Assembly: GCA_963920635.1 (NCBI GenBank)
Contig: OY987299.1
Coordinates: forward strand, 64,834,692-64,898,691
Length of the DNA stretch: 64,000 bases
Source: Pseudeuparius sepicola
Lineage: Eukaryota; Arthropoda; Insecta; Coleoptera; Anthribidae
Reading direction: 5' to 3'
Positions 1 to 64,000 of the stretch are shown one piece after another (positions within the stretch are counted from its first letter, which is position 1; each line of letters starts with the position of its first letter). The notes beneath the pieces are model-generated. The model made no database searches. It was not told where the DNA came from and worked only from the letters and a program-made list of their open reading frames with translations. The position numbers were made by a program, and so were the translations under genes.

Positions 1-1140
1 TATTACCTTTAAGTTTAATTTCACACCTAACCTTAGGTTAGGTAACATCTTTGCTTGATGCTCAATTGTTTTTTTGACAGCAGATTCTGAAAATTTGGAC
101 AAAATTATTAAAAAAATGCCTTTTCTGCGCCGTCCGGTTAAAATATCTCTTTGGGGGGTCACCCTGTACAGTTGATCTGTAACATTTGAAAGCGGTAGGA
201 GAAAGTTTTATGTTTTGAATGTTGAAGCTAACAGGTGCTTTAGGGCACGTTTCGCCAATTTAACTGCAAACGGTTGATTTTATCGTTATGAAACAAGAGT
301 ACCTCTTTGTTGCAGAATGAAAAGATGGACTAAAATGATGGACCTGCAAGACCAAAAAGATAACCTCAAAAAAGTTATGAGCTATAACACGATCCAAAAA
401 TAGTGCAAGTGGCGCATTCTGTGAGATACGTAAAAATTGATGCCTTCAGCTTATTCTCCATCGCCTAAAACTCAGCAGTGCCAAAGTTCAGTTCAACAGC
501 TTGATTGTTTTGGGAGATTTTGCCATAATTTAATTTCAAGAAAAGAACTTCAACACCCTGCATCTCCGTAGGGGGGAAATTTTTTTATAGGAACTTATCA
601 TGTTATTTTAACGTCCCCTGTATAAATCCGGGATACCGTCCACATATTCTGGGACACCCTTATATAGACTACAAGATAGTGATCAGAGAAAGATTGTTGA
701 CAAGTATATGTGCCACACCGCATCGTGCTCGATCTAGATATAGTGATAATAGAAGGAGCAATGGCACACGTGGTCGCCTCATGGATGGCTGGCCTTTTTT
801 AATTATTTTAGCTTCTTTTTTCCCGAAAAAATATAATGTGTCTCTCGGTACTGAAGTTCCTTTTTATAATTCATGTGGTTGCTTCGGCGTCAAAGGTCTC
901 GGCAACTAAATTCCACGTTCGTTAGAAAAAAATTTAACTTCCCTGCCTTGGTACACAAATAACAACTATCATAAGTCTAAATGAATATTAATTTATACTC
1001 TGAGCGTCATTTGTTTTTAATTTCGTAGCACCCTAGATTCATACCACGAATTTGAATTATTCACTTTCTCAAAGTTTGGCACCACGGCTAAAACGGGATG
1101 AAAAATAAAAAAATTACGGGTGCTTCCATTTCAAATGGGC
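1..1140. other. AT-rich stretch with transposon-end motifs, no gene
   Basis: No coding region can be supported here. Three mariner-like right-end motifs are visible: GGGTCACCCTGTA at 157-169, ACGTCCCCTGTA at 611-622 and GGGACACCCTTATA at 651-664. They suggest decayed MITEs, but no matching left ends were found. The open frame at 679-909 has no recognisable domain and is treated as chance. Confidence 0.4.
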
Positions 1141-1812
1141 CACCCTGTATCTACCAGCTTTTTGATCAGGACTTTGACATTTTGTAAAAAAAAAACTCAT
1201 TGTAAAGTGGGTTTGTCATATAAACATAGGTCCTAAAGTTCTTAGTTTCTGACATACATTAAAAATAAAAAAATCAATGTTTTTATTTATTTATTTTATT
1301 TTTTAGTTCCACACGATAAACAATGACAGTAATAACAAAACTTGAATATAACAATCCATGGCAACTATGATTGTTGCCAACAGCCAAACTACATTTTAGT
1401 GAAATAAATCACAAAAATCAAGTTTGCAGTCAAATGGTCACAGATACGAAAAATTTCAACAGACACTTTTTGTTCAGAATTGAATGCTCTATCTGAGAAT
1501 GATATTTGCATTATTTTATCCAGGGCCGTACTCCTTTTTTATAGAATTAGTAGTACCGATTACCCATATATCCGCCAGTGGTTTATTTAAAAACTTCTTG
1601 TTATTCAATTTTATGGCCCTCCATCCATATATTTTGTGTGCCAAATTTGGTTTGAATATCTTCCACAGTTCGTATATAAATAAAAAAAAAAACGTTTTTA
1701 GGAAATTTAACACCCTGTATCTCAGAAACGAAGAACTTTAGGACCTAAAATGAGCAACCCAACTTCTACAAAATGTCCATGTCCTGATAAAAAAAACCTG
1801 GGAGTCCCTGTA
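1141..1812. mobile_element. MITE with roughly 110-bp terminal inverted repeats
   Basis: The stretch at about 1145-1250 returns inverted at 1690-1812. The shared core includes ATCAGGAC, GACATTTTGTA and TAGGTCCTAAAGTTCTT. No transposase is present, and the open frames inside are low-complexity. The outermost bases are diverged, so the exact ends and target duplication are uncertain. The terminal motif resembles the CAGGG-type mariner ends seen elsewhere in this window. Confidence 0.6.
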
Positions 1813-2320
1813 TGTTAGAATCAAACAAATAGGAGATGTATTAAGAATTTGCATTCTTAAACAACCTGTAGAAAAGGTTCTGATAAAACCGTCACAAGTT
1901 CGTTTCAAATAAACTATGCTGATGATTATTTTTAAACACTAAATTGTTTGTTAGAGTTTCTTTGAGGCCTGATTCAATTAATTCTTAACATTTAGATGTT
2001 AAAGCAAACTTACATTGTATGTTGAGGTGTTTTCTGGTGGCCCAGTCTTTTTTCTTTCATTAAGAATATTTGAAGAGTCACCTGTAACAAAAATAATAAA
2101 TAAAAACTCACACCGAAAATGACAAATAATCTGAACAATTTACTATTTCTATGTCATATTATATGGGTATTAAAAATATTGTTTTAAAGATTCAATATGG
2201 GAGAATAGTCATGGAGTTATTATTGACAATCCAATGGACCAATGGAAAAAAACACACTGTAGATAAAATGGCCCAACATTAGGATGAGCCATCACTGGCC
2301 CAATCACTCTATTCTGATTA
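1813..2320. other. AT-rich spacer, nothing identified
   Basis: No open frame, repeat pair or RNA-like structure could be supported in this stretch. Confidence 0.4.
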
Positions 2321-2890
2321 GGGGTGCACCGAATAGTAAAAGTGGCATTGGCCAAATGCCTAATATACGGTATTCGGCCAACCAATCTTGGTCGAATAAT
2401 GGATATTCGGCTAATCCCTTGAATTTATAGTATTTCTTACCAAAACGCTTTTTAAGAGCACTGTTAAAAATTATCTATAAAGTTTCAAACATTTGTTCGT
2501 TTCTTGCTTTGTACATTAGATGAAGGAAAGTACAATAAAGTAGCCTTGTTTAAATTTCGCGACTTTCCATCTACCATAGGCAAATACAAATATGGACTGG
2601 CCATATAATTAGCCGAATATTCGGCCGGTATGTTGTTTGTTTGAAATTTTATCATTTACTTTTATTTTAAATAAATTACAGTTACATTTGCAACAAAAAT
2701 AAATATAGTCATTTATTTTTAATAAATTTTATAATAATTTATTAAGTCTATTTGATTTAGAATAATTAGCTGAATATTCACGAATATTCGGTTTTTTAAA
2801 CAATATTCAGCCTAGCCAAATATTCGGCAATGACCAACAAATGGGCGAATGTTCAGCCAATTATTCGTCCTGCCAATATTCGGTGAATCC
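2321..2890. mobile_element. MITE built from ATTCGG/CCGAAT motifs
   Basis: The element begins GGGGTGCACCGAATA and ends TATTCGGTGAATCC, so the ends are inverted. In between, the hexamer ATTCGG or its complement recurs many times in both orientations. No coding capacity is visible. The GGGGTGCACCGAATA-type end resembles hAT-type MITEs, but I could not find a clean 8-bp target duplication, so the superfamily is an inference. Confidence 0.55.
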
Positions 2891-2995
2891 ATAATTTTGA
2901 TATTTCTAAACAAATACTCATAACTTGTCAACTTCGCTTTAAAAATTAAAAAGAAGTTACTTTTAAAAATGGCTTGATATGTTTTGGAGAATATG

Positions 2996-3110
2996 GATCA
3001 CCTTGTATGTTTAAATATAGGTGTATGGAACTTATCTTAAACTGAATTCTCTGTCACCAATAATTTTTGAGATATAAGGCAAAATGACAAAAGTTACTGG
3101 CCACCCTGTA
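2996..3110. repeat. Mariner-like MITE end fragments
   Basis: GGATCACCTTGTA at 2996-3008 and GGCCACCCTGTA at 3099-3110 are both right-end forms of the CAGGGTG-type terminus. They mark decayed short transposon fragments. Confidence 0.35.
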
Positions 3111-4430
3111 GTCCCACATATTTTTGACAGCACTGCATTAACTACAAATGTTTTTTAGCTGGTTATTCACCAGAACATTATCGTAAATAAAGGTATGGAC
3201 GAGAAAAGTTCTTAATTATTTCTGCAGGAAATTATCCACAAATGATGAGGGCCGCCCCCTTTTTAGATCCTTTTTTACGAGCCCCTAGTTCCTTTAATAT
3301 AGAATATAAAGAACTGGTCCATTAACTATCTGAACAAAATAAATAAGTATTTTCCTACCGAGGAATATTTCTACCTATAAACAGATTTTTGCACTGTACA
3401 GTGTTGATCGAACAATTTACCAAAATGACGATAATTTTTTTACCACCCATTCTTGTCCAAAGGAAAATACTATAAAAATCATATTTTTGTTTTATAATAA
3501 TATAGGCATGAAATTTTGACTTAAAACATAATGAAAGTAATGTATTCGAGAAATTGGTAATTAATTGTGATTAGACTTGCAGAGTCCTCTGGGAACATTT
3601 GGCAACAATAATTTTGTTAGTGCAAAATGCTGGTGCCTTCAATTTTCAATATAAAAGTTTTCTCCTATATTTTACAATAAACATGCTATGGCTACTTATA
3701 GCAGTTTTGCCCAATTTGAGGTCTTTTTATATTGCATGACAAATTGGCCATGGATGCCGATTTCTTTTCCAGTCAGTTACCTGCCCAAGAAAAATTTCAA
3801 ATCTGCTTTGATTGCCAGTCACCTTTTTCCATCCTTATTGTCACACCACTAATGACAATTACGTCTGGTAACAAGGCCATTGTTATACAAAAGCCATTCA
3901 TCACACTTAAAAAAATGTTACTTTGACTATACATTACAGAAAGAATGCTAGAAATGCAACCTTTTTTCAGGATCATCACGTCATAGATAATGGACAATGT
4001 TGGCTGTGTAATAGAAAAAGTTATTTCTAAAGAGTGTTTTTTTGACATGACAAATAGGACAAATCAATTTCTTGTGAAATATTTCTAATTGGATCAAAAT
4101 TGCCATATTGTAAAAGTTTTCTGTCTGCATTTATCAAATATAAACAACAACTTACAAAAGCATTTTCAATTGAGCAGTAATTAATGAGACACAAAACTAC
4201 TAATAAAATTGTATTTTTCTATAAAAGAAATTTACACATGGAAATCTCGCGAGAAGCTTTTGTATCGTATACAGTTGTATAATGTAACAACATTATGGGT
4301 TTGATTTGGTTTGATTTATTTTCTTCCTTTCAGGGCATTTAATAAAAGCTTGATTTTAAAAATATTTATTTACTATTAATTAATTATTTATTTTTTAGTT
4401 TTCGCTGGACATGTTTCTAAGTCTAAGTTA
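3111..4430. other. AT-rich region, no gene recognised
   Basis: Short open frames on both strands around 3732-4048 overlap each other, are about 60-85 codons long and show no recognisable motif. I see no RNA gene or inverted repeat here. Confidence 0.4.
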
Positions 4431-4434
4431 TTTC

Positions 4435-4680
4435 AATTAATTCGTCATTTCTGCAGTCGCTTGCCTGCTTACTACTATAATCCAGTTCCTCTACAAGGAG
4501 ACCTTCTAGTGACTTGACCCTACTTAAAGCCACATGCTTGGTCAGCAGTAAAGAGCTTTGAGCCTAAATACACAGTACTACTCTGCATTTTGTGTACTGT
4601 ACAAGCCCAGCATAACATAAATGGGCTATTATAATTGAATGTGTATACAGAATTTCATATCTATGCTCTTCAATATTGAG
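4435..4680 (-). pseudogene. PIF1-like / Helitron helicase C-terminal fragment
   Basis: Read on the minus strand, this stretch contains the end of a PIF1-family DNA helicase: a CWA.TVHKMQ-like block followed by VYLGSKLF and then VALSRVKSLEGLL. These correspond to the last conserved helicase motifs of PIF1 and of Helitron Rep/Hel proteins. The pieces lie in two frames, so at least one frameshift is present, and nothing upstream of the final motifs remains. A Helitron origin is plausible, since they are a common source of PIF1-like sequence in insects, but no Helitron terminus was found. A decayed stand-alone helicase gene cannot be excluded. Confidence 0.6.
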
Positions 4681-4789
4681 GAGTACCCTCGCTGGGAGCC
4701 AACCCTGAGTGCAGCAGCCATCAGAAAGCAAGAAAATTAATCTGCCATATTGGAGCTGTGGCCATATTGAATTTAGTGTGATTTCATTT

Positions 4790-5290
4790 GATACGCATAT
4801 TAACGAGGTTGAAAAGAAAAAAAATTAATCCGCCATCTTCTTGTTCTATGGAATTTTCGATTTTTTCAGCTATTTTCTTTAGTAACTTCATGCGATCTTC
4901 GAATTTGACAGAAGTTATTGTCTCTTCACTGTTCGTGACTTAAAATTATTTATTTGTGGGTCAGTAATGTTATTTGTTTCCTTCATTTCCTCCACTGACA
5001 TCTTACTTCGGGAAAGTCCTTCTTCTTGTGTAGGGTTTTTGAGATCTTCATTTCGCTCTTGTTCTGTGACACTAGTGTGTTGAGTATTCAGAATTTTCTA
5101 TATTCGTGATAGTGCTAAAATAACAATTACGCTGTTATAGTGGCAGTTTGTTGAAATCTGAAATCTCACCTTCTCTCCTTCTTTGCTGCTTCACCAGCGG
5201 AACCCATACCTGATTTTCCTCTTTGTCTTATGTAGTAATCTCGAACATAAGTCTATCTTTCGCTGCATTCGATATGTGAAAAAGAAAATT
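4790..5290 (-). pseudogene. MADF-type DNA-binding protein remnant (PIF/Harbinger partner)
   Basis: On the minus strand, about 5170-5260 encodes RDYYIRQRGKSGMGSAGEAA followed by KKERR. This matches the end of a MADF (Myb/SANT-like) domain, which is usually rich in basic residues and GSG. After a possible intron, a hydrophilic stretch continues to about 4790 with an acidic, Lys-rich tail. The start of the domain is missing or diverged. The fragment lies next to, and opposite in strand from, a Harbinger transposase remnant. PIF/Harbinger elements typically encode a transposase plus a Myb/MADF-like protein, so I infer this is the second protein of the same element rather than a host gene. Confidence 0.5.
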
Positions 5291-5404
5291 ACACAAATTC
5301 AAAATTTTTGGGGAACTAAAGCAGGTGGCTACCAGCATAGTTAGAAGATTTCTTAATGTAGTAATGCCACCCCCAACAATTGATATTCTTTAAAAAAAAT
5401 CAAA

Positions 5405-5736
5405 TTCCTTTATGTCATCTGGAAATTTCCCGAACTAAGTGTATGCCTTAGATGGTAAACGCATAAGAATAAAGGCACCTAAAAATAGTGGAGCTGCTTT
5501 TTTTAACTATAAGGAATTTTATTCAATTAATTGTTATGCCAGCAATTGTTGATGCAGATTGTACATTTTTGGCCATAGATATTGGTTCTTATGGTAGAGA
5601 AGAAGATGCTGTGATTTATTTGAAAAGTAAATTTGGTAGGAAAATTCAAAACCATGAGTTTAATATGCCGTATTCTCCTTCTTTTAATGAGCCAGGTCAA
5701 GTAGCATGGCAAAACAATTTGATTATGCAACATTAA
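5405..5736 (+). pseudogene. PIF/Harbinger transposase (HARBI1-like) DDE core remnant
   Basis: The region encodes ALDGKRIRIKAPKNSGAAFF, then a frameshift near 5520, then AIVDADCTFLAIDIGSYGRE and YLKSKFGRKIQN. These are hallmark blocks of Harbinger/HARBI1-like DDE nucleases: the GALDGKH.RI block with the first catalytic Asp, and the VDA...D.GS.GR..D block with the second. The catalytic Glu region is absent. At least one stop codon precedes the first block. The surviving part covers about a third of a normal 350-400 residue transposase. A MADF-like remnant lies upstream on the other strand, giving the usual two-gene PIF/Harbinger arrangement. Confidence 0.75.
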
Positions 5737-5739
5737 CAC

Positions 5740-6366
5740 ACAACATTAATTTTTATCATTGACTTTTTCTTTGTTATTAAGGTACACTTATATATTATGG
5801 AACTAAATAAATATATGAATTAATATTATTATTATTTAACAACAATGGGTTCTACCCTTCAAATAGATTTTGTAAAAATATAATCTGAAAGATTCCTTAT
5901 TACGAATGGTACCTTCAATTCGTTAATTTGGTGCACTTTATCCCAAATACCTTTCCATATAAATACCAGAATTTATAAATAAGGACCTGTAAAATAATAC
6001 ATACCTTCTTTATGTTCTTCCAAAGACTATTCTTAAATTGAGATTTTCTGTAGTCCTTACATTTTACATTATACAGTGCCCTCCAAAAAGTTGGAACCAT
6101 AAGGGAATTTATTTTTTATTTTTGGGCTAAGATGAAACTACTCTGGGGCGATCATCTCTGCTTCCAAAAAGATTCGAAATGAGATCATTAAACGTCGTGA
6201 CATCATTTGACATACCTGTCAAAAATGACATTTACTTAATTCAATAAATGGCCAAAATACGCTTTATTTGTGACTTTATCGAAAAAAGTTATTTGAAAAA
6301 GTTGCTTGAAATTTTATTTTACCCCTATGTGCAGTCAGAAATTCTAACAATGATGCATGGCACAGA
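5740..6366. other. AT-rich spacer with one Tc1-type terminus
   Basis: TA followed by CAGTGCCCTCCAAAAAGTTGG at 6072-6094 looks like a Tc1-family left terminus. No matching right end or transposase is visible. Nothing else is supported. Confidence 0.4.
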
Positions 6367-6472
6367 GGAATAGACAAAGGTACAAAACTTAACAATTTGA
6401 TTTTTTGAAAAAGGCGCCAGGAATAGACAAAGGTACAAAACTTAACAATTAGATTTTTTGAAAAAGGCGCCA
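6367..6472. repeat. Two-copy 53-bp direct tandem duplication
   Basis: Positions 6367-6419 and 6420-6472 are the same 53-bp unit, beginning GGAATAGACAAAGG, with essentially one base difference. This is a recent local duplication in an otherwise unannotated region. Confidence 0.9.
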
Positions 6473-6599
6473 TTTGTGGTTTATCGACTTGGGCCCACAT
6501 TAAATAAGTTCACTTTTACTTAAAATTTTTAGCAAATATGGATAAATAAAACAGTATGTTATATATTAAGTCAAGGTATGCTGTGGGGCTATGAGCCCA

Positions 6600-7379
6600 C
6601 TTTCCCCATGTATTTCTTATGGGGGCTAAATCCTGCACTTTTTTGACCAAACTTAACCCCTCCACAATGACTTTTTAACCAAATGCCTTAACCCGCCAAT
6701 CAGAATGCACTAGGGTCTGAACCCTGCGAGGGGTGCTGAAGGTGCCTGAGTAGCGCTTCCGCCAGGTCATTATCCCACCAGGCCTCGCGGACCATTGACC
6801 TCCGATCCTAACGCTCCCCAACCGCGACCTTCCAGCCCCCGGGACATGTCTTGCTATGACGGATGGCCGATACTCTTTTGCACCGCCAGACCCAATAATT
6901 AAAAACCAGAACCTCGCACCCTAGCATTTATAGAAAATTGTAATTATGGCAAGCCATGACGTCACGTACCCTGTCGAATAACCTCTAGCCGTGGCCATGT
7001 GCGGGACCAGTCTTGACAGGATTCTGCTGAGTCCACGGCTCTCAGTGCATTTTCTAGATTTTCATGATAACGGCAGGCAAGAGGTACAGTCCGATAGGCA
7101 GTCGAATAATTTATAAAAAAAAACGTAACTGCTGGTAGTCGTTGCCATTTTTCTCCACTTTATGATTTATCGATACACTGACCTATCTGAAGTGTTTCTA
7201 ATTCGCACTCATCAAATAATTTCTAAAAGACTTTGCAAATCTACAGTGCGAACAAATGCTATCATTTTATAAAATAGAATATGTTGGAGCAAACGTTATA
7301 CCCAAAGTCTTTTGATGGATCCAATTTATTACTTTTTGTTAGTAAATTTGAGTCAACTGAAAATCTCAGTAGGCCGCGG
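6600..7379. other. Local GC-rich block, unidentified
   Basis: From about 6700 to 6920 the base composition rises clearly above its surroundings, with runs such as CCAGCCCCCGGGACATG. No protein motif or structured RNA could be recognised. It may be an untranslated part of a GC-rich retroelement, but this is a guess. Confidence 0.3.
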
Positions 7380-7798
7380 AAATTGAATAGGACAATGTCT
7401 TTGTAGGCGTCGCTCGTACTGGCGCTGACTTTTTAGACTGCATGTTTTTCTGCCATCGATCGACCTTGGTTCGAGGCAGGCGCATGCATATATGTCTTTA
7501 AAGAAAAACACCGCTATGGCCGAGAGCGCTGGACAAATGTGGGTTCACGGTATCGCTCCTAAATAGCTTTATCCGTGTGATTTACTAATTGTCCTACACT
7601 CACTGGGATTACTACGGTTTTCTAGGGTTTTCTGTAGTACTTGAGCGAATGCTATCCTAGTTCTATCGGAAAAAAGTCGGCCCTAGCCGCAAATGGCAAC
7701 GAAGACAAAATAATAGTAATTGCCCCCCTCCCCCGCACAAGCATGTGGTTGCTTCTGGGGTACTCCTAGTTTGGAGTATTGTGAGGGGGAGAATTATT

Positions 7799-7810
<12 letters not shown>
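7380..7810. repeat. Dispersed repeat, copy A, ending in an ATT/AT microsatellite
   Basis: This stretch is homologous to 47790-48008 joined to 49707-49830. Shared landmarks include ATGTCTTTA.AGAAAAACA, TGTGATTTACTAATT, CCTACACTCACTGGGATTAC and GGGGTACTCCTAGTTTGGAG. It ends in ATT repeats, as copy B does. Copy A has about 60 extra bases in its distal half. A 3' end next to a microsatellite would suit a SINE or LINE tail, but no RT or tRNA head was seen. Confidence 0.65.

Positions 7811-7860
<50 letters not shown>
7796..7860. repeat. (ATT)n/(AT)n microsatellite
   Basis: About seven ATT units are followed by about twenty uninterrupted AT units. Open frames crossing it on both strands are artefacts of the repeat. 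Confidence 0.95.
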
Positions 7861-7864
<4 letters not shown>

Positions 7865-7912
7865 TGAAATGTCATCAATTACCAAGTATTACTTTGGCAT
7901 TGCCACGACAGC

Positions 7913-7955
7913 CTGGCCTTCTGCGATTTTTTAAAGGGGTGTGTTTTCGAAAAAA
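7913..7955. repeat. Short repeat, inverted partner at 10662-10708
   Basis: CTGGCCTTCTG followed by GATTTTTTAAAGGGG and a cGCGTTTTC-like block recurs in reverse complement at 10662-10708. The two copies bracket the Penelope-like sequence and may be the ends of an older element into which it was inserted. Confidence 0.5.
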
Positions 7956-8149
7956 ACATATTAGGCATTTTTTTATTTAAAATCTGACACCACAGTAGTA
8001 ATCAGGACACACAAAAACTCCCATATACCAAAACAAAAAATATTCAGGGAATTCCATTCTGTAGGGTGAAAAAGTTGAGCAAAATATTAATTTTAAACGC
8101 ATTTGGGTTAATCCGGGAGTTTTGAAAAAATGAAGCTAATAAATTAAAA

Positions 8150-9345
8150 AGAAAACAGTGTGTTTCCAAAATTATACTGCCTTCCTAAAGTGCACAAAGA
8201 AAATGTACCACTTTGTAACATTGTTAGTTTTGTGGGATAACCTATTTTTAATCTGTCAAAATTTTTAATAAAGTTTCTCGATCTTGCCTTCGAAAAAGAT
8301 GAATATTATACTAAGGATTATTTTGATGTTGTTGCTTCATTACAAAATTTTCACTCTCCCGACAAGTATATATTGATCTCCTTAGACGTTGTTTCCTTAT
8401 TCACCAACATTCCAAAGGATTTAGTAATAAGTCTGGTAAAAGAGAAATGGTCGTTAATTAACAACAATTGCAAACTATCTTTGGATCAGTGTCTTTCCCT
8501 CCTGAATTTTTGTTTTGATAATAATTATTTTAATTTTGATGGTAGTTTTTTTAAACGAGTATATGGGCTTGGAATGGGTAATTGTTTGTCGCTGGTGTGT
8601 TCTGATACTGTGATGTCAAAGTTGCAAAGGGATTGTAGGTATAGAAAGTTTACCATTCAGAATTCCTTTTTTCAATAGGTATGTCGACAACATCATCACA
8701 TGTGTGCCGGAAGCTCAGATACAACTGGTTTTAGATACATTCAATAACTATCACAAGAAGTTACAATTTACTTTAGAAACTGAAAAAAAAAACAGAATAT
8801 CCTTCTTAGACCTAGAATTAATTACATCTGAAAACAATACTCTTTTAACTGATTGGTATCACAAACCCACTTTTTCTGAAAGATTTCTCAATTTTTATTC
8901 AAATCACTCTTTTATTTAAACATAAAATTAATATAATAAAAAATCTAAAATCCAGAGCCCTCCAGCTTTCCCATCCTGACTTCCATAATAAAAATTTACT
9001 TCTTATAAAATCTTACTTAATTAAAAACAATTATCCTAAGAAACTAACCAATAAAATTCTTTTAGAAATAATAATAACAACATAAATATTAACTCTAAGG
9101 AAAAAACAAATTTTTTTACGATACCATATGTTGTTGACCTCTCAGAAAAAATTGGAAGAACTCTACATAATAACATTAATATTATTTTTAGAATGGGTAC
9201 CAGGTTGTTTGAACATAGGCGGAGCACCAAACCTACAAACCTAATCATGTCCACAAACAAAACAGCCCTTCAAAAGATGCATACTTTTAATTTTGATTCA
9301 GTAGAAATTTTAGGAGGAGATAGAAACTATAAAAAATGATTACTA
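8150..9345 (+). pseudogene. Penelope-like element reverse transcriptase, decayed
   Basis: The translation shows CLPKVHKENVP, SLDVVSLFTNIP, a GLGMGN block, YVDN in place of the catalytic YVDD, and ISFLDLELI followed by WYHKPTFSE. This order is characteristic of Penelope RTs. A frameshift near 8670 separates the palm from the YVDN block and another lies near 8918. The C-terminal GIY-YIG endonuclease is only half present. TRLFEHRRS and the final FDSVEIL...NY block remain, while the GIY and YIG residues are missing, apparently by deletion near 9190. The element is therefore inactive. The hammerhead-like motif at 10171-10222 may belong to its terminal repeat. Confidence 0.85.
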
Positions 9346-10170
9346 AAAGAAATGATTAACAAGACATAGAAAGGCTTAGTAATGCATATTTTAATCTTAT
9401 AGGTAAAATAAAGAGGTAGAGATATATATGGTTTTGGTCTAACTTACTATAAAGTAAATCTAGTTTCTTTTTGATAATCTACAAATTATTACTTTTTTTT
9501 TACCGCATGGGAATCTTAAAAAAACATAATAGAATTTTATACCTATGGAAGAAGCAAATCACAATATTTTACTTATAGTCACACTACTTCTTAGTTACCT
9601 GGTTACCTTCATTATAAGAAACCTAGTTTTATCTGTAGTAATCTAATGTATATATTTTTGCCCAAAGAATTTCTAAATTTTACCAAGTTTGTAGTCCTAA
9701 GTTATATAAAAGCCGAGATATTGATAATATACTTATTGTACTCCAACATGGCCGCTATAAAATCCAAGATAGCCGATGGATGAGTTGGTAAAGTCTATCC
9801 AAGTTACCGCGGCAGTAGATATAAACAAAGTCACATGACCGCATTGCGATCGATTACCAGGGTCTGACTAATACGAGATTCCCAGTGGCTTGTAATTCTG
9901 AACTAATTCTTTTAGAAGTTCTAAAAATTGTGTTTTTACATTTCGTGGATCTTTATAAATTTCCTTAAATTAAGTAGCAAAATAAATTTACAGAATATAC
10001 TGCTCGCGATCCAATCTAAAATATGCAGGAAACTCGACTGAGGGAAGAGCCGGCCCTGCATTTTGCTCGCCCTGCCTTTTACTTGTCTTTGTTTGTTGTT
10101 TATTATCTTAATTTAATGTTAACTATTACGATTAAGACTTAATTGATATATTTTTACAACAACTGTTAAA
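9346..10170. other. Sequence downstream of the Penelope-like RT, no gene
   Basis: AT-rich, with no open frame of note. It may be the untranslated part or terminal repeat of the Penelope-like element, because a hammerhead-like motif follows directly. Confidence 0.35.
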
Positions 10171-10222
10171 TTCCAGTGTCCTGAAGATGACGAAATAAAT
10201 ATCGTTGAAACGTTGACATATG
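10171..10222 (+). ncRNA. Hammerhead-like ribozyme motif (Penelope type)
   Basis: The core CTGAAGA (10181-10187) and GAA (10207-10209) are present. Stem I pairs GTGTC (10176-10180) with GACAT (10215-10219). Stem II pairs GACGA (10089-relative bases 10189-10193) with TCGTT (10202-10206), leaving U10188 bulged. Stem III is the palindromic ACGU (10210-10213) with H17 = U10214. Penelope-like elements are known to carry minimal hammerheads with very short stem III, which can act as dimers. The bulge and two-pair stem III make self-cleavage as a monomer doubtful. Confidence 0.5.
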
Positions 10223-10393
10223 TAACAATAAAGAAATCTGTTTTTTTGGGGTTTTTTAGACTTAGTTCGTTTATAGTGGCTGGGGCAGTTTTGATATACT
10301 TGATTTAAAGTTCCAAAAAATTCAGTATTTTGAGATGATACAGAGAAAGACACTCTGTATATTTTTACGGCTAGTTAAGTAAAATATTCATCT

Positions 10394-10464
10394 TACTCAA
10401 TGGACTAGGGGCATGATTCTCGCTTTGCGTATGATAGGTCGCGTGTTCAAATCCCGGTTGTGGC
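10394..10464 (+). repeat. tRNA-Pro-derived sequence (tRNA pseudogene or SINE head)
   Basis: GGACTAGGGGCATGATTCTC followed by GCTTTG and a T-arm GTTCAAATCCC closely matches insect tRNA-Pro, including A and B box promoter elements. The anticodon position reads TGC instead of TGG. Only four of the seven acceptor-stem pairs can form and no CCA-compatible stem is intact. It is therefore not a functional tRNA-Pro gene. A run of T follows directly. Confidence 0.7.
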
Positions 10465-10792
10465 TGTTTTTTTTATTATTTAAATTACATTTTGAAGAGG
10501 GGAAATATTTATAATTTTGAAAGTTAATTTATTCCTAAGAAGTTGAGTTGTTAAATTATGGCTATACATACACACTGAATAATAACTAAACTATTTGCAG
10601 TTGTTAAATTCTCTTTTTAAATACAACTCGTGGTATGCCTATTAATAGATAATACTTTATAGTTTTTCGGAAAACGCGCCCCTTTAAAAAAATCTCAGAA
10701 GGCCAGAACAAAGATCACTTTTCCGGGACATGTCTATAACAAATTGTTAGATTTTTAGAGGTGTTGACACAAAAAAAACTAGACACACTGTA
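10465..10792. other. Spacer with inverted partner of the 7913 repeat
   Basis: The inverted copy of the short repeat at 7913-7955 lies at 10662-10708. Otherwise there is no recognisable feature. Confidence 0.4.
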
Positions 10793-11743
10793 CAGGGTGT
10801 TCCAAAAATGAGTGCCAACCTATACACAGCCATCATCAAAAATTAAGAAAGCAGTGTTTTTTTGTTTTGCTCAAAGCTCAAAATTAAGGGCTTCAGAGGC
10901 CCTTAAAAATGGCCATAAATTTAGTTTTTGGCCATAACTTTTTGAATGGATTGACAGATTTCATTAAGCTTTGGCAAGGATTGGTAGAAAATTATCACGC
11001 ATGATCTGATATGGTCAGGTGTACCATAGCCACTATGGTTCGCTTCTGGCTCATGTCACCTGAGTTTTTAAGTAAATTTTCCTTGTCCAAATAATGTTTA
11101 AACATTCTATTATAAATAATTGATGCATAATTTAATTCTACATGAAAAAGGGTTCTTATGTTTTTAGAGAAAATCCTATACAGGGCGATTCGGTTTTAAA
11201 TGCACAAACTAGAAAAATATTGCCAGTGTGTTGATGTTGTTGTATACACTTTTGGTGCAGAGTGCTAAAGTTGATAACTCTGTATCTTTCTTATAAGGTC
11301 TCCACATAAAAAAGTGTATATAACAAACAGGCAATATGTTTCGGTATTCTACTGATCCTAGGAGTTTGTGCATTTAAAACCGAATCGCCCTGAATATGGT
11401 GGAACTCATTTGACATGGTTTTCACGATTTTCTTTAAACCGGTTCACTACACGAAAAGCACAAGAACACTTTTTTTATGCAGAATTAAATTATGCATCTA
11501 CTGCTAATAATAGAATGTTTAAACTTTTTGTGGAAAAACAAAATTTATTTAAAAAAACTCTGGTGGCATGTGCATCAGAGGTGCTCCCTAGCGGCTACGG
11601 TAAACCTGACCATATCAGGTCATGCATGATTAAAGTTATGGCCACAAAACTAAATATGGGCCACCTTTTAAGCCCCCCTGGGGCCCTTAATTTGTGCTTA
11701 TTATTACTATGTATAGAGTGGCACTAATTTCTGGAACACCCTG
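10793..11743. mobile_element. Fold-back mariner-like MITE
   Basis: The element starts CAGGGTGTTCCA and ends with the complement, with TA on both sides. Almost the whole left arm (10793 to about 11180) returns inverted in the right arm (about 11393-11743), including GGCCATAACTTT and TGATATGGTCAGG. No transposase frame is present; the open frame at 11368-11727 is a by-product. The TA target and CAGGGTG end suggest mobilisation by a Tc1/mariner-type transposase. A second palindromic element is inserted between the arms. Confidence 0.85.
11181..11392. mobile_element. Nested 212-bp palindromic MITE
   Basis: It begins CAGGGCGATTCGGTTTTAAA and ends with the reverse complement, sitting between the two arms of the fold-back element. 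The right flank does not show a perfect TA, so the exact end is tentative. Confidence 0.8.
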
Positions 11744-12850
11744 TATATACTAAGGCTCCGACTTCTGTATTACCAATTCCCATGAAAAAAAAATAAACGC
11801 CAAACAATTCCAGCATGTACTGAAATAACACAGCCAATTAACAAACAATTCAAACTAGGTCAGCTAATTTACTCAAGGAAATTAACGATTAACTTGCAAC
11901 AACGATGACACCCAGAAAACAATATCAAATATTTGCACAAATTATAAAAACATTTTTATCTAGAAGTCAACAAATTTACAGCTTAGAATTTTTCCAAACA
12001 AAAAACTTATTGGGTTGTTACCAGTTTATCTGAATAAAATTTTTTTTAGTAGATGTTTGAATTTTTGGTGACTTTAATAATTAATTAAAAAGTAATTTAG
12101 ATGATATTATATATATGATATAATTTTTTCAGCATTAAAATTTGAGTGCTTTCAAGTTTAGCTGTACCAACCTACTTTCATGTTCCCAATTGCATTCTTC
12201 TGTGCAGAGGAAAGCTTTGCTATACAAATTTATTCAGAATTGAAATTCCTGACCACAGAAAATTGACAAACAAAATTTTTTATGCCTTCATTTTGTACCA
12301 AATTCCAAACCCATTGATACATTCATGTTTTTGCAGAATTTAACTGGTTTAAAATTCCAAAGATTTTTTATTTGCTTAAATGAGGTACATGAAACTCATT
12401 AGTATATTCTTATACAGGGTATCTCAATTTAAATGAACATTGCTCCTTATTGTTTTTATTTTCGGGTCACGGAAAATATAAAAAACAAGCAAGAAACAAT
12501 TTAGAATTTCTTTGTAACTAGAATAAGTGGCCAAAACTAAAAATATAGTAGTGTTTCAAAAGTTATCCAGAGAAAAATGTCAATTCCCATGCCTAACTTC
12601 CAGTTTTAGATCCCTTGTTTCCATGTACAGGGTCACTCAAACTCAATGTCCCAGGCATACTATGGATAATAGAAAAGATAAAAAATATCTGTTTCTGGGG
12701 TCTTAAATAGGTAAAAAATTAACACAAAATTTAAAATTTTTGACAAATGATGCAAGACGATGTGACGCGCGTTGTATTTTTTTCTAATGAACATACCCTA
12801 TTCAATTCCGCACTACTTGTGGGACCAACAATGAATAACGAACTAAATTT
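11744..12850. other. AT-rich stretch with two mariner-like left ends
   Basis: CAGGGTATCTC after TA at 12415 and CAGGGTCACTC after TA at 12628 are left-end forms. Their right partners were not found. The second element may have been cut by the GC-rich LINE that begins near 12850. No gene is supported. Confidence 0.4.
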
Positions 12851-13026
12851 GGGGCCCCTCGCGGAGCAGCCGGCCCCGGGGTTGGAAGCTGAGGCGGCCG
12901 GCGAGAGGGCCCCTTCAAGGGACCCCCCTGCCGCCGCCGCCACTCCGACAGCTGCGGAGGTCGGGGGGGAACAGGGGTCTCCGAAAGGGGACCCCTAGTC
13001 CAACCCCGTCCTCCGCAGTAGACAAC

Positions 13027-13368
13027 TTGGCTCAGAGCCTGGGGAGGCTTAAGGTACGCTCCCAAAACAGGTCCGGGGCTGAGACGAAGAGGGCCAAGAA
13101 GAGGAGGAAGACGGAGGAGGAGGCCTTGGCAGCGGCCGGAGCCTCTGAACTCTGCCCCTCTTCTGGCTCTGCTACACCTTCCACGGGGAAGGGTGGCAAG
13201 AGGAAGCGGGGGAAGGGTGGCAAGAGGAAGCGGGGGAAGAAAGGTGGGGGGGGCAGCAGGGGAACACGGAAGCTCCCCAGGAACAAAAAAAAAAAACCTG
13301 CCTCCGTCTGGCCCCCGGGCGGCGGACTCCGGAAGGGGGCGGCGGCCGGGGGAGGGCTGCGTCTGTGA
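13027..13368 (+). pseudogene. LINE ORF1, basic N-terminal region
   Basis: A frame of 113 codons rich in Lys, Arg and Gly, with clusters such as KRAKKRRK and a tandem duplication GGKRKRGK encoded by a 24-bp DNA repeat at about 13191-13238. Such basic regions in LINE ORF1 proteins bind RNA or direct nuclear entry. The frame ends where the next ORF1 segment begins in another frame (13365), so a frameshift near 13360 probably split one ORF1. The upstream GC-rich bases from 12850 may hold the true start. Confidence 0.5.
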
Positions 13369-14279
13369 TGGGCTCCGGGGGGGGCTTGATGCCCGCAGTG
13401 GCAACTTGTAGGGACCCCTCGGGGAGTAACTATGCTGGAGCAGTGGGCAGGGGGTTGCCACGGATCGTGGTGGGTCTGCCCGGTCAGATCACGGACTTTG
13501 ACCGTGTGGGCCTGCTGGACTTCATCGGTGCCATTGGCCACAGGGTGCCGGTGACCGTGATGAGGGAGCCAACTTTGCTCCCGCCATCAGGGGGCACATG
13601 GGTGTGGCGACAGCACCTGGTGGTGGAGATCGGGGACGTGGAATCCAGGGAGTGGGTCCGCAGGGAGCTCGTGAACATCAGACCCTGGGGGCTCGCCAAC
13701 CTGGTGGAAGTGGACCCAGAGAGCCTCTGCCTCAGGAGGGCTGTTCTGTGGATCCTGGGCCGGGGGCTGTCGACAATACCTAGTACCGCGATAGTCCGCT
13801 GCCTGGAGGTGCAGAACATGATCTGCTGTAGTCGCTGGAGGATATGGCAAAGGGAAGATGGGCCCGAGGGAGTGCGCATGGTGGTCGGGATAGACCAGGA
13901 GTCGGTCCCGATCATCTTGAGCAGGAACTCGGAGCTCAGCTGCCTTGGCGCCTGCATCAGGGTGGTGTTCCCGGGAGCCCGCCAGGCCAGGGAGGGGGAT
14001 CCAGGACAGAGGAGGTCTGGGGTCACCCCCTCGGGTGGGGCGGGGCGAGGGCACGCCACAAGGGGGAAGATGAGGAGTGTGCCGGGAGGTGACAAGGGCT
14101 ATGCCCTCTCGCAGCCCGGCCGTGAGCAGGAATGCGGCCGAGGTGCCCCCTCCGCCGGGGGGGAGACATCTCGGCTGCGGGCAGGGTGGCGTCTGCGGTG
14201 CCCCCTCCGCTGGGGGGGGGGGACATCTTGGATGCCGCAATGGACACAGGTGCGGCTGCGGGGGCTTCTTGTCATGTAG
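13365..14279 (+). pseudogene. LINE ORF1, conserved central domain
   Basis: 304 codons. The N-terminal 200 residues look conserved, with GRGLPRIVVGLPGQ, a stretch containing PVTVMREPTLLPPSGGTWV, and LRRAVLWILGRG. I recognise this as the type of domain found in many insect LINE ORF1 proteins, possibly the one catalogued as DUF4780. The last 100 residues are low-complexity Gly/Pro/Arg and include imperfect DNA repeats around GTGCCCCCTCCGC. No CCHC knuckles are visible. It is likely the nucleic-acid-binding protein that accompanies the RT. Frames on the opposite strand here are composition artefacts. Confidence 0.55.
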
Positions 14280-14437
14280 AGGAACCCGAGGCCGAGGCGA
14301 TGGATGAGGGGGGGGAGGGACGACGCAACAAGCCTGGTGTCCCTGGCCCTCTCGGCCATCAAAAGGAGACTCCTCTCGACCTAGTCGAATGAGGAGGAGG
14401 GGAGCCCCAACGGGCCTCTCAAGGAGAGTTAGAAAAA

Positions 14438-15206
14438 ATGAAAATCACGCAGATCAACCTACAGCATGGCAGGGCCTCAACGGCTCAGTTCTGCAGAAAG
14501 GTGGTGCGTGAGAATGTGGACATTGTACTTATCCAGGAACCCTGGATAGTATAAAATAAGGCGCGGGGTTTAGGCTCCATTGGAGGTAATCTGTTTTCAG
14601 CGGATGCCTCACAGGCCTGCGTACTTATGAGGCCCTGGGGCCTTTCTTTACGAGACCTGTCATCATGGATCTGCCTGGGGGGGGGGGGTTATGCAGCAAG
14701 TAGTGATAGCCTCAGCATACTTCCCTATACAGGCCCAGTGTCCACCGGAGGAGCTCAGAGTTCTGGGCACCTTCTGTGAGGAAAGAGGTTTCCCCCTTCT
14801 TGTGGGATGCGATAGCAATGCCCACCACTTTTTGTGGGGCAGTGCAGATTGTAACCGCAGGGGGAACCAATTGACAGAATTCATGGCAACGGCGGGGCTA
14901 CACGCCGCCAACCGTGGTTCAGAATGCACATTCTTCACACTGGGGAGGCATTCCGTCATAGATCTTACCCTATGTACGGGACCGCCTCTCGAAGAAGTGG
15001 GGGACTGGCACATGTCTATGGACGACTCTCTGTCGGACCATATATACATCTCGTTCACTGTCGGGGAACCCCCTCAGGGTGACCTAGAGTACAGAAATCC
15101 GCGAGCAACCAACTGGGACCTCTATAGAGAGGAACTAGAGGGGTGGCTGGCGGGTTTCCCATGCAAATACAGAACCATGGAGGAGCTCGCCGCCACCGCT
15201 CAGTGA
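14438..15206 (+). pseudogene. LINE ORF2 APE-type endonuclease domain
   Basis: ATG at 14438 starts KITQINLQHGRAST; the catalytic Glu is in LIQEPW. An in-frame stop follows at about 14552, and a frameshift occurs in a run of G near 14680. The domain then continues with VVIASAYFP, VGCDSNAHHFLWGS, VIDLTLC and SLSDHIYISF, supplying the Asp/Asn and terminal Asp-His of the exonuclease-endonuclease-phosphatase fold. The enzyme would nick the target DNA to prime reverse transcription. A TGA at 15204 interrupts the link to the RT in the same frame. Confidence 0.8.
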
Positions 15207-16603
15207 CTGGGCTCCATCATTGCTCAATTGTATGAGGCCAACTGTCCCCTGAAAAGGAGGACAAAGGAGGGCAAGACACCTTGGTGGAATGCCAACCTGG
15301 AACACCTCAGAAGGCAGGTTCGTAGGCTCTTGAATAGGGCCAAACGTTCCTGCCTTAGAGTCCACTGGGAGGACTACAGGTCCTCCCAAAGACTCTACAA
15401 ACATGAGATCAGGAACTCACAGAAAAGTGCCTGGCGGGACTACTGCGAGGGCGTCAATAGCACGCCTGCAGCTTCTAGGCTCTGCAGGGTGCTCTCGACA
15501 GATCCTCTGGCAAAGCTGGGCATCATTCGCACTGGGGAGGGGGAGTTTACCTCATTCCCGAGTGATACCCTGCTGCAGTTGTTGACCACTCACTTCCCGG
15601 GTTCCATATTAGATCACGAGGAGGCCGCGGTGAGTGGCTCGCTAACTACGGACTACGGCACAGCGGCCAGGGTGGTAAACGAGGAAAGGGTCAGATGAGC
15701 CATCGGGTCCTTCTCACCTTATAAGGCGGCCGGTCTGGATGGGGTCTTCCTGGCTCTTCTTCAGAGGGACGGGGGGCACTCACCGGACCACTGGTAGGTG
15801 TGTTTCAAGCGTCTGTGGCCAGCGGGCATGTTCCCTGGCGATGGATGCAGATCAGGGTGATTTTTATCCCCAAGCCGGGGCGCAGTGATTATACTGATAC
15901 CAAGGCATACAGACTCATGAGCCTCACCAGCTTCTTGATGAAGACACTGGGGAGGCTGGTGGACAGATATTTAAGGGAGCAGCTTGCTCTCAATGCCTCT
16001 CTGTGTCCCACCCAGCATGCGTACCAGATGGGCAGGTCTGTGGATTCGGCCCTGCTTTTCAGGGGACACCGCAAGGCTTGACGAGGGACTGGAGGGGGGA
16101 TTACTCTCGGTGGGGGTCTTTCTAGACATAGAGGGGACCTTTGACAACACAGCAGGGGACTCGATCTGCAGGGCCGTGGAGGGCACAGAGGTCGGGGAAG
16201 CCTTGGTAAGGTGGACCCAATCCATGCTCAGTGGCAGGGCGGTCGAGGCCGGGCTGTACGGAGAACGAGTGACCGTCAATGCCTCAAGAAGTTGTTCTCA
16301 GGGAGCAGTTTTGTCCCCCCTCCTTTGGTGCATGGTGGTTGATGAGCTGCTTCGAATCCTGGAGGAGGAGCAGGGGTCTACGTAATAGTGATCCTAGTTC
16401 AAGGCACCGACGTGGGGCTTCTGGAGGAGCTCCTTAACGGAGCTCTGGAGAGGTTCTCACGCTGGTGCGTTATGAACGGATTAAATGTCAACCCTAATAA
16501 GTTGAGTTGGTGATATTCACCAAGAAGGGAAAGGTGGACCCTATTCCTCACACAGAGTTATGTGGGGTCCACCTCGAGAATAGAAAGAAGGTTAAATATC
16601 TAG

Positions 16604-16916
16604 GATATAAGGAATCAATTAATTACCGAAGCAATTAATTGATCATGGATTATTATAACGATAGCACAACCGAAGGTGCGGGATAAAGCCACTGGTCTTG
16701 ATTGGCAAAGGCTCACGCCACAATTACTGAGACCCGCCATCTACCGTCTCCACAGTGCTATCGTTATAATACTCCATGAGCAATTAATTGCTTCGGTAAT
16801 TAATTAAATTATATAGTAAATCCATCGTCTAGCCACTTCACAGTCGGGTGAGTCATACTGATGAGGGATCACCGTCCCGAAACAGTACTGTATATGGTAG
16901 ACTATTGCTCTTTTTG
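16604..16916 (+). mobile_element. 313-bp hammerhead-bearing insertion (retrozyme-like)
   Basis: The insert sits inside the LINE RT and is flanked by a perfect 10-bp duplication, AAATATCTAG, at 16594-16603 and 16917-16926. Its first two thirds form a long imperfect hairpin: TACCGAAGCAATTAATTG near 16630 and GATTATTATAACGATAGCAC pair with the complementary stretch at about 16738-16800. Its last part holds a complete hammerhead ribozyme. It has no coding capacity and its composition is unlike the surrounding LINE. Small hammerhead-encoding circular-RNA elements (retrozymes) are known from plants and animals, and size, ribozyme type and target duplication fit that class. How it is mobilised is inference. 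Confidence 0.7.
16850..16903 (+). ncRNA. Type I hammerhead ribozyme
   Basis: All conserved core positions are present: CTGATGA at 16858-16864 and GAA at 16879-16881. Stem II is GGGA (16865-16868) with TCCC (16875-16878) and loop TCACCG. Stem III is ACAG (16882-16885) with CTGT (16888-16891) closed by TA. H17 is A16892, so cleavage would fall between 16892 and 16893. Stem I pairs GTCATA (16852-16857) with TATGGT (16893-16898), ending in two G-U pairs. Alternatively, ATA/TAT is followed by AGTC pairing with GACT at 16900-16903 across an internal loop. Open stem I makes it type I. Confidence 0.85.
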
Positions 16917-17060
16917 AAATATCTAGAAGTCTGGCTGGATTCCTGATTGACCTTCGAGGAGCATATCCCCATGAGGACCAAGAAGGCGTGTAATGCGTTT
17001 TGGGCGTGTCGCAGAGCCGTTGGCACCTCGTGGGGATTGAACCCTAGGATCATGCTCTTT

Positions 17061-17238
17061 ATCTGTTTAAAAGATCTAAAAAACTTGTCCTTTCACCTGC
17101 TTACCATCGTCAACATGCAAATCCAGGACCCGCTACACTTTTTTATACCCTCAGTTTTCACCAAATGCATTTAGCAATTTTTTTGTTTAAAATCGGACAC
17201 CATAGCGTTAATAAGGCCACCAAATACCGGGTGCGGTA
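17061..17238. repeat. AT-rich insert in the LINE RT-RNase H linker
   Basis: An AT-rich stretch breaks the GC-rich LINE between the RT thumb and the RNase H linker. Its distal part, around TTTAAAATCGGACACCATAG, resembles 7960-8040, so it probably derives from a dispersed repeat. No termini are defined. Confidence 0.5.
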
Positions 17239-18113
17239 GTGGAGTACGAGGCGGTCAAGGCGGCCCTCAGATTAGAGGGTCTCAACCTTTGGGTCGCCGG
17301 TGGCTCGGTCCCCGGACACCGGCAGCTGTGGTCAGAGCTGAGGGAGGAGGTGCCCATCCTGGAAATGAGAAGGGAGACTCCTTCCATCGGCTTCCACGGC
17401 CGACTTCACTTTGTCTTTCCAGACAGGGAGGAGTGGGCCGAAGGAAATAGCGTCCCTATGGCGGGCTCATCTGGTTCACAGACAGATCCAAGATGAGGAA
17501 GGGAACGGGGGCCAGTGCCTTTTGTCAGGAACTGGCTAGGAGGTTGACTACCTCCCTCGCGGAGCACACCACCGTGTTCCAGGCGGAGGTGTTCGCCATC
17601 ATGATGGAGGCAGAGGAATCGCTCAAGCTCAGAGTTAAGGGCCGGAAGCTGACCTTCTGCTCTGACAGTAAAGCGGCTTTACAGGCGCTGAGAGCAAACC
17701 GTACCTGGTCCCCATTGGTGGAGGACTGTAGAATGAGTTTGCTCAGGCTGGTGGCCAAAGGGAACAGGGTTGTTCTGTCGTGGGTGCCTGGTCATGCGGG
17801 CATAGCGGGGAAGGAGACTGCGGACCTACTGGCTAGAGAGGGATCCATGGGAAGACCAGTGGGGCCAGAACTAATATTGGGGATTGCGCCACGGGTCGCA
17901 ATTGGAGCCCTGGATGAATGGCTGCATGGCAGGTTTGTTGAGGAGTGGCGCCGGGCTCCGGGGATGAGGCAGAATAGGCTCATGATTCGTGGGCCGTCGA
18001 CCGCCCTGTCTAGGGAGCTGCTGCATCTGCCAAGGTCGGAGTTAAAGGGAGTGGTAAGGGTCCTCACCGGACACTGGTTCCTGGCTCGCCACCTGCGCCT
18101 TATAGGAGTGGGA
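17239..18113 (+). pseudogene. LINE ORF2 RNase H domain
   Basis: After a linker with EAVKAALRLEGLNLWVAG, the RNase H domain reads WFTDRSKM, FQAEVFAIM, CSDSKAALQAL and WVPGHAGIAGKETADLLA. These supply the Asp-Glu-Asp and His/Asp residues of the fold, although the usual DGSK is DRSK. A frame change near 17480 joins linker and domain. The sequence ends abruptly at GVG near 18110; the copy at 51.0-51.9 kb continues there with a Cys/His finger, so this copy is truncated at its 3' end. RNase H removes the RNA strand during element cDNA synthesis. Confidence 0.8.
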
Positions 18114-18901
18114 CAGCAAATTATTTTCACAATTAATTTTTAATCTCTCTAACGAAAAGATATATACAAGGTGGTCCAACTTTTATAGGCAAAACTTCAA
18201 GAATCTATGGAAAACGCCAAAATAAATAGATTTTTTCATATAAACATGTATCGAAATCCTAACGGTTTTCGTTACACAGTTTAGACACACATTAAATGCT
18301 ATAAATTAAAAATTATTCAGCATGTGTACTTCCACACATGTAGAGTGCGAAATAGGCAAGCATATATCTTGAGCACGTCTCGTGCAGCAACCTGAGCTAT
18401 CTAGTAAGGGAGTAAGGGTTAAAATTTTGTGGTGTATGAAAAGAGAGCGACACGAATCTGGTGGTTTCTGAAGCACAAACACAGACTTGAGCAGCACTAG
18501 CCCACAATTTCCCCAAAAACATATCCCATATCTTAAATGTGACTCGATAAGTGCAAAGTAGAGGGTTCTTGCCAAAGCCACACTCGTTTCAACAGATATA
18601 ACTCTTATAGCAAATTATCCCCTCGCCAGTTTGTCCCGTAGATAACCTATATGTTGCTGAAAAGATAGTTTGTCGTTGATCTGTAGGCCCAGGAAACTGC
18701 AACAAGCAGTATCAGCAACTGTTAGATCGTCCAAGACAATCCGATGTACGAAACCCCCAAATGTCAATATTTTTGTTTTTTGAACATTGAAAGACAACTG
18801 ATTAGAGTTACACCAGGCCTTAACCTTGAGAACATTATTGGTTGGTGTGGCTCTTAGGAGATAGGGGTCCTTACCATGACAGAGCAAGGTAGTGTCGTCA
18901 G

Positions 18902-19705
18902 TAGAGATGCAAAATGCCCGAGCATTTATATTTTGAGCATTTTCTGCAAGAACGAACGGGCACGAACGAGAATAAACGAAAATAAACGACATAGATAGGT
19001 GTTTCATTATAGCAAAATGATCATCTCCTCTTAAAAGTTAAGAAAAAAGCAATAAAATGTTCTTTTCTGAAAATTCTCATTTTTCGGAAAATTCTCGAGC
19101 ACATTCCTAAAATGCTCCTAAAGTGCTCAAAATTCTGAAAATGCTCAAAGATGTGATGATGGCGGGATCTGCAATATAGTAAAGGTATCCTTTACTCAAT
19201 GGTATAGTATTGAAGATAGAATTTATTATATCTTACAATTATTCAAGTACAAAGTTCGACGATCGTACTCAATGGCATAGAAGATAGAATTTATTATATC
19301 TTACAATTCAAGTACAAAGTTCGACGATCGTAGCACTCGTAGTCGTAGCGCCTAGCATCATTCACAACAACTCACAACAGAATGCATAGATTACCCACCT
19401 ATAATAAACGTGCCGCGCGCCACAGTAATATATAACTACACGGAAGTGCAGGCACGTGCTCCATTGCACTGGCGCACGCCTCGGTAGCAGCGGTGGCACG
19501 TAGATTTTGAAAATTGCAATATTGCCAAATTTTTCAAATGTCGTTACACCTTATTCCTTTTGTGCTTGAAATTTCGAGCATTTTGAGCATTTTCAATGGA
19601 ACGTTCCTTTTCGTGCTCTTGAGAATGCGTGCGCGCACATGTGTAGGGAACGTTAACGAATGTTCTCTGAGCACGAACGGGAACGTTCCCTCCTTCGCAT
19701 CTCGA
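18902..19705. mobile_element. 804-bp hAT-type MITE with perfect 8-bp target duplication
   Basis: GTCGTCAG occurs at 18894-18901 and again at 19706-19713. The element between starts TAGAGATGC and ends GCATCTCGA, so the ends are inverted over about nine bases. Motifs of the form GAACGTTCC and ATGCTCAAA recur inside. No transposase is present. Length and target duplication identify it as a non-autonomous hAT element. It is inserted exactly in the FADD codons of the LINE RT and also contains a short tandem duplication. Confidence 0.85.
19193..19330. repeat. Two-copy direct tandem repeat (about 65-73 bp)
   Basis: Both units contain GAAGATAGAATTTATTATAT and GTACAAAGTTCGACGATCG. The second unit lacks a few bases present in the first. 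The duplication lies within the hAT MITE. Confidence 0.85.
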
Positions 19706-20926
19706 GTCGTCAGCAAACATAGTGTATTTACCATTGATGTTGCTAAATGCACGGTCATTAATATAGATTAGGAACAAAATTGGCCCAAGGACCAAACCCT
19801 GTGGGACACCACTCGTTAGCGCCTTCCCCCCAGGAGACATCTTTTCACCGGTACAAACAACTTGGCAATGGAGCGAGAGGTAAGATTGGAACCAATGAAG
19901 GGATACGCCTCGAAAGCCATAAACTTCAAGCTTAGCCAACAGTATTGAATGATTCATGCAATCAAATGCCTTCGAGAAGTCGCAAAACACCGCTGCTGAA
20001 ATATCGCCATTATTTAACCACAGGTATAAATTCTCCAGAAAGGAGAACTTTGCGTCATTGGTATTTCTATCAGTCTGTAAACCAAATTAGGAAGTCGTCA
20101 AAATGCTGTTCTTTTGTAGAAAGGACAACATTCAATACTTTACCAGTTTTCAATGATCTTTGAAAGGGTAGGCAGTAAAGAGATGGGTCGAAAATTAGAA
20201 GGGTCACCCTTATGGAAAGAAACCACTACCGCAAACTTTAAACAATCAGGAAAGCATCCATCGGCAAAAGAAATGTTGATGGCCTCAGCAAGTGTCTCCA
20301 ATGCATAATAATTTTGGAGGCGTCAAAGAACCTTTAGTGATATTTTGTCCCACCCAGATGAATGTTTGTTTTTTTATAGCACAAGTTAATTATTTCAGTT
20401 CAATGCCATCAGTAGGAGCAAGAAAGAGTGAATGAGGCACATGTAAACCAACCATATACTGTAGCGGATTCCCCGATGTAGGAATCTTAGCAGCCAATTT
20501 TGCCACAATAGAACAGTAATAATCGTTTAGCTCAGAACAAGAAAGCAAGGTATTAACAATGGGACTTGCACATTTCAAAACCGTTCACTCAGTAGCGACC
20601 AAACAAAATTCCTTCTGTCTGTTATCTGACTTAGTAATCCTAGAGGAATAGTATTTTTGTTTAATAGTTTTAATTAATCTCCTGTAAATACTCCTATATC
20701 TACTGAAATATTGTGCAAAAAAATGATTTGCTGTAACAAATTTGTGAATACACTGTAGAGGCCTCAAATTTTTAGAGGACACTCTAAGACCCTTAGTAAT
20801 CCAAGGCTTAGGGTTAGCTTAATCGGGAAGGCTTTATTAAACATATTAAGAGTTGAAATGTGAAATAAGCTCAGTGGATCCCTAACACTCAGTAATATGT
20901 GCTAATCAAAATTTTCTGCTAGGTCA

Positions 20927-21600
20927 TTAAACTTGTAAAATTACTCTTGCTAAAACTCTGTCCATAAGTTTTGTTTGAATTGGTGTTGACCCTCTGAAAT
21001 CTGAAGAGAGCGAGCACGGCCTCGTGATCCATAATCTAATATGGAGGAGGAATACTGTGAGAAGTTGGTTGGCTCTTTCACATACATTGTTAGGTTCAAA
21101 AGACCATAAAAGATCTTTCAAAGCAGAACATTGGTATTCCGAGCCATGCTCAAAATTAACATTTAAGTCCCCAGCCAAAACCAGTGAGGAGTTAGTTGGA
21201 AGTTTACTTAACAAATCATCAAGTCTACACAAAAACATATTAAAATCAGCTATCAGAGAAAGATATACACACATCACAAATAGATCAAGTCTTTTGCAGT
21301 GCACTATTGAGAATTCAAATACTTTTTCAATCGATAGATCATTAAAGGTGTCAAGAGGCCCAAATTCAAGATTTAAATTAGTATTATTGTTAATACATAC
21401 CAATACATATTCCTTTCTACAAAATTTGGATACAATAGTATACTTATCAAGATTCACAGGCTCAGCATCCCTCAACCAGTGCTCTGTAATAAGGACCAGG
21501 CTGGGATAATCCAGGTTATCAAGGAGTATTCATTGCTTTTTTCTTAATGATTAGATATTTAGGAGCAAAAATGTTATGACAAAAAGTTCATGATTTTAAT
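20927..21600 (-). pseudogene. Jockey/CR1-like LINE endonuclease domain
   Basis: On the minus strand, SLRKK near 21570 and LITEHWLRDAEP (catalytic Glu) start an APE-type endonuclease. It continues with CVYLS, the block LVLAGDLNVNFEHGSE (Asp/Asn), and a diverged C-terminal part. Stops occur before SLRKK and a frame change occurs near the end, where the expected terminal SDH block is degraded. The domain sits directly upstream of the RT, as in an intact LINE ORF2. It would make the first nick at the target site. Confidence 0.75.
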
Positions 21601-21649
21601 TTAGTTCTAAAAAGAGGAGGACGGAGGATTTGCGGCCGGCGAAGTCATG

Positions 21650-21905
21650 ATAGAAGAGAACCCCTCATGTGCTGGCACAGGCAGTGTCGCATCATCGTCT
21701 ATATATTTATTCACAGCCTTAATAAAAACAAGATTTTGATTATTAATTTTGCTACACACAATTTCATTTTTTATCAAGTAGGCTAACTTGCTATACCTAG
21801 CTTTACAACTAATTCTGATAGGAATGTTTAAAAAGGTAATTTTCTGTTCACAATAGAATCAATTCGATGTAAAAATGTATTAAGATGATTAAATCCAAGA
21901 GTATC
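21650..21905 (-). pseudogene. LINE ORF1 C-terminal part
   Basis: On the minus strand a short frame reads TLGFNHLNTFLHRIDS, a break, then IRISCKARYSKLAYLIKNEI and ends PPSSSF before the ORF2 region. This fits the end of the same ORF1 whose N-terminal half lies at 28945-29515. The two halves are separated by the 7-kb transposon insertion. A middle segment appears to be missing. The assignment rests on position and orientation rather than on a recognised motif. Confidence 0.45.
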
Positions 21906-22568
21906 GGTATGCACAGGGTGTCCCGTTTTCGACATTTTTGCAGGCTATCTCCCTTATTTTTAGAGATAGAGACTTGCGGTCTTCGCGACATTGTGCTACT
22001 TTTGTATGAAATGAAAGATGCTGAAAACAAAATTTCCATAGCCACCTTCGTTTTTAAGATACAGGGCAAAATTGAAAATTGGCAGTTTTTGGCTATCCCC
22101 TGTACTTCACTTACCTTTTCAGATATAGGAAAAGTAGAAACGCGGTTTTACATCACATTTTCTGTAGAAGCCAGTGGCATAGTGAGATTTTTGCCAGCTT
22201 TATCCACTAGATGCAAACTTTTTTTTTAAATGGAACACCCTGAATTTGTATATTTATTGAATTCGGCTTGTTTTCATCTTTTCAGAAATATATAATAGTA
22301 CAGTGGTGTCCGGATATAATGAACCCGCTTTAGCAAACTTCCGGCTATAGTGAAGTCTACTTTAGGTCCCGTAAATTTTTCCCATAAGACTAATACATTT
22401 TTTATCCGGTTATAATGATCCCGCTTATAATGAACTTCTGAATAAAGTGAACCAAATTTTATTCATGTACAGTATAAAATTTACGTTTATAGTAAACTTT
22501 CTGGGGGTTCCCCGGCCAATTCCGGTGGTTCCTGGTAGTTCCCTGATTTTAACTTCGGATGTGAAGTA

Positions 22569-22999
22569 CAGGGTGTCCCATTTTGGGTGTTTTTCTCAAA
22601 AATCTCAGTTATTATTAAAGCTAGAGAGTTGCGGTTTTCACGTCACTGTACTACTTTTTTGAGAGGAATTTGGTGGACCAATCAGATTTTAGATAAGTTT
22701 TATAGTTTCCGCGCATTGGCGCAGAACTGAAATTTTTGACTTTTTGGAAACCTCTCTCCTGGCTACAACTTATATATATATCGACAAATTTAATCAACTA
22801 TTTTTATAGATTTTTTGGCGTAGAATTGAATGGAATACTTAGTTTTTTGGTAGCGTTAATAGTTTTTGAGATATGAACCAAAGTAATATTTTTTTTAAAT
22901 GGAAACCATAGTTGACGTGAAAACCTCAACCCTCTAGCTTTAATAATAACCGAGATTTTTGAGAAAAACACCCAAAAACACCCAAAATGGGACACCCTG
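22569..22999. mobile_element. 431-bp MITE nested in the Tigger element
   Basis: It starts CAGGGTGTCCCATTTTGGGT and ends in the complement, with TA at 22567-22568 and 23000-23001. The arms share TTTTTCTCAAAAATCTC, GTTATTATTAAAGCTAGAG and a GTCAAC/GTCA.. block. The right arm has an extra CACCCAAAAA repeat. It carries no open frame of note. Confidence 0.9.
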
Positions 23000-23071
23000 T
23001 ACATTAATTTGATCAGTAGCGTTGAAGATTCTACTGAGAACAGAGTGAATCTTATGAGTTTAGGAAAAACA

Positions 23072-23220
23072 AAAACGTAAAGCGTTAACACTAAAAGACA
23101 GGTATGATATTATTCAAAAAAATACAAAATGGTGCTAAACAGAGTGACATTTGTCATGAGATAAGTTTGCCTAAAGCTACTGTGTCCGTAACTTTGAAGA
23201 AAATAATAGTTATTTATGTA
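23072..23220 (+). pseudogene. Tigger transposase N-terminal CENP-B HTH remnant
   Basis: The translation gives KRKALTLKDRYDIIQ, then a one-base frame change, then NGAKQSDICHEISLPKATVS. This is the first helix-turn-helix of pogo/Tigger transposases and CENP-B, which binds the element's ends. The catalytic domain is not present. The rest of the DNA-binding region resumes at 23835 after about 610 unrelated bases. Confidence 0.85.
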
Positions 23221-23834
23221 CCAAGGCACTGAAGTTCAACTTTTTATGACTCATGTGGAGTTTAGTTGCTGAGGCCTCTGGCCGAGGCAAATAAACCATA
23301 TTATATTTTTTGAAATCGGAAAAAAAATGTTTTATTAGGCAAGAAAATAATATTAAGGTATCACCCGTCCATGAACCGCCTACGCGCGGCGTTGCTTGAC
23401 TTTGACGATCGCTCTACCTAGGACAAGTATGATGAGACACGGCATCTTCTGACAGAAAAACCAAACTGCTGCTTCTTGTGCAGCCTACACAACAAATCTA
23501 TTGATATTCAAATTTACTAAAATATGTATACTGAAGGATTGCGCTTCTATAGGAAACAATTTCGCAATGTGTATGAAAAGTTAAATGAGCCTTTATCGGC
23601 CGGGTTTTGAATATTTGGTCACTTTTGACGGGCGATTTCTCCGCGTCTGATGTTTGATGTTTACATCTCGCCAAGGCCTACTTATTGAAAAAATCGTACA
23701 ATAATGGGCTACATTATTGTACGATTTCTGTGCTTTTAATGACGATTTTGGGACATTTTAATGCCGATTTCAAGAAAAATATATTTTATCATTATATGGT
23801 AACATTAATGATAATCGCAAAAAAAATCAGCTCA
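23221..23834. other. Unidentified insert within the Tigger transposase region
   Basis: About 610 bases separate the two halves of the Tigger DNA-binding domain. A perfect short hairpin, AAATCGTACAATAATG with its complement, lies at 23691-23728. The block GGCACTGAAGTTC...ACTCATGTGG near 23226 resembles 848-885, hinting at a dispersed repeat. No termini were defined. Confidence 0.35.
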
Positions 23835-23975
23835 TGAAGAGCTAGATAAGGGACTTTTACAGTGGTTTACTCGAAAAAGGAGAGATAATGTTCTCTTGAG
23901 TGGCCCAATGCTTCAAGCAAAAGCTTCTGAAAGGGGTAGTAAAACTGATAAAAAAGACTTTACATGTTCATGAAA
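23835..23975 (+). pseudogene. Tigger transposase second HTH (Tc5-type) remnant
   Basis: The translation EELDKGLLQWFTRKRRDNVL followed by LSGPMLQAKA matches the second helix-turn-helix of CENP-B/Tigger transposases. The frame stays open to about 23975, then stops. The DDE domain is deleted: the right inverted terminus follows within about 170 bases. The element is therefore non-autonomous. Confidence 0.85.
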
Positions 23976-24361
23976 TTTTTTACAACTGGATAATGAAATT
24001 AAACTTATTTCATCTGCATGTAACCATATAAAATAGATACATATATTACACGTAATAAATATGGGAGATTTTATTTTTCCTTTTATAGTGAACCTTGGGT
24101 ATAGTGAAGTAGTTTGTAGGCATTTTCAAGTTCACTATATCCAGACTCAACTGTATAATATACTTACTTTAAACAATAAACGGATTAATAATTACAATTT
24201 TCTCAAATTGTATGTGTGACTGTATAGTAGGCCATGAAATAAAGGAACAATATCATCATAACCATAGTAATATTAGTATATTATTATAATGCTATATAAA
24301 TACAGAAACAACAAAAACAGTTAAATTTTTTCTATAAAACATACTTGTTGGTCTTTTTAAT

Positions 24362-24539
24362 TGTAGTATTCCCGATATATATATATATTTAGGAGCAAAA
24401 AAGGTAGTTGTTTTTTATGCTAATATTGATTGTACCTTGCTTTCTTTTTGTATCAGTCTTGTTCGGGTTTTGGTAAAATAAAGACCTAAAAATACAAGTA
24501 TTCTATTACTTCTCTCGCCCATGCCAAAGATATTATATT
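24362..24539 (+). repeat. 5' LTR of gypsy element A (tentative limits)
   Basis: The interval begins TGTAGTATTCCCG, contains AATAAAG, and ends just before the probable primer-binding site TTGGCGACGAGGAT (24539-24552), a form common in insect gypsy elements. The last bases read TATTATA rather than the usual CA, so the end is approximate. No 3' LTR exists in the window. Confidence 0.55.
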
Positions 24540-24570
24540 GGCGACGAGGATTTTGTAATTCACGCGAGTT

Positions 24571-25425
24571 GTGTTAAGTCGGTTTAAAATGACGGACACT
24601 AACGTGCCATATAGTGGGCATATTCAAGAATTCATGCCATCCACTTCAGATTGGTCAATTTACAAACGTCGATTGCAGAATTATTTTACTGCCAATGAAA
24701 TTAAGAACGATGACAGGAAAAGAGCAATTCTTCTTAGTTTATTAAACGAAGAAGCGTACAAACTCTTGTTTGACATGTGTTATCCAGTAGAACCCGAGAA
24801 GAAAACACATGCAGAGATTATCAATCTGATGGATACGTATTTCAAAGCTGAGGTATCGGTATTTGCCGACCACAAAAAATTTTTCGAGGCGAGAAAAATT
24901 CCTAGTGAAACACCTAAGGAATGGGCAGCACGATTGCGAAATTTAGCTTCCACGTGTAGTTTTGGAAATGCGGAGCAAATTGAACAGGCCCTAGTGAATA
25001 GATTTGTCATTGGGTACGAAAATGGTAAGGTGAAAGACCGACTGTTTGAAGAGGATGCTGCAACAGTGAAGTTTGTTAAAGTGGTGGAGTTAGCATCGTC
25101 AAAATGCGCCGCTCTTCAACTTCATTGCACATGGTCGGTGAATAGGGAACCGGAGATTCAGTATGCTGGTTCCAGAGCACACGGTGGGGAGCAAACGCGG
25201 CCGCCAACCTCCAGACAGGGTACGTACCGAGGGGACCCGGGAGACGCCGCTTCCACCAGCTCCGCAGGCGCAAATTTCGTCAGAGCCGGAGTTCGTGGGG
25301 AGCCTTCTACAGCGTCGTCAGCGAGCAGAAAAAATGCAGCGTTTGTGGCCGCAAAAACCATACACCAGATAAGTGTGCGTATCGTGATTGTTGTTGTCAT
25401 ATTTGCTCGAGGAAAGGTCATTTAG
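24571..25425 (+). pseudogene. gag: Gypsy element A gag
   Basis: 284 codons from the in-frame ATG; the second Met, MTDTNVPYSGHIQEF, is also a plausible start. Residues about 20-190 resemble insect gypsy gag proteins, with WSIYKRRLQNYFTANEI and the block PKEWAARLRNLASTCSFG. The C-terminal part, from about residue 190, runs out of frame. Two well-formed CCHC knuckles, CSVCGRKNHTPDKC and CHICSRKGHLAPMC, are encoded at 25336-25430 in the downstream protease frame. The shift may be a normal gag-pol frame relation or a mutation. Gag packages element RNA in virus-like particles. Confidence 0.8.
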
Positions 25426-26147
25426 CGCCAATGTGTCCAAACAAAATGCAACAGAATAAACCAAAATCTTTTGGAAAGCATAATTTTCTAGACTCTGAGG
25501 ACTATTCCTTATATAATATTGAAGGAGGCAATGACCAAATTTTCATTGACATATCAATTAAAAACAAAACATATACCTTTAGTTTGGACACAGGCGCAAG
25601 TCACAGTGTAATCTCTGAAAGCTTTTATAATGAATTTTTCTTTGGAATATTTCCATTAATCGAATCAGATTTAATATTTACCTTTTATAATAAAACTAAA
25701 CTTTTTCCGTTAGGTTACATTACTTGCGAGTTTATGTATAGAAATATTTCGTACAATTTGAAAATATATGTTATGGCGCCATTGTTAGGCCGAGATTTCT
25801 ATTATCTGTGTGGGTTATGTATTTCGCACTTGATTTCCATAAGTCAAAAGGAAGATTTGGAATTTCTTATGATAAAATATCAGCAAGTTTTTTCTCCGGG
25901 TGTGGGTACTTTTAATAAAGGGGTTATTTCCATCAAGTTGACAGATCCGTCTGTTACGCCTAAATTTTTCCGAGCGAGGCCGTTACCATTTGCGATTCGG
26001 GAAAAGGTGGAGGTAGAACTAGAGCGTTTATGTAAGCTGCAAATCATTGAACCTGTAGAATATTCCGAATGGGGAACACCTATTGTTCCGGTGCTTAAAA
26101 AAAAATTGATCGGTCAGGCTTTGTGGGGATTTCAAAGTAACCCTTAA
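25336..26147 (+). pseudogene. pol: Gypsy element A knuckles, protease and start of RT
   Basis: The frame covers the two CCHC knuckles, then a retropepsin-like protease with FSLDTGASHSVIS, then the RT connection and finger start (RPLPFAIREKVEVELERL, WGTPIVPVLKK). It ends after a run of A near 26100, where a frame change and loss of the expected Lys-Asp-Gly residues break the RT. The next bases continue the RT in another frame (RLCGDFKVTLNPYIEIDQFP). The protease would process the gag-pol precursor. Confidence 0.8.
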
Positions 26148-27310
26148 CCCCTATATTGAAATTGATCAATTTCCCTTACCGCGGATAGAAGAACTTTTTG
26201 TTAAATTACAAGGAGGTGTAACATTTACCAAATTAGACCTTTCGAAGGCATACCAACAAGTTTGTTTAGATGACGAGTCAAAAAAATTAGTCACAATATC
26301 AACACATAAGGGGCTTTTCAGATACAACCGAGCGCCATTTGGAATAGCCAGTATTCCCGCAAAATTTCAGAAAATTGTAGAAAGCTTACTACAAGGTTTA
26401 GACGGGGTTGTATCATTTATGGATGATATCTTAATTACAGGGCGAGATAGAATAAATATTGCGAGGCTAGAACAAGTTTTAGGTAGATTAGAAAACGCGG
26501 GATTAAAATTATCCTCTGAAAAATGTCATTTTTTTGAATCCAAAATAACTTATCTAGGATACGATATAGATAAAGAAGGGTTACATACATCGGAATCAAA
26601 AATTTCCGTCAATTTTCCTAACCCGCATAACGTTACGACTGTAAAATCTTTCTTGAGGTTAGTAAATTATTATGGGAAATTTGTAAAAAATTTATCAACT
26701 ATATTACACCCATTACATAATCTCTTGAAAATTAATTCTAAGTGGGTCTGGACAAAAGAATGCCAAGAGGCTTTCGAAAGCGTAAAAAGAATATTAATTT
26801 CGGTTCCCGTATTGAAGCATTATAATCCTGATCTACCAGTAAAATTAACTACAGATGCTAGTAACTATGGAGTGGGGGCAGTCATATCCCATGTTTGTCC
26901 GGATGGGCAGGAAAAACCCATAGCTTACAGTTCACGTACGTTGTCATCTGCAGAGACAAATTATTGTCAACTAGAAAAAGAGGCATTATCTGTTATTTTT
27001 GGGTTATGTAAGTTTCATACATATTTATACGGGCGTAAATTTACCCTGGTGATAGATAATAAACCATATATTTTTCATCCCTCCAAAAATATTCCACAGT
27101 ATGCCGCAAATCGACTTCGAAGATGAGCCATTATTTTATCTAGCTATAATTATGACATCGAGTTTGTTAAGTCAGAAAAAAATTGTGCCGATGCGCTATC
27201 AAGGCTTCCGGAACCACTTGAAGACGATTCGTTAGAAGAAGTTGATTTAAATTTTATGCATTATTTTAATGAGAACGAACACATTCCAATGTCTTTCAAA
27301 ATTATCCAGG
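26120..27310 (+). pseudogene. pol: Gypsy element A RT and RNase H
   Basis: RT motifs are in order: FTKLDLSKAYQQV (motif A), APFGIASIPAKFQ (motif B) and SFMDDILITG (motif C, FMDD rather than YVDD). Then comes the connection LGYDIDKEGLH and RNase H with KLTTDASNYGVGAV, LEKEALSVIFGL and TLVIDNKPY. At 27124 a TGA replaces the expected Trp in the block leading to AIILSSYNYDIEF. The frame then stays open to the N-terminus of integrase. Copy is inactive because of this stop and the frame changes before and after it. Confidence 0.85.
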
Positions 27311-28183
27311 ATGCCACTGGTAAAGACGAAACTTAAAAAAAATATATTTTCACTAGTGAAATTGGGGTGGCCACAAAGTAAAAATATAAAAAAAGATATT
27401 TTTATAGCGCCATACTATAAAATTCGCCACGAATTGAGTATCGAAAACGACTGTTTAATGTGGAACAATCGTTTAATTATACCTACTAATTTGCGCATGT
27501 TAGAGAGTTTACATAGCACGCACATGGGTGTGGTAAAAATGAAAAGTTTGGCGCGTTCGTATTTTTGGTGGCCAGACCTCAGTAAAAATATTGAGATAAT
27601 GTGCAGCAGCTGTGAAAATTGTTTAGTGCATAAAAAGTCACCGGACAAAGCAGTTTTAACTAGTTGGCCTTGGCCTAATGAACCTTGGTACCGTCTGCAT
27701 ATTGACTTTTTAGGGCCATTTTTACAAAAACAATTTTTAATTATTTTAGATGCTCATAGCAAATGGTTAGAGGTATACCCTATGAACTCCATAACCTCTG
27801 CTCTAACTATTGAAGTTCTTAGATCATGTTTTGCTAGGTTCGGATTGCCAAAACAAATAGTTTCGGATAATGGAACGTCTTTCTGTTCTAGAGAGTTTGA
27901 AGATTTTTTAGAAAAAAATAATATAACACATATAACTACCCCACCTTTTCACCCTGCTTCAAACGGAGCGGCCGAAAACTCAGTAAAAACTATAAAAAAC
28001 GCATTACGTAACGGACTGGGCTCGAGTAAAAAAATAAATATCAACAAAGTTTTGAATAATTTTCTTTTTGATTACAGAATAACCCCTCATTGTACCACTA
28101 AAAATAGCCCAGCAAAATTAATGTTTGGGAGAGAGTTGCGAAATCGTTTTGATACTTTGCTTTGCAAACGTTGCTCAAAATGA
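27269..28183 (+). pseudogene. pol: Gypsy element A integrase
   Basis: 304 open codons. The zinc-binding region reads LHSTHMGVVKMKSLARSYFW with CSSCENC. The DDE core has RLHIDFLGPF, IVSDNGTSFC and GAAENSVKTIKN, giving all three acidic residues. The protein ends at 28183 in KRCSK, where unrelated sequence with a minus-strand mariner transposase scrap begins, so the C-terminal domain and 3' LTR are missing. Integrase would insert element cDNA. Confidence 0.85.
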
Positions 28184-28385
28184 TGGAGTGACCTTGGTGG
28201 CCACCTTATAGGTCCATTAGTTTCTATCAATTTTTCATGAAAATGATTTTCCAAAAAGGATGTATTGTCTTTTGGGCCAAGGAAATGTCGTCTAGTAATT
28301 CTGGTATAGCTTCTTGCAAAATATTCAGGTAGCATTCAGTTGAAAGATTCCTTTCATAAATTCGAAAAGCTATTTGTCGCCCAAG
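28184..28385 (-). pseudogene. Mariner-like transposase fragment
   Basis: On the minus strand: ERNLSTECYLNILQEAIPEL, then HFHEKLIETNGPIRWPPRS in another frame. These match the central region of mariner-type transposases, namely the GERYL..L block and the GPI.WPPRSPDL block before the last catalytic Asp. The N-terminus, the first Asp and the C-terminus are absent, and the gypsy element joins at the C-terminal side. It is probably what remains of the transposase of the surrounding long-TIR transposon. Confidence 0.65.
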
Positions 28386-28944
28386 CTCAAGCCGAATCTA
28401 CCCTGTCGTTGTGGGCTATTATCATACTTTTCAAAATACTGATAAACACTCATTTCGGCAATTTTTCTCATGACAGGTCACTAGTATCAAAATATAATAT
28501 TGTTTTATATGTCAACAGCGCCATGGCCTACTATTATAGTTTTTGAGAAAATTGTAATTAATTCGTTTAATGTTTAAAATTAGTATATTGTACTATTATA
28601 TATTTCTGAAAAGCTGAAAACAGGACGAATTCAAATATCTATACAAATACAGACTGTTACATTAAAAAAAGTTTGCTTTAAATCTCCGAAATGGATAAAC
28701 CTAGCAAAAATGTGACTACACCACTGGATTCTACAAAAAAAAGTTATATGTTCCATGTTCCTATATGTGAAACGGTACTGAGGTAAAGGGGATAGCCAAA
28801 AACTGCCAATTTACTATTACTGTATCTTAAAAACAAAGGTGGCTATGAAAATTTTGTTGTGTCGGGAAAACCGCAAGTCTCTATCTCTAAAAATAAGGGA
28901 GATAGTTTACAAAAGTGTCGAAAATGGGACTCCCTGTACATCAA

Positions 28945-29515
28945 TACATGCAGTCATAATTTAAGAATACTCCATATTTTCGGAGGTTTTTTTGTTAGCA
29001 AAATCATTATAACCCGCAAGAACAATCACATAATCCTTATCCGTCTTTAGTTAAACAGGCTGCGTTTTCAATTATCTTGTCAAACGATGCACCACCCTTG
29101 ATAATTGAAAGCAAGGAGAAATCTTCAAAGTATTTATGAATTGACAGAGCTCCTTGAAGGACTCTACCATTCTCATCAGAGAGGATTAATAACTTGTTTG
29201 AAGGTTTAGAAAATTTTTCACTTAGGTCTCAACCAAGATTCAGCTCTTTGCTGTTAATGCAGGTGGATACCGATTCTGTCTGCGTTGAATGAGTCGAGCA
29301 CTGTTGTTTAGGTGCACACATTTCTTGACGCATGACTTTAACTTCTTCCTGTATTTCCAGGAGTTCATTTAGAAAAGAGTTATTGCTCATTTCGAGGGTG
29401 GATATTGTGACAATCATATCTCTATTTGTAGCCTCATACTCGCGTCTCATGCTTTCTAAGTCATGAATGAATTCTTTATTCTGTTTCAATTCATGCACGA
29501 ACTAACAAAAAAATG
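28945..29515 (-). pseudogene. LINE ORF1 fragment: coiled coil plus SGNH-type start (left arm copy)
   Basis: On the minus strand, about 90 residues starting MHELKQNKEFIHDLESM form a heptad-rich coiled coil (EIQEEVKVMRQEM), followed by a Cys/Thr/Ser stretch. After one stop codon comes LSDENGRVLQGAL, then SIIKGG.SFDKIIENA and DYVIVLAGYND. The last part resembles the core of SGNH hydrolase/esterase-like domains seen in some LINE ORF1 proteins. Translation stops within 20 residues, at the junction with the mariner-like transposon. The near-identical copy at 33540-34051 is in opposite orientation. Confidence 0.6.
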
Positions 29516-30059
29516 TCGTCACATCTTCGAACAAGTTAGTTGCCGCTGTGGTCGCTAGGTATCACAATGTTGCCACTTTCCTCAAAAAATTCAAATAACA
29601 ACCAAAGGGTTTTCACATTTTAAAAAAGTCTCGAGGGTGGTATCAAAGATGTACTGTCCTCTGTGCGACTCTCAGTAATTATTTTCCCTGGCCTGGAAAT
29701 TTCTTTTAATGATAAAATATTTTGTATACAATAGTCAAACTTTTTAAGTTGCCCCCCCCCCCCAATCATATTTTCTGGGTGCGGCACTGGACACCTGTCC
29801 TGCTAACTGTATAGAGGCTGATATTGATTTTTCTCTCCTTTCACAGAAGGCAGATGCGCGACAAATCTAGGAATGCAGAGGCACAGTGGCGTAGTAGAAA
29901 TATTTTACACAAGCTGCATATAATTTTGAACGAAAAACAAATTAAAAGCGGATACATTGTGTGCCAGGGGGAGACAGATACAGGGAAGTGTTAAAATAAC
30001 AAATAAATTTGGTGTTGAGAATGCAAATTAAAAAATATATATTCTATTCTTGTGATAGA

Positions 30060-32235
30060 CTATATCTACTTATGAATGTTTAGTCTATAAGAAAAAGATG
30101 AAGACCAAGGCTTCGAATTTCAAGGGACAAGTAATTTTAGAAATACGTAAATAAGAGAGGTATACCCAATTGCTGTAAGAAGTCTGGATTTTGTCAGGTG
30201 ACAATTCTTAACAAAATCCCTAGGAATTTTCTGTTATCCATTAGCATATATGCGTCACAACCAGTTAATGACGTCACTCATAGATTTATTATGGTAAAAG
30301 TTACTTAAGTGATATGAATAAGAGGTTATTAAAATAAAAACCCTATTGCAATCAAAATTATTATAGCTCTACAAATAACAAGAATAATTGAAAACGTCAT
30401 ATAAAACTTTTCATTTTGGTATTTTTGGTATAATCAACTGCTTGTTGCAGCGTCTATGCGCGGACTCAGGCAACTTTGACCTCCATGTGTCAAAGTGACA
30501 GTGAAGGTTTTCAGAATCGTTCAAACTAGTTCAAACATTTGCCAGTTTTACCATTATCTGTGTTGTCCTTGCTCTCGTTGTTACTTTTTGTGTTATGCAA
30601 ATGGGCTCATTACTGACCTGAACTTATGACCCGATTGCATTTTGCTTCATTGACGCCTAGTAAGGTCTTCATAAAAAAAAACGACTATACCTATTTAATC
30701 TTGGACCGTTTATATTTTGGCAGGTCTGAGGAAGATCTAAATAAAAAATCATTGTTTGAAATATCTGTAGTTATTTGTTATTCGATGTTGGAAAAATGTA
30801 ACCCTGTGACCAATAATCAAGCCACGAATGCTATTGGGTAAAGCACATACAGGAATTTGCAAAGAACAAAGGCAATGTAAATTAATGTTATCAAACCTGT
30901 TTCATTTTTTTTGTTATAATATTTTGTTATCGTTCATAACTTCATTACGAGTAGTACTGTATAGTAGGATTGAAAAGTGGGGTTATGGGTATAATAACCC
31001 AAAGACTGTGGGTAGGAATAAAAAATCATTCTGTACATAAAATATTTTATGAGATATTTTTCTTTTGATATACCTACCTAAATAAAATACTTGAAATTTT
31101 GATGAGTTACTTATCTAATTCACTGTGAGACGTTACTGGTCTTAGTACATTTACCAAAAATATTAAATTGTATTCAGAGAACACTTATTAGTTAACATTT
31201 CTGCTATATTATATGTATACACTGTTTTCTCGTTTTTGAATTCTTGACATCAATGCTCCATATAATTAGTAAATCTGATATTAGACAATTAACATTTGTC
31301 TATATTGAAAATCTAATAATAGTTTGACGTTTGCGATTTAAACTTGCTATCTAGAAATATAATCCAAGGTTTGATAACATTAATTTACATTGCCTTTGTT
31401 CTTTGCAAATTCCTATACGTGCTTTACCCAATAGCATAAGTGGCTTGATTATGGGGTTACATTTTTCCAATATCGAATAACAAATAACTACAGACATTTC
31501 AAACAATGATTTTTTTATTTAGGATATCCTCAGACCAGCCAAAATATAAACGGTCCAAGATTAAATAGGTATAGTAAAATTTTTTTATGACGTCCTTACT
31601 AGAACCCTCAATTGGTAGTTTCGACATCCTAAGTTGGCATCAATGCAGCAAAATGCAATCGGGTCATAAGTTCAGGTCAGCAATGAATCCATTCGCATAA
31701 CACAAAAAGTAACAATGAAAGCAAGAACAACACAGATAATGGTAAAACTGACAAATGTTTGAACCAGTTTGAACGATTTGGAACACCTTCACTATCACTT
31801 TGACATATGAAAGTCAAATTTGCCTGAGTCCGCACATAGACGCTGCAATAAGCAGTTGATTATACCAAAAAAATACCAAAATGAAAAGTTATATATGACA
31901 TTTTAAATCATTATTGTTATTTGTAAAGCTATAATTGTGATTGCAATAGGGTTTTTATTTAATTAAGCTCTTATTCATTTCACTTGGGTAACTCTTACCA
32001 TAATAAATCAATGAGTGACGTCATTAACTGGTTGTGATGCATATATGCTAATGAATAACAGAAAATTCTTAGGGATTTTGTGAAGAATTGTCATCTGACA
32101 AAATCCAGACTTCTTACAGCAATTGGGTATACCTCCCTTATTTACGTATTTCTAAAATTACTTGTCCCGTCCCTTGAAATTCGAAACCTTGGTCTTCATC
32201 TTTTTCTTATAGACTAAACATTCATAAGTAGACTT
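30060..32235. repeat. Inner palindrome with roughly 840-bp arms
   Basis: The inner arms share GTGACGTCATTAACTGGTTG-type blocks, CAAAATCCAGACTTCTTACA and a stretch rich in coding-like triplets, but the open frames (such as 30626-30841) contain no recognised domain and are not conserved between the arms. The centre, 30900-31375, is single-copy AT-rich DNA. It could be an independent fold-back element or part of the larger duplication. Confidence 0.75.
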
Positions 32236-33117
32236 ACGAGTCTATATGACATATCGCTGTACCTGTCTATTTTAAGTATAATGTATTTGAACCGTGTTAT
32301 AAGATATTTTTTACAAGCTTTCATTACTGCATAATTGATTTAAAATAGACAAAACGTATGAGGGAGGTAGGTAGAATAAATTAAATAATAATTAATAAAA
32401 TGATTCTAATTAGATAATAAATGTGGGAGAGAGATCATAATGCTATACAGGGCATGCAATATAATCCCTCATTACAGCAAAGGGATAAATATATAATATA
32501 TTACTCCAATTATAGGAAATAAGGAAATATAGGTTAGAAAGAAACAAAAGAAACTATGTAAGAGAAGATTGAATAGAATAAATTTGTGTATTGTTAAATA
32601 TTTATTAACAAGTTAGACGAAAATATAAGCCATACAGGGGCGGGTATTGAATTTTTTTTATCGCAAAGGGGAATAATTGAATCATAATTATATGAAAAAT
32701 ATGGTGGCAGGGTATTGCTTCCATATAAAATGTTAATTTTACTGTTGTTTGAATAAATGGGATATGTATGGATATGGGTAGATGTGGTTAGATAATTATT
32801 ATAGCACTAAAACGTTTTGCGAGAGGTCTAGATTTCACAATTAGGTGACAAAACTCGACTCTGTCTACGATAAGTTTTTAATGTTTTTTTTAACTATGTG
32901 AGGCCTCTTTCCTGCAATTGTGTACATCCAATAAAAGTATATTTTTTATTGTGGTAGGGAGTATATGAATCTGTTAATGTTATATTGTAAATCCAAAGCT
33001 AAAAGTATCTATGCAGGAATTACGTCGTTGGTTTTCCGTAAGTTACTTTATCAGCTATTCTTTAATTTTGCTAGTACGTGTACCTATATGTTACTCTGAA
33101 ATAATATAAAAGCACTG
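32236..33117. other. Unpaired AT-rich segment of the right arm
   Basis: This segment has no counterpart in the left arm, apart from about 95 unrelated bases there. It contains no open frame of note. It may be a later insertion, or the left arm may have lost it. Confidence 0.5.
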
Positions 33118-33539
33118 CAATGTATCCGCTTTTAATTTGTTTTTTGTTCAAAATTATATGCAGCTTGTGTAAAATATTTCTACTACGCCACTGTGCCTCT
33201 GCATTCCTAGATTTGTCGCGTATCTGCCTTCTGTGAAAGGAGAGAAAAATCAATATCAGCCTCTATACAGTTAGCAGGACAGGTGTCCAATGGCGCACCC
33301 AGAAAATATGATTGGGGGGGGGGGGGGGCAACTTAAAAAGTTTGACTATTGTATACAAAATATTTTACGATTAAAAGAAATTTCCAGGCCAGGTCTCAGA
33401 TTGGGAAAATAATTGCTGAGAGTCGCACAGAGGACACCCTAGAGACTTTTTTAAAATGTGAAAACCCTGTGGTTGTTATTTGAATTTTTTGAGGAAATGG
33501 CAACATTGTGATTCATTGTTCGAAGATGTGACGACATTT

Positions 33540-34051
33540 TTTTGTTAGTTCGTGCATGAATTGAAACAGGATAAAGAATTCATTCATGACTTAGAAAGCA
33601 TGAGACGCGAGTATGAGGCTACAAATAGAGATATGATTGTCACAATATCCACCCTCGAAATGAGCAAGAACTCTTTTCTAAATGAACTCCTGGAAATACA
33701 GAAAGAAGTTAAAGTCATGCGTCAAGAAATGTGTGCACCTAAACAACAGTGCTCGACTCATTCAACGCAGACAGAATCGGTATCCACCTGCATTGACAGC
33801 ATAGAGCTGAATCTTGGTTGAGACCTAAGTGAAAAATTTTCTAAACCTTCAAACAAGTTATTTATCCTCTCTGATGAGAATGGTAGAGTCCTTCAAGGAG
33901 CTCTGTCAGTTCATAAATACTTTGAAGATTTCTCCTTGCTTTCAATTATCAAGGGTGGTGTATCGTTTGACAAGATAATTGAAAACGCAGCCTGTTTAAC
34001 TAAAGACTTAAGGATAAGGATTATGTGATTGTTCTTGCGGGTTATAATGAT
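33540..34051 (+). pseudogene. LINE ORF1 fragment: coiled coil plus SGNH-type start (right arm copy)
   Basis: Same content as the left-arm copy: MHELKQDKEFIHDLESM, the heptad-rich coiled coil, a TGA, then LSDENGRVLQGAL, SIIKGGVSFDKIIENA. The first 89 residues differ from the left copy at only about five positions. A small frame disturbance precedes the VIVLAGYN block. Upstream of the Met the frame is closed, so the N-terminus is lost in both copies at the same place. Confidence 0.6.
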
Positions 34052-34114
34052 CTATTATGAAAATTGTAGAGCATAAAATTCTCTACAAATCTTGTTTTTT
34101 TATATGCTTAACCG

Positions 34115-34948
34115 CTTTTGAGATAAAGCGCAAAGAGCGCGCAGCGCTCAGACATACATGTCACAATACAAGGTCAACCATTAGTCTCGGTAAATAATAC
34201 GTCATACGAGTATAAAGTTAATTAATTACTAACTTGGTTAGGGAATAATTTAGAAACCCAGGAATAGGTTTGGGTGCTGCAAAATGAACTCCTGGATCAG
34301 ATGAACTACTGAACATAATATTTTACAACTGCAAATATGATTGTGGCTGCGGATGCAGGAAATCGGGGTTGCAATGTTCTTTAGTTTGTGGCCAGTGTAA
34401 TGGGCAAGCTTGCCTTAATGCTTCATCATATCAAATCGATCTTGGTGAAGAAAGTGCATTTGACCACGAAATCCTTGAGTTTAGAGAAAAAGATCCTTGA
34501 CAACGAAGATGATGAAAATTATTTGGAAATTTTCGAGCGACCAACTATTAAAGTTCAGGTAAATCCTCCCCACATTTGAACTTCAATTGTAGGAAATGTA
34601 TGATACATGATTACTAAATAAAGATATAATAAAAATATATTCACTCTATTCCTTTTCTACTTACAATATAATTAAAGATATATTAAAACATACTTAAAAT
34701 ATTTTACTTAACAATTTTTTTTATTACATTTAGTAGGTAAGTTATTAAACAAATATATCTGACAAATGAAAAATATTAAATATTATGTATTAATTAATAA
34801 ATAATGCAAATTATTCATAATTATGGATTTTTTAGTAATTAATTAACTTTATACGACGTATTATTTACCGGGATTTACGGTTAACCTTGCATTATGCCAT
34901 GTATGTTTGAGCGCTGCGCGCTCTCTGTGCTCTATCTCAAAAACAATT
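34115..34948. mobile_element. TIR element carrying a cysteine-rich coding remnant
   Basis: About 115 bp at 34115-34232 returns inverted at 34828-34948. The arms share TTTTGAGATA, GAGCGCGCAGCGCTC, GGTAAATAATACGTC and AAAGTTAATTAATTACTAA. They flank a cysteine-rich coding remnant. The outermost ends are not clearly defined, and the superfamily is unknown. Confidence 0.7.
34285..34500 (+). pseudogene. CxC (tesmin/TSO1-like) cysteine-rich protein remnant
   Basis: The frame encodes a cysteine-dense stretch: FYNCKYDCGCGCRKSGLQCS, then LVCGQCNGQACLN, then an acidic tail ending in EFREKDP and a stop at 34498. The spacing resembles the CxC/TCR motif of tesmin/TSO1-like proteins, which binds DNA through zinc, and of uncharacterised insect proteins linked with repeats. 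The start of the frame is not clear, and the protein appears to be the C-terminal part of something larger. Because it lies between inverted repeats, I infer it belongs to a mobile element. Confidence 0.55.
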
Positions 34949-35004
34949 CAATATCATTGGAACCATAGGAAGCGAGGGGAGCGGGGCGCGGGGCCAATTT
35001 TTGG

Positions 35005-36028
35005 TGGCTTATTAACTTTATTGTTTCTGACTTTACGCCATCCCAACCTGGAGCTTTCTTGTTTTTAGGCTATTTTTATTTATTGTATTTAATACCTCTG
35101 AGGGATTTGTTCCATGTAAATACATTGTATTTTTATTACTGTTTACTTCAGACTCAAAATTGTGAGGAACAAGTATTTTGTTGGCATATTCTTCACCCAC
35201 TTTACTGTAGTAAGATGAATTCATTCAAATTTTTTTGTCAGATATTAAATTACTTTCTGCTTTTATTTCTTTTATTTCACCTTTAGCTTTATTTTTACCA
35301 CAAAGATCGTTTACCGCTTTCCAGAATGCCGAGGAATTATTTTTGTTTTTATTGATAATTTTATTAGTATAATTTGATTTTTCTTTTTGTACTAGCATTC
35401 TTACGTCATTTTTGTAGTTGTTATAGTTGTGCTTTAGTTTATCGTTATTTGGGTTTCGTAATACCTCTTTGTACAATGTATTTTTCTTATCTATAGCTTC
35501 AATAGTCTTATTTGTAATCCATTTCTTCCCTCTATCTTTGCCTTCTTCTTTTATTTTAAGTTCTCCTGTACTTTTATCTATGTAATATTTTATAGTATTG
35601 ATAAATATTTCTGTAGCTTCATTGATATCAGCCACATCGTACACATTGTCCAATCTTTCTTTCCCCAGGTCACATTTTAAGTTTTTATAATTTATATATT
35701 TCCAACAGTAATGTTCCTTGTGATTTGATTCATTTGTGTTAAACACAAATGGTAGCAACAGTAGGACTGGATGATGATCGGTAATATCACTCTGGATAAT
35801 GAAAGATTTGGCGACTTCTACTCTACTCCAAGATTGTTCCTTGACAAAAATATGGTCTATGCAGGTCTTTGTTTTTTCTCTTGTTACCCCATTTACATAA
35901 GAGGCAAAAAAGTTATATGTTGACATTATGTTTTTGTATTCTTTGGTATTTTCATCGTCCTTCTGTAAATCTGTGTTCATGTCACCTATTAGGACATGGA
36001 AAGGTATGGATTCAGACATTAAATACAT
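35005..36028 (-). pseudogene. LINE fragment: endonuclease C-terminus and RT start
   Basis: On the minus strand a 267-codon frame shows LIGDMNTDLQKD, TCIDHIFVK and SDITDHHPVLLLL, the last three blocks of an APE-type endonuclease. It is followed by a linker with KKWITNKTIEAIDKKNTLYK and AFWKAVNDLCG. After a stop, the following frame reads NSSYYSKVGEEYANKIL, and KAPGWDGVKSETIK starts the RT before sequence ends near 35005. Both the N-terminal half of the endonuclease and nearly all of the RT are missing. It differs from the other LINEs in the window and is AT-rich. Confidence 0.8.
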
Positions 36029-36783
36029 TGTAAAAAGTTGTTAAGCTTATTGCAGCATTAAGAAAAATCCATAAGTCATAAATTGGGGACATAGAAAACT
36101 GGCAGAGTTCCCAATGACTATGCGGGTACATTTTTGGACCACTTTTTCCTAATTTTAGTATATCTATGCTAAATCGAAATGGACTGAAATCTATGCGATA
36201 AAAAATGCTACAACAACATAAAATACCATTCAAGATTCTTACCAAATAAAATGAATCTCTCGAAAATTTATTGCACCAGGTCGTCCCGCCACTAATGGAC
36301 TAGCAGAATGATACTGTCATACATTAAAAATTAAATGACAATTATTGATTAATAGCCAGGCACCAACAGGAAAAACAGATATAGATCCACACTGATACAA
36401 CCTTCAGGATGTCACATAATTTAGTATTTCTTTGCAGACTTTGAGTGTTTGCCGCCTCCACAATACCCCTCAGCCAACCGCCAGAGTGTCTTTTATACAT
36501 TGGGAGACACAACTATACTAAGAGATAAGAAATTTGCTTTAGAAAATCACTAAATAGTTGCTAGCTCTCCATCTTGCATTAGTTTTTCTAATAGGAATAT
36601 TCGACAATCATATACCACACTTTTAAAGAATTTTTATGATAGCAATGGCTAACTTACATTATTATTATCGGGTTTTAAAAAATGGCCAAAATTACTCATA
36701 ACAATTATTCATACGGTTACAACGATGTTACCAGAAAGTAACCTACATTATTCAACAAGGAAGTAATGATGGTTAATAGTTAT
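36029..36783. other. AT-rich region, no gene recognised
   Basis: A 77-codon minus-strand frame at 36012-36245 has no recognisable motif. No inverted repeats were found until the hAT MITE. Confidence 0.35.
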
Positions 36784-37311
36784 CAGGGACTCTTTAAAAT
36801 AAGGGGACCCAGCATTATACTTTCCAAAGATAGGCCTATTCTTTCATCATTCTAATGGTCTCAGTAATGCCAAGTATGCCATTTTATTGGAGAATCTATG
36901 AATATAACAGGTACTTTGATTGTTAGTAAAAATAAATAATGGTTTCCATGATTTCTAAAAATTAGATTTGACAATGTTGTGTCTACAATTACAGAATATG
37001 GCAACTGTCAAATGAAACAAATTTATTGTATAGTTTAAATTCTTTAATTGTCACATCTGAGTATCAGAAAGTTAGAAAACTTAAAAATTGTGAATTATGA
37101 TGGGACATTTTTTGCCTCCTTTAGAATCTATAGCACTATCTATCACATAAAACCTGATGGTAGTTGGACACTGACATATAACATAACCTTGTACCAGCCC
37201 ACTTATGTGGTCTCCTTGGAGTATACAGAAAACAAACTTCCCCTCAAGGCTTCACTTTTCCTATGTGATAGACTGTGAAATGCTGGGTCCCCTTATTTTA
37301 AAGAGTCCCTG
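36784..37311. mobile_element. 528-bp hAT-type MITE
   Basis: Ends CAGGGACTCTTTAAAATAAG and its complement are well matched over about 30 bases. The flanks are ATAGTTAT (36776-36783) and TTAGTTAT (37312-37319), an 8-bp duplication with one mismatch. The CAGGG end and 8-bp target identify a hAT-type element. The internal open frame at 37048-37278 has no recognised domain. Confidence 0.85.
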
Positions 37312-38529
37312 TTAGTTATTAATCTGGAAGATAGTCTTCAATACAAACTTAAGGCGAAATTATACATGAAAATGACTGATAATTTCTGCAAAACAGTTAT
37401 CACTTGAAGTTAAATGGCGACTTCTGTTGATGAGCGATATTGATCGCGTGCACGACCCTGGATAAAAAACAACGAAACTCTTGTTTGTTGGATTAAGTGG
37501 TTCATTTTTTAATTTGTTGGGATTTTTTTAATTTGGACTAATATTGTGGCATTCATCGTATTAATATTGTAGGTGATTCCACTTTTTACAAATAAACTTT
37601 TAATTAGTAAGGACATACAAAGATGTATCAAATATAAACCGGACTGATTTTTTTAATTGTGGAGGGGTCCGTGCAGTGGCAGATGTTTGGCCGCCCGTCT
37701 GCAGAATATAATAAAAAAATTCTTTCGAGTTATAAAAACAAGGCTTTTCCGTCTCTTGTGATTACCTAAGAGGTCATTGCTAAAAATTATTAGGTAGGTA
37801 TAACAAAAATAATAATATGTATTCTCAAAAATATGTAACTCAAGAGTAAAGTACTCTTATTTTTTAAAATACGGTAAAAAGTTACTTACAAAAGTTGTTT
37901 GGAATCAAAAGTAGATGTCAGATTTAAAGTCACAGCCACCTAGTCAAAAAAAGAAATTTAACTTTTTTTGTATTTTTTCGACCAACCTGTGTATTACAAA
38001 AAAACAAAATACCGCAAGCGCAACTTATTATCGGATAATACATGAATATGCTACTAAACTTTAATTTTGTTCGATTAGCAGCTAGAAATTTAAATTAAAC
38101 GAAATAAGGGTTTAAGAATATTAAACATTTGTGTCCAACTTTCTGCCGGTCACTGTATTTATAACAATAAAATACCACAGTCTATCAGTCTTATTATAAT
38201 GGAGTAATATGTTTTGGGTCTGGTAGAATTTCCAGACTGAAAGGAACAAGGTAAATGTTTCTTTAAAATAAGAAAGAAAAATAAACTAAAAATGTAAAAA
38301 GAATTAGTATTAAAGTAATAATGTAACGTAACTGAAAATAAATATATTTTGCATCGGAAAAAAATACAGGTAGGAACTTGTAAAAATAAATAAAACATTT
38401 TCTTCTAAATGGAACAAAAAAAAATTTCTAAAATATTGTGGTTATTCCTTAGGTACAAGGCACAAGATACAAGTTAAACGAATGGTACTTTCCTGGTTTT
38501 AACACTGGCAAACTCTGATATTATATCAC

Positions 38530-38725
38530 TGATATTTTATTGTATCAAGTAGGATACTTTCAATGGAAATTACTGCTAAATCGGTTAATCTCTTCTGGCT
38601 CATAGAAGACCTTAGATAGGTTTTTTATAAATTTTAATTTGGAAAATGATCTCTCCGCAGATGCTACGGTAACTGGCAAGCACAAAAGTATTCAGCGGAA
38701 AACTATTCGTGAGAGAATTTTTGAA
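38530..38725 (-). pseudogene. hAT transposase C-terminal dimerisation domain remnant
   Basis: On the minus strand the pieces FPLNTFVLASY, RSFSKLKFIKNLSKV (the ERSFS.LK.IK block, with the Glu lost) and MSQKRLTDLAVISIES occur in order, across frame changes. This is the hallmark C-terminal hATC domain, where the RLT.LA.ISIE segment helps form the transposase dimer. The rest of the transposase is absent, cut off on its N-terminal side by the mariner remnant. Confidence 0.75.
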
Positions 38726-38884
38726 CAAGTACTCTAAAACAGTTCTTGGACATCTGCTGCCGGGTCAGCTCGCCCCTGGATCCGTGACCTTGAAGAAGTT
38801 GATGTGCAGATGGCCTGTACCGTTAGGGAGAGGGGAAACCGACTGCAATTTGCTTAAGTTCCTTTAGTATGAAAAGAAACCATT

Positions 38885-39410
38885 AGGGAGACAGAAGTGC
38901 ATGTCTCTGTGGAGCAATGGATTATAATCAAATTTTGGCCAAGGGAAGGGTGAACACAACCAAAACTTTGTGACGATTACAGGCACAGTTTGGAGAAAAC
39001 ACCTTGTCAAGAACCCATGCATTTGCATGGCACAAAGAATTTTCTGGAGGGCATGAAAAGGTCGAGAAAGACAGTCACGGTCGCCGCCCAAGTACAAGTG
39101 TGGCCGGCCAGGTAATGGCAACAGTGTTTTTTCATGGGCAACCTACTTTTCACGTTGACTTTACTCAATGAACGATGCACGGTTAATGCGCAATATTATT
39201 GTGAAATACTGGATGCTTTGAAATTGTCGTTTCGAAGGAAAAGGAAGAAGCAATCGCCAGGCCTCATGCGGCCAATGCCACAAGTTAAAAATTTATGCAT
39301 TGGGCTGGTAAATGCTGGAACATCTGCCATATAGTCCCAACTTGTCCCCTTGTGACTTCTATCTTTTTGGACCTCTCAAAGAAGCTCCCAATCCGATGGG
39401 AAAAATGTAG
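38885..39410 (+). pseudogene. Mariner transposase remnant
   Basis: In order, across several frames: EQWIIIKF, TLSRTHAFAWHKEFSGG, KDSHGRRPSTS, VFFHGQPTFHVDFT, TVNAQYYCEILDALKLSF and, near the end, YSPNLSPCDFYLFGPLKEA. These correspond to the N-terminal helix-turn-helix region, linker and DDE/D domain of mariner transposases (RW..F..G...V.D..R.GRPS; NA.YY; YSPDL.PCD..LFP.LK). The region between the second and third catalytic residues is shortened. The copy is inactive. Confidence 0.8.
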
Positions 39411-39834
39411 TTTTAGGGCAGGAGATTATGTAGAAAAATAATATATGTTTCTAAGCTTAATTAAATAAAGTAAGAATATTTTACAAAATGAATCCAATAT
39501 ATATTAGATACACTCTCATACATACATAGCACTATTATTTTTTGCAGAATAAACATTATTTCTTTGAATAGGTGCCCTTAATTTCAAACTTTGCAAAAGT
39601 GAACAACCTTGAAACAGTACAATCGCCGGAATTAGTTGACCAAATCGTGACTCCAAACTATTAAAACTAATATCACACAACAATATGTATATTAGCCCAA
39701 ATTATTGAGAAATTAAACAAATAACAGAAAATTGCCACTTAATCCAACAAACAAGGGTTTTGTTGCTTTGTTTCCTCCAGGGGAGTGCATACGACCAATG
39801 AGTATGAAATTAGTAATCTAGTAAGAAAGAAAGA
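39411..39834. other. AT-rich spacer
   Basis: Contains the right inverted end of the 37.5-39.8 kb element, and otherwise nothing recognised. Confidence 0.4.
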
Positions 39835-40690
39835 ACCTTTATTTAAATAGGAAACCCTAATATACAAATGATTGACTTATAGTTAACTTACTTAGTAGGA
39901 AGTCAACAACAGTCATAACAACACATACACAAATATGTAACAAAATAATTTGAATGTGATACACAACCACCAGAAAAACATACCTTACTAATAATTATAA
40001 GAAAGCACAAATACAAGGCATTAGTTTACTAATTGGCTTTAATATCATCTAATAATCTTTTCCTAATAATTCTAAGCAAGGTCGAACTCTTAATCTCATC
40101 CGACAACATATTGAACTCCCTGGATCCCTTGAAAAAGAGCGAGTTCATTGAATTTCTATTACCAAGTCAATCGATGTGAAAGTCGCAGTTTCTTCTTGTT
40201 GAATAATTGTGTATGTCAATGTTTAGACTTATAAATTCCTGAAAGTAAGGTGGGGCTAAGTTGTGCAATATCTTAAAGATGAAAACCATTGTTAGGTAGT
40301 ATAACCTTTTGTTTACTGGCAGCCACTTTAGAACATCAAGCATGACTGCCACTGGCGCACATCTGCCAATCTTTAGTATTATTCGCATTCCACAGTTCTG
40401 CAGTTTTTGTAGCTGTCCAATTTGATTGGAATTAAACATATAACTCACTGAAGCACAATAATCAAAATGTGGCTGAATGATTGATTGGAAAACTGTGATT
40501 TTAGAATTCATGGATAAATTTTTGGATATTCGAGAAAACAAATAAAGTTTTTTTTATATCTTCTTATAAATATATTGAAATTGACTGCTAAATGCCAAGA
40601 TATTATCTATTTGAAAACCGAGATATTTAGTAGACTCGACAATGGTAAGAACACTAATTCTAGTTGTAATCCAATGTTGTAACTTACCTC
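39835..40690 (-). pseudogene. Jockey/CR1-like LINE 3' end (RT thumb)
   Basis: On the minus strand, TIVESTKYLGFQIDNILAF leads into a 124-codon frame: FSRISKNLSMNSKITVFQSI, then IQPHFDYCASVSYMFN, LQKLQNCGMRIIL and a tail with LAPPYFQEFI and YSTRRNCDFHID. These are the thumb and C-terminal blocks of a Jockey-superfamily RT. Sequence upstream of the thumb is missing, so this is a 5'-truncated copy, as most LINE insertions are. The 3' end near 39835 has an AATAAA-like stretch on the minus strand. Confidence 0.8.
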
Positions 40691-40827
40691 TATCAAGGCT
40701 ATCAAATTGACTATTGGCTCTTGATCGCACTGAACTGCATCCAAGTGGAGAGGATATTCCATGGTCGACGCTCTTACTTTTGCTCCTGAAAATAAGTTAA
40801 AGGATAATCTTGATGGTTATGGTCTAA

Positions 40828-41516
40828 GATCCCCAATAAGCTCGACCTATCCTCATCTGTATTACTAATGAAAGGTATTTTTTTTATATATAAAAGATAA
40901 TGTATAACAAATCACGCATGAGTTGCCTAATCATATCCTTACACTACTACAATCATATCCTTACACTAATTACAATTAGTTGAACTAACCCTTTTTTAGT
41001 AGAGTGCCCTTTCTGTAGCTTTTACATTAAAATGTTATTAAGGAACCTGGATAATGATGATAAATTAGGTAGGTTTGGAAGGTCTAGGCCACTTTGATTT
41101 TTCCTAAAAATAACTAATTTTTCACAACAATAAAGTGACCTTGTAGGTTTTACGACAAAATGTTATTAAGGAAACTTGTTCAGAATGAAAAACTGAGTAA
41201 GTTTGAGAAATTTCAAAGTCTAAGACCACTTTAATTTTTAGCCTTTTCTCACTTTCTTTTAGAAAAGTATATTTTCTGTAGCTTTTACATCAAAATAATA
41301 TTAAGGAAATTTATTCATGATGAAAAACTGGGTAAGTGTAAAAAATTTCAAAACCTTTAGGGCCAAAAAAACTTGATTAAATAATTATTTTTAGTTAAAG
41401 GTACCTGTGCAAGGATACGAATATGCAACCTATGTGCGATTTGTTTGTTTATCCATTATCTTTTATAAGAAATACCTTTATTATGAATACAGATGAGGGT
41501 AGGTTGAGCTTATTCG
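40828..41516. mobile_element. MITE-like element with internal tandem repeats
   Basis: 40828-40955 returns inverted at 41400-41516, sharing AATAAGCTC.ACCTA, CCTCATCTGTATT, AAAGGTATTT and AAAAGATAATG. Between them are about three degenerate direct repeats with TTCTGTAGCTTTTACAT, AATGTTATTAAGGAA and GACCACTTT. No coding capacity. Confidence 0.7.
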
Positions 41517-42518
41517 GTATTTTGTACTATTAGTTAGATAATACAATCGTTTTTTTGTGTCTGTTGCAAAGAGAGATGTATTAAGTAAAACTCATTTTAC
41601 TGCCTCATCAAGTTTTCAGAAATATACGTTTCCTTTTTCTGGGATATAACAAATCAACACTGTCAATCTAATAGCATACAAATATTGTTACTTACTTTAT
41701 AAGTGGATTATAATATAGGAATGGAGAAACAAATCTAAGTCTATGTTTACATGTAAAATGAAATGAATGCTAATGTTAAAAGACATTTTTTTATAATTTA
41801 TAATAATTGTTGGTAGTCTATTATGAAATGGGTTCATTTCAAAAAACCAACTTCAATATTGGGCCCTTCACCCCAGCAACCCTCACTGTGAAATGTTAAA
41901 CGGCATCCTCCACCTAGTGACAATCAAGTAGACAAAGACTTCCTGGGCTTCTACCATTTATTGCAGATTAAGACACATTTAGGTTCTTTTTAACGTTTCG
42001 GCCTTTTTTTGTGGCCATCATCAGGTTTTTAAAATTGTTAACAAAAATGTTTAAAATTTTTTTGTTAAAATTAAAATTCCATAAACGACATGGACAAATT
42101 AAAAAATTAAAAAATCTCCACTAGTGCACAATTGATCTTTACATGGTTTGACAAAAATTCTTACAACATTCTGTGTAGAGTTTAAAAATATTTTAACATG
42201 TTATTTCAATTCAATTTAAAGGACACACAATTCCCTATACAATTGTCAAAGAAACAGGATCGGTTGCTTGGTTCATAAATATGAAAAAAATATATCCTAC
42301 CAATGCATAAAATTTGTTTTCTGAAGTGTTCTCTCAATTGTAACATTTTATCTAAATGGTCTCAAATATATTGCATGATTCTATCATTAGTAAATTTACC
42401 GAGCTACGCAAGAATGTTTGCATTAAAGGGCATTATTAGATTATTAGATGAGAATTTTAATTGTTAAAAAATTGAATAGGTTTCAGCTGCGTGCATGTAA
42501 ATGTTAATAAAGAGGAAG
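41517..42518. other. AT-rich region with one hammerhead-like core lacking stem I
   Basis: On the minus strand at about 41990-42027, CTGATGATGGCC...GGCCGAAACG resembles the Penelope-type ribozyme core, but the flanks cannot form stem I. No gene is recognised. Confidence 0.4.
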
Positions 42519-42555
42519 AGGTGTATTTTCGTGCAAATTATATTTGTAAAATTAG

Positions 42556-42600
42556 CATGGTAAAGCACTTTCGGCTACATAGCCATCATCAGTACCACCT
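42556..42600 (-). ncRNA. Hammerhead-like ribozyme motif, left arm
   Basis: On the minus strand: GTGGTA, CTGATGA, a bulged T, stem II GGCT/AGCC with loop ATGT, GAA, a short stem III in AGTGCT, then TTACCAT. Stem I pairs GTGGTA with TACCAT over six positions, the last a G-U. Stem II is perfect over four pairs. The bulge between the core and stem II and the two-pair stem III are departures from the textbook form. Confidence 0.5.
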
Positions 42601-43435
42601 AAAAGAGAGCATGACAAATTAGAGCAACTGAGTCTGATATGTATAAAAAGACGATGGAAAACCCATGTCACACATTAAAATGTCAAATTAACATAACAAC
42701 CATAAGCTTAACACATATTATGTAAATTATTTTAAACAAAATTTATCAACGTAAAATGGAACGACCGATTGCCATGCAAGACTGTGACTTTCGAGAAGTA
42801 ACTAAATCGGGCGGAAGACCCCAGACAGTGTCAACAAAGACCGCGAAATATGAAATAGGCGTGCCAAAGAATATTCCAACCGGCAAAGATGAAAGCCAAA
42901 AAATATTTTATGAAATAAAAAAATTCTTTATATTTAAATAAAATATTTTTTTGGCTTTCATCTTTGTCGGTTAGAATATTCTTTGGCACGCCTATGCTCA
43001 ATTTCATACTTCGCGGTCTTTGTTGACACTGTCTATAAAAATATTTTATGTAAATAAAAAAATCTTTATATTTACATAAAAAAATTTCGGCTTTCATCTT
43101 TGCCGGTTGGAATATTCTTTGGCATGCCTATGCCCAATTTCATACTTCGCGGTCTCACACTGCATTGCATGGCAATCGGTCGTTCCATTTTACCATGATA
43201 AATTTTGTTTACAATAATTTACATAATATGTGTTAAGCTTATGGCTGTGATGTTAATTTGACATTTTAATGTGTGACATGGGTTTTCCATCGTCTTTTTA
43301 TATCTGTATTAGACTCAGTTGCTCTAATTTTCTGTACACACCTGACATGTGAGTATCACATAGCCAAAGAAATTTAGTTCCTCTTGTTCATATAAGTCAT
43401 CAACTTTTCTCTAAGTTGTGTCATGCTCTCTTTTA

Positions 43436-43480
43436 GGTGGTACTGATGATGGCCATGTAGTCGAAAGCGCTTTACCATGC
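43436..43480 (+). ncRNA. Hammerhead-like ribozyme motif, right arm
   Basis: CTGATGA at 43443-43449, GAA at 43463-43465. Stem I: GTGGTA (43437-43442) with TACCAT (43473-43478). Stem II: GGC (43451-43453) with GTC (43460-43462), one G-U pair, after bulged T43450. Stem III is the palindrome AGCGCT (43466-43471), with H17 = U43472. As in the 10.2-kb motif, stem III has no loop and could only form between two molecules. Confidence 0.5.
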
Positions 43481-44562
43481 TAATTTTACAAATATAATTT
43501 GCACGAAAATACACCTCTTCCTCTTTATTTTAATTGTTGTTAGTGTCAACATAAATAAACACATTTTTCTGTAATTACAGCACTGCTTGCAGTTTTTATT
43601 TAAATTTGGTACAGGCTACTACAAAAATTGTATTAAGTCAAACTTGGTATGGCTGTTAGGGGGTGCCCACGGCAGTCATGTGACTGTGATTTTTTATGTG
43701 TATTTTTTTCACAAATAGCCTTAAAAATTTGCTTAACCTTGTATCATATATTCTAGCTGTTGCACAGTTTCACAGAAAACTTTATTTTTGTAATGTGCAG
43801 GGTGGGCCAAATTGGACACTTTTAAAGGGAAACTCCTATTTTTAATAGAGATAGACGAAAACTGATATCGGTGTCTGAGGCTCATTTTTTATGATAAACT
43901 TAATGGCGAAAACCGCAAAGCGATATCTGTCACCGTTCTTGAGTTACAGGGTGTTTTTCAAGAATGTGCATTTTCGAAAAGTGGCCGTAACTTTTTTCGG
44001 GTTGAAAATTTTGTGTTTCTGTAAAAACATTCATAAAGCACTTTTTTAAGTAGAATCCAATATTGCTACTAGATTTTTTTTTTCAAGTCAATGGTTTAAG
44101 AGTTACCGATGAAAAATTGTTTTTTAAATGGAACACCCTGTATATTTTTGCATTTTTTTAATAAAGCAAAAAATTACCATTCCAACAATATATAACACTT
44201 AATCATTTACTTAAGTAATTATCAATTACTAATAGTTTTTATGATTTCATGTGTACAGGGTTTTTCCCTATATTTTTCAACCCACCCTAGAACCTCCATT
44301 TTTGATCCTAGGAAAAAACTTTTTATATGAAAGTTATAGGATTTTTTACGAGCCATTTGAATCTGTTAACAGATGAAACAAATGGACGTCGGAAAATTGA
44401 GAAAAATATATAAACTTTTGTTTTTTAAATGGAACACCCTGTATATTTTTGGATTTTTGAAATCTACTGGTTCTTCTGATTCTAACGATATATATATGTT
44501 ACATACTTGCTCCACCCGCCTGCTCAGTATTTCACGTTGCATAATTTGACTACATAGTGTAA

Positions 44563-45069
44563 AGCGGCGGCCACAACGGAGCACCGCACCTCGCACCTCG
44601 CCTCGCTTGGACCAACACCTAGACCATAGCCTCGCACAGAGCCTGGCCCTGCAGTGGCCATATCGGCGCACCGCGCATCGCCTTTTCGTAGTAATTCTCG
44701 TGTTTAAACTGCCTTGTTTTATTTAATTCATACCTGGATGCAATGGAGTTAATTTAGTTGTCGTCTTCATCGGAATCATCATCCGACGAAGAAGATATTT
44801 TATTAAATTCATGTTTAAAAAAGTTTCGGGTACTTGGAAAATGTTATAAAATCACAGTACATCTTATAAATTAACAAAGGAGAAAATTTGGTGAATGTCA
44901 TAATCTTTATGCAGATATAATAAGATCGTTTTCGTGGATATATTGAGAATAGCCGGCGTGTGTGCGATGTGCGAGGCTCGGAAAATACCAAGCTCGAATA
45001 CAATGTGCGAGACGCGGATACAATGCTTTGGTCCTAGGCGCGGGGCGGTGCGCCGATGTGGCCACCTAC
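44563..45069. mobile_element. 507-bp PIF/Harbinger-like MITE with TAA target
   Basis: The left arm of the larger transposon is interrupted here; the right arm at 46150-46190 is uninterrupted and shows the empty site GTGTAAGGATC. TAA is duplicated at 44560-44562 and 45070-45072. The ends GCGGCCACAACGGAGCACCG and the inverted GTGGCCACATCGGCGCACCG match. On the minus strand an acidic Ser/Asp tract (SSSSDDDSDEDD) near 44765-44805 resembles N-termini of Harbinger transposases. Confidence 0.8.
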
Positions 45070-45175
45070 TAAGGATCAAGAGACCCATGGAAAAACAAAT
45101 TTGTATTTATTCATAGATATTGTAATAACTTTATTAGAACTTTATTAATAACAAGAAAAATAAAATAATAAAGGG

Positions 45176-45486
45176 TTATATATCGACGTATCCAACATTA
45201 ACTTCGTAATATCTTGTGATATTGTTTTTCCATTTATTTAAGGCATTTCTAATGAATTGAGAGTCTTCCGTATTCAGCTCAAAAATCTCTACTTTTAATT
45301 TATTTCGAAGGGTATTGATATTTTCCGGTCTGTCATAATATATTTTATTTTTTAAATATCCCCACAGAAATATATCCAAGGAAGGCAGGTCCGGGATGTT
45401 TGCCGGCCATCTAATTGAACCATGTCTTCCTATCCATGAATCATATTTGTCATTCAAATAATTTGTTACCGATTTACTAAATAAAA
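45176..45486 (-). pseudogene. Mariner-type transposase, C-terminal half (inverted copy)
   Basis: On the minus strand: SVTNYLNDKYDSWIGRHGSI, RWPANIPDLPSLDIFLWGYL (with the last catalytic Asp) and a C-terminus ending in YYEVNVGYVDI and a stop. It keeps the LWGY segment that the forward copy has lost. The N-terminal half and first two catalytic aspartates are absent: the sequence turns into the forward copy near 45480. Confidence 0.8.
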
Positions 45487-46073
45487 TAATTTTACGGACG
45501 AAGCTACGTTCGCAACAGCAGGAATGTTTAACAGGCAAAATAAAAGATACTGGAACACAGAAAATCCACATAAGTACCAAGCTGTTAAAATCCAATGTCG
45601 ACAATCACTGAACGTTTGGTGTGGCATATTAGAAAATAGAGTTTTGGGGCCGATTATTTTTGAAGGCAGTTTAACCGGAGAAAGATACAAAAATTACTTT
45701 GAGAACGAAATTGAAGTCTTACTGCAACATCTTCCGAACCGCCAACAATTAATTTGGCAACAAGATGGGGCACCCCCACACAACATCAGGTCGGTAACAA
45801 ATTATTTTAATGACAAATATGATTCATGGATAGGAAGACATGGTTCAATTAGATTGCCGGCAAACAGCCCGGACCTGCCTTCCTTGGATATATTTAAAAA
45901 ATAAAATATATTATGACAGACCGGAAAATATCAATACCCTTCGAAATAAATTAGAAGTAGAGATTTTTGAGCTAAATACGGAAGAGTCCCAATTCATTAG
46001 AAATGCCTTAAATAAATGGAAAGACAATATCACAAGATGTTACGAAGTTCATGGTGGATACGTCGAGATATAA
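45480..46073 (+). pseudogene. Mariner-type transposase, forward copy
   Basis: The frame starts in FTDEATFATAG (first catalytic Asp), then FNRQNKRYWNTENPHKYQ, SLNVWCGILENRVLGPIIFE, LTGERYKNYFENEIEVLL, LIWQQDGAPPHN (second Asp) and NSPDLPSLDIF (third Asp region). A deletion of about 14 bases near 45895 removes the LWGY segment and shifts the frame; the C-terminus resumes as LKNKIYYDRPEN to YEVHGGYVEI. The N-terminal DNA-binding domain is missing. With all three aspartates but no DNA-binding part, this copy is inactive. Confidence 0.85.
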
Positions 46074-46474
46074 CCATTTATTATTTTATTTTTCTTGTTG
46101 TAATAAAGTTATTAAAATATCTATGAATAAATACAAATTTGTTTTTCCATGGGTCTCTTGATCCTTACACTATATAGTCAAATTATGCAACGTGATATAC
46201 TGAGCAGGCGGGTGGAGCAAATATGTAACATATATATATCGTTGGAATCAGAAGAACCAGTAGATTTCAAAAATCCAAAAATATACAGGGTGTTCCATTT
46301 AAAAAACAAAAGTTTATATATTTTTCTCAATTTTCCGACGTTCATTTGTTTCATCTGTTAACAGATTCAAATGGCTCGTAAAAAATCCTATAACTTTCAT
46401 ATAAAAAGTTTTTTTCTAGGATCAAAAATGGAGGTTCTAGGGTGGGTTGAAAAATATACGGAAAAACCCTGTAC

Positions 46475-47099
46475 AATTGGAAGCGCGCCCTTACAACAAG
46501 TAGGCTTTGGACGGTGAGACAATGAAACAATTGTGGAAAAATGTTTACTGTTACCTGTCAAATTTTCAGTTAAGCTGTTTAGGCAGTGTAGAGATTTTTC
46601 TATTTTTGTGTAATTTACAACTTTACAGGTAACATACCCACAATGAAATTTGAAAGTTATGAAAAATGGGATATGATAGTCTGTTTTATACAATCCAAGG
46701 AAAATGCCTATCTGTGTTCAACTCGCTCCTTTTCGGCCTATCCTTTTCAAAATGCCCACTATTGATCAAATTGTATCGCAATCTTGCAAAAATGTCCTTG
46801 AATTGAAAGGATGTCTTCTCTCATAGATACCGCTCGTAGTATAAATTGGTCGTTGCATATGCATTTTTCCCGGATTGTATAAAACAGACTATTATATCCC
46901 ATTTTTCATAACTTGCAAATTTCATTGTAGGTATGTTATAAAGTTTATAAATTAATTACCTACACAAAAATAGAAAAATCTTTTCACTGCCTAAACAGCT
47001 TAACTGAAAATTTGACAGGTAACAGTAAACATTTTTCCACGATTGTTTCATTGTCTCACCGTCCAAAGCCTACTTGTTGAAAGGGCGCACTTCCAATTA
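46475..47099. mobile_element. 625-bp palindromic MITE in the right arm
   Basis: It begins AATTGGAAGCGCGCCCTT and ends with the inverted AATTGGAAGTGCGCCC, flanked by TAC at 46472-46474 and 47100-47102. The left arm of the larger transposon shows the empty site (about 44250). Its arms pair over most of their length, including GTTTACTGTTACCTGTCAAA and GACGGTGAGACAATG. Confidence 0.8.
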
Positions 47100-47789
47100 T
47101 ACACATGAAATCATAAAAACTATTAGTAATGGATAACTACTTAAGTAAATGATTAAGTGATATATTTTTGGAATGGTAATTTTTTGCTTTATTAAAAAAT
47201 GCAAAAATATACAGGGTGTTCCATTTAAAAAACAATTTTTTTCATCAGTAACTCTTAAACCATTGACTTGAAAAAAAATGTAGTAGCAATACTGGATTCT
47301 ACTTAAAAAAGTGCTTTAGGAATGTTTTTACAGAAACACAAAATTTTCAACCCGAAGAAAGTTACGGCCACTTTTCGAAAATGCACATTTTTGAAAAACA
47401 CCCTGTAACTCAAGAACGGTGACAGATATCGATTTGCGGTTTTCGCCATTAAGTTTATCATAAAAAATGAGCCTCAGACACCGATATCAGTTTTCGTCTA
47501 ACTCCGTCAAAAATAGGAGTTTCCCTTTAAAAGTGTCCAATTTGGCCCACCCTGTACATTAGTGTAAATCAAACGGTCTGAAGTTATGTTGTAGTTAGCT
47601 CCTGCTAATGTTGTTTATTTTGATTATTAATTGAAGATTTAATATCATTGTTAGAGGATACTGTAGAAAACTGACAGACACCTTACCATGTTAAATGAAT
47701 TGATTTAAGTATTATTCAGGGAAAAATCATGCAATTGATATTTTAGTAAATGTATCATCTTATTATTAAGAAGTTTCATTGTATCGTGG

Positions 47790-48008
47790 CGGTGGCGATT
47801 TGGGGCCACAGAGGCGATATTTTGAGCATTGCTAACTATTTAGCCTGCACGTTTTTTGCCCCCAATTGACCTTGGATCAAATCGAGGTCGAGGCAGACTA
47901 TGTGTACATGTCTTTATAGAAAAACATCACTGATGGCCAAGCGCGCTGGACAAAATATAGATTCACGGTATTGCTCCTTAAGAGCTTTATCTGTGTGATT
48001 TACTAATT
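47790..48008. repeat. Dispersed repeat, copy B (5' part)
   Basis: Homologous to 7400-7590. It breaks at CTAATT, where the solo LTR begins. The remainder is found at 49707-49830. Confidence 0.7.
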
Positions 48009-49706
48009 TGTTACCTTCAATGCGTAACGCGATGGTAAGAAAAATAAATCCAAGATAAATTCAAATTACCTACCTCAATTCTTGGTTGGTGAGTATCGAG
48101 CGGCCGCCAGCTAACAGTGGAGACAAGCGTGGGAAATAAAAGATCTTTTTAATAATAGGCGCCACCTAGTTTGTGCACTCTACACCTCACACAATTTATT
48201 TTAAGTCCAAACTAGGAAAATCCTTCGTAGGTAAATAAAAACTGAATTCAAAAATATCAATAAGATTTACTCCAATGGCACTAAATACTCTCAAGGTTAT
48301 AAACAATAATTACTAGTCATTTACTTTAAAGCTATGCCCTTCAGATTCACCAGCTATATTAATAATTAAAATGGTACGTGCTGTACAGTAAAACAAGCGT
48401 ATAGTATCATAAACCCCGAGCGTGTACACGTTCAGTTCACAAAAAAAAAACAATAGTAATAGTCAGGACGTTGCAACAACTAATCACAACCCCGCAAGAG
48501 TTGACACGACATAATATACGCAATAATAATCAACAATAATAAAAGGAAGGTAAGCAGTAGCAGCCTACGCTTTCGATTGTACACGTAAATCAAATTAGTT
48601 TTACTAGTCCAGGCACGATAAATATAAAAAGGTAAACATGCAAAACTTAGCTGCAAGTTGAGTCTTCAAAACTGCGATGTTTTTGGGCCAAGGTTCTCCA
48701 AACCCCTCTTAGAGCAGTCAAGGGCAACGTGCGCTCCAAGAAGAAAATCGCCAGGTCTCCGCCGTTAGTGAATCATCAAGGCCACGCTCCAAACTCAAAT
48801 CCAAAACAAGGATAAATTCGTAGGCCGTAATTAAGAACTTATAGGCCAAAAAAAACCTAAAATAGAAAACCTATTTTAGTTACCCTCATAGGCTAAACCT
48901 ATAAATTAATTTGGGAATTAAAACCTGACTTGAAATACAAAAATAAATCTTACCTCGAGATATGAGGTTTTTTTTATCAACAAGTGTCCTTGAATTAAAG
49001 TGAAATTCCGGCACAAAACCGTTGGAGTAGGTGCTCTATAAAGAAAACACTGTGTACAAAAAAACAGCTCCAAGAATAACATATTCACAGTTGAACTTAC
49101 CCAAAATGTAATCTCGAGATGGAATGAGATGTATTGAATAGTGGATCCCTATGTACCAGGTATTTACGGCTGGTTTCGGCAAATTATATATCCCGCAAAA
49201 AGGCGGCTAGAAGTCCGTGAAACAACAAAGCCAAGTCTCGGCACTTCAGATACACACAGCAGGCGAAATACGTAATATCGGAACTTGGAATCTCAACTGG
49301 CGACATAGGTATTCGAAAATCCCCAAGCACGCAAAAAAAATGGTGTAAGAACAATTTAATTCGATAGACTGGGTCCGAAGGACATCTGTGATTAATAGCG
49401 AGGAAACACGGTGAGGGTACCACGGAACCAGGAAGCACACATAGTAGCCTCAGGCGCTGCTCAATAGGTGGCGATGCAGTTGCCTTCGGAAATAGCTAAT
49501 TAGAGATTACATCAGAAACATACTTAGGAAGCGGATAAAAATTAAGCAGTTTGGAGGGATTTAAAACAGAAGAATATCAGGAAATACTCGTGTAACTCCA
49601 GGGCGATTACATGCGTAGAAAAACAATTATTGTTTTTATTAGGTATTTCCTAGTGACCCCAGCGAGTTCACCAAATATCGAACTAAAATCACATTTGGTT
49701 GTAACA
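48009..49706 (-). mobile_element. Solo LTR related to the gypsy element at 57-64 kb
   Basis: The interval starts TGTTAC and ends GTAACA, and is flanked by AATT (48005-48008) and AATC (49707-49710), close to a 4-bp target duplication. Comparison with copy A of the dispersed repeat gives the empty site. Blocks near 48105-48180 (GCCGCCAGC...ACAGTGGAGAC...GGCGCCAC) and 48415 (CGTGTACACG) recur in the same order at 57058-57440. No internal coding sequence remains, so it probably formed by LTR-LTR recombination. Confidence 0.75.
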
Positions 49707-49834
49707 AATCGTCCTACACTCACTGGGATTACTACCGTTTTCTAGCCTTAAATGGCAACGAAGACACAATATTATTAATTTCTGGGGTACTCCTAGTTTG
49801 GAGTATAGTGTGGATGAGAATTATTATTAATATT
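49707..49834. repeat. Dispersed repeat, copy B (3' part)
   Basis: Continues the homology with 7590-7810, including CCTACACTCACTGGGATTAC and GGGGTACTCCTAGTTTGGAG, and ends in ATT repeats. Confidence 0.7.
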
Positions 49835-50687
49835 GTCATGTCCCTGGTCGGGTTGCGTAGTCCCTTAGGACCCTTCAGGATCGGCTGTAGGTCCGGCGAG
49901 TGATGGTAGTTCGTTGTAGCACACTGAACACAGGTAAGGGAGACCGGAATTGAAGAAGACGGGCGTCGGGTTCATATCAAGGCTTTATTCACCATAGAGA
50001 CAAAATCTTGGCGGTGGTGACCCAGGCTTGGCGGAGGTGGCTCGCGACGATGAAAGCGTTCGCGACGGATAGGTGTAATAAGAGCGTTTCTAGCAAAGTG
50101 GCACATGGAGCTGTGCGTTGAGACAAATTGCTCAGCTCTTGGTGCCAATCTAGGATAACACCAACAGCCCGACAGAGACTCGCGAGGGGCAGGTCAGGTA
50201 ACCTATTGCCCTTTCTCCAGCTTCCTAGTATGAGTCCTCGCTACCCGCTAGACGGAATAAGGAACTCAGATCCTGGGTCAACCTACGAGCCCTGTCTCAG
50301 AGGAGTTGGCCCAACCATTCAAAATATTAAATTTATGAATTTATAGCATGTTGGAGTAGACGTTTTTGAAAATGTGTTATTTTTTGGTTCTTTACAGATT
50401 TTAGAGAATGTGTAAAAACATGTTTAGATATATTTAGCTTTAAGTTGGTTGTTTAGTATAACAATTTGATTGTAACAAAATACATGACGAAAACCGCTTA
50501 AGTTAGATAGTCTGTTTAGTTTAATAGGCGGCTCTGAAATAAATCACAATATTTGAAGTTTCAATAAGTTTAAACAAGGCGATAGTGACATTATTTCACA
50601 ACATATTTGTGCCTTCATTGTTGTTGACAAATAGAAATGTCTAGTGGTAAGGCTGTTTCTGAAGAAATAAGGAATGTTATTTATTTA
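49835..50687. other. Moderately GC-rich block then AT-rich spacer
   Basis: 49835-50310 is richer in GC than its surroundings, starts TGTCATGTCCC and carries a minus-strand AATAAAG. It could be another solo LTR, but neither end nor a target duplication is convincing. 50340-50687 shows nothing. Confidence 0.3.
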
Positions 50688-50999
50688 TTTATACACAATA
50701 CATTACAGAATGGTACACATTCGAAATAGTACATCTAGAGTGAACACATATACATACTTCAAAAATAGAATCAAAATGTCAATAATAAAAGTTAACATTG
50801 TGCAAGAAACTGACTACAATAACAAACAGAAGCCAAGACATGGGCCTGCATGCGAACAAACTTCAGACCATTTCTGAGAGCAGACAAGCTCGTATAGAAA
50901 TTATCCAAACTAGGAAACAATCTGTTATAGTTATCACACAAGTGGTCGACAAATGCCTTTTGTCCGTAGTTCTATCTATCAATCTTGTACAGGGGGTGG

Positions 51000-51930
51000 C
51001 CGCCTTAGATCGGCCCGGCACGTAGGCCACAGTGGGCCCGTTGTGCCCCAACAGGCCAGCATGCTGGCCCTCTTGATGAAGGCCCGCAGCTCACCCACCC
51101 CGACACCATACGCATCCTCCACACCCAGCTTAGCTTAGCCGAAGGACTCAAATCTGACCCTCTCGAGTGCAGGGCACTTGGTGACCAAGTGGTACGGGGT
51201 CTCCTCATCCTCCTGATACCATCTGCACTCAGGCTCCCCTCCTACTCCTATAAGGTGCAGGTGGCGAGGCAGGCAGCAGTGTCCGGTGAGGACCCTCACC
51301 ACTCCCCTCAACTCCGACCTTGGCAGATGCAGCAGCTCCCTAGACAGGGCGGTCAATGGCCCACGAATCATGAGCCTAGTCTGCCTCATCCCCGGAGCCC
51401 GGCGCCACTCCTCAACGAACCTGCCCTGCAGATATATATTGGTTCTGGCCCCACTGGTCTTCCCCTCTCTGGCCAGTAGGTCCGCAGTCTCGTTCCCCGC
51501 TATGCCCGCATGACCAGGCACCCATGACAGAACAACCCTGTTCCCTTCGGCCACCGGCCTAAGCAAACTCGGTCTACAGTCCTCCACAAATGGGGACCAG
51601 GTACGGTTTGCTCTCAGCGCCTGTAAAGCCGCTTTACTGTCAGAGCAGAAGGTCAGCTTCCGGCCCTTAACTCTGAGCCTGAGCGATTCCTCTGCCCCCA
51701 TCATGATGGCGAACACCTCCGCCTGGAACACGGTGGTGTGCTCCCCAAGGGAGGTAGTCAACCTCCTAGCCAGTTCCTGACAAAAGGCACCGGCCCCCGT
51801 TCCCTTCCCCATCTTGGATCCGTCTGTGAACCAGACGAGCCCGCCTTGGGGGTTGCTGTTCCCCTCGGCCCACTCCTCCCTGTCTGGAAAGACAAAGTGG
51901 AGCCGGCCATGGAAGCCGATGGAAGGCGTA
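51000..51930 (-). pseudogene. GC-rich LINE fragment: RNase H and C-terminal finger
   Basis: The minus-strand frame of 225 codons contains FQAEVFAIMMGAEE, CSDSKAALQAL and WVPGHAGIAGNETADLLA, nearly identical in protein to 17493-18113. It also has the C-terminal part lost there: ECRWYQEDEETPYHLVTKCP, a CCHC-like finger. It stops at 51135 and the remaining 130 bases run to a GATAGATAG tail at about 50985. The copy is 5'-truncated at about 51930 and lies inside another LINE. Confidence 0.85.
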
Positions 51931-51944
51931 GTTTATTCGTTGTC

Positions 51945-52545
51945 TCCTTACATTAAAAAGGACAGTGTGTCTTGTCCTCCGTAGAGGAACTAAAAAGTCA
52001 ATCTGTTCAAGAAGTGCACTGCAGTTGATTATACCATTAACTTAAAAAGAAAAAATAAGAGCAAGTTGTCTTCTATTTTCTAGGCTCTGTAAACTGCACA
52101 ATAGCAATCTTGCCTCATAGCATATATCTTGATAAGGGAAGCGAATCTTGAAAAAGTAGTACTTAACGAACTTTTTCTGAAACCTTTTAATTCTATCAAT
52201 ATGACTTGAATAATTTGGGTGCTAAATAATAGAGCAGTACTCAAGTATACTTCTAACCAGGCAGTTATATAAGGGCATAATGGTCTTACTATCGATAATG
52301 TTCTGGGAGTGCCTAATGATGAAGCCAAGCATTCTAAAGGCCCTGCATACAATTGAATCAATGTGTTGGTTAAAGGATAAGCTACTGTCAAACATAACAC
52401 CAAGGTCATTAACTGACATGCTATTTACCAAAGCTATGTTGTCAATTTTGTACATATTCTTGATAGGATTAGGAGATCTTGAAAAGTTTATTGTTATACG
52501 TTTGGATATATTGAGAGAGACCATTCGCATTGCAACAATCAGCAA
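51945..52545 (-). pseudogene. Jockey/CR1-like RT C-terminal region
   Basis: On the minus strand: LNISKRITINFSRSPNPIKN, NDLGVMFDSSLSFNQHID, AFRMLGFIIRHSQN and YNCLVRSILEYCSII, then, in other frames, WAPK-like and KGFRKSS, then SLENRRQLALIFFF and LVPLRRTRHTVLFNV. These are the post-YADD palm, thumb and C-terminal blocks of Jockey-superfamily RTs. YADD itself and everything upstream is missing. Two or more frame changes make the copy inactive. Confidence 0.85.
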
Positions 52546-52594
52546 AACAAGTCAGGTCGGTTTGTAGAACAAGATTGCTACTGGTGTTAGTACT

Positions 52595-53590
52595 AAAAAA
52601 CTTTAATTCACTTGCATTCAAAAGGCAAATCTACTGCGCAAATCGCAGACATTGTTAATTTATCACGATATACAGTGCGAAATATTATTAAACTTTACAA
52701 AACTACTGGATCCATTGCTCAGAAGCAGATAAATGGAAGTTGGCCAAATTATTCTGATAGTAATATAAGGGCTATGAGGAGCATTATCATGCAAAATCGT
52801 CGGGCTAATTATGGAGAATTTATGGAATTTATGGAATTAGGCAACAGATAAATGTTTTTCAAGGGCAACTTGTCACGTGCTGCCCGAAAACTAGGGTTTA
52901 AAACTTACAAGGTAAGCCCAAACTGTTTCGGATTTTTTCCCGTTTTCAATTTTACGATCTGTAGGCAAAGGAAAAGCCTTTAGTAACAAAGAGGCAGAAG
53001 AAAAATATACTTTTGTAAAAGAGCACAGAGCTTCGTCCCAGCATCAATGAAACTCAATTATATGAACTGATGAGGCTAGATTTGAAGTTTTTGTTGGTGA
53101 TAGTCGAAGCCGAGTCATTAGAACTAAAGGAGTGTATCACACGGACTGCCTTAAGAAGAAAGTTAAGTTTCCGTCCTCCGTGATGATTTGGGGATCCATG
53201 TCAGAAGGGTTGGAAAATTACACTTTGTAGATGGCATCATGAACGCTAATAAATACATTAACGTCCTTCAAAATAATATGAAACTAAAGATTGAAGAACT
53301 GCGTTTGAAAAATATTGAATGTATCTTCCGACAAGATGGCGCCTCGTCATATGGCTAAAAAAGTGAAAGATTGGATGTTAGAAAACAATATTTCGCTTTT
53401 AAAATGGACAACTAGCAGTCCAGATCTTTCGCCGATTTGAAACATTATGGCATATAATGAAGAAGAAGTTGCGATCACAACCCACAAGAACTGTTCCAGA
53501 GTTGTGTGCTCGTCTCCGAGAAATTTTGAATAGTTTCACTCCAGATGATTGCCAAACATTAGTTGAGACACTATGTTGAGACATATCGAG
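52595..53590 (+). pseudogene. Tc1-like transposase remnant
   Basis: Residues from 52612: HSKGKSTAQIADIVNLSRYT and VRNIIKLYKTTGSI form the N-terminal paired-like helix-turn-helix. Then, through many frame changes, come VTKRQKK, TDEARFEVFVGDSRSRVIRT (first Asp, near 53065), SSVMIWGSMSEG, IMNANKYINVLQNNM, RQDGA (second Asp, near 53330), SSPDLSPI and the ETLWHIMKKKL block with the catalytic Glu, and a C-terminus ending LVETLC. The order and Asp-Asp-Glu spacing are those of Tc1 transposases. No flanking inverted termini were found. Confidence 0.85.
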
Positions 53591-55373
53591 GCACTAATAA
53601 GTCGAAAAGGCGATGTAACGCAGTGGTAATTTTCTATTTAATTTCTGTCGATTTTCTGTTTATTGACAATATTAGGAATTTCTTTAAAAACATACTTTCT
53701 TAGATAAAATATAGTTTAATTATACGGCAAAAGTTAATAAACGTTTCCTATATAATTAGAAAAATGTGTTGATTTTGACATCATTACTAGCCAAGCTATG
53801 ACGTCACGTTAGCTATATATTTTTTTAAATGGCAACCACTACTTTTGATAGCGTAATTTAAAAGAACGCACTTTTCTTGTATCGGTACGCAAATAATAAT
53901 ATATTACATAAAAAAATCCATAAATTTTCAATTTAACATTTTTTTTCGGCATTTCTTTATTAGAAGACTGTACCTACATTGTAAGTGCTTATTTTTTGCT
54001 CAGTTCCATTTTTAAGCAGGCTTAATTTTTAATCGAACAGTACAACATTATTTACCGAATTTATTCCAACCTTTTCGTGCTCGGTTTATGATTCTTTTGT
54101 TTAAAATAAAGCACACTATTTATTTATTTGTTTATTTATTACAAAAGAGGGATGGTTAAGAGGGATGAAAAGGGGTGAATTTTAAAATAACGGGTGATGT
54201 ATTGTTTTCTTTGTTTTTGAAGTCAAGAAATTCAATTTTGGCCTTACTGAGGGAGGATTAAAGTCCAAAAAAGCCAATATATCGGCTTCTATATTATATT
54301 GCTTAAGAATTTGTATGAAATATTGCAGTTTAATTTTCTTAACAGATTTTAAAAAGTGTTGTGGAAATAGTGTTTCCATTGGTAGTGGGTTTTGTCAATG
54401 TTTAATAACAATAAACAACTCATACTCATAAATTGTTCACAGTGTATGTATGTTGCACAATGCTTAACTGGCAAAAAACATGTACCTAAAACAGTTCTCA
54501 ACTCTTCTGAAACACAGTCTAAACTTGCTGCATATATTAAAAAGTAAGAAAAAATGTGGGTTAATATTTTTTTGAAGAAAACCATCTTATAAAAAACTAA
54601 AAATATTGTTTGTTTGTTACCTAGAAATCAACGTTAAAAAATAGTTAATTGTAATTTAAAAATTTGGGTGAAAGGTCCAGATTACCTACTACCAATGAAA
54701 TGAAATTGTTCAGAAACCAAGATTTAGTAGGCCACCCAATTCACTTACAAATATGTCTGGTTGCATATCATCTCATCTAAAATTAAAATATTCCAAATAA
54801 GGTAATAACTTGATATAAATAAAAAAATAATTGAAGTTTGTTTATAAATAGTTGGATAAGAATTATCTAGTATTTATATTGATCTTATTATCCACAAAAA
54901 ATTAAAAATAAAGGATATATCTCTGAAATATTACAAAAAGTAATTATAGAAGACAAGTAATTTATTTAATTACTTAGTTCTGTTCTCTATTGACACTCGC
55001 TTACTTACATTTTTTATCTTAATTTTACTTTCAAAATTCATTACTGTGTATTCAATGGTAAAATGATAAATAGGTCCATTTACTTCATTGGTTTTGCTTT
55101 TCTTTCATTTCATTTCATGACTTGCTTGCTAGATATTTTGAAGAAACTTATATTTTACAATTATTATTTTTGTCACAATCATTGAAACAGAGTTCATGAC
55201 TGACCAACTGACAGCCATGCACATTTATGAAATGAATTGCGGTCAACTAGTATCTGGAACTTTCTAATATTCAAAATTTCAGATTTTTTATACGGGAGAC
55301 TGTCAAAAAGATATTTTAAGAAATATTTGTCTGTGCTTCTGAATCCAGATCTATACATATATACAGGGTGACC
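53591..55373. other. AT-rich region, no gene recognised
   Basis: A T-rich TTTATTTATTTGTTTATTTA run at about 54118-54143 could be the minus-strand tail of a LINE. Two overlapping minus-strand frames upstream of it (54182-54585) contain no motif that I recognise. Nothing else is supported. Confidence 0.4.
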
Positions 55374-55801
55374 GTATTTCGAATCTATGCAGAGGGATCT
55401 TGGTTATCTTAAGAGATACGAGGTCGGTTAAATTGGGGCAAAGTTGCGGAATTTGATGCCGAGTAACATGGTAAAAAGAAATTTTGGCTGGCCCTTTTCG
55501 TTTTGAAAATAATGCAAAAAAACTGAAAATTGTCGTTTGCATTTTTATTTTTTTAAACAAAAACGAATGGCGCTGGATATTTCTAAGTTAAACATTATTA
55601 AGGCACTTTTTTACAAGGAATCTAAATATGACCTCGCATTTTTTTCTCGCCTCCCTGCATAAAGATATGACGATCAACTTTTATTTTTCTTATGGGCGCC
55701 ATATTGGATTTTTGCATTTCTAAAAAGAGGATTTTTTGGTTAAAATGATATGTCACACATTATGCTTTACTTTGTTTTTCTTGCTGTAATATGAACTTAA
55801 T

Positions 55802-55942
55802 CGTTTTTGCATAGAGTGCCTTGGAAACGTAAGTCCCATAATGTTTGACGTTTTTGCGTAGAGTGCCTTGGAAACATAAGCCCCATAATGTTTGACATTT
55901 CTGCATCGAATGCCTTGGAAACATAAGCCCCATATAACGTTT
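55802..55942. repeat. 47-bp minisatellite, three copies, left arm
   Basis: Units begin at 55802, 55849 and 55896. Each contains TTTTTGCATAGAGTGCCTTG or a close variant, followed by GAAACATAAGCCCCATA. The third unit is the most diverged. An inverted set of three lies at about 56310-56440. Confidence 0.85.
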
Positions 55943-55985
55943 GATAGTTTAGTACAATTTTAAGTGTCACGGATACTTTATAAAA

Positions 55986-56235
55986 ATGTCATTTTCACAT
56001 GAAGAAAAGCGTGACATGATTCAAATTTATTATTCCTCAAATATAAATGACGTCGAAGGGATATTGGACGAGCCATAAACAATTTAAGGAAACGTGCTGC
56101 ATTGTGCCTTGAGGAACAAGGAGGACAAATTGAACATTTATTAAAAATAGGATTGTTTACTCGTCTAGGTTTTTGTTGTTCTTGTGTTTCCAGTTTGACT
56201 CTTTTAGTGTTAATGTGTTATATGACAAATGACGA
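55986..56235 (+). pseudogene. Transposase reduced to its N- and C-terminal ends
   Basis: ATG at 55986 begins MSFSHEEKRDMIQIYYSSN, the start of an N-terminal helix-turn-helix domain typical of some insect mariner-type transposases. Within about 25 residues the sequence switches frame and reads RDIGRAINNLRKRAALCLEE, then QGGQIEHLL, which looks like the extreme C-terminus of such a protein. The catalytic domain between has been deleted. The product cannot act as a transposase. Confidence 0.6.
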
Positions 56236-56309
56236 ATAAATAACAAGGTCTCAGATCATACTTTCGTGGTAAACAATATTCCAAAGCACACTTCGCAACA
56301 ATGGGTAAC

Positions 56310-56440
56310 TAGGCTTATGTTTCCAAGGCACTCTATGCAAAAACTTCAAACATTATGGGGCTTATGTTTCCAAGGCACTCTATGCAAAAACGTCAAACAT
56401 TATGGGGCTTACGTTCCCAAGGCACTCTATGCAAAAACGA
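56310..56440. repeat. 47-bp minisatellite, three copies, right arm
   Basis: Three inverted copies of the same unit, with CAAGGCACTCTATGCAAAAA and AACATTATGGGGCTTA. Copy number equals that in the left arm, so the array existed before, or was copied with, the arm duplication. Confidence 0.8.
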
Positions 56441-57030
56441 TTATTTTGATATTAAGGCAAGAAAAACAAAGTAAAGCATAATGTGTGACACATCATTTTA
56501 ACCAGAAAAAGATCCTCTTTTCAAAAATTGAAAAATCCAATATGGCGCCCATAAGAAAAATAAAAGTTGATCGTCATATCTTTGTCCAGGGAGGCGAGAA
56601 AAAAAAATGAGAGGTCATATTTAGATTCCTTGTAAATCTAATAATGTTTAACTTAGAAATGTCCAGCGCCATTCGTTTTCGTTTAAAAAAAATAAAAACA
56701 AAAACAACAATTTTTCAGTTTTTTCGCATTATTTTCAAAACGAAAAGGACCAGCCAAAATTTCTTTTTACCATGTTACTCGGCATCAAATTCCGCAACTT
56801 TGCCCCAATTTAACCGACCTCGTATCTCTTAAGATAACCAAGATCCCCATGCATAGACTCGAAATACGGTCACCCTGTATAGTTTTGTGTTCTTTTGAAC
56901 TGAAATTTGTGGCGTTTTAAAAAAAGAGAACAAAAAAAAAATTAATTAACAACTCTCCTAAGTTTGCTAAGTACAGGTGGACAGAGTGGAATAAATTCCA
57001 ACAACTCCCAAACGTTACTCGTTACCTTCT

Positions 57031-59257
57031 TAGTGCAGTCCTACGAGTACAACACGGCCGCCAGCTTTTAGACAGTGGAGACGGGCTGGGTCAACTATAA
57101 GATCTCTAATATACAGGCGCCACTTGTTTTATTTACGTGTTGGTCCTCGCCATATTAAGCCAAAACAAGAAAAGCTAGAAGGTCTTTCTAGATTTACAAC
57201 GTTTATTCCACAAGGTGATACAATCTCCCTGTACACGTACGTTAAGTAATATTAACTTAAGATAAAGCGTAAAACATTAATAAACAGTATTTGACATGTA
57301 AACAAGACTTAAGGTAACACACCTTCGTGGTGGAGTACAGTATCTATCTATACCGATATAAAATAAACAAGGTTCCGCAAAAGTGAATTGATATCTACAG
57401 GTTGGTTTAAACCCCCGGGCGTGTACACGCGCAGTTCACACAACTAACGCAAAAAGGTTCACACGACTAACACAAAAGTTCAAAAAAAAAAAACGACCGC
57501 AAGAGTTCACAACGTACGCTAAAGTTCACAACGTACGCCAGTAATAAACTGTGATAACAGTTATGCATGCGATAAATCTAGTTGTTCTAGCTGCGGTACA
57601 GCAAAATGTAGAAAAAGTAAAATGAACATGCAAGACTTAGCTGTCGGTATCTCTTCAAAACAAAAAGTCGTCAGGCGGAGGTCGACAATCCACGGATAGG
57701 CCACAGCGGAGACAAGCCACACTCCACTTGGCTGTCGGTGACTCCTCAATACACGACGTTGACAGGCGGAGACTGACAACACGGAGACAAACCACACTCC
57801 ACAAACTCCAACGACAATATATGCCCCAAAATAAAAACCCTAAAACAAAATGTCCGGCTAAGTACCTTACAAAGCCGCCAAAGAAAACTTACCTCTAGGT
57901 TGAAGGTTTTTTTTTTCTTCAAGAAAAATCAAACAATAAATCAGCTTCTTCGAATTTGAACCCAAATAACCTTCTTGGTCACTACTCAAATGTCCAAAAT
58001 GACCTCATAAAACAACCATTTGATTGTGGCAGACGCTCGAAGACTTGGTACTAGTTGTAGGACAGTGATTCGGCCTGATGGAAAATAAGACGGCAAAGCG
58101 ATTAGGCGTGGGTGGCTTCTAAACCCCATATAAAATGGCGGAGCCCCGGAAAACCAAACTACCAAAATTCCAATATTTCCAACTCTGGGTGCTCCTATGG
58201 TGGATCCAGTGATTATACTCCCTCCTAATGAGGTTTGCCAAGAATTTTCCACAAATTTCCAAATGGCAAATAACTCCAAAAATCACTTCCACTTATGCCA
58301 CACCAAATCACCTAGTTCACTCAACTGCCGAAAACCGAATAATATCCGACGTTTTCGGACTCTCAACCCACGAAATTTGCGTTTTGAAAAGCGCACAAAA
58401 AAAAAATAGCGTAAAAACATGCTTGCCACTATCTTGGACCAGTAAAGTCGACCACCTCAAGGCCACAACACTATGAGCAAGACTAAAATGGCCGACTGCT
58501 TGAGTTCTTCAAAATGACACAACTTGCGCCACCTAAGAGATGATAGCAAAAGTTCCTTCACCAGCTGAGACCAGTGACAGTTGTCAAACGTCAAGATAGT
58601 GTCAACAGTGTCAAGCGTCATACATAACCTCAAATTGATACCCAAAAACAAAACAAAAGAAATTCTAGAACCAAAAATGTAAAACAATCCCAAACATCTT
58701 ATAACTAAATTGGAGGGCAAGAAAAGAGAATAGAAAAGAAATGCCCAAGACCAAGATTCGGTATGTTCCCATTGGGAAAATCCCGGTAACGTACCTACAA
58801 AGAAGGAAAATACAGAACTACTAAAGAACAAGAAGCAAAGACAGAAAGAAAAGACGAAACAACGAGTTCAAGAATATGAGTCCCCAAATCTAGTCCAAGA
58901 AGAAAAGAAATGCCAAGAGTGGCTAAAATCTACATTGAAGACAACCATCTGCGACTTAGGTGAGTACGAGATAGGACTACCTAGGAAGTGTTAACTAATA
59001 GTGCCCTTCTGATTTCAGCGGAGCAAGAATGTACTGTCGGACAACAACCAAACCGAAACCCGCAGAGAACGAATAGACAGCAGCCAGCGACAGTGAAAAG
59101 TGAAAACGCGCGTGACCTTAAGTGATAGTGAAACAGATGTGGCCGGTGAGTGTCTCCGAGACAACCACTAAGGATGCATTAGTGTGAGTGTTAAATAAAG
59201 TAGAAGATTATCTGATGTTTTCTTAAAATTCCAAATTATTTTTGTGACAACGTCACA
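57031..59257 (-). repeat. 3' LTR of gypsy element B
   Basis: The LTR starts TGTGACG on the minus strand at 59257, directly after the polypurine tract. The far end is set near 57031 because similarity with the solo LTR (TTACCTTC) ends there; this limit is approximate, and no clean CA end or target duplication was seen. Inside, an imperfect tandem duplication of about 80 bp lies at 57635-57799, with CGGAGACAAGCCACACTCCA. The half nearest pol shares little with the solo LTR. The upstream LTR lies beyond the window. Confidence 0.55.
58731..59127 (+). other. Possible spliced antisense ORF inside the LTR
   Basis: On the plus strand an open frame runs from 58731 to 58959. A 59-base interval with GTGAGT at 58960, a TAACTAAT branch-like site and TTTCAG ending at 59018 follows. 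Removing it leaves the frame open for about 36 further codons; reading through it gives a stop. AATAAA lies at 59194. The predicted protein is Lys/Gln/Glu-rich without a known domain, has no ATG in this exon, and T-poor DNA makes open frames more likely by chance. Confidence 0.25.
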
Positions 59258-59270
59258 CTCCCCCTTTACT
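59258..59270 (-). promoter_or_regulatory. Polypurine tract of gypsy element B
   Basis: AGTAAAGGGGGAG on the minus strand lies immediately before the LTR start TGTGACG and 10 bases after the pol stop. This is the usual place where plus-strand cDNA synthesis is primed. Confidence 0.8.
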
Positions 59271-59280
59271 TCCTGAAAAT

Positions 59281-62200
59281 TTACTTCAGTAAATTTTCAC
59301 CAGGCACAACCGGTTTCAGATCTTTCGCACTCCACGTACCAGCTACTCGCCCATCTTCACCTTCCAACTCATAAGTCCAGGGTGAAAGCCGCTTCTTGAC
59401 CAAAAATGGTCCTATAAACTGAGGTGCCAGTTTCTTAGAAAAATACTTGGCTGCGTCTGACAAAGCAAAATTGCGTCTCCAAACAGCTTGTCCAGGATAA
59501 AATTCCTCTGCCCTTCGCCTAAGATTGTAGGTTGAGACACTTTTCCTAGCAGCTATATCTAATCGCTCCCGTACGTCTTCAAATAACTTCTTAAAGTTCC
59601 GAGTCCGACTGTCGAGGTTTGGTACACCAGGGACCTCCTGAGAATCTCCTGTAGCCAATGACTTACTATATTCCTCACCATTCAGAACCATACGTCTCCC
59701 AAAGTTCACAAAAAATGGTGTCTGACCCGTTGAATCGTGAGTCGCAGTCCTCAAAGCGCATGCTATTTTCGCCAAATTTAAATCCCAATCTCTATGACTC
59801 TCAGATACATAGCTAGCTAACATTGTCTTAAGTGTTCGGTTTACTCTCTCCGTAGGATTCGCTTGAAGGTGATAGTGTGCATTATAACGTATCTTGCAGT
59901 GATATTCCTCCGCCAACTTCTGGAACTGCCTGGAACGATATTGAGGACCGTTATCACAGATAATTAAACGGGGAACCCCAAACATCAAAAAGACACCTTC
60001 CTCTATTTTTCTTGACACAATCTCAGCGTTAGCAGAACGCAAAGGAGCGATTACAGAGAATTTCGAGAATAGGTCTGTCACAACTAGAATGTACTGATGT
60101 CCTCGCTTAGATCTTGGCAAAGGCCCCATAAGATCAGTAGACACTATCTCCCATGGACGAAGTGCCCTAGGCTGAATGGTCATGTGGCCCCTTGGAGGAG
60201 CATTTTCAGACTTGTGCATGGCACACACTTTACATGCCCTTACATAACTGGCAACATCCCGTTTCATCTTCGGCCAGTAGTACTTCTCTGCAAGACGGTT
60301 GTATGTCTTTGCCACACCGAAATGACCAGCCAATGGGGGATCATGGAGACTAGCAATGACTTCTCTTCTTCTTCTTTTGGGGACAACTTGCTTCCATCTT
60401 TCCGACGGATCCCGTAAGTCCGCATATGGCACTCTCACGTGCTTATAAAGTTGCCCATCGATTATATTCCAATTGGGAAACTTCCTAGGACTCTTCGCCA
60501 CTTCATCCACCATCTTATTATACCATGGATCTTCAATGGTTGTGGTGACGACGTCTAGGACAGGCACACTTCTGCTAAGAGTATCAGGCACTACCAAATC
60601 CTTCCCTTTCCGGTGTATAATCTTAAAATCGAATTGTTGCATCTGCAAACTCCATCTCGCAAGTCGTCCAGTAGGATCACGCAAATTCTGTAACCACACC
60701 AAGGAATGGTGGTCAGTAACTACCTGGAAAGGTATGCCCTCCAAATAGGGTCTCAATTTCTCCACTGCCCAAAGAACTGCAAGGCATTCCCTTTCTGTCG
60801 TAGAATAATTCCTTTCCTGTCTTGTTAAGGAACGGCTGAGGTATGAAATCACTCTATCTCCATCTGGATACTGCTGCAGAAGAACGGCACCCAAACCAAA
60901 ACCTGAAGCATCGGTCTCTACCGTAAATGGCAATTCATAATTCGGACAGCTAAGGACAGGTGCAGAAATGAGATGTTCCTTTATTTTCGTAAGCGCGTTC
61001 TCACACACAGGTGTCCACACAAAACTCTTGGACTTCTTCAAAAGCGCAGTTAAGGGAGCTACGAGAGTAGAAAAGTCCGGCAAAAATCTCCGATACCAGC
61101 TAAAAGTGCCTAGGAATCTTCGTACCCCCTTGACAGAAGAGGGACTAGGAAGCTGCACCATCGCTCGAACCTTGTCCGGATCAACATGAAGGCCTTTGCT
61201 ATCGACAACATACCCCAGATATTTCATCTCCGGAGTACAAAACCTACATTTCTCCCAACTAACAGTGATGTTGGCTTCTCGAAGCCTCCTAAAAACCTCT
61301 TCTAAAACTTCAACATGTTTCTCAAAAGTTTGCGAGACTATCACCACGTCATCCAAATAAACAAACACATGGGGATGTAGTTCTGGTCCCAAAATAGAAT
61401 CCATAAGACGTTGCCATGTCGCTGGGGAGTTATGAAGACCAAACGGCATCCTGGTGAACTCAAACAACCCTCTACCAGGTACCGTGAAAGCCGTATAAGA
61501 TCGTGATTCTTTCGCAACGCTCACTTGCCAAAAGGCGCTCTTAATATCCAGCGAAGACAAGTAATGGGCCTCACGTAACTTGTCCAAAGTATGTGACACA
61601 TAAGGCAAAGGATATCCATCTCTTTCCGTAACTGAGTTCAGCTTCCTGTAGTCTACACAAAAGCGAAAATTCCCATCCTTCTTTTTGACTAACAATATAG
61701 GAGATGACCACGCACTCGTGGAAGGTTCCACCACGCCGAGCTGTAGCATCTCATCAAGCTCCTTGTTGATTTGGGCTTGAACCACTGGAGACACAGGGTA
61801 ATACCGCTGTTTAATGGGTGGTGAAGTAGTACGTATGACATGCTCAACTAAGCTGGTGCACCCCAACTTCTTCCCCATAAGTGCCTTGTTCCTACTCACA
61901 ATTTCCGCCAAGATAAGCTCCTGTTGACTCGTCAGCCCCGAGCTGTGTGTCGATTCGTCCACCTCTGTCAAGCTTAGGACCTCCTCATCAGTGGAAAAAT
62001 GCCATTCATCATGGAGTAGATCAGGTACCACTCCCATCTGCTTCCAAAAATTAACCCCAAGAATCAGCATATGAGGTAGCTCCGGCACCACCAGTGCCTT
62101 AATTAGCCGTAGCCTACCTCTGACGCAAAATGGTACCACACAACTCCCTGTACTTTGACATCTTTGACCATTAGCCACGGTAACCTTCCTAACATCACCC

Positions 62201-62448
62201 GAGTTCAAACTAAGCTTCAAAGTCCGAAGATATCCCCAACCAGGTCCACCTAAAATTGTCGCTGAAGCACCACTATCCAACAATCCTAGTATATCTCTGC
62301 CCAACACACTAACCTTCAAGTAAGGACGTTCATCCCCTTGCGCATGGTCTATGATGTAATTTAAAATGACCTTAATATTAGGGGTCGGTACTCGAAAATC
62401 AGCGTTCCTATTACGACTATTTAGGAACGCTGTGGCCCGTTTCCCTGC
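59281..62448 (-). CDS. pol: Gypsy element B pol polyprotein (open)
   Basis: The 1012 codons from Met at 62319 are uninterrupted, and the frame is open upstream to about 62448. Domains in order: protease with LDSGAS at residues 14-19; RT with VKKKDGNFRFCVDYRKLN (about 211), SLDIKSAFWQV (Asp about 258) and YLDD at 321-324; RNase H with ETDASGFGLGAVL; integrase with zinc-binding HHCC region, STDLMGPLP, ICDNGPQY and the NPTERVNRTL segment bearing the catalytic Glu; C-terminal domain ending PFLVKKRLSPWTYELEGE. No env follows. The frame is -1 relative to gag and overlaps it by about 28 bases, so expression by -1 frameshifting is likely. All catalytic residues seem present, suggesting recent activity. 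Confidence 0.9.
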   Translation of the reverse strand, partial: AGKRATAFLNSRNRNADFRVPTPNIKVILNYIIDHAQGDERPYLKVSVLGRDILGLLDSGASATILGGPGWGYLRTLKLSLNSGDVRKVTVANGQRCQSTGSCVVPFCVRGRLRLIKALVVPELPHMLILGVNFWKQMGVVPDLLHDEWHFSTDEEVLSLTEVDESTHSSGLTSQQELILAEIVSRNKALMGKKLGCTSLVEHVIRTTSPPIKQRYYPVSPVVQAQINKELDEMLQLGVVEPSTSAWSSPILLVKKKDGNFRFCVDYRKLNSVTERDGYPLPYVSHTLDKLREAHYLSSLDIKSAFWQVSVAKESRSYTAFTVPGRGLFEFTRMPFGLHNSPATWQRLMDSILGPELHPHVFVYLDDVVIVSQTFEKHVEVLEEVFRRLREANITVSWEKCRFCTPEMKYLGYVVDSKGLHVDPDKVRAMVQLPSPSSVKGVRRFLGTFSWYRRFLPDFSTLVAPLTALLKKSKSFVWTPVCENALTKIKEHLISAPVLSCPNYELPFTVETDASGFGLGAVLLQQYPDGDRVISYLSRSLTRQERNYSTTERECLAVLWAVEKLRPYLEGIPFQVVTDHHSLVWLQNLRDPTGRLARWSLQMQQFDFKIIHRKGKDLVVPDTLSRSVPVLDVVTTTIEDPWYNKMVDEVAKSPRKFPNWNIIDGQLYKHVRVPYADLRDPSERWKQVVPKRRRREVIASLHDPPLAGHFGVAKTYNRLAEKYYWPKMKRDVASYVRACKVCAMHKSENAPPRGHMTIQPRALRPWEIVSTDLMGPLPRSKRGHQYILVVTDLFSKFSVIAPLRSANAEIVSRKIEEGVFLMFGVPRLIICDNGPQYRSRQFQKLAEEYHCKIRYNAHYHLQANPTERVNRTLKTMLASYVSESHRDWDLNLAKIACALRTATHDSTGQTPFFVNFGRRMVLNGEEYSKSLATGDSQEVPGVPNLDSRTRNFKKLFEDVRERLDIAARKSVSTYNLRRRAEEFYPGQAVWRRNFALSDAAKYFSKKLAPQFIGPFLVKKRLSPWTYELEGEDGRVAGTWSAKDLKPVVPGENLLK

Positions 62449-63794
62449 CTATTGCAGTTCGGACAGTTCCTAGTTGTCACCCCCTCCTTCTTGCATCTAT
62501 AGCAATGGAGTCTTCTTTTCTCAAGGCACCCTATCGCCTTGTGACCACGCCTATGGCAGTTGTAACAAACGAGTTGACTCGTAGACTGGTTCTCCGACAC
62601 AGTACTACAGGTCTCCGATGTGCTAGCGCCAACGTAAGCCAAATCTGGCTCCAACGTTGCATGCGGCCGGCGACTTGGCAACGAAAAGGCTTCTACCGCC
62701 TCACGACGAGATTCCAATCTTCTTCCGAGAGTTCTCAATTGTGCGATGGAAGTGATATCTACAAGCCCCAGCTGTGTCTGATAGTACGGAGAGATGTTCC
62801 TCAAAATAACCTTCAACTGCACAGATTCCGACACCGAACAAGTGAGACGACTAAACATCGCTGACATAATCGAGAGATAGATCCCTATAGATTCGTCTGG
62901 ACCTTGTGTCCGCCTCTTGATCTCCTCAAAAAGTTTCTCATTGTAGTCAGTGGGTTGGAATTCCTCCCTCAACAACTTCACGAGGCTGTCCCAACTTGTG
63001 ACCTCCTTTCGCACGGCACGGTACCAGATGAGCGCTTTTCCCGAAAACAGGTCCACTGCAGTGTCAAAAAGCTCCTCAGAATCTACATGTCGAGCAACCA
63101 TAAGTTCCTCGACTCTCTGCAGAAACGAATTCAGCGATATACCCTTCTTCTCACCTGAAAACTTCAGATCCCAACGTGAAACCGGAGTTGACCTTATATA
63201 ACGCCTTGTAGGTGCTATTCCCGACCTTCTAGATACATCAGCCTCTGCGGTCACACCCACAAATTCGTCGTCTGTTTCTGACGAAGATGCAACCTCCAAA
63301 ATCGAAATGTCCGGAGGGGCATCCCGCTCAACTTCGAACTTCCTCTCCTTTTCCTCCAAAAGAAGCATCAATCCCGCAACCTGGGCCAACAAATCTGCCT
63401 TCTTCGCCTGGTTCCCCTGCGTTACCTCACCTTCTACTTCTGGTCGCATGTTCTCGATCCTGCCATAAACATGGTTCAACTTCGACTCCCACTTAGCGTA
63501 GGCATGGCTAGCCTTGCCATCAGCGAAACCTGCCAAACCCGTCGAAATCTCTTCCAATTTGTCAGTTACCGCCGACAAATCCTGCGCAAAAGTGTAGGGG
63601 TAAGCCGGTCGCTCTACCCCAGTGCCATCTCTCTCCATTTGCAAAGCGCGTGACAACGACGCCCTCATAGGTTCCACGTTACCTACTTCCATACCTCGCA
63701 CTGTCAATTCGTACACTAGTTCCTCTTGAGTGAGCCTATTGGGCCTCATCTTCCTGGTGGCCATCCTGCCGATTGGTCCCAATGCGGTGTACAC
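62421..63794 (-). CDS. gag: Gypsy element B gag (open)
   Basis: 457 codons without a stop from Met at 63794; Met 11 (MATRKMRPNR, at 63764) is an equally plausible start. Residues about 205-365 form the retrotransposon gag core, with WDLKFSGEKKGISLNSFLQR, ALIWYRAVRKEV and LLREEFQPTDY. The N-terminal half is charged, with a likely coiled coil near 100-170. Two CCHC-like knuckles lie at the C-terminus: CYNCHRRGHKAIGC is canonical, while in CYRCKKEGVTTRNC the His is replaced by Val. The protein ends in GPQRS, overlapping pol. Gag forms the virus-like particle and binds element RNA. Confidence 0.9.
   Translation of the reverse strand: MYTALGPIGRMATRKMRPNRLTQEELVYELTVRGMEVGNVEPMRASLSRALQMERDGTGVERPAYPYTFAQDLSAVTDKLEEISTGLAGFADGKASHAYAKWESKLNHVYGRIENMRPEVEGEVTQGNQAKKADLLAQVAGLMLLLEEKERKFEVERDAPPDISILEVASSSETDDEFVGVTAEADVSRRSGIAPTRRYIRSTPVSRWDLKFSGEKKGISLNSFLQRVEELMVARHVDSEELFDTAVDLFSGKALIWYRAVRKEVTSWDSLVKLLREEFQPTDYNEKLFEEIKRRTQGPDESIGIYLSIMSAMFSRLTCSVSESVQLKVILRNISPYYQTQLGLVDITSIAQLRTLGRRLESRREAVEAFSLPSRRPHATLEPDLAYVGASTSETCSTVSENQSTSQLVCYNCHRRGHKAIGCLEKRRLHCYRCKKEGVTTRNCPNCNRQGNGPQRS
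62439..62445 (-). promoter_or_regulatory. -1 frameshift slippery heptamer at the gag/pol overlap
   Basis: On the minus strand the gag reading frame passes CAG GGA AAC, giving the heptamer G GGA AAC in the exact X XXY YYZ phase needed for -1 slippage. After slipping, the pol frame is open to its end; the gag stop follows 18 bases after the heptamer. A stimulatory structure downstream was not modelled. Confidence 0.65.
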
Positions 63795-64000
63795 GATACC
63801 CTATTAAACAACTATAGTACCATATACCACGCTTCCACTAATACTACCGATCGCAAGACAAAACTATTACCAAGAAGTTCACTCACCAGAACCCGAGTCA
63901 CTTACCAACCCTAAAACTGTAAGACAACCAACTGCCTCCGCAAAAACGTGTAACCTCTCAAAAATAGGACAAACTCCTTCAAAAACAGGCCCCCTTTAAA
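63795..64000 (-). other. Leader of gypsy element B upstream of gag
   Basis: This stretch lies 5' of gag on the minus strand and should be untranslated leader. Neither the primer-binding site nor the 5' LTR can be identified before the window ends. Confidence 0.45.

What the first reader, a model, noticed from the sequence alone, without database searches (positions are those of the whole stretch)
16604..16916. A 313-bp hammerhead-ribozyme element with a 10-bp target duplication inside a LINE
The insert is flanked by perfect AAATATCTAG copies and contains a complete type I hammerhead: core CTGATGA/GAA, four-pair stem II, four-pair stem III with TA loop, and pairing stem I. Upstream is a long imperfect hairpin. 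There is no coding capacity. Small hammerhead-bearing circular-RNA retroelements (retrozymes) are known in plants and animals. This copy shows a single unit with one ribozyme, rather than the usual tandem dimer, and a hairpin body. It may be a new family mobilised by a LINE- or Penelope-type RT.
Basis: partly seen in the sequence, partly recalled or inferred. Interest (0 to 1): 0.88.

Follow-up and report, generated by a model that had tools for sequence, protein, structure and literature searches.

The report
Ribozyme retroelement inserted from both ends
A small non-coding jumping gene that carries a self-cutting RNA appears to be copied into DNA from both sides of the cut at once, starting at two fixed points on its RNA, and Penelope-type jumping genes in the same genome leave the same scar.

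Summary
In detail: an insert flanked by a 10-bp target duplication splits a LINE reverse-transcriptase gene and carries a canonical-looking type I hammerhead. The reading needs correcting. The genome holds many relatives, mostly tandem arrays of a 298-bp unit: a metazoan-type non-LTR retrozyme. The window copy is not a single unit with a hairpin body; it is two partial units joined head-to-head, and the hairpin is the overlap of the inverted arms. Of 65 elements examined, 44 have two arms, each antisense-left/sense-right. Outer ends fall at two fixed unit positions, S1 (~u111) and S2 (~u295), bracketing the hammerhead. In all 37 two-arm elements with both ends assignable, one end is S1 and the other S2 (14 of these from a second, later set); inner junctions scatter. 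Best explanation: both DNA ends of a staggered cut prime reverse transcription on a circular RNA, one end at each site. Penelope-like elements here show the same pattern (14 of 15 two-arm copies with both ends in known classes; the exception is a palindromic rearrangement), pointing to them as the mover. No RNA data or cleavage assay was available, and Rfam does not recognise the hammerhead.

The parts
16594..16603 (.). left copy of the target-site duplication AAATATCTAG
16605..16753 (-). left arm: antisense partial unit, outer end at u291 (site S2 class), inner end u143; base 16604 is not assigned to either
   Evidence: L025 997-1145; window = L025 + 15608
16755..16916 (+). right arm: sense partial unit, inner end u229, through u298/u1, outer end u108 (site S1 class)
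   Evidence: L025 1147-1308
16617..16667 (+). 5' arm of the 51-nt inverted repeat (overlap of the two arms)
16755..16805 (+). 3' arm of the 51-nt inverted repeat
16842..16903 (+). type I hammerhead: stem I outer 16842-16845/16900-16903, stem I inner 16854-16857/16893-16896, core 16858-16864, stem II 16865-16868/16875-16878 with loop 16869-16874, GAA 16879-16881, stem III 16882-16884/16889-16891; predicted cleavage 16892|16893
   Evidence: consensus pairing
16917..16926 (.). right copy of the target-site duplication
14631..18143 (+). host LINE (endonuclease ORF 14631-15206, RNase H ORF 17451-18143, frameshifted RT between), interrupted by the element

Best explanation
The element is a truncated copy of a metazoan-type non-LTR retrozyme (298-bp unit with one type I hammerhead). 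Inferred cycle: tandem genomic arrays are transcribed, the hammerhead cuts the RNA to unit length and a host ligase closes it into a circle (taken from published retrozyme work, not tested here). A Penelope-type protein, probably a dimer, cuts AT-rich DNA with a 10-14 nt stagger that leaves two 3' ends; each end primes reverse transcription on the sense circular RNA, one at internal site S1 and the other at internal site S2. Each cDNA may run round the circle several times. The two antisense cDNAs stop at variable points and are joined head-to-head, often through microhomology or filler, giving TSD-[antisense arm]-[sense arm]-TSD. Shown: head-to-head polarity, two fixed outer sites, one of each per assignable insertion, variable inner junctions, TSDs, microhomology at outer ends, similarity of the two arms of one element, and the same signature in Penelope-like elements of this genome. 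Inferred: circular template, dimer, and Penelope as the mover.
For: 44 of 65 elements have two arms, 0 of the reverse polarity; 37 of 37 assignable two-arm elements use S1 on one side and S2 on the other, including 14 of 14 in the second set. Outer ends at the sites 101 of 109, inner or 5' ends 13 of 109. TSDs 10-14 bp in 22 of 40, 12-14 bp in the 14 assignable two-arm elements of set 2. Microhomology at outer ends 1.66 vs 0.49 nt expected. Opposite arms of one element resemble each other more than other elements in 21 of 23. Penelope-like elements with a hammerhead-like motif are present, and 14 of 15 of their two-arm copies with both ends in known classes obey the same rule. Purified anole Penelope protein cuts and extends both strands and starts at two internal RNA sites (PMC11167929).
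Against: No RNA or biochemical data. Rfam misses the hammerhead; its fold is not the minimum-energy one, even in the consensus; it is not significantly more conserved than the rest of the unit (P 0.32). In the anole study sites did not differ between strands, and hammerhead cleavage was not needed in vitro. One Penelope pair has the same site on both ends (rearranged). No blastn similarity links retrozyme and the Penelope unit examined. LINEs were not tested for the same rule. Multi-unit arms could also come from uncut multimeric RNA.
Confidence: 0.77

Rival explanations
1. The same two-ended priming, but done by a LINE (APE-type endonuclease) RT as in L1 twin priming, with S1 and S2 as LINE-recognised sites.
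For: Polarity, TSDs and a 5' inversion are what twin priming predicts (recalled); LINEs are present in the window.
Against: Two fixed start sites used one per end and the same rule in Penelope-like elements here; L1 second priming is variable (recalled). LINE copies were not surveyed.
Confidence: 0.14
2. Inverted arms arise by fold-back (self-)priming or from antisense or mixed-polarity RNA, as proposed for rotifer Penelope elements.
For: Proposed in print for head-to-head Penelope copies with palindromes at the junction (passages of PMC3846280); longest complementary run at retrozyme junctions exceeds permutations (P 0.001); several element pairs share similar junctions.
Against: Inner coordinates of the two arms are within 10 nt in 1 of 44 and within 20 nt in 2 of 44, 6 expected by chance; fold-back does not explain why each end uses a different site or why both outer ends share microhomology with the target.
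Confidence: 0.05
3. A MITE- or satellite-like repeat with a chance or dead hammerhead motif and no circular RNA stage.
For: No Rfam hit, a competing lower-energy fold, no excess conservation.
Against: 66 copies match a loose hammerhead descriptor in the 39 loci of set 1 (the descriptor itself demands parts of the motif); the unit has the size, tandem form, GC under 0.5 (0.46) and long TSDs of published metazoan retrozymes; the inverted repeat is not terminal; end and truncation patterns are those of reverse transcription.
Confidence: 0.04

Closest known systems
Metazoan non-LTR retrozymes (Cervera and de la Pena 2020, PMC7229834)
   Same: Type I hammerhead, ~300-bp non-coding tandem unit, GC under 50%, TSDs longer than 4 bp, no LTR.
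   Different: The text read does not describe head-to-head arms or two fixed start sites (parts 1-4 of 6 read; no hit for inverted or orientation). This hammerhead is not recognised by Rfam.
Penelope-like elements (rotifer copies, PMC3846280; anole PAc protein, PMC11167929)
   Same: Head-to-head inverted arm, short TSD, a tail on one of the inverted ends, hammerhead near the start sites, both strands primed, two internal start sites.
   Different: The retrozyme has no ORF; its S1-S2 interval is ~111 nt and holds the hammerhead, against 31 nt in the Penelope family here; one start site per DNA end in every assignable insertion is the addition made here.
L1 twin priming (recalled, no call)
   Same: Second DNA end primes on the same sense RNA, giving a 5' inversion.
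   Different: Linear poly(A) RNA, second priming site variable, inversions a minority (recalled).

Membership tests
Metazoan non-LTR retrozyme | type I hammerhead with conserved core and three stems | tested here: met
   Sequence and descriptor; but not recognised by Rfam
Metazoan non-LTR retrozyme | non-coding tandem unit of about 170-400 bp, GC under 50% | tested here: met
   298-bp unit in tandem, GC 0.46, longest ORF 41 aa
Metazoan non-LTR retrozyme | TSDs longer than the 4 bp of plant retrozymes, no LTR | tested here: met
   10-14 bp in 22 of 40 elements; TSD not found above threshold in the other 18
Metazoan non-LTR retrozyme | RNA self-cleaves and accumulates as circles | not testable with these tools
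   no RNA data or assay
Penelope-like element (membership) | ORF with telomerase-like RT and GIY-YIG endonuclease | tested here: not met
   Longest ORF 41 aa: it is not a Penelope-like element itself
Penelope-type insertion (works like) | head-to-head arms with TSD, two end classes, one per side | tested here: met
   37 of 37 assignable retrozymes; 14 of 15 Penelope two-arm copies with both ends in known classes
Passenger of the examined 3136-bp Penelope family | shared RNA sequence at the start sites | tested here: inconclusive
   Local resemblance at S1, score 12, shuffle P 0.018, noticed by eye; no blastn hit
L1-type twin priming by a LINE | LINE copies of this genome show the same end rule | not tested
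   LINE copies were not surveyed

The most novel reading that the evidence does not exclude
Penelope-class retrotransposition is intrinsically two-ended: an RT/endonuclease dimer holds one (circular) RNA at two non-equivalent sites near the hammerhead and obligately primes one target end at each, so every complete insertion carries one 'tailed' and one 'untailed' antisense start. The optional Penelope tail is a signature of this rule, and animal retrozymes are circular passengers that kept just the ribozyme and the two docking sites.
Probability: 0.5. Interest if true: 0.85.

Novelty: new variant of a known kind. Interest (0 to 1): 0.74.

Why it matters
Which RT moves animal retrozymes is open in the papers read (Penelope-like elements are called a strong candidate). 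These insertions give genomic evidence for the Penelope route, add a simple countable rule (one start site per DNA end) for a retroelement class whose mechanism is little known, explain head-to-head retrozyme and Penelope copies without fold-back priming, and make the model testable with one purified protein and one small RNA.

Tried and rejected
Single-unit hairpin element: rejected, the hairpin is the overlap of two inverted arms. First stem I pairing (GTCTA/TAGAC plus a side hairpin): replaced after the family consensus showed GATAGTC/GACTATC. Loop II pseudoknot GGTGA/TCACC: possible, no clear covariation by eye in alignment A1 (39 of the 63 distinct copies plus the window); pair counts were not run. 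Excess conservation of the hammerhead: not found. cDNA run-off at the cleavage site: 7 of 109 inner or 5' ends at u80-90, about 4 expected, no clear excess. Joining through base pairs of the rod fold: not supported by pairing probabilities (P 0.25), although the longest complementary run exceeds permutations (P 0.001) and total matches do not (P 0.12). Strong fold of the circle: the 298-nt consensus folds only 2.5 sd below shuffles, so the z of -9.5 of the insert comes from the inverted arms. Viral contigs: no exact match for the hammerhead core, no relative of P0001. Species not identified.

Full report
What is there. The insert at 16604-16916 is real: perfect 10-bp repeats AAATATCTAG flank it, and the sequence without it reads as a LINE reverse-transcriptase frame across the join, aligned without a gap to an intact LINE protein, 32 of 79 identical. 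The right part carries a type I hammerhead. A matching descriptor, written after seeing the motif, appeared once in 400 simulated windows. Rfam does not support it: no hit at the curated threshold in the window, a weak type III match (15.1 bits, E 4.1), and no hammerhead hit in a younger family member.

Copies in the genome. The window lies in an unnamed 769-Mb assembly of 16 contigs. Searching it with the element gave 212 matches with only 40 of 666 candidates scored; a second query, a unit from locus L030, gave 212 matches with 40 of 699 scored. I fetched 39 loci covering the listed matches of the first search, the window's own among them, and 26 further loci from the second. Both match tables were cut short, so copy number is a lower bound and the sample favours high-scoring copies.

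The unit. Splitting the element in two showed that elsewhere the halves lie in opposite relative orientation, in tandem arrays of about 298 bp. A majority consensus of 18 full units served as a ruler. In unit coordinates the hammerhead spans about u31-98 with predicted cleavage after u84; its outer stem I is GATAGTC/GACTATC. The window copy has lost part of this stem and a stretch just upstream of it (alignment), so it may cleave poorly. GC of the unit is 0.46 and the longest ORF 41 aa. The window element is a left arm u291-u143 antisense and a right arm u229-298, 1-108 sense.

The insertion rule. Set 1 holds 40 elements in 39 loci: 26 with two arms, all antisense-left/sense-right, and 14 with one arm. 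Outer ends cluster at S1 (around u111...CTTTTTGTTCTA) and S2 (around u295...TATATAGTAAAT): 62 of 66 lie within 12 nt of a site, against 8 of 66 inner or 5' ends. Assigning ends within 15 nt, each assignable two-arm element used S1 on one side and S2 on the other (23 of 23; 3 more have an unassigned end). I then looked at the second set. Of its 26 loci (L055 and L056 share structure and flanks and count once) 18 are two-arm, none of reverse polarity; 14 have both ends assignable, all 14 are S1 plus S2, seven each way, and all 14 carry a TSD of 12-14 bp; the other 4 have an unassigned end and no TSD above threshold. Pooled, L056 dropped: 65 elements, 44 two-arm, 0 of reverse polarity, 37 opposite-site, 0 same-site, 7 unassigned; outer ends 101 of 109 at the sites, inner or 5' ends 13 of 109. 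Given the margins the chance is 6e-11 overall and 3e-4 for the second set alone. L027a shares its left flank with L027b and is not independent; it has one arm and does not touch the pairing count. A few other flanks share repeats.

Other signs of priming by DNA ends. TSDs pass a 99% threshold from mismatched flank pairs in 22 of 40 elements of set 1 and 16 of 26 loci of set 2. In the 22, length is 10-14 (median 12) and AT content 86%, against 65% in flanks. At 41 ends the target shares 1.66 nt on average with the RNA beyond the start point, 0.49 expected. In two-arm elements 55 of 88 arms exceed one unit, the longest 14.9 units; S1- and S2-started arms do not differ in length (P 0.82). Opposite arms of one element are closer to each other than, on average, to other elements in 21 of 23 comparable elements of set 1, although the nearest single copy lies in the same element in only 51 of 129 cases (same call). 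Inner junctions show microhomology of 4 nt or more in 10 of 44 (1.8% expected) and filler in 17 of 44. The inner coordinates of the two arms are within 10 nt in 1 of 44, which argues against fold-back priming. Seven pairs of elements have similar inner junctions, more than a hand estimate of about 1.3; I cannot explain that.

Reading. Both antisense arms need sense RNA as template, and their outer ends abut the two TSD copies. The simplest account is that the two 3' ends of a staggered cut each prime on the same kind of RNA, at two different fixed places that bracket the hammerhead. Circularity is inferred: multi-unit arms pass the cleavage site, but uncut multimeric RNA could give the same.

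Who moves it. Retrozyme papers leave this open between LINEs and Penelope-like elements. Penelope elements are described with an inverted terminal copy, TSDs of 8-10 bp and a 31-bp tail optionally present on one of the inverted ends (passages of PMC3846280). Purified anole Penelope protein cuts and extends both strands and starts at two internal RNA sites whose interval corresponds to the tail; that study saw no difference of start site between strands (PMC11167929, parts 1-3 of 4 read). In this genome a GIY-YIG search gave 132 matches (150 of 1365 candidates scored) with open frames up to 819 aa and a 3136-bp tandem period. A hammerhead-like motif lies in 14 of the 15 loci fetched, at the ATG, the layout reported for the anole element. 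Of 40 scored matches to the end region (187 candidates), 34 stop at u127-134, 5 run through, 1 stops at u151. The other end class stops at u93-99. Thirteen two-arm copies have one end of each class, all antisense-left/sense-right: the short end was read in sequence in six and taken from the alignment end in the hit table in seven, whose arms were paired by distance and whose TSDs were not checked. TSDs of 12-13 bp were found in the three checked. A copy of a second Penelope family, L089, has a 14-bp TSD and a tail on one arm only. Against: the pair at C9:15681478/15684630 has the long end on both sides, but its flanks are inverted copies of each other without a TSD, so I read it as a palindromic rearrangement; C5:48895263/48900087 has an odd end at u151; L075 could not be assigned. 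LINEs were not surveyed for the same rule. A local resemblance between the S1 regions of retrozyme and Penelope (score 12, shuffle P 0.018) was first seen by eye and is a lead only; blastn finds nothing.

In print? Searches of the held library: 'twin priming' with 'circular RNA' and 'retrotransposon' (two papers, unrelated by title), 'Penelope-like element' with 'twin priming' (none), 'retrozyme' with 'head-to-head' (none), 'retrozyme' with 'target-primed' (two, one being PMC7229834), 'retrozyme' with 'Penelope' and 'inverted' (five). Of PMC7229834 I read parts 1-4 of 6 and searched the main text for 'inverted' and 'orientation' (none). Of PMC11722881, PMC4918200, PMC7761336, PMC3846280 and PMC12910113 I saw passages. 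The library lacks most subscription papers, so absence there is weak evidence.

Verdict. The rule is strong in the data; the biochemical steps are inferred.

Noticed in passing
window 51240-51929 (-): Second copy of the host LINE, covering only its RNase H end (87% identical), so it cannot show the empty site.
   Followed up: partly
window 59281-63800 (-): Long open Ty3/Gypsy-like pol frame (1055 aa) next to a gag-like frame (459 aa).
   Followed up: no
window 55802-55934 and 56312-56439: 47-bp tandem repeats in opposite orientation about 0.4 kb apart, perhaps ends of another mobile element.
   Followed up: no
L086/L087, G000:C9:15681478-15684630: Penelope pair with identical end sites whose host flanks are inverted copies of each other, a palindromic rearrangement.
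   Followed up: partly
two-arm retrozyme loci (one search list): Sums of the two inner junction coordinates cluster (9 of 44 in one of 20 bins) without matching predicted RNA pairs; several junctions recur.
   Followed up: partly
L042: Long array in which some units share an internal deletion, perhaps a mixed or dimeric template.
   Followed up: no
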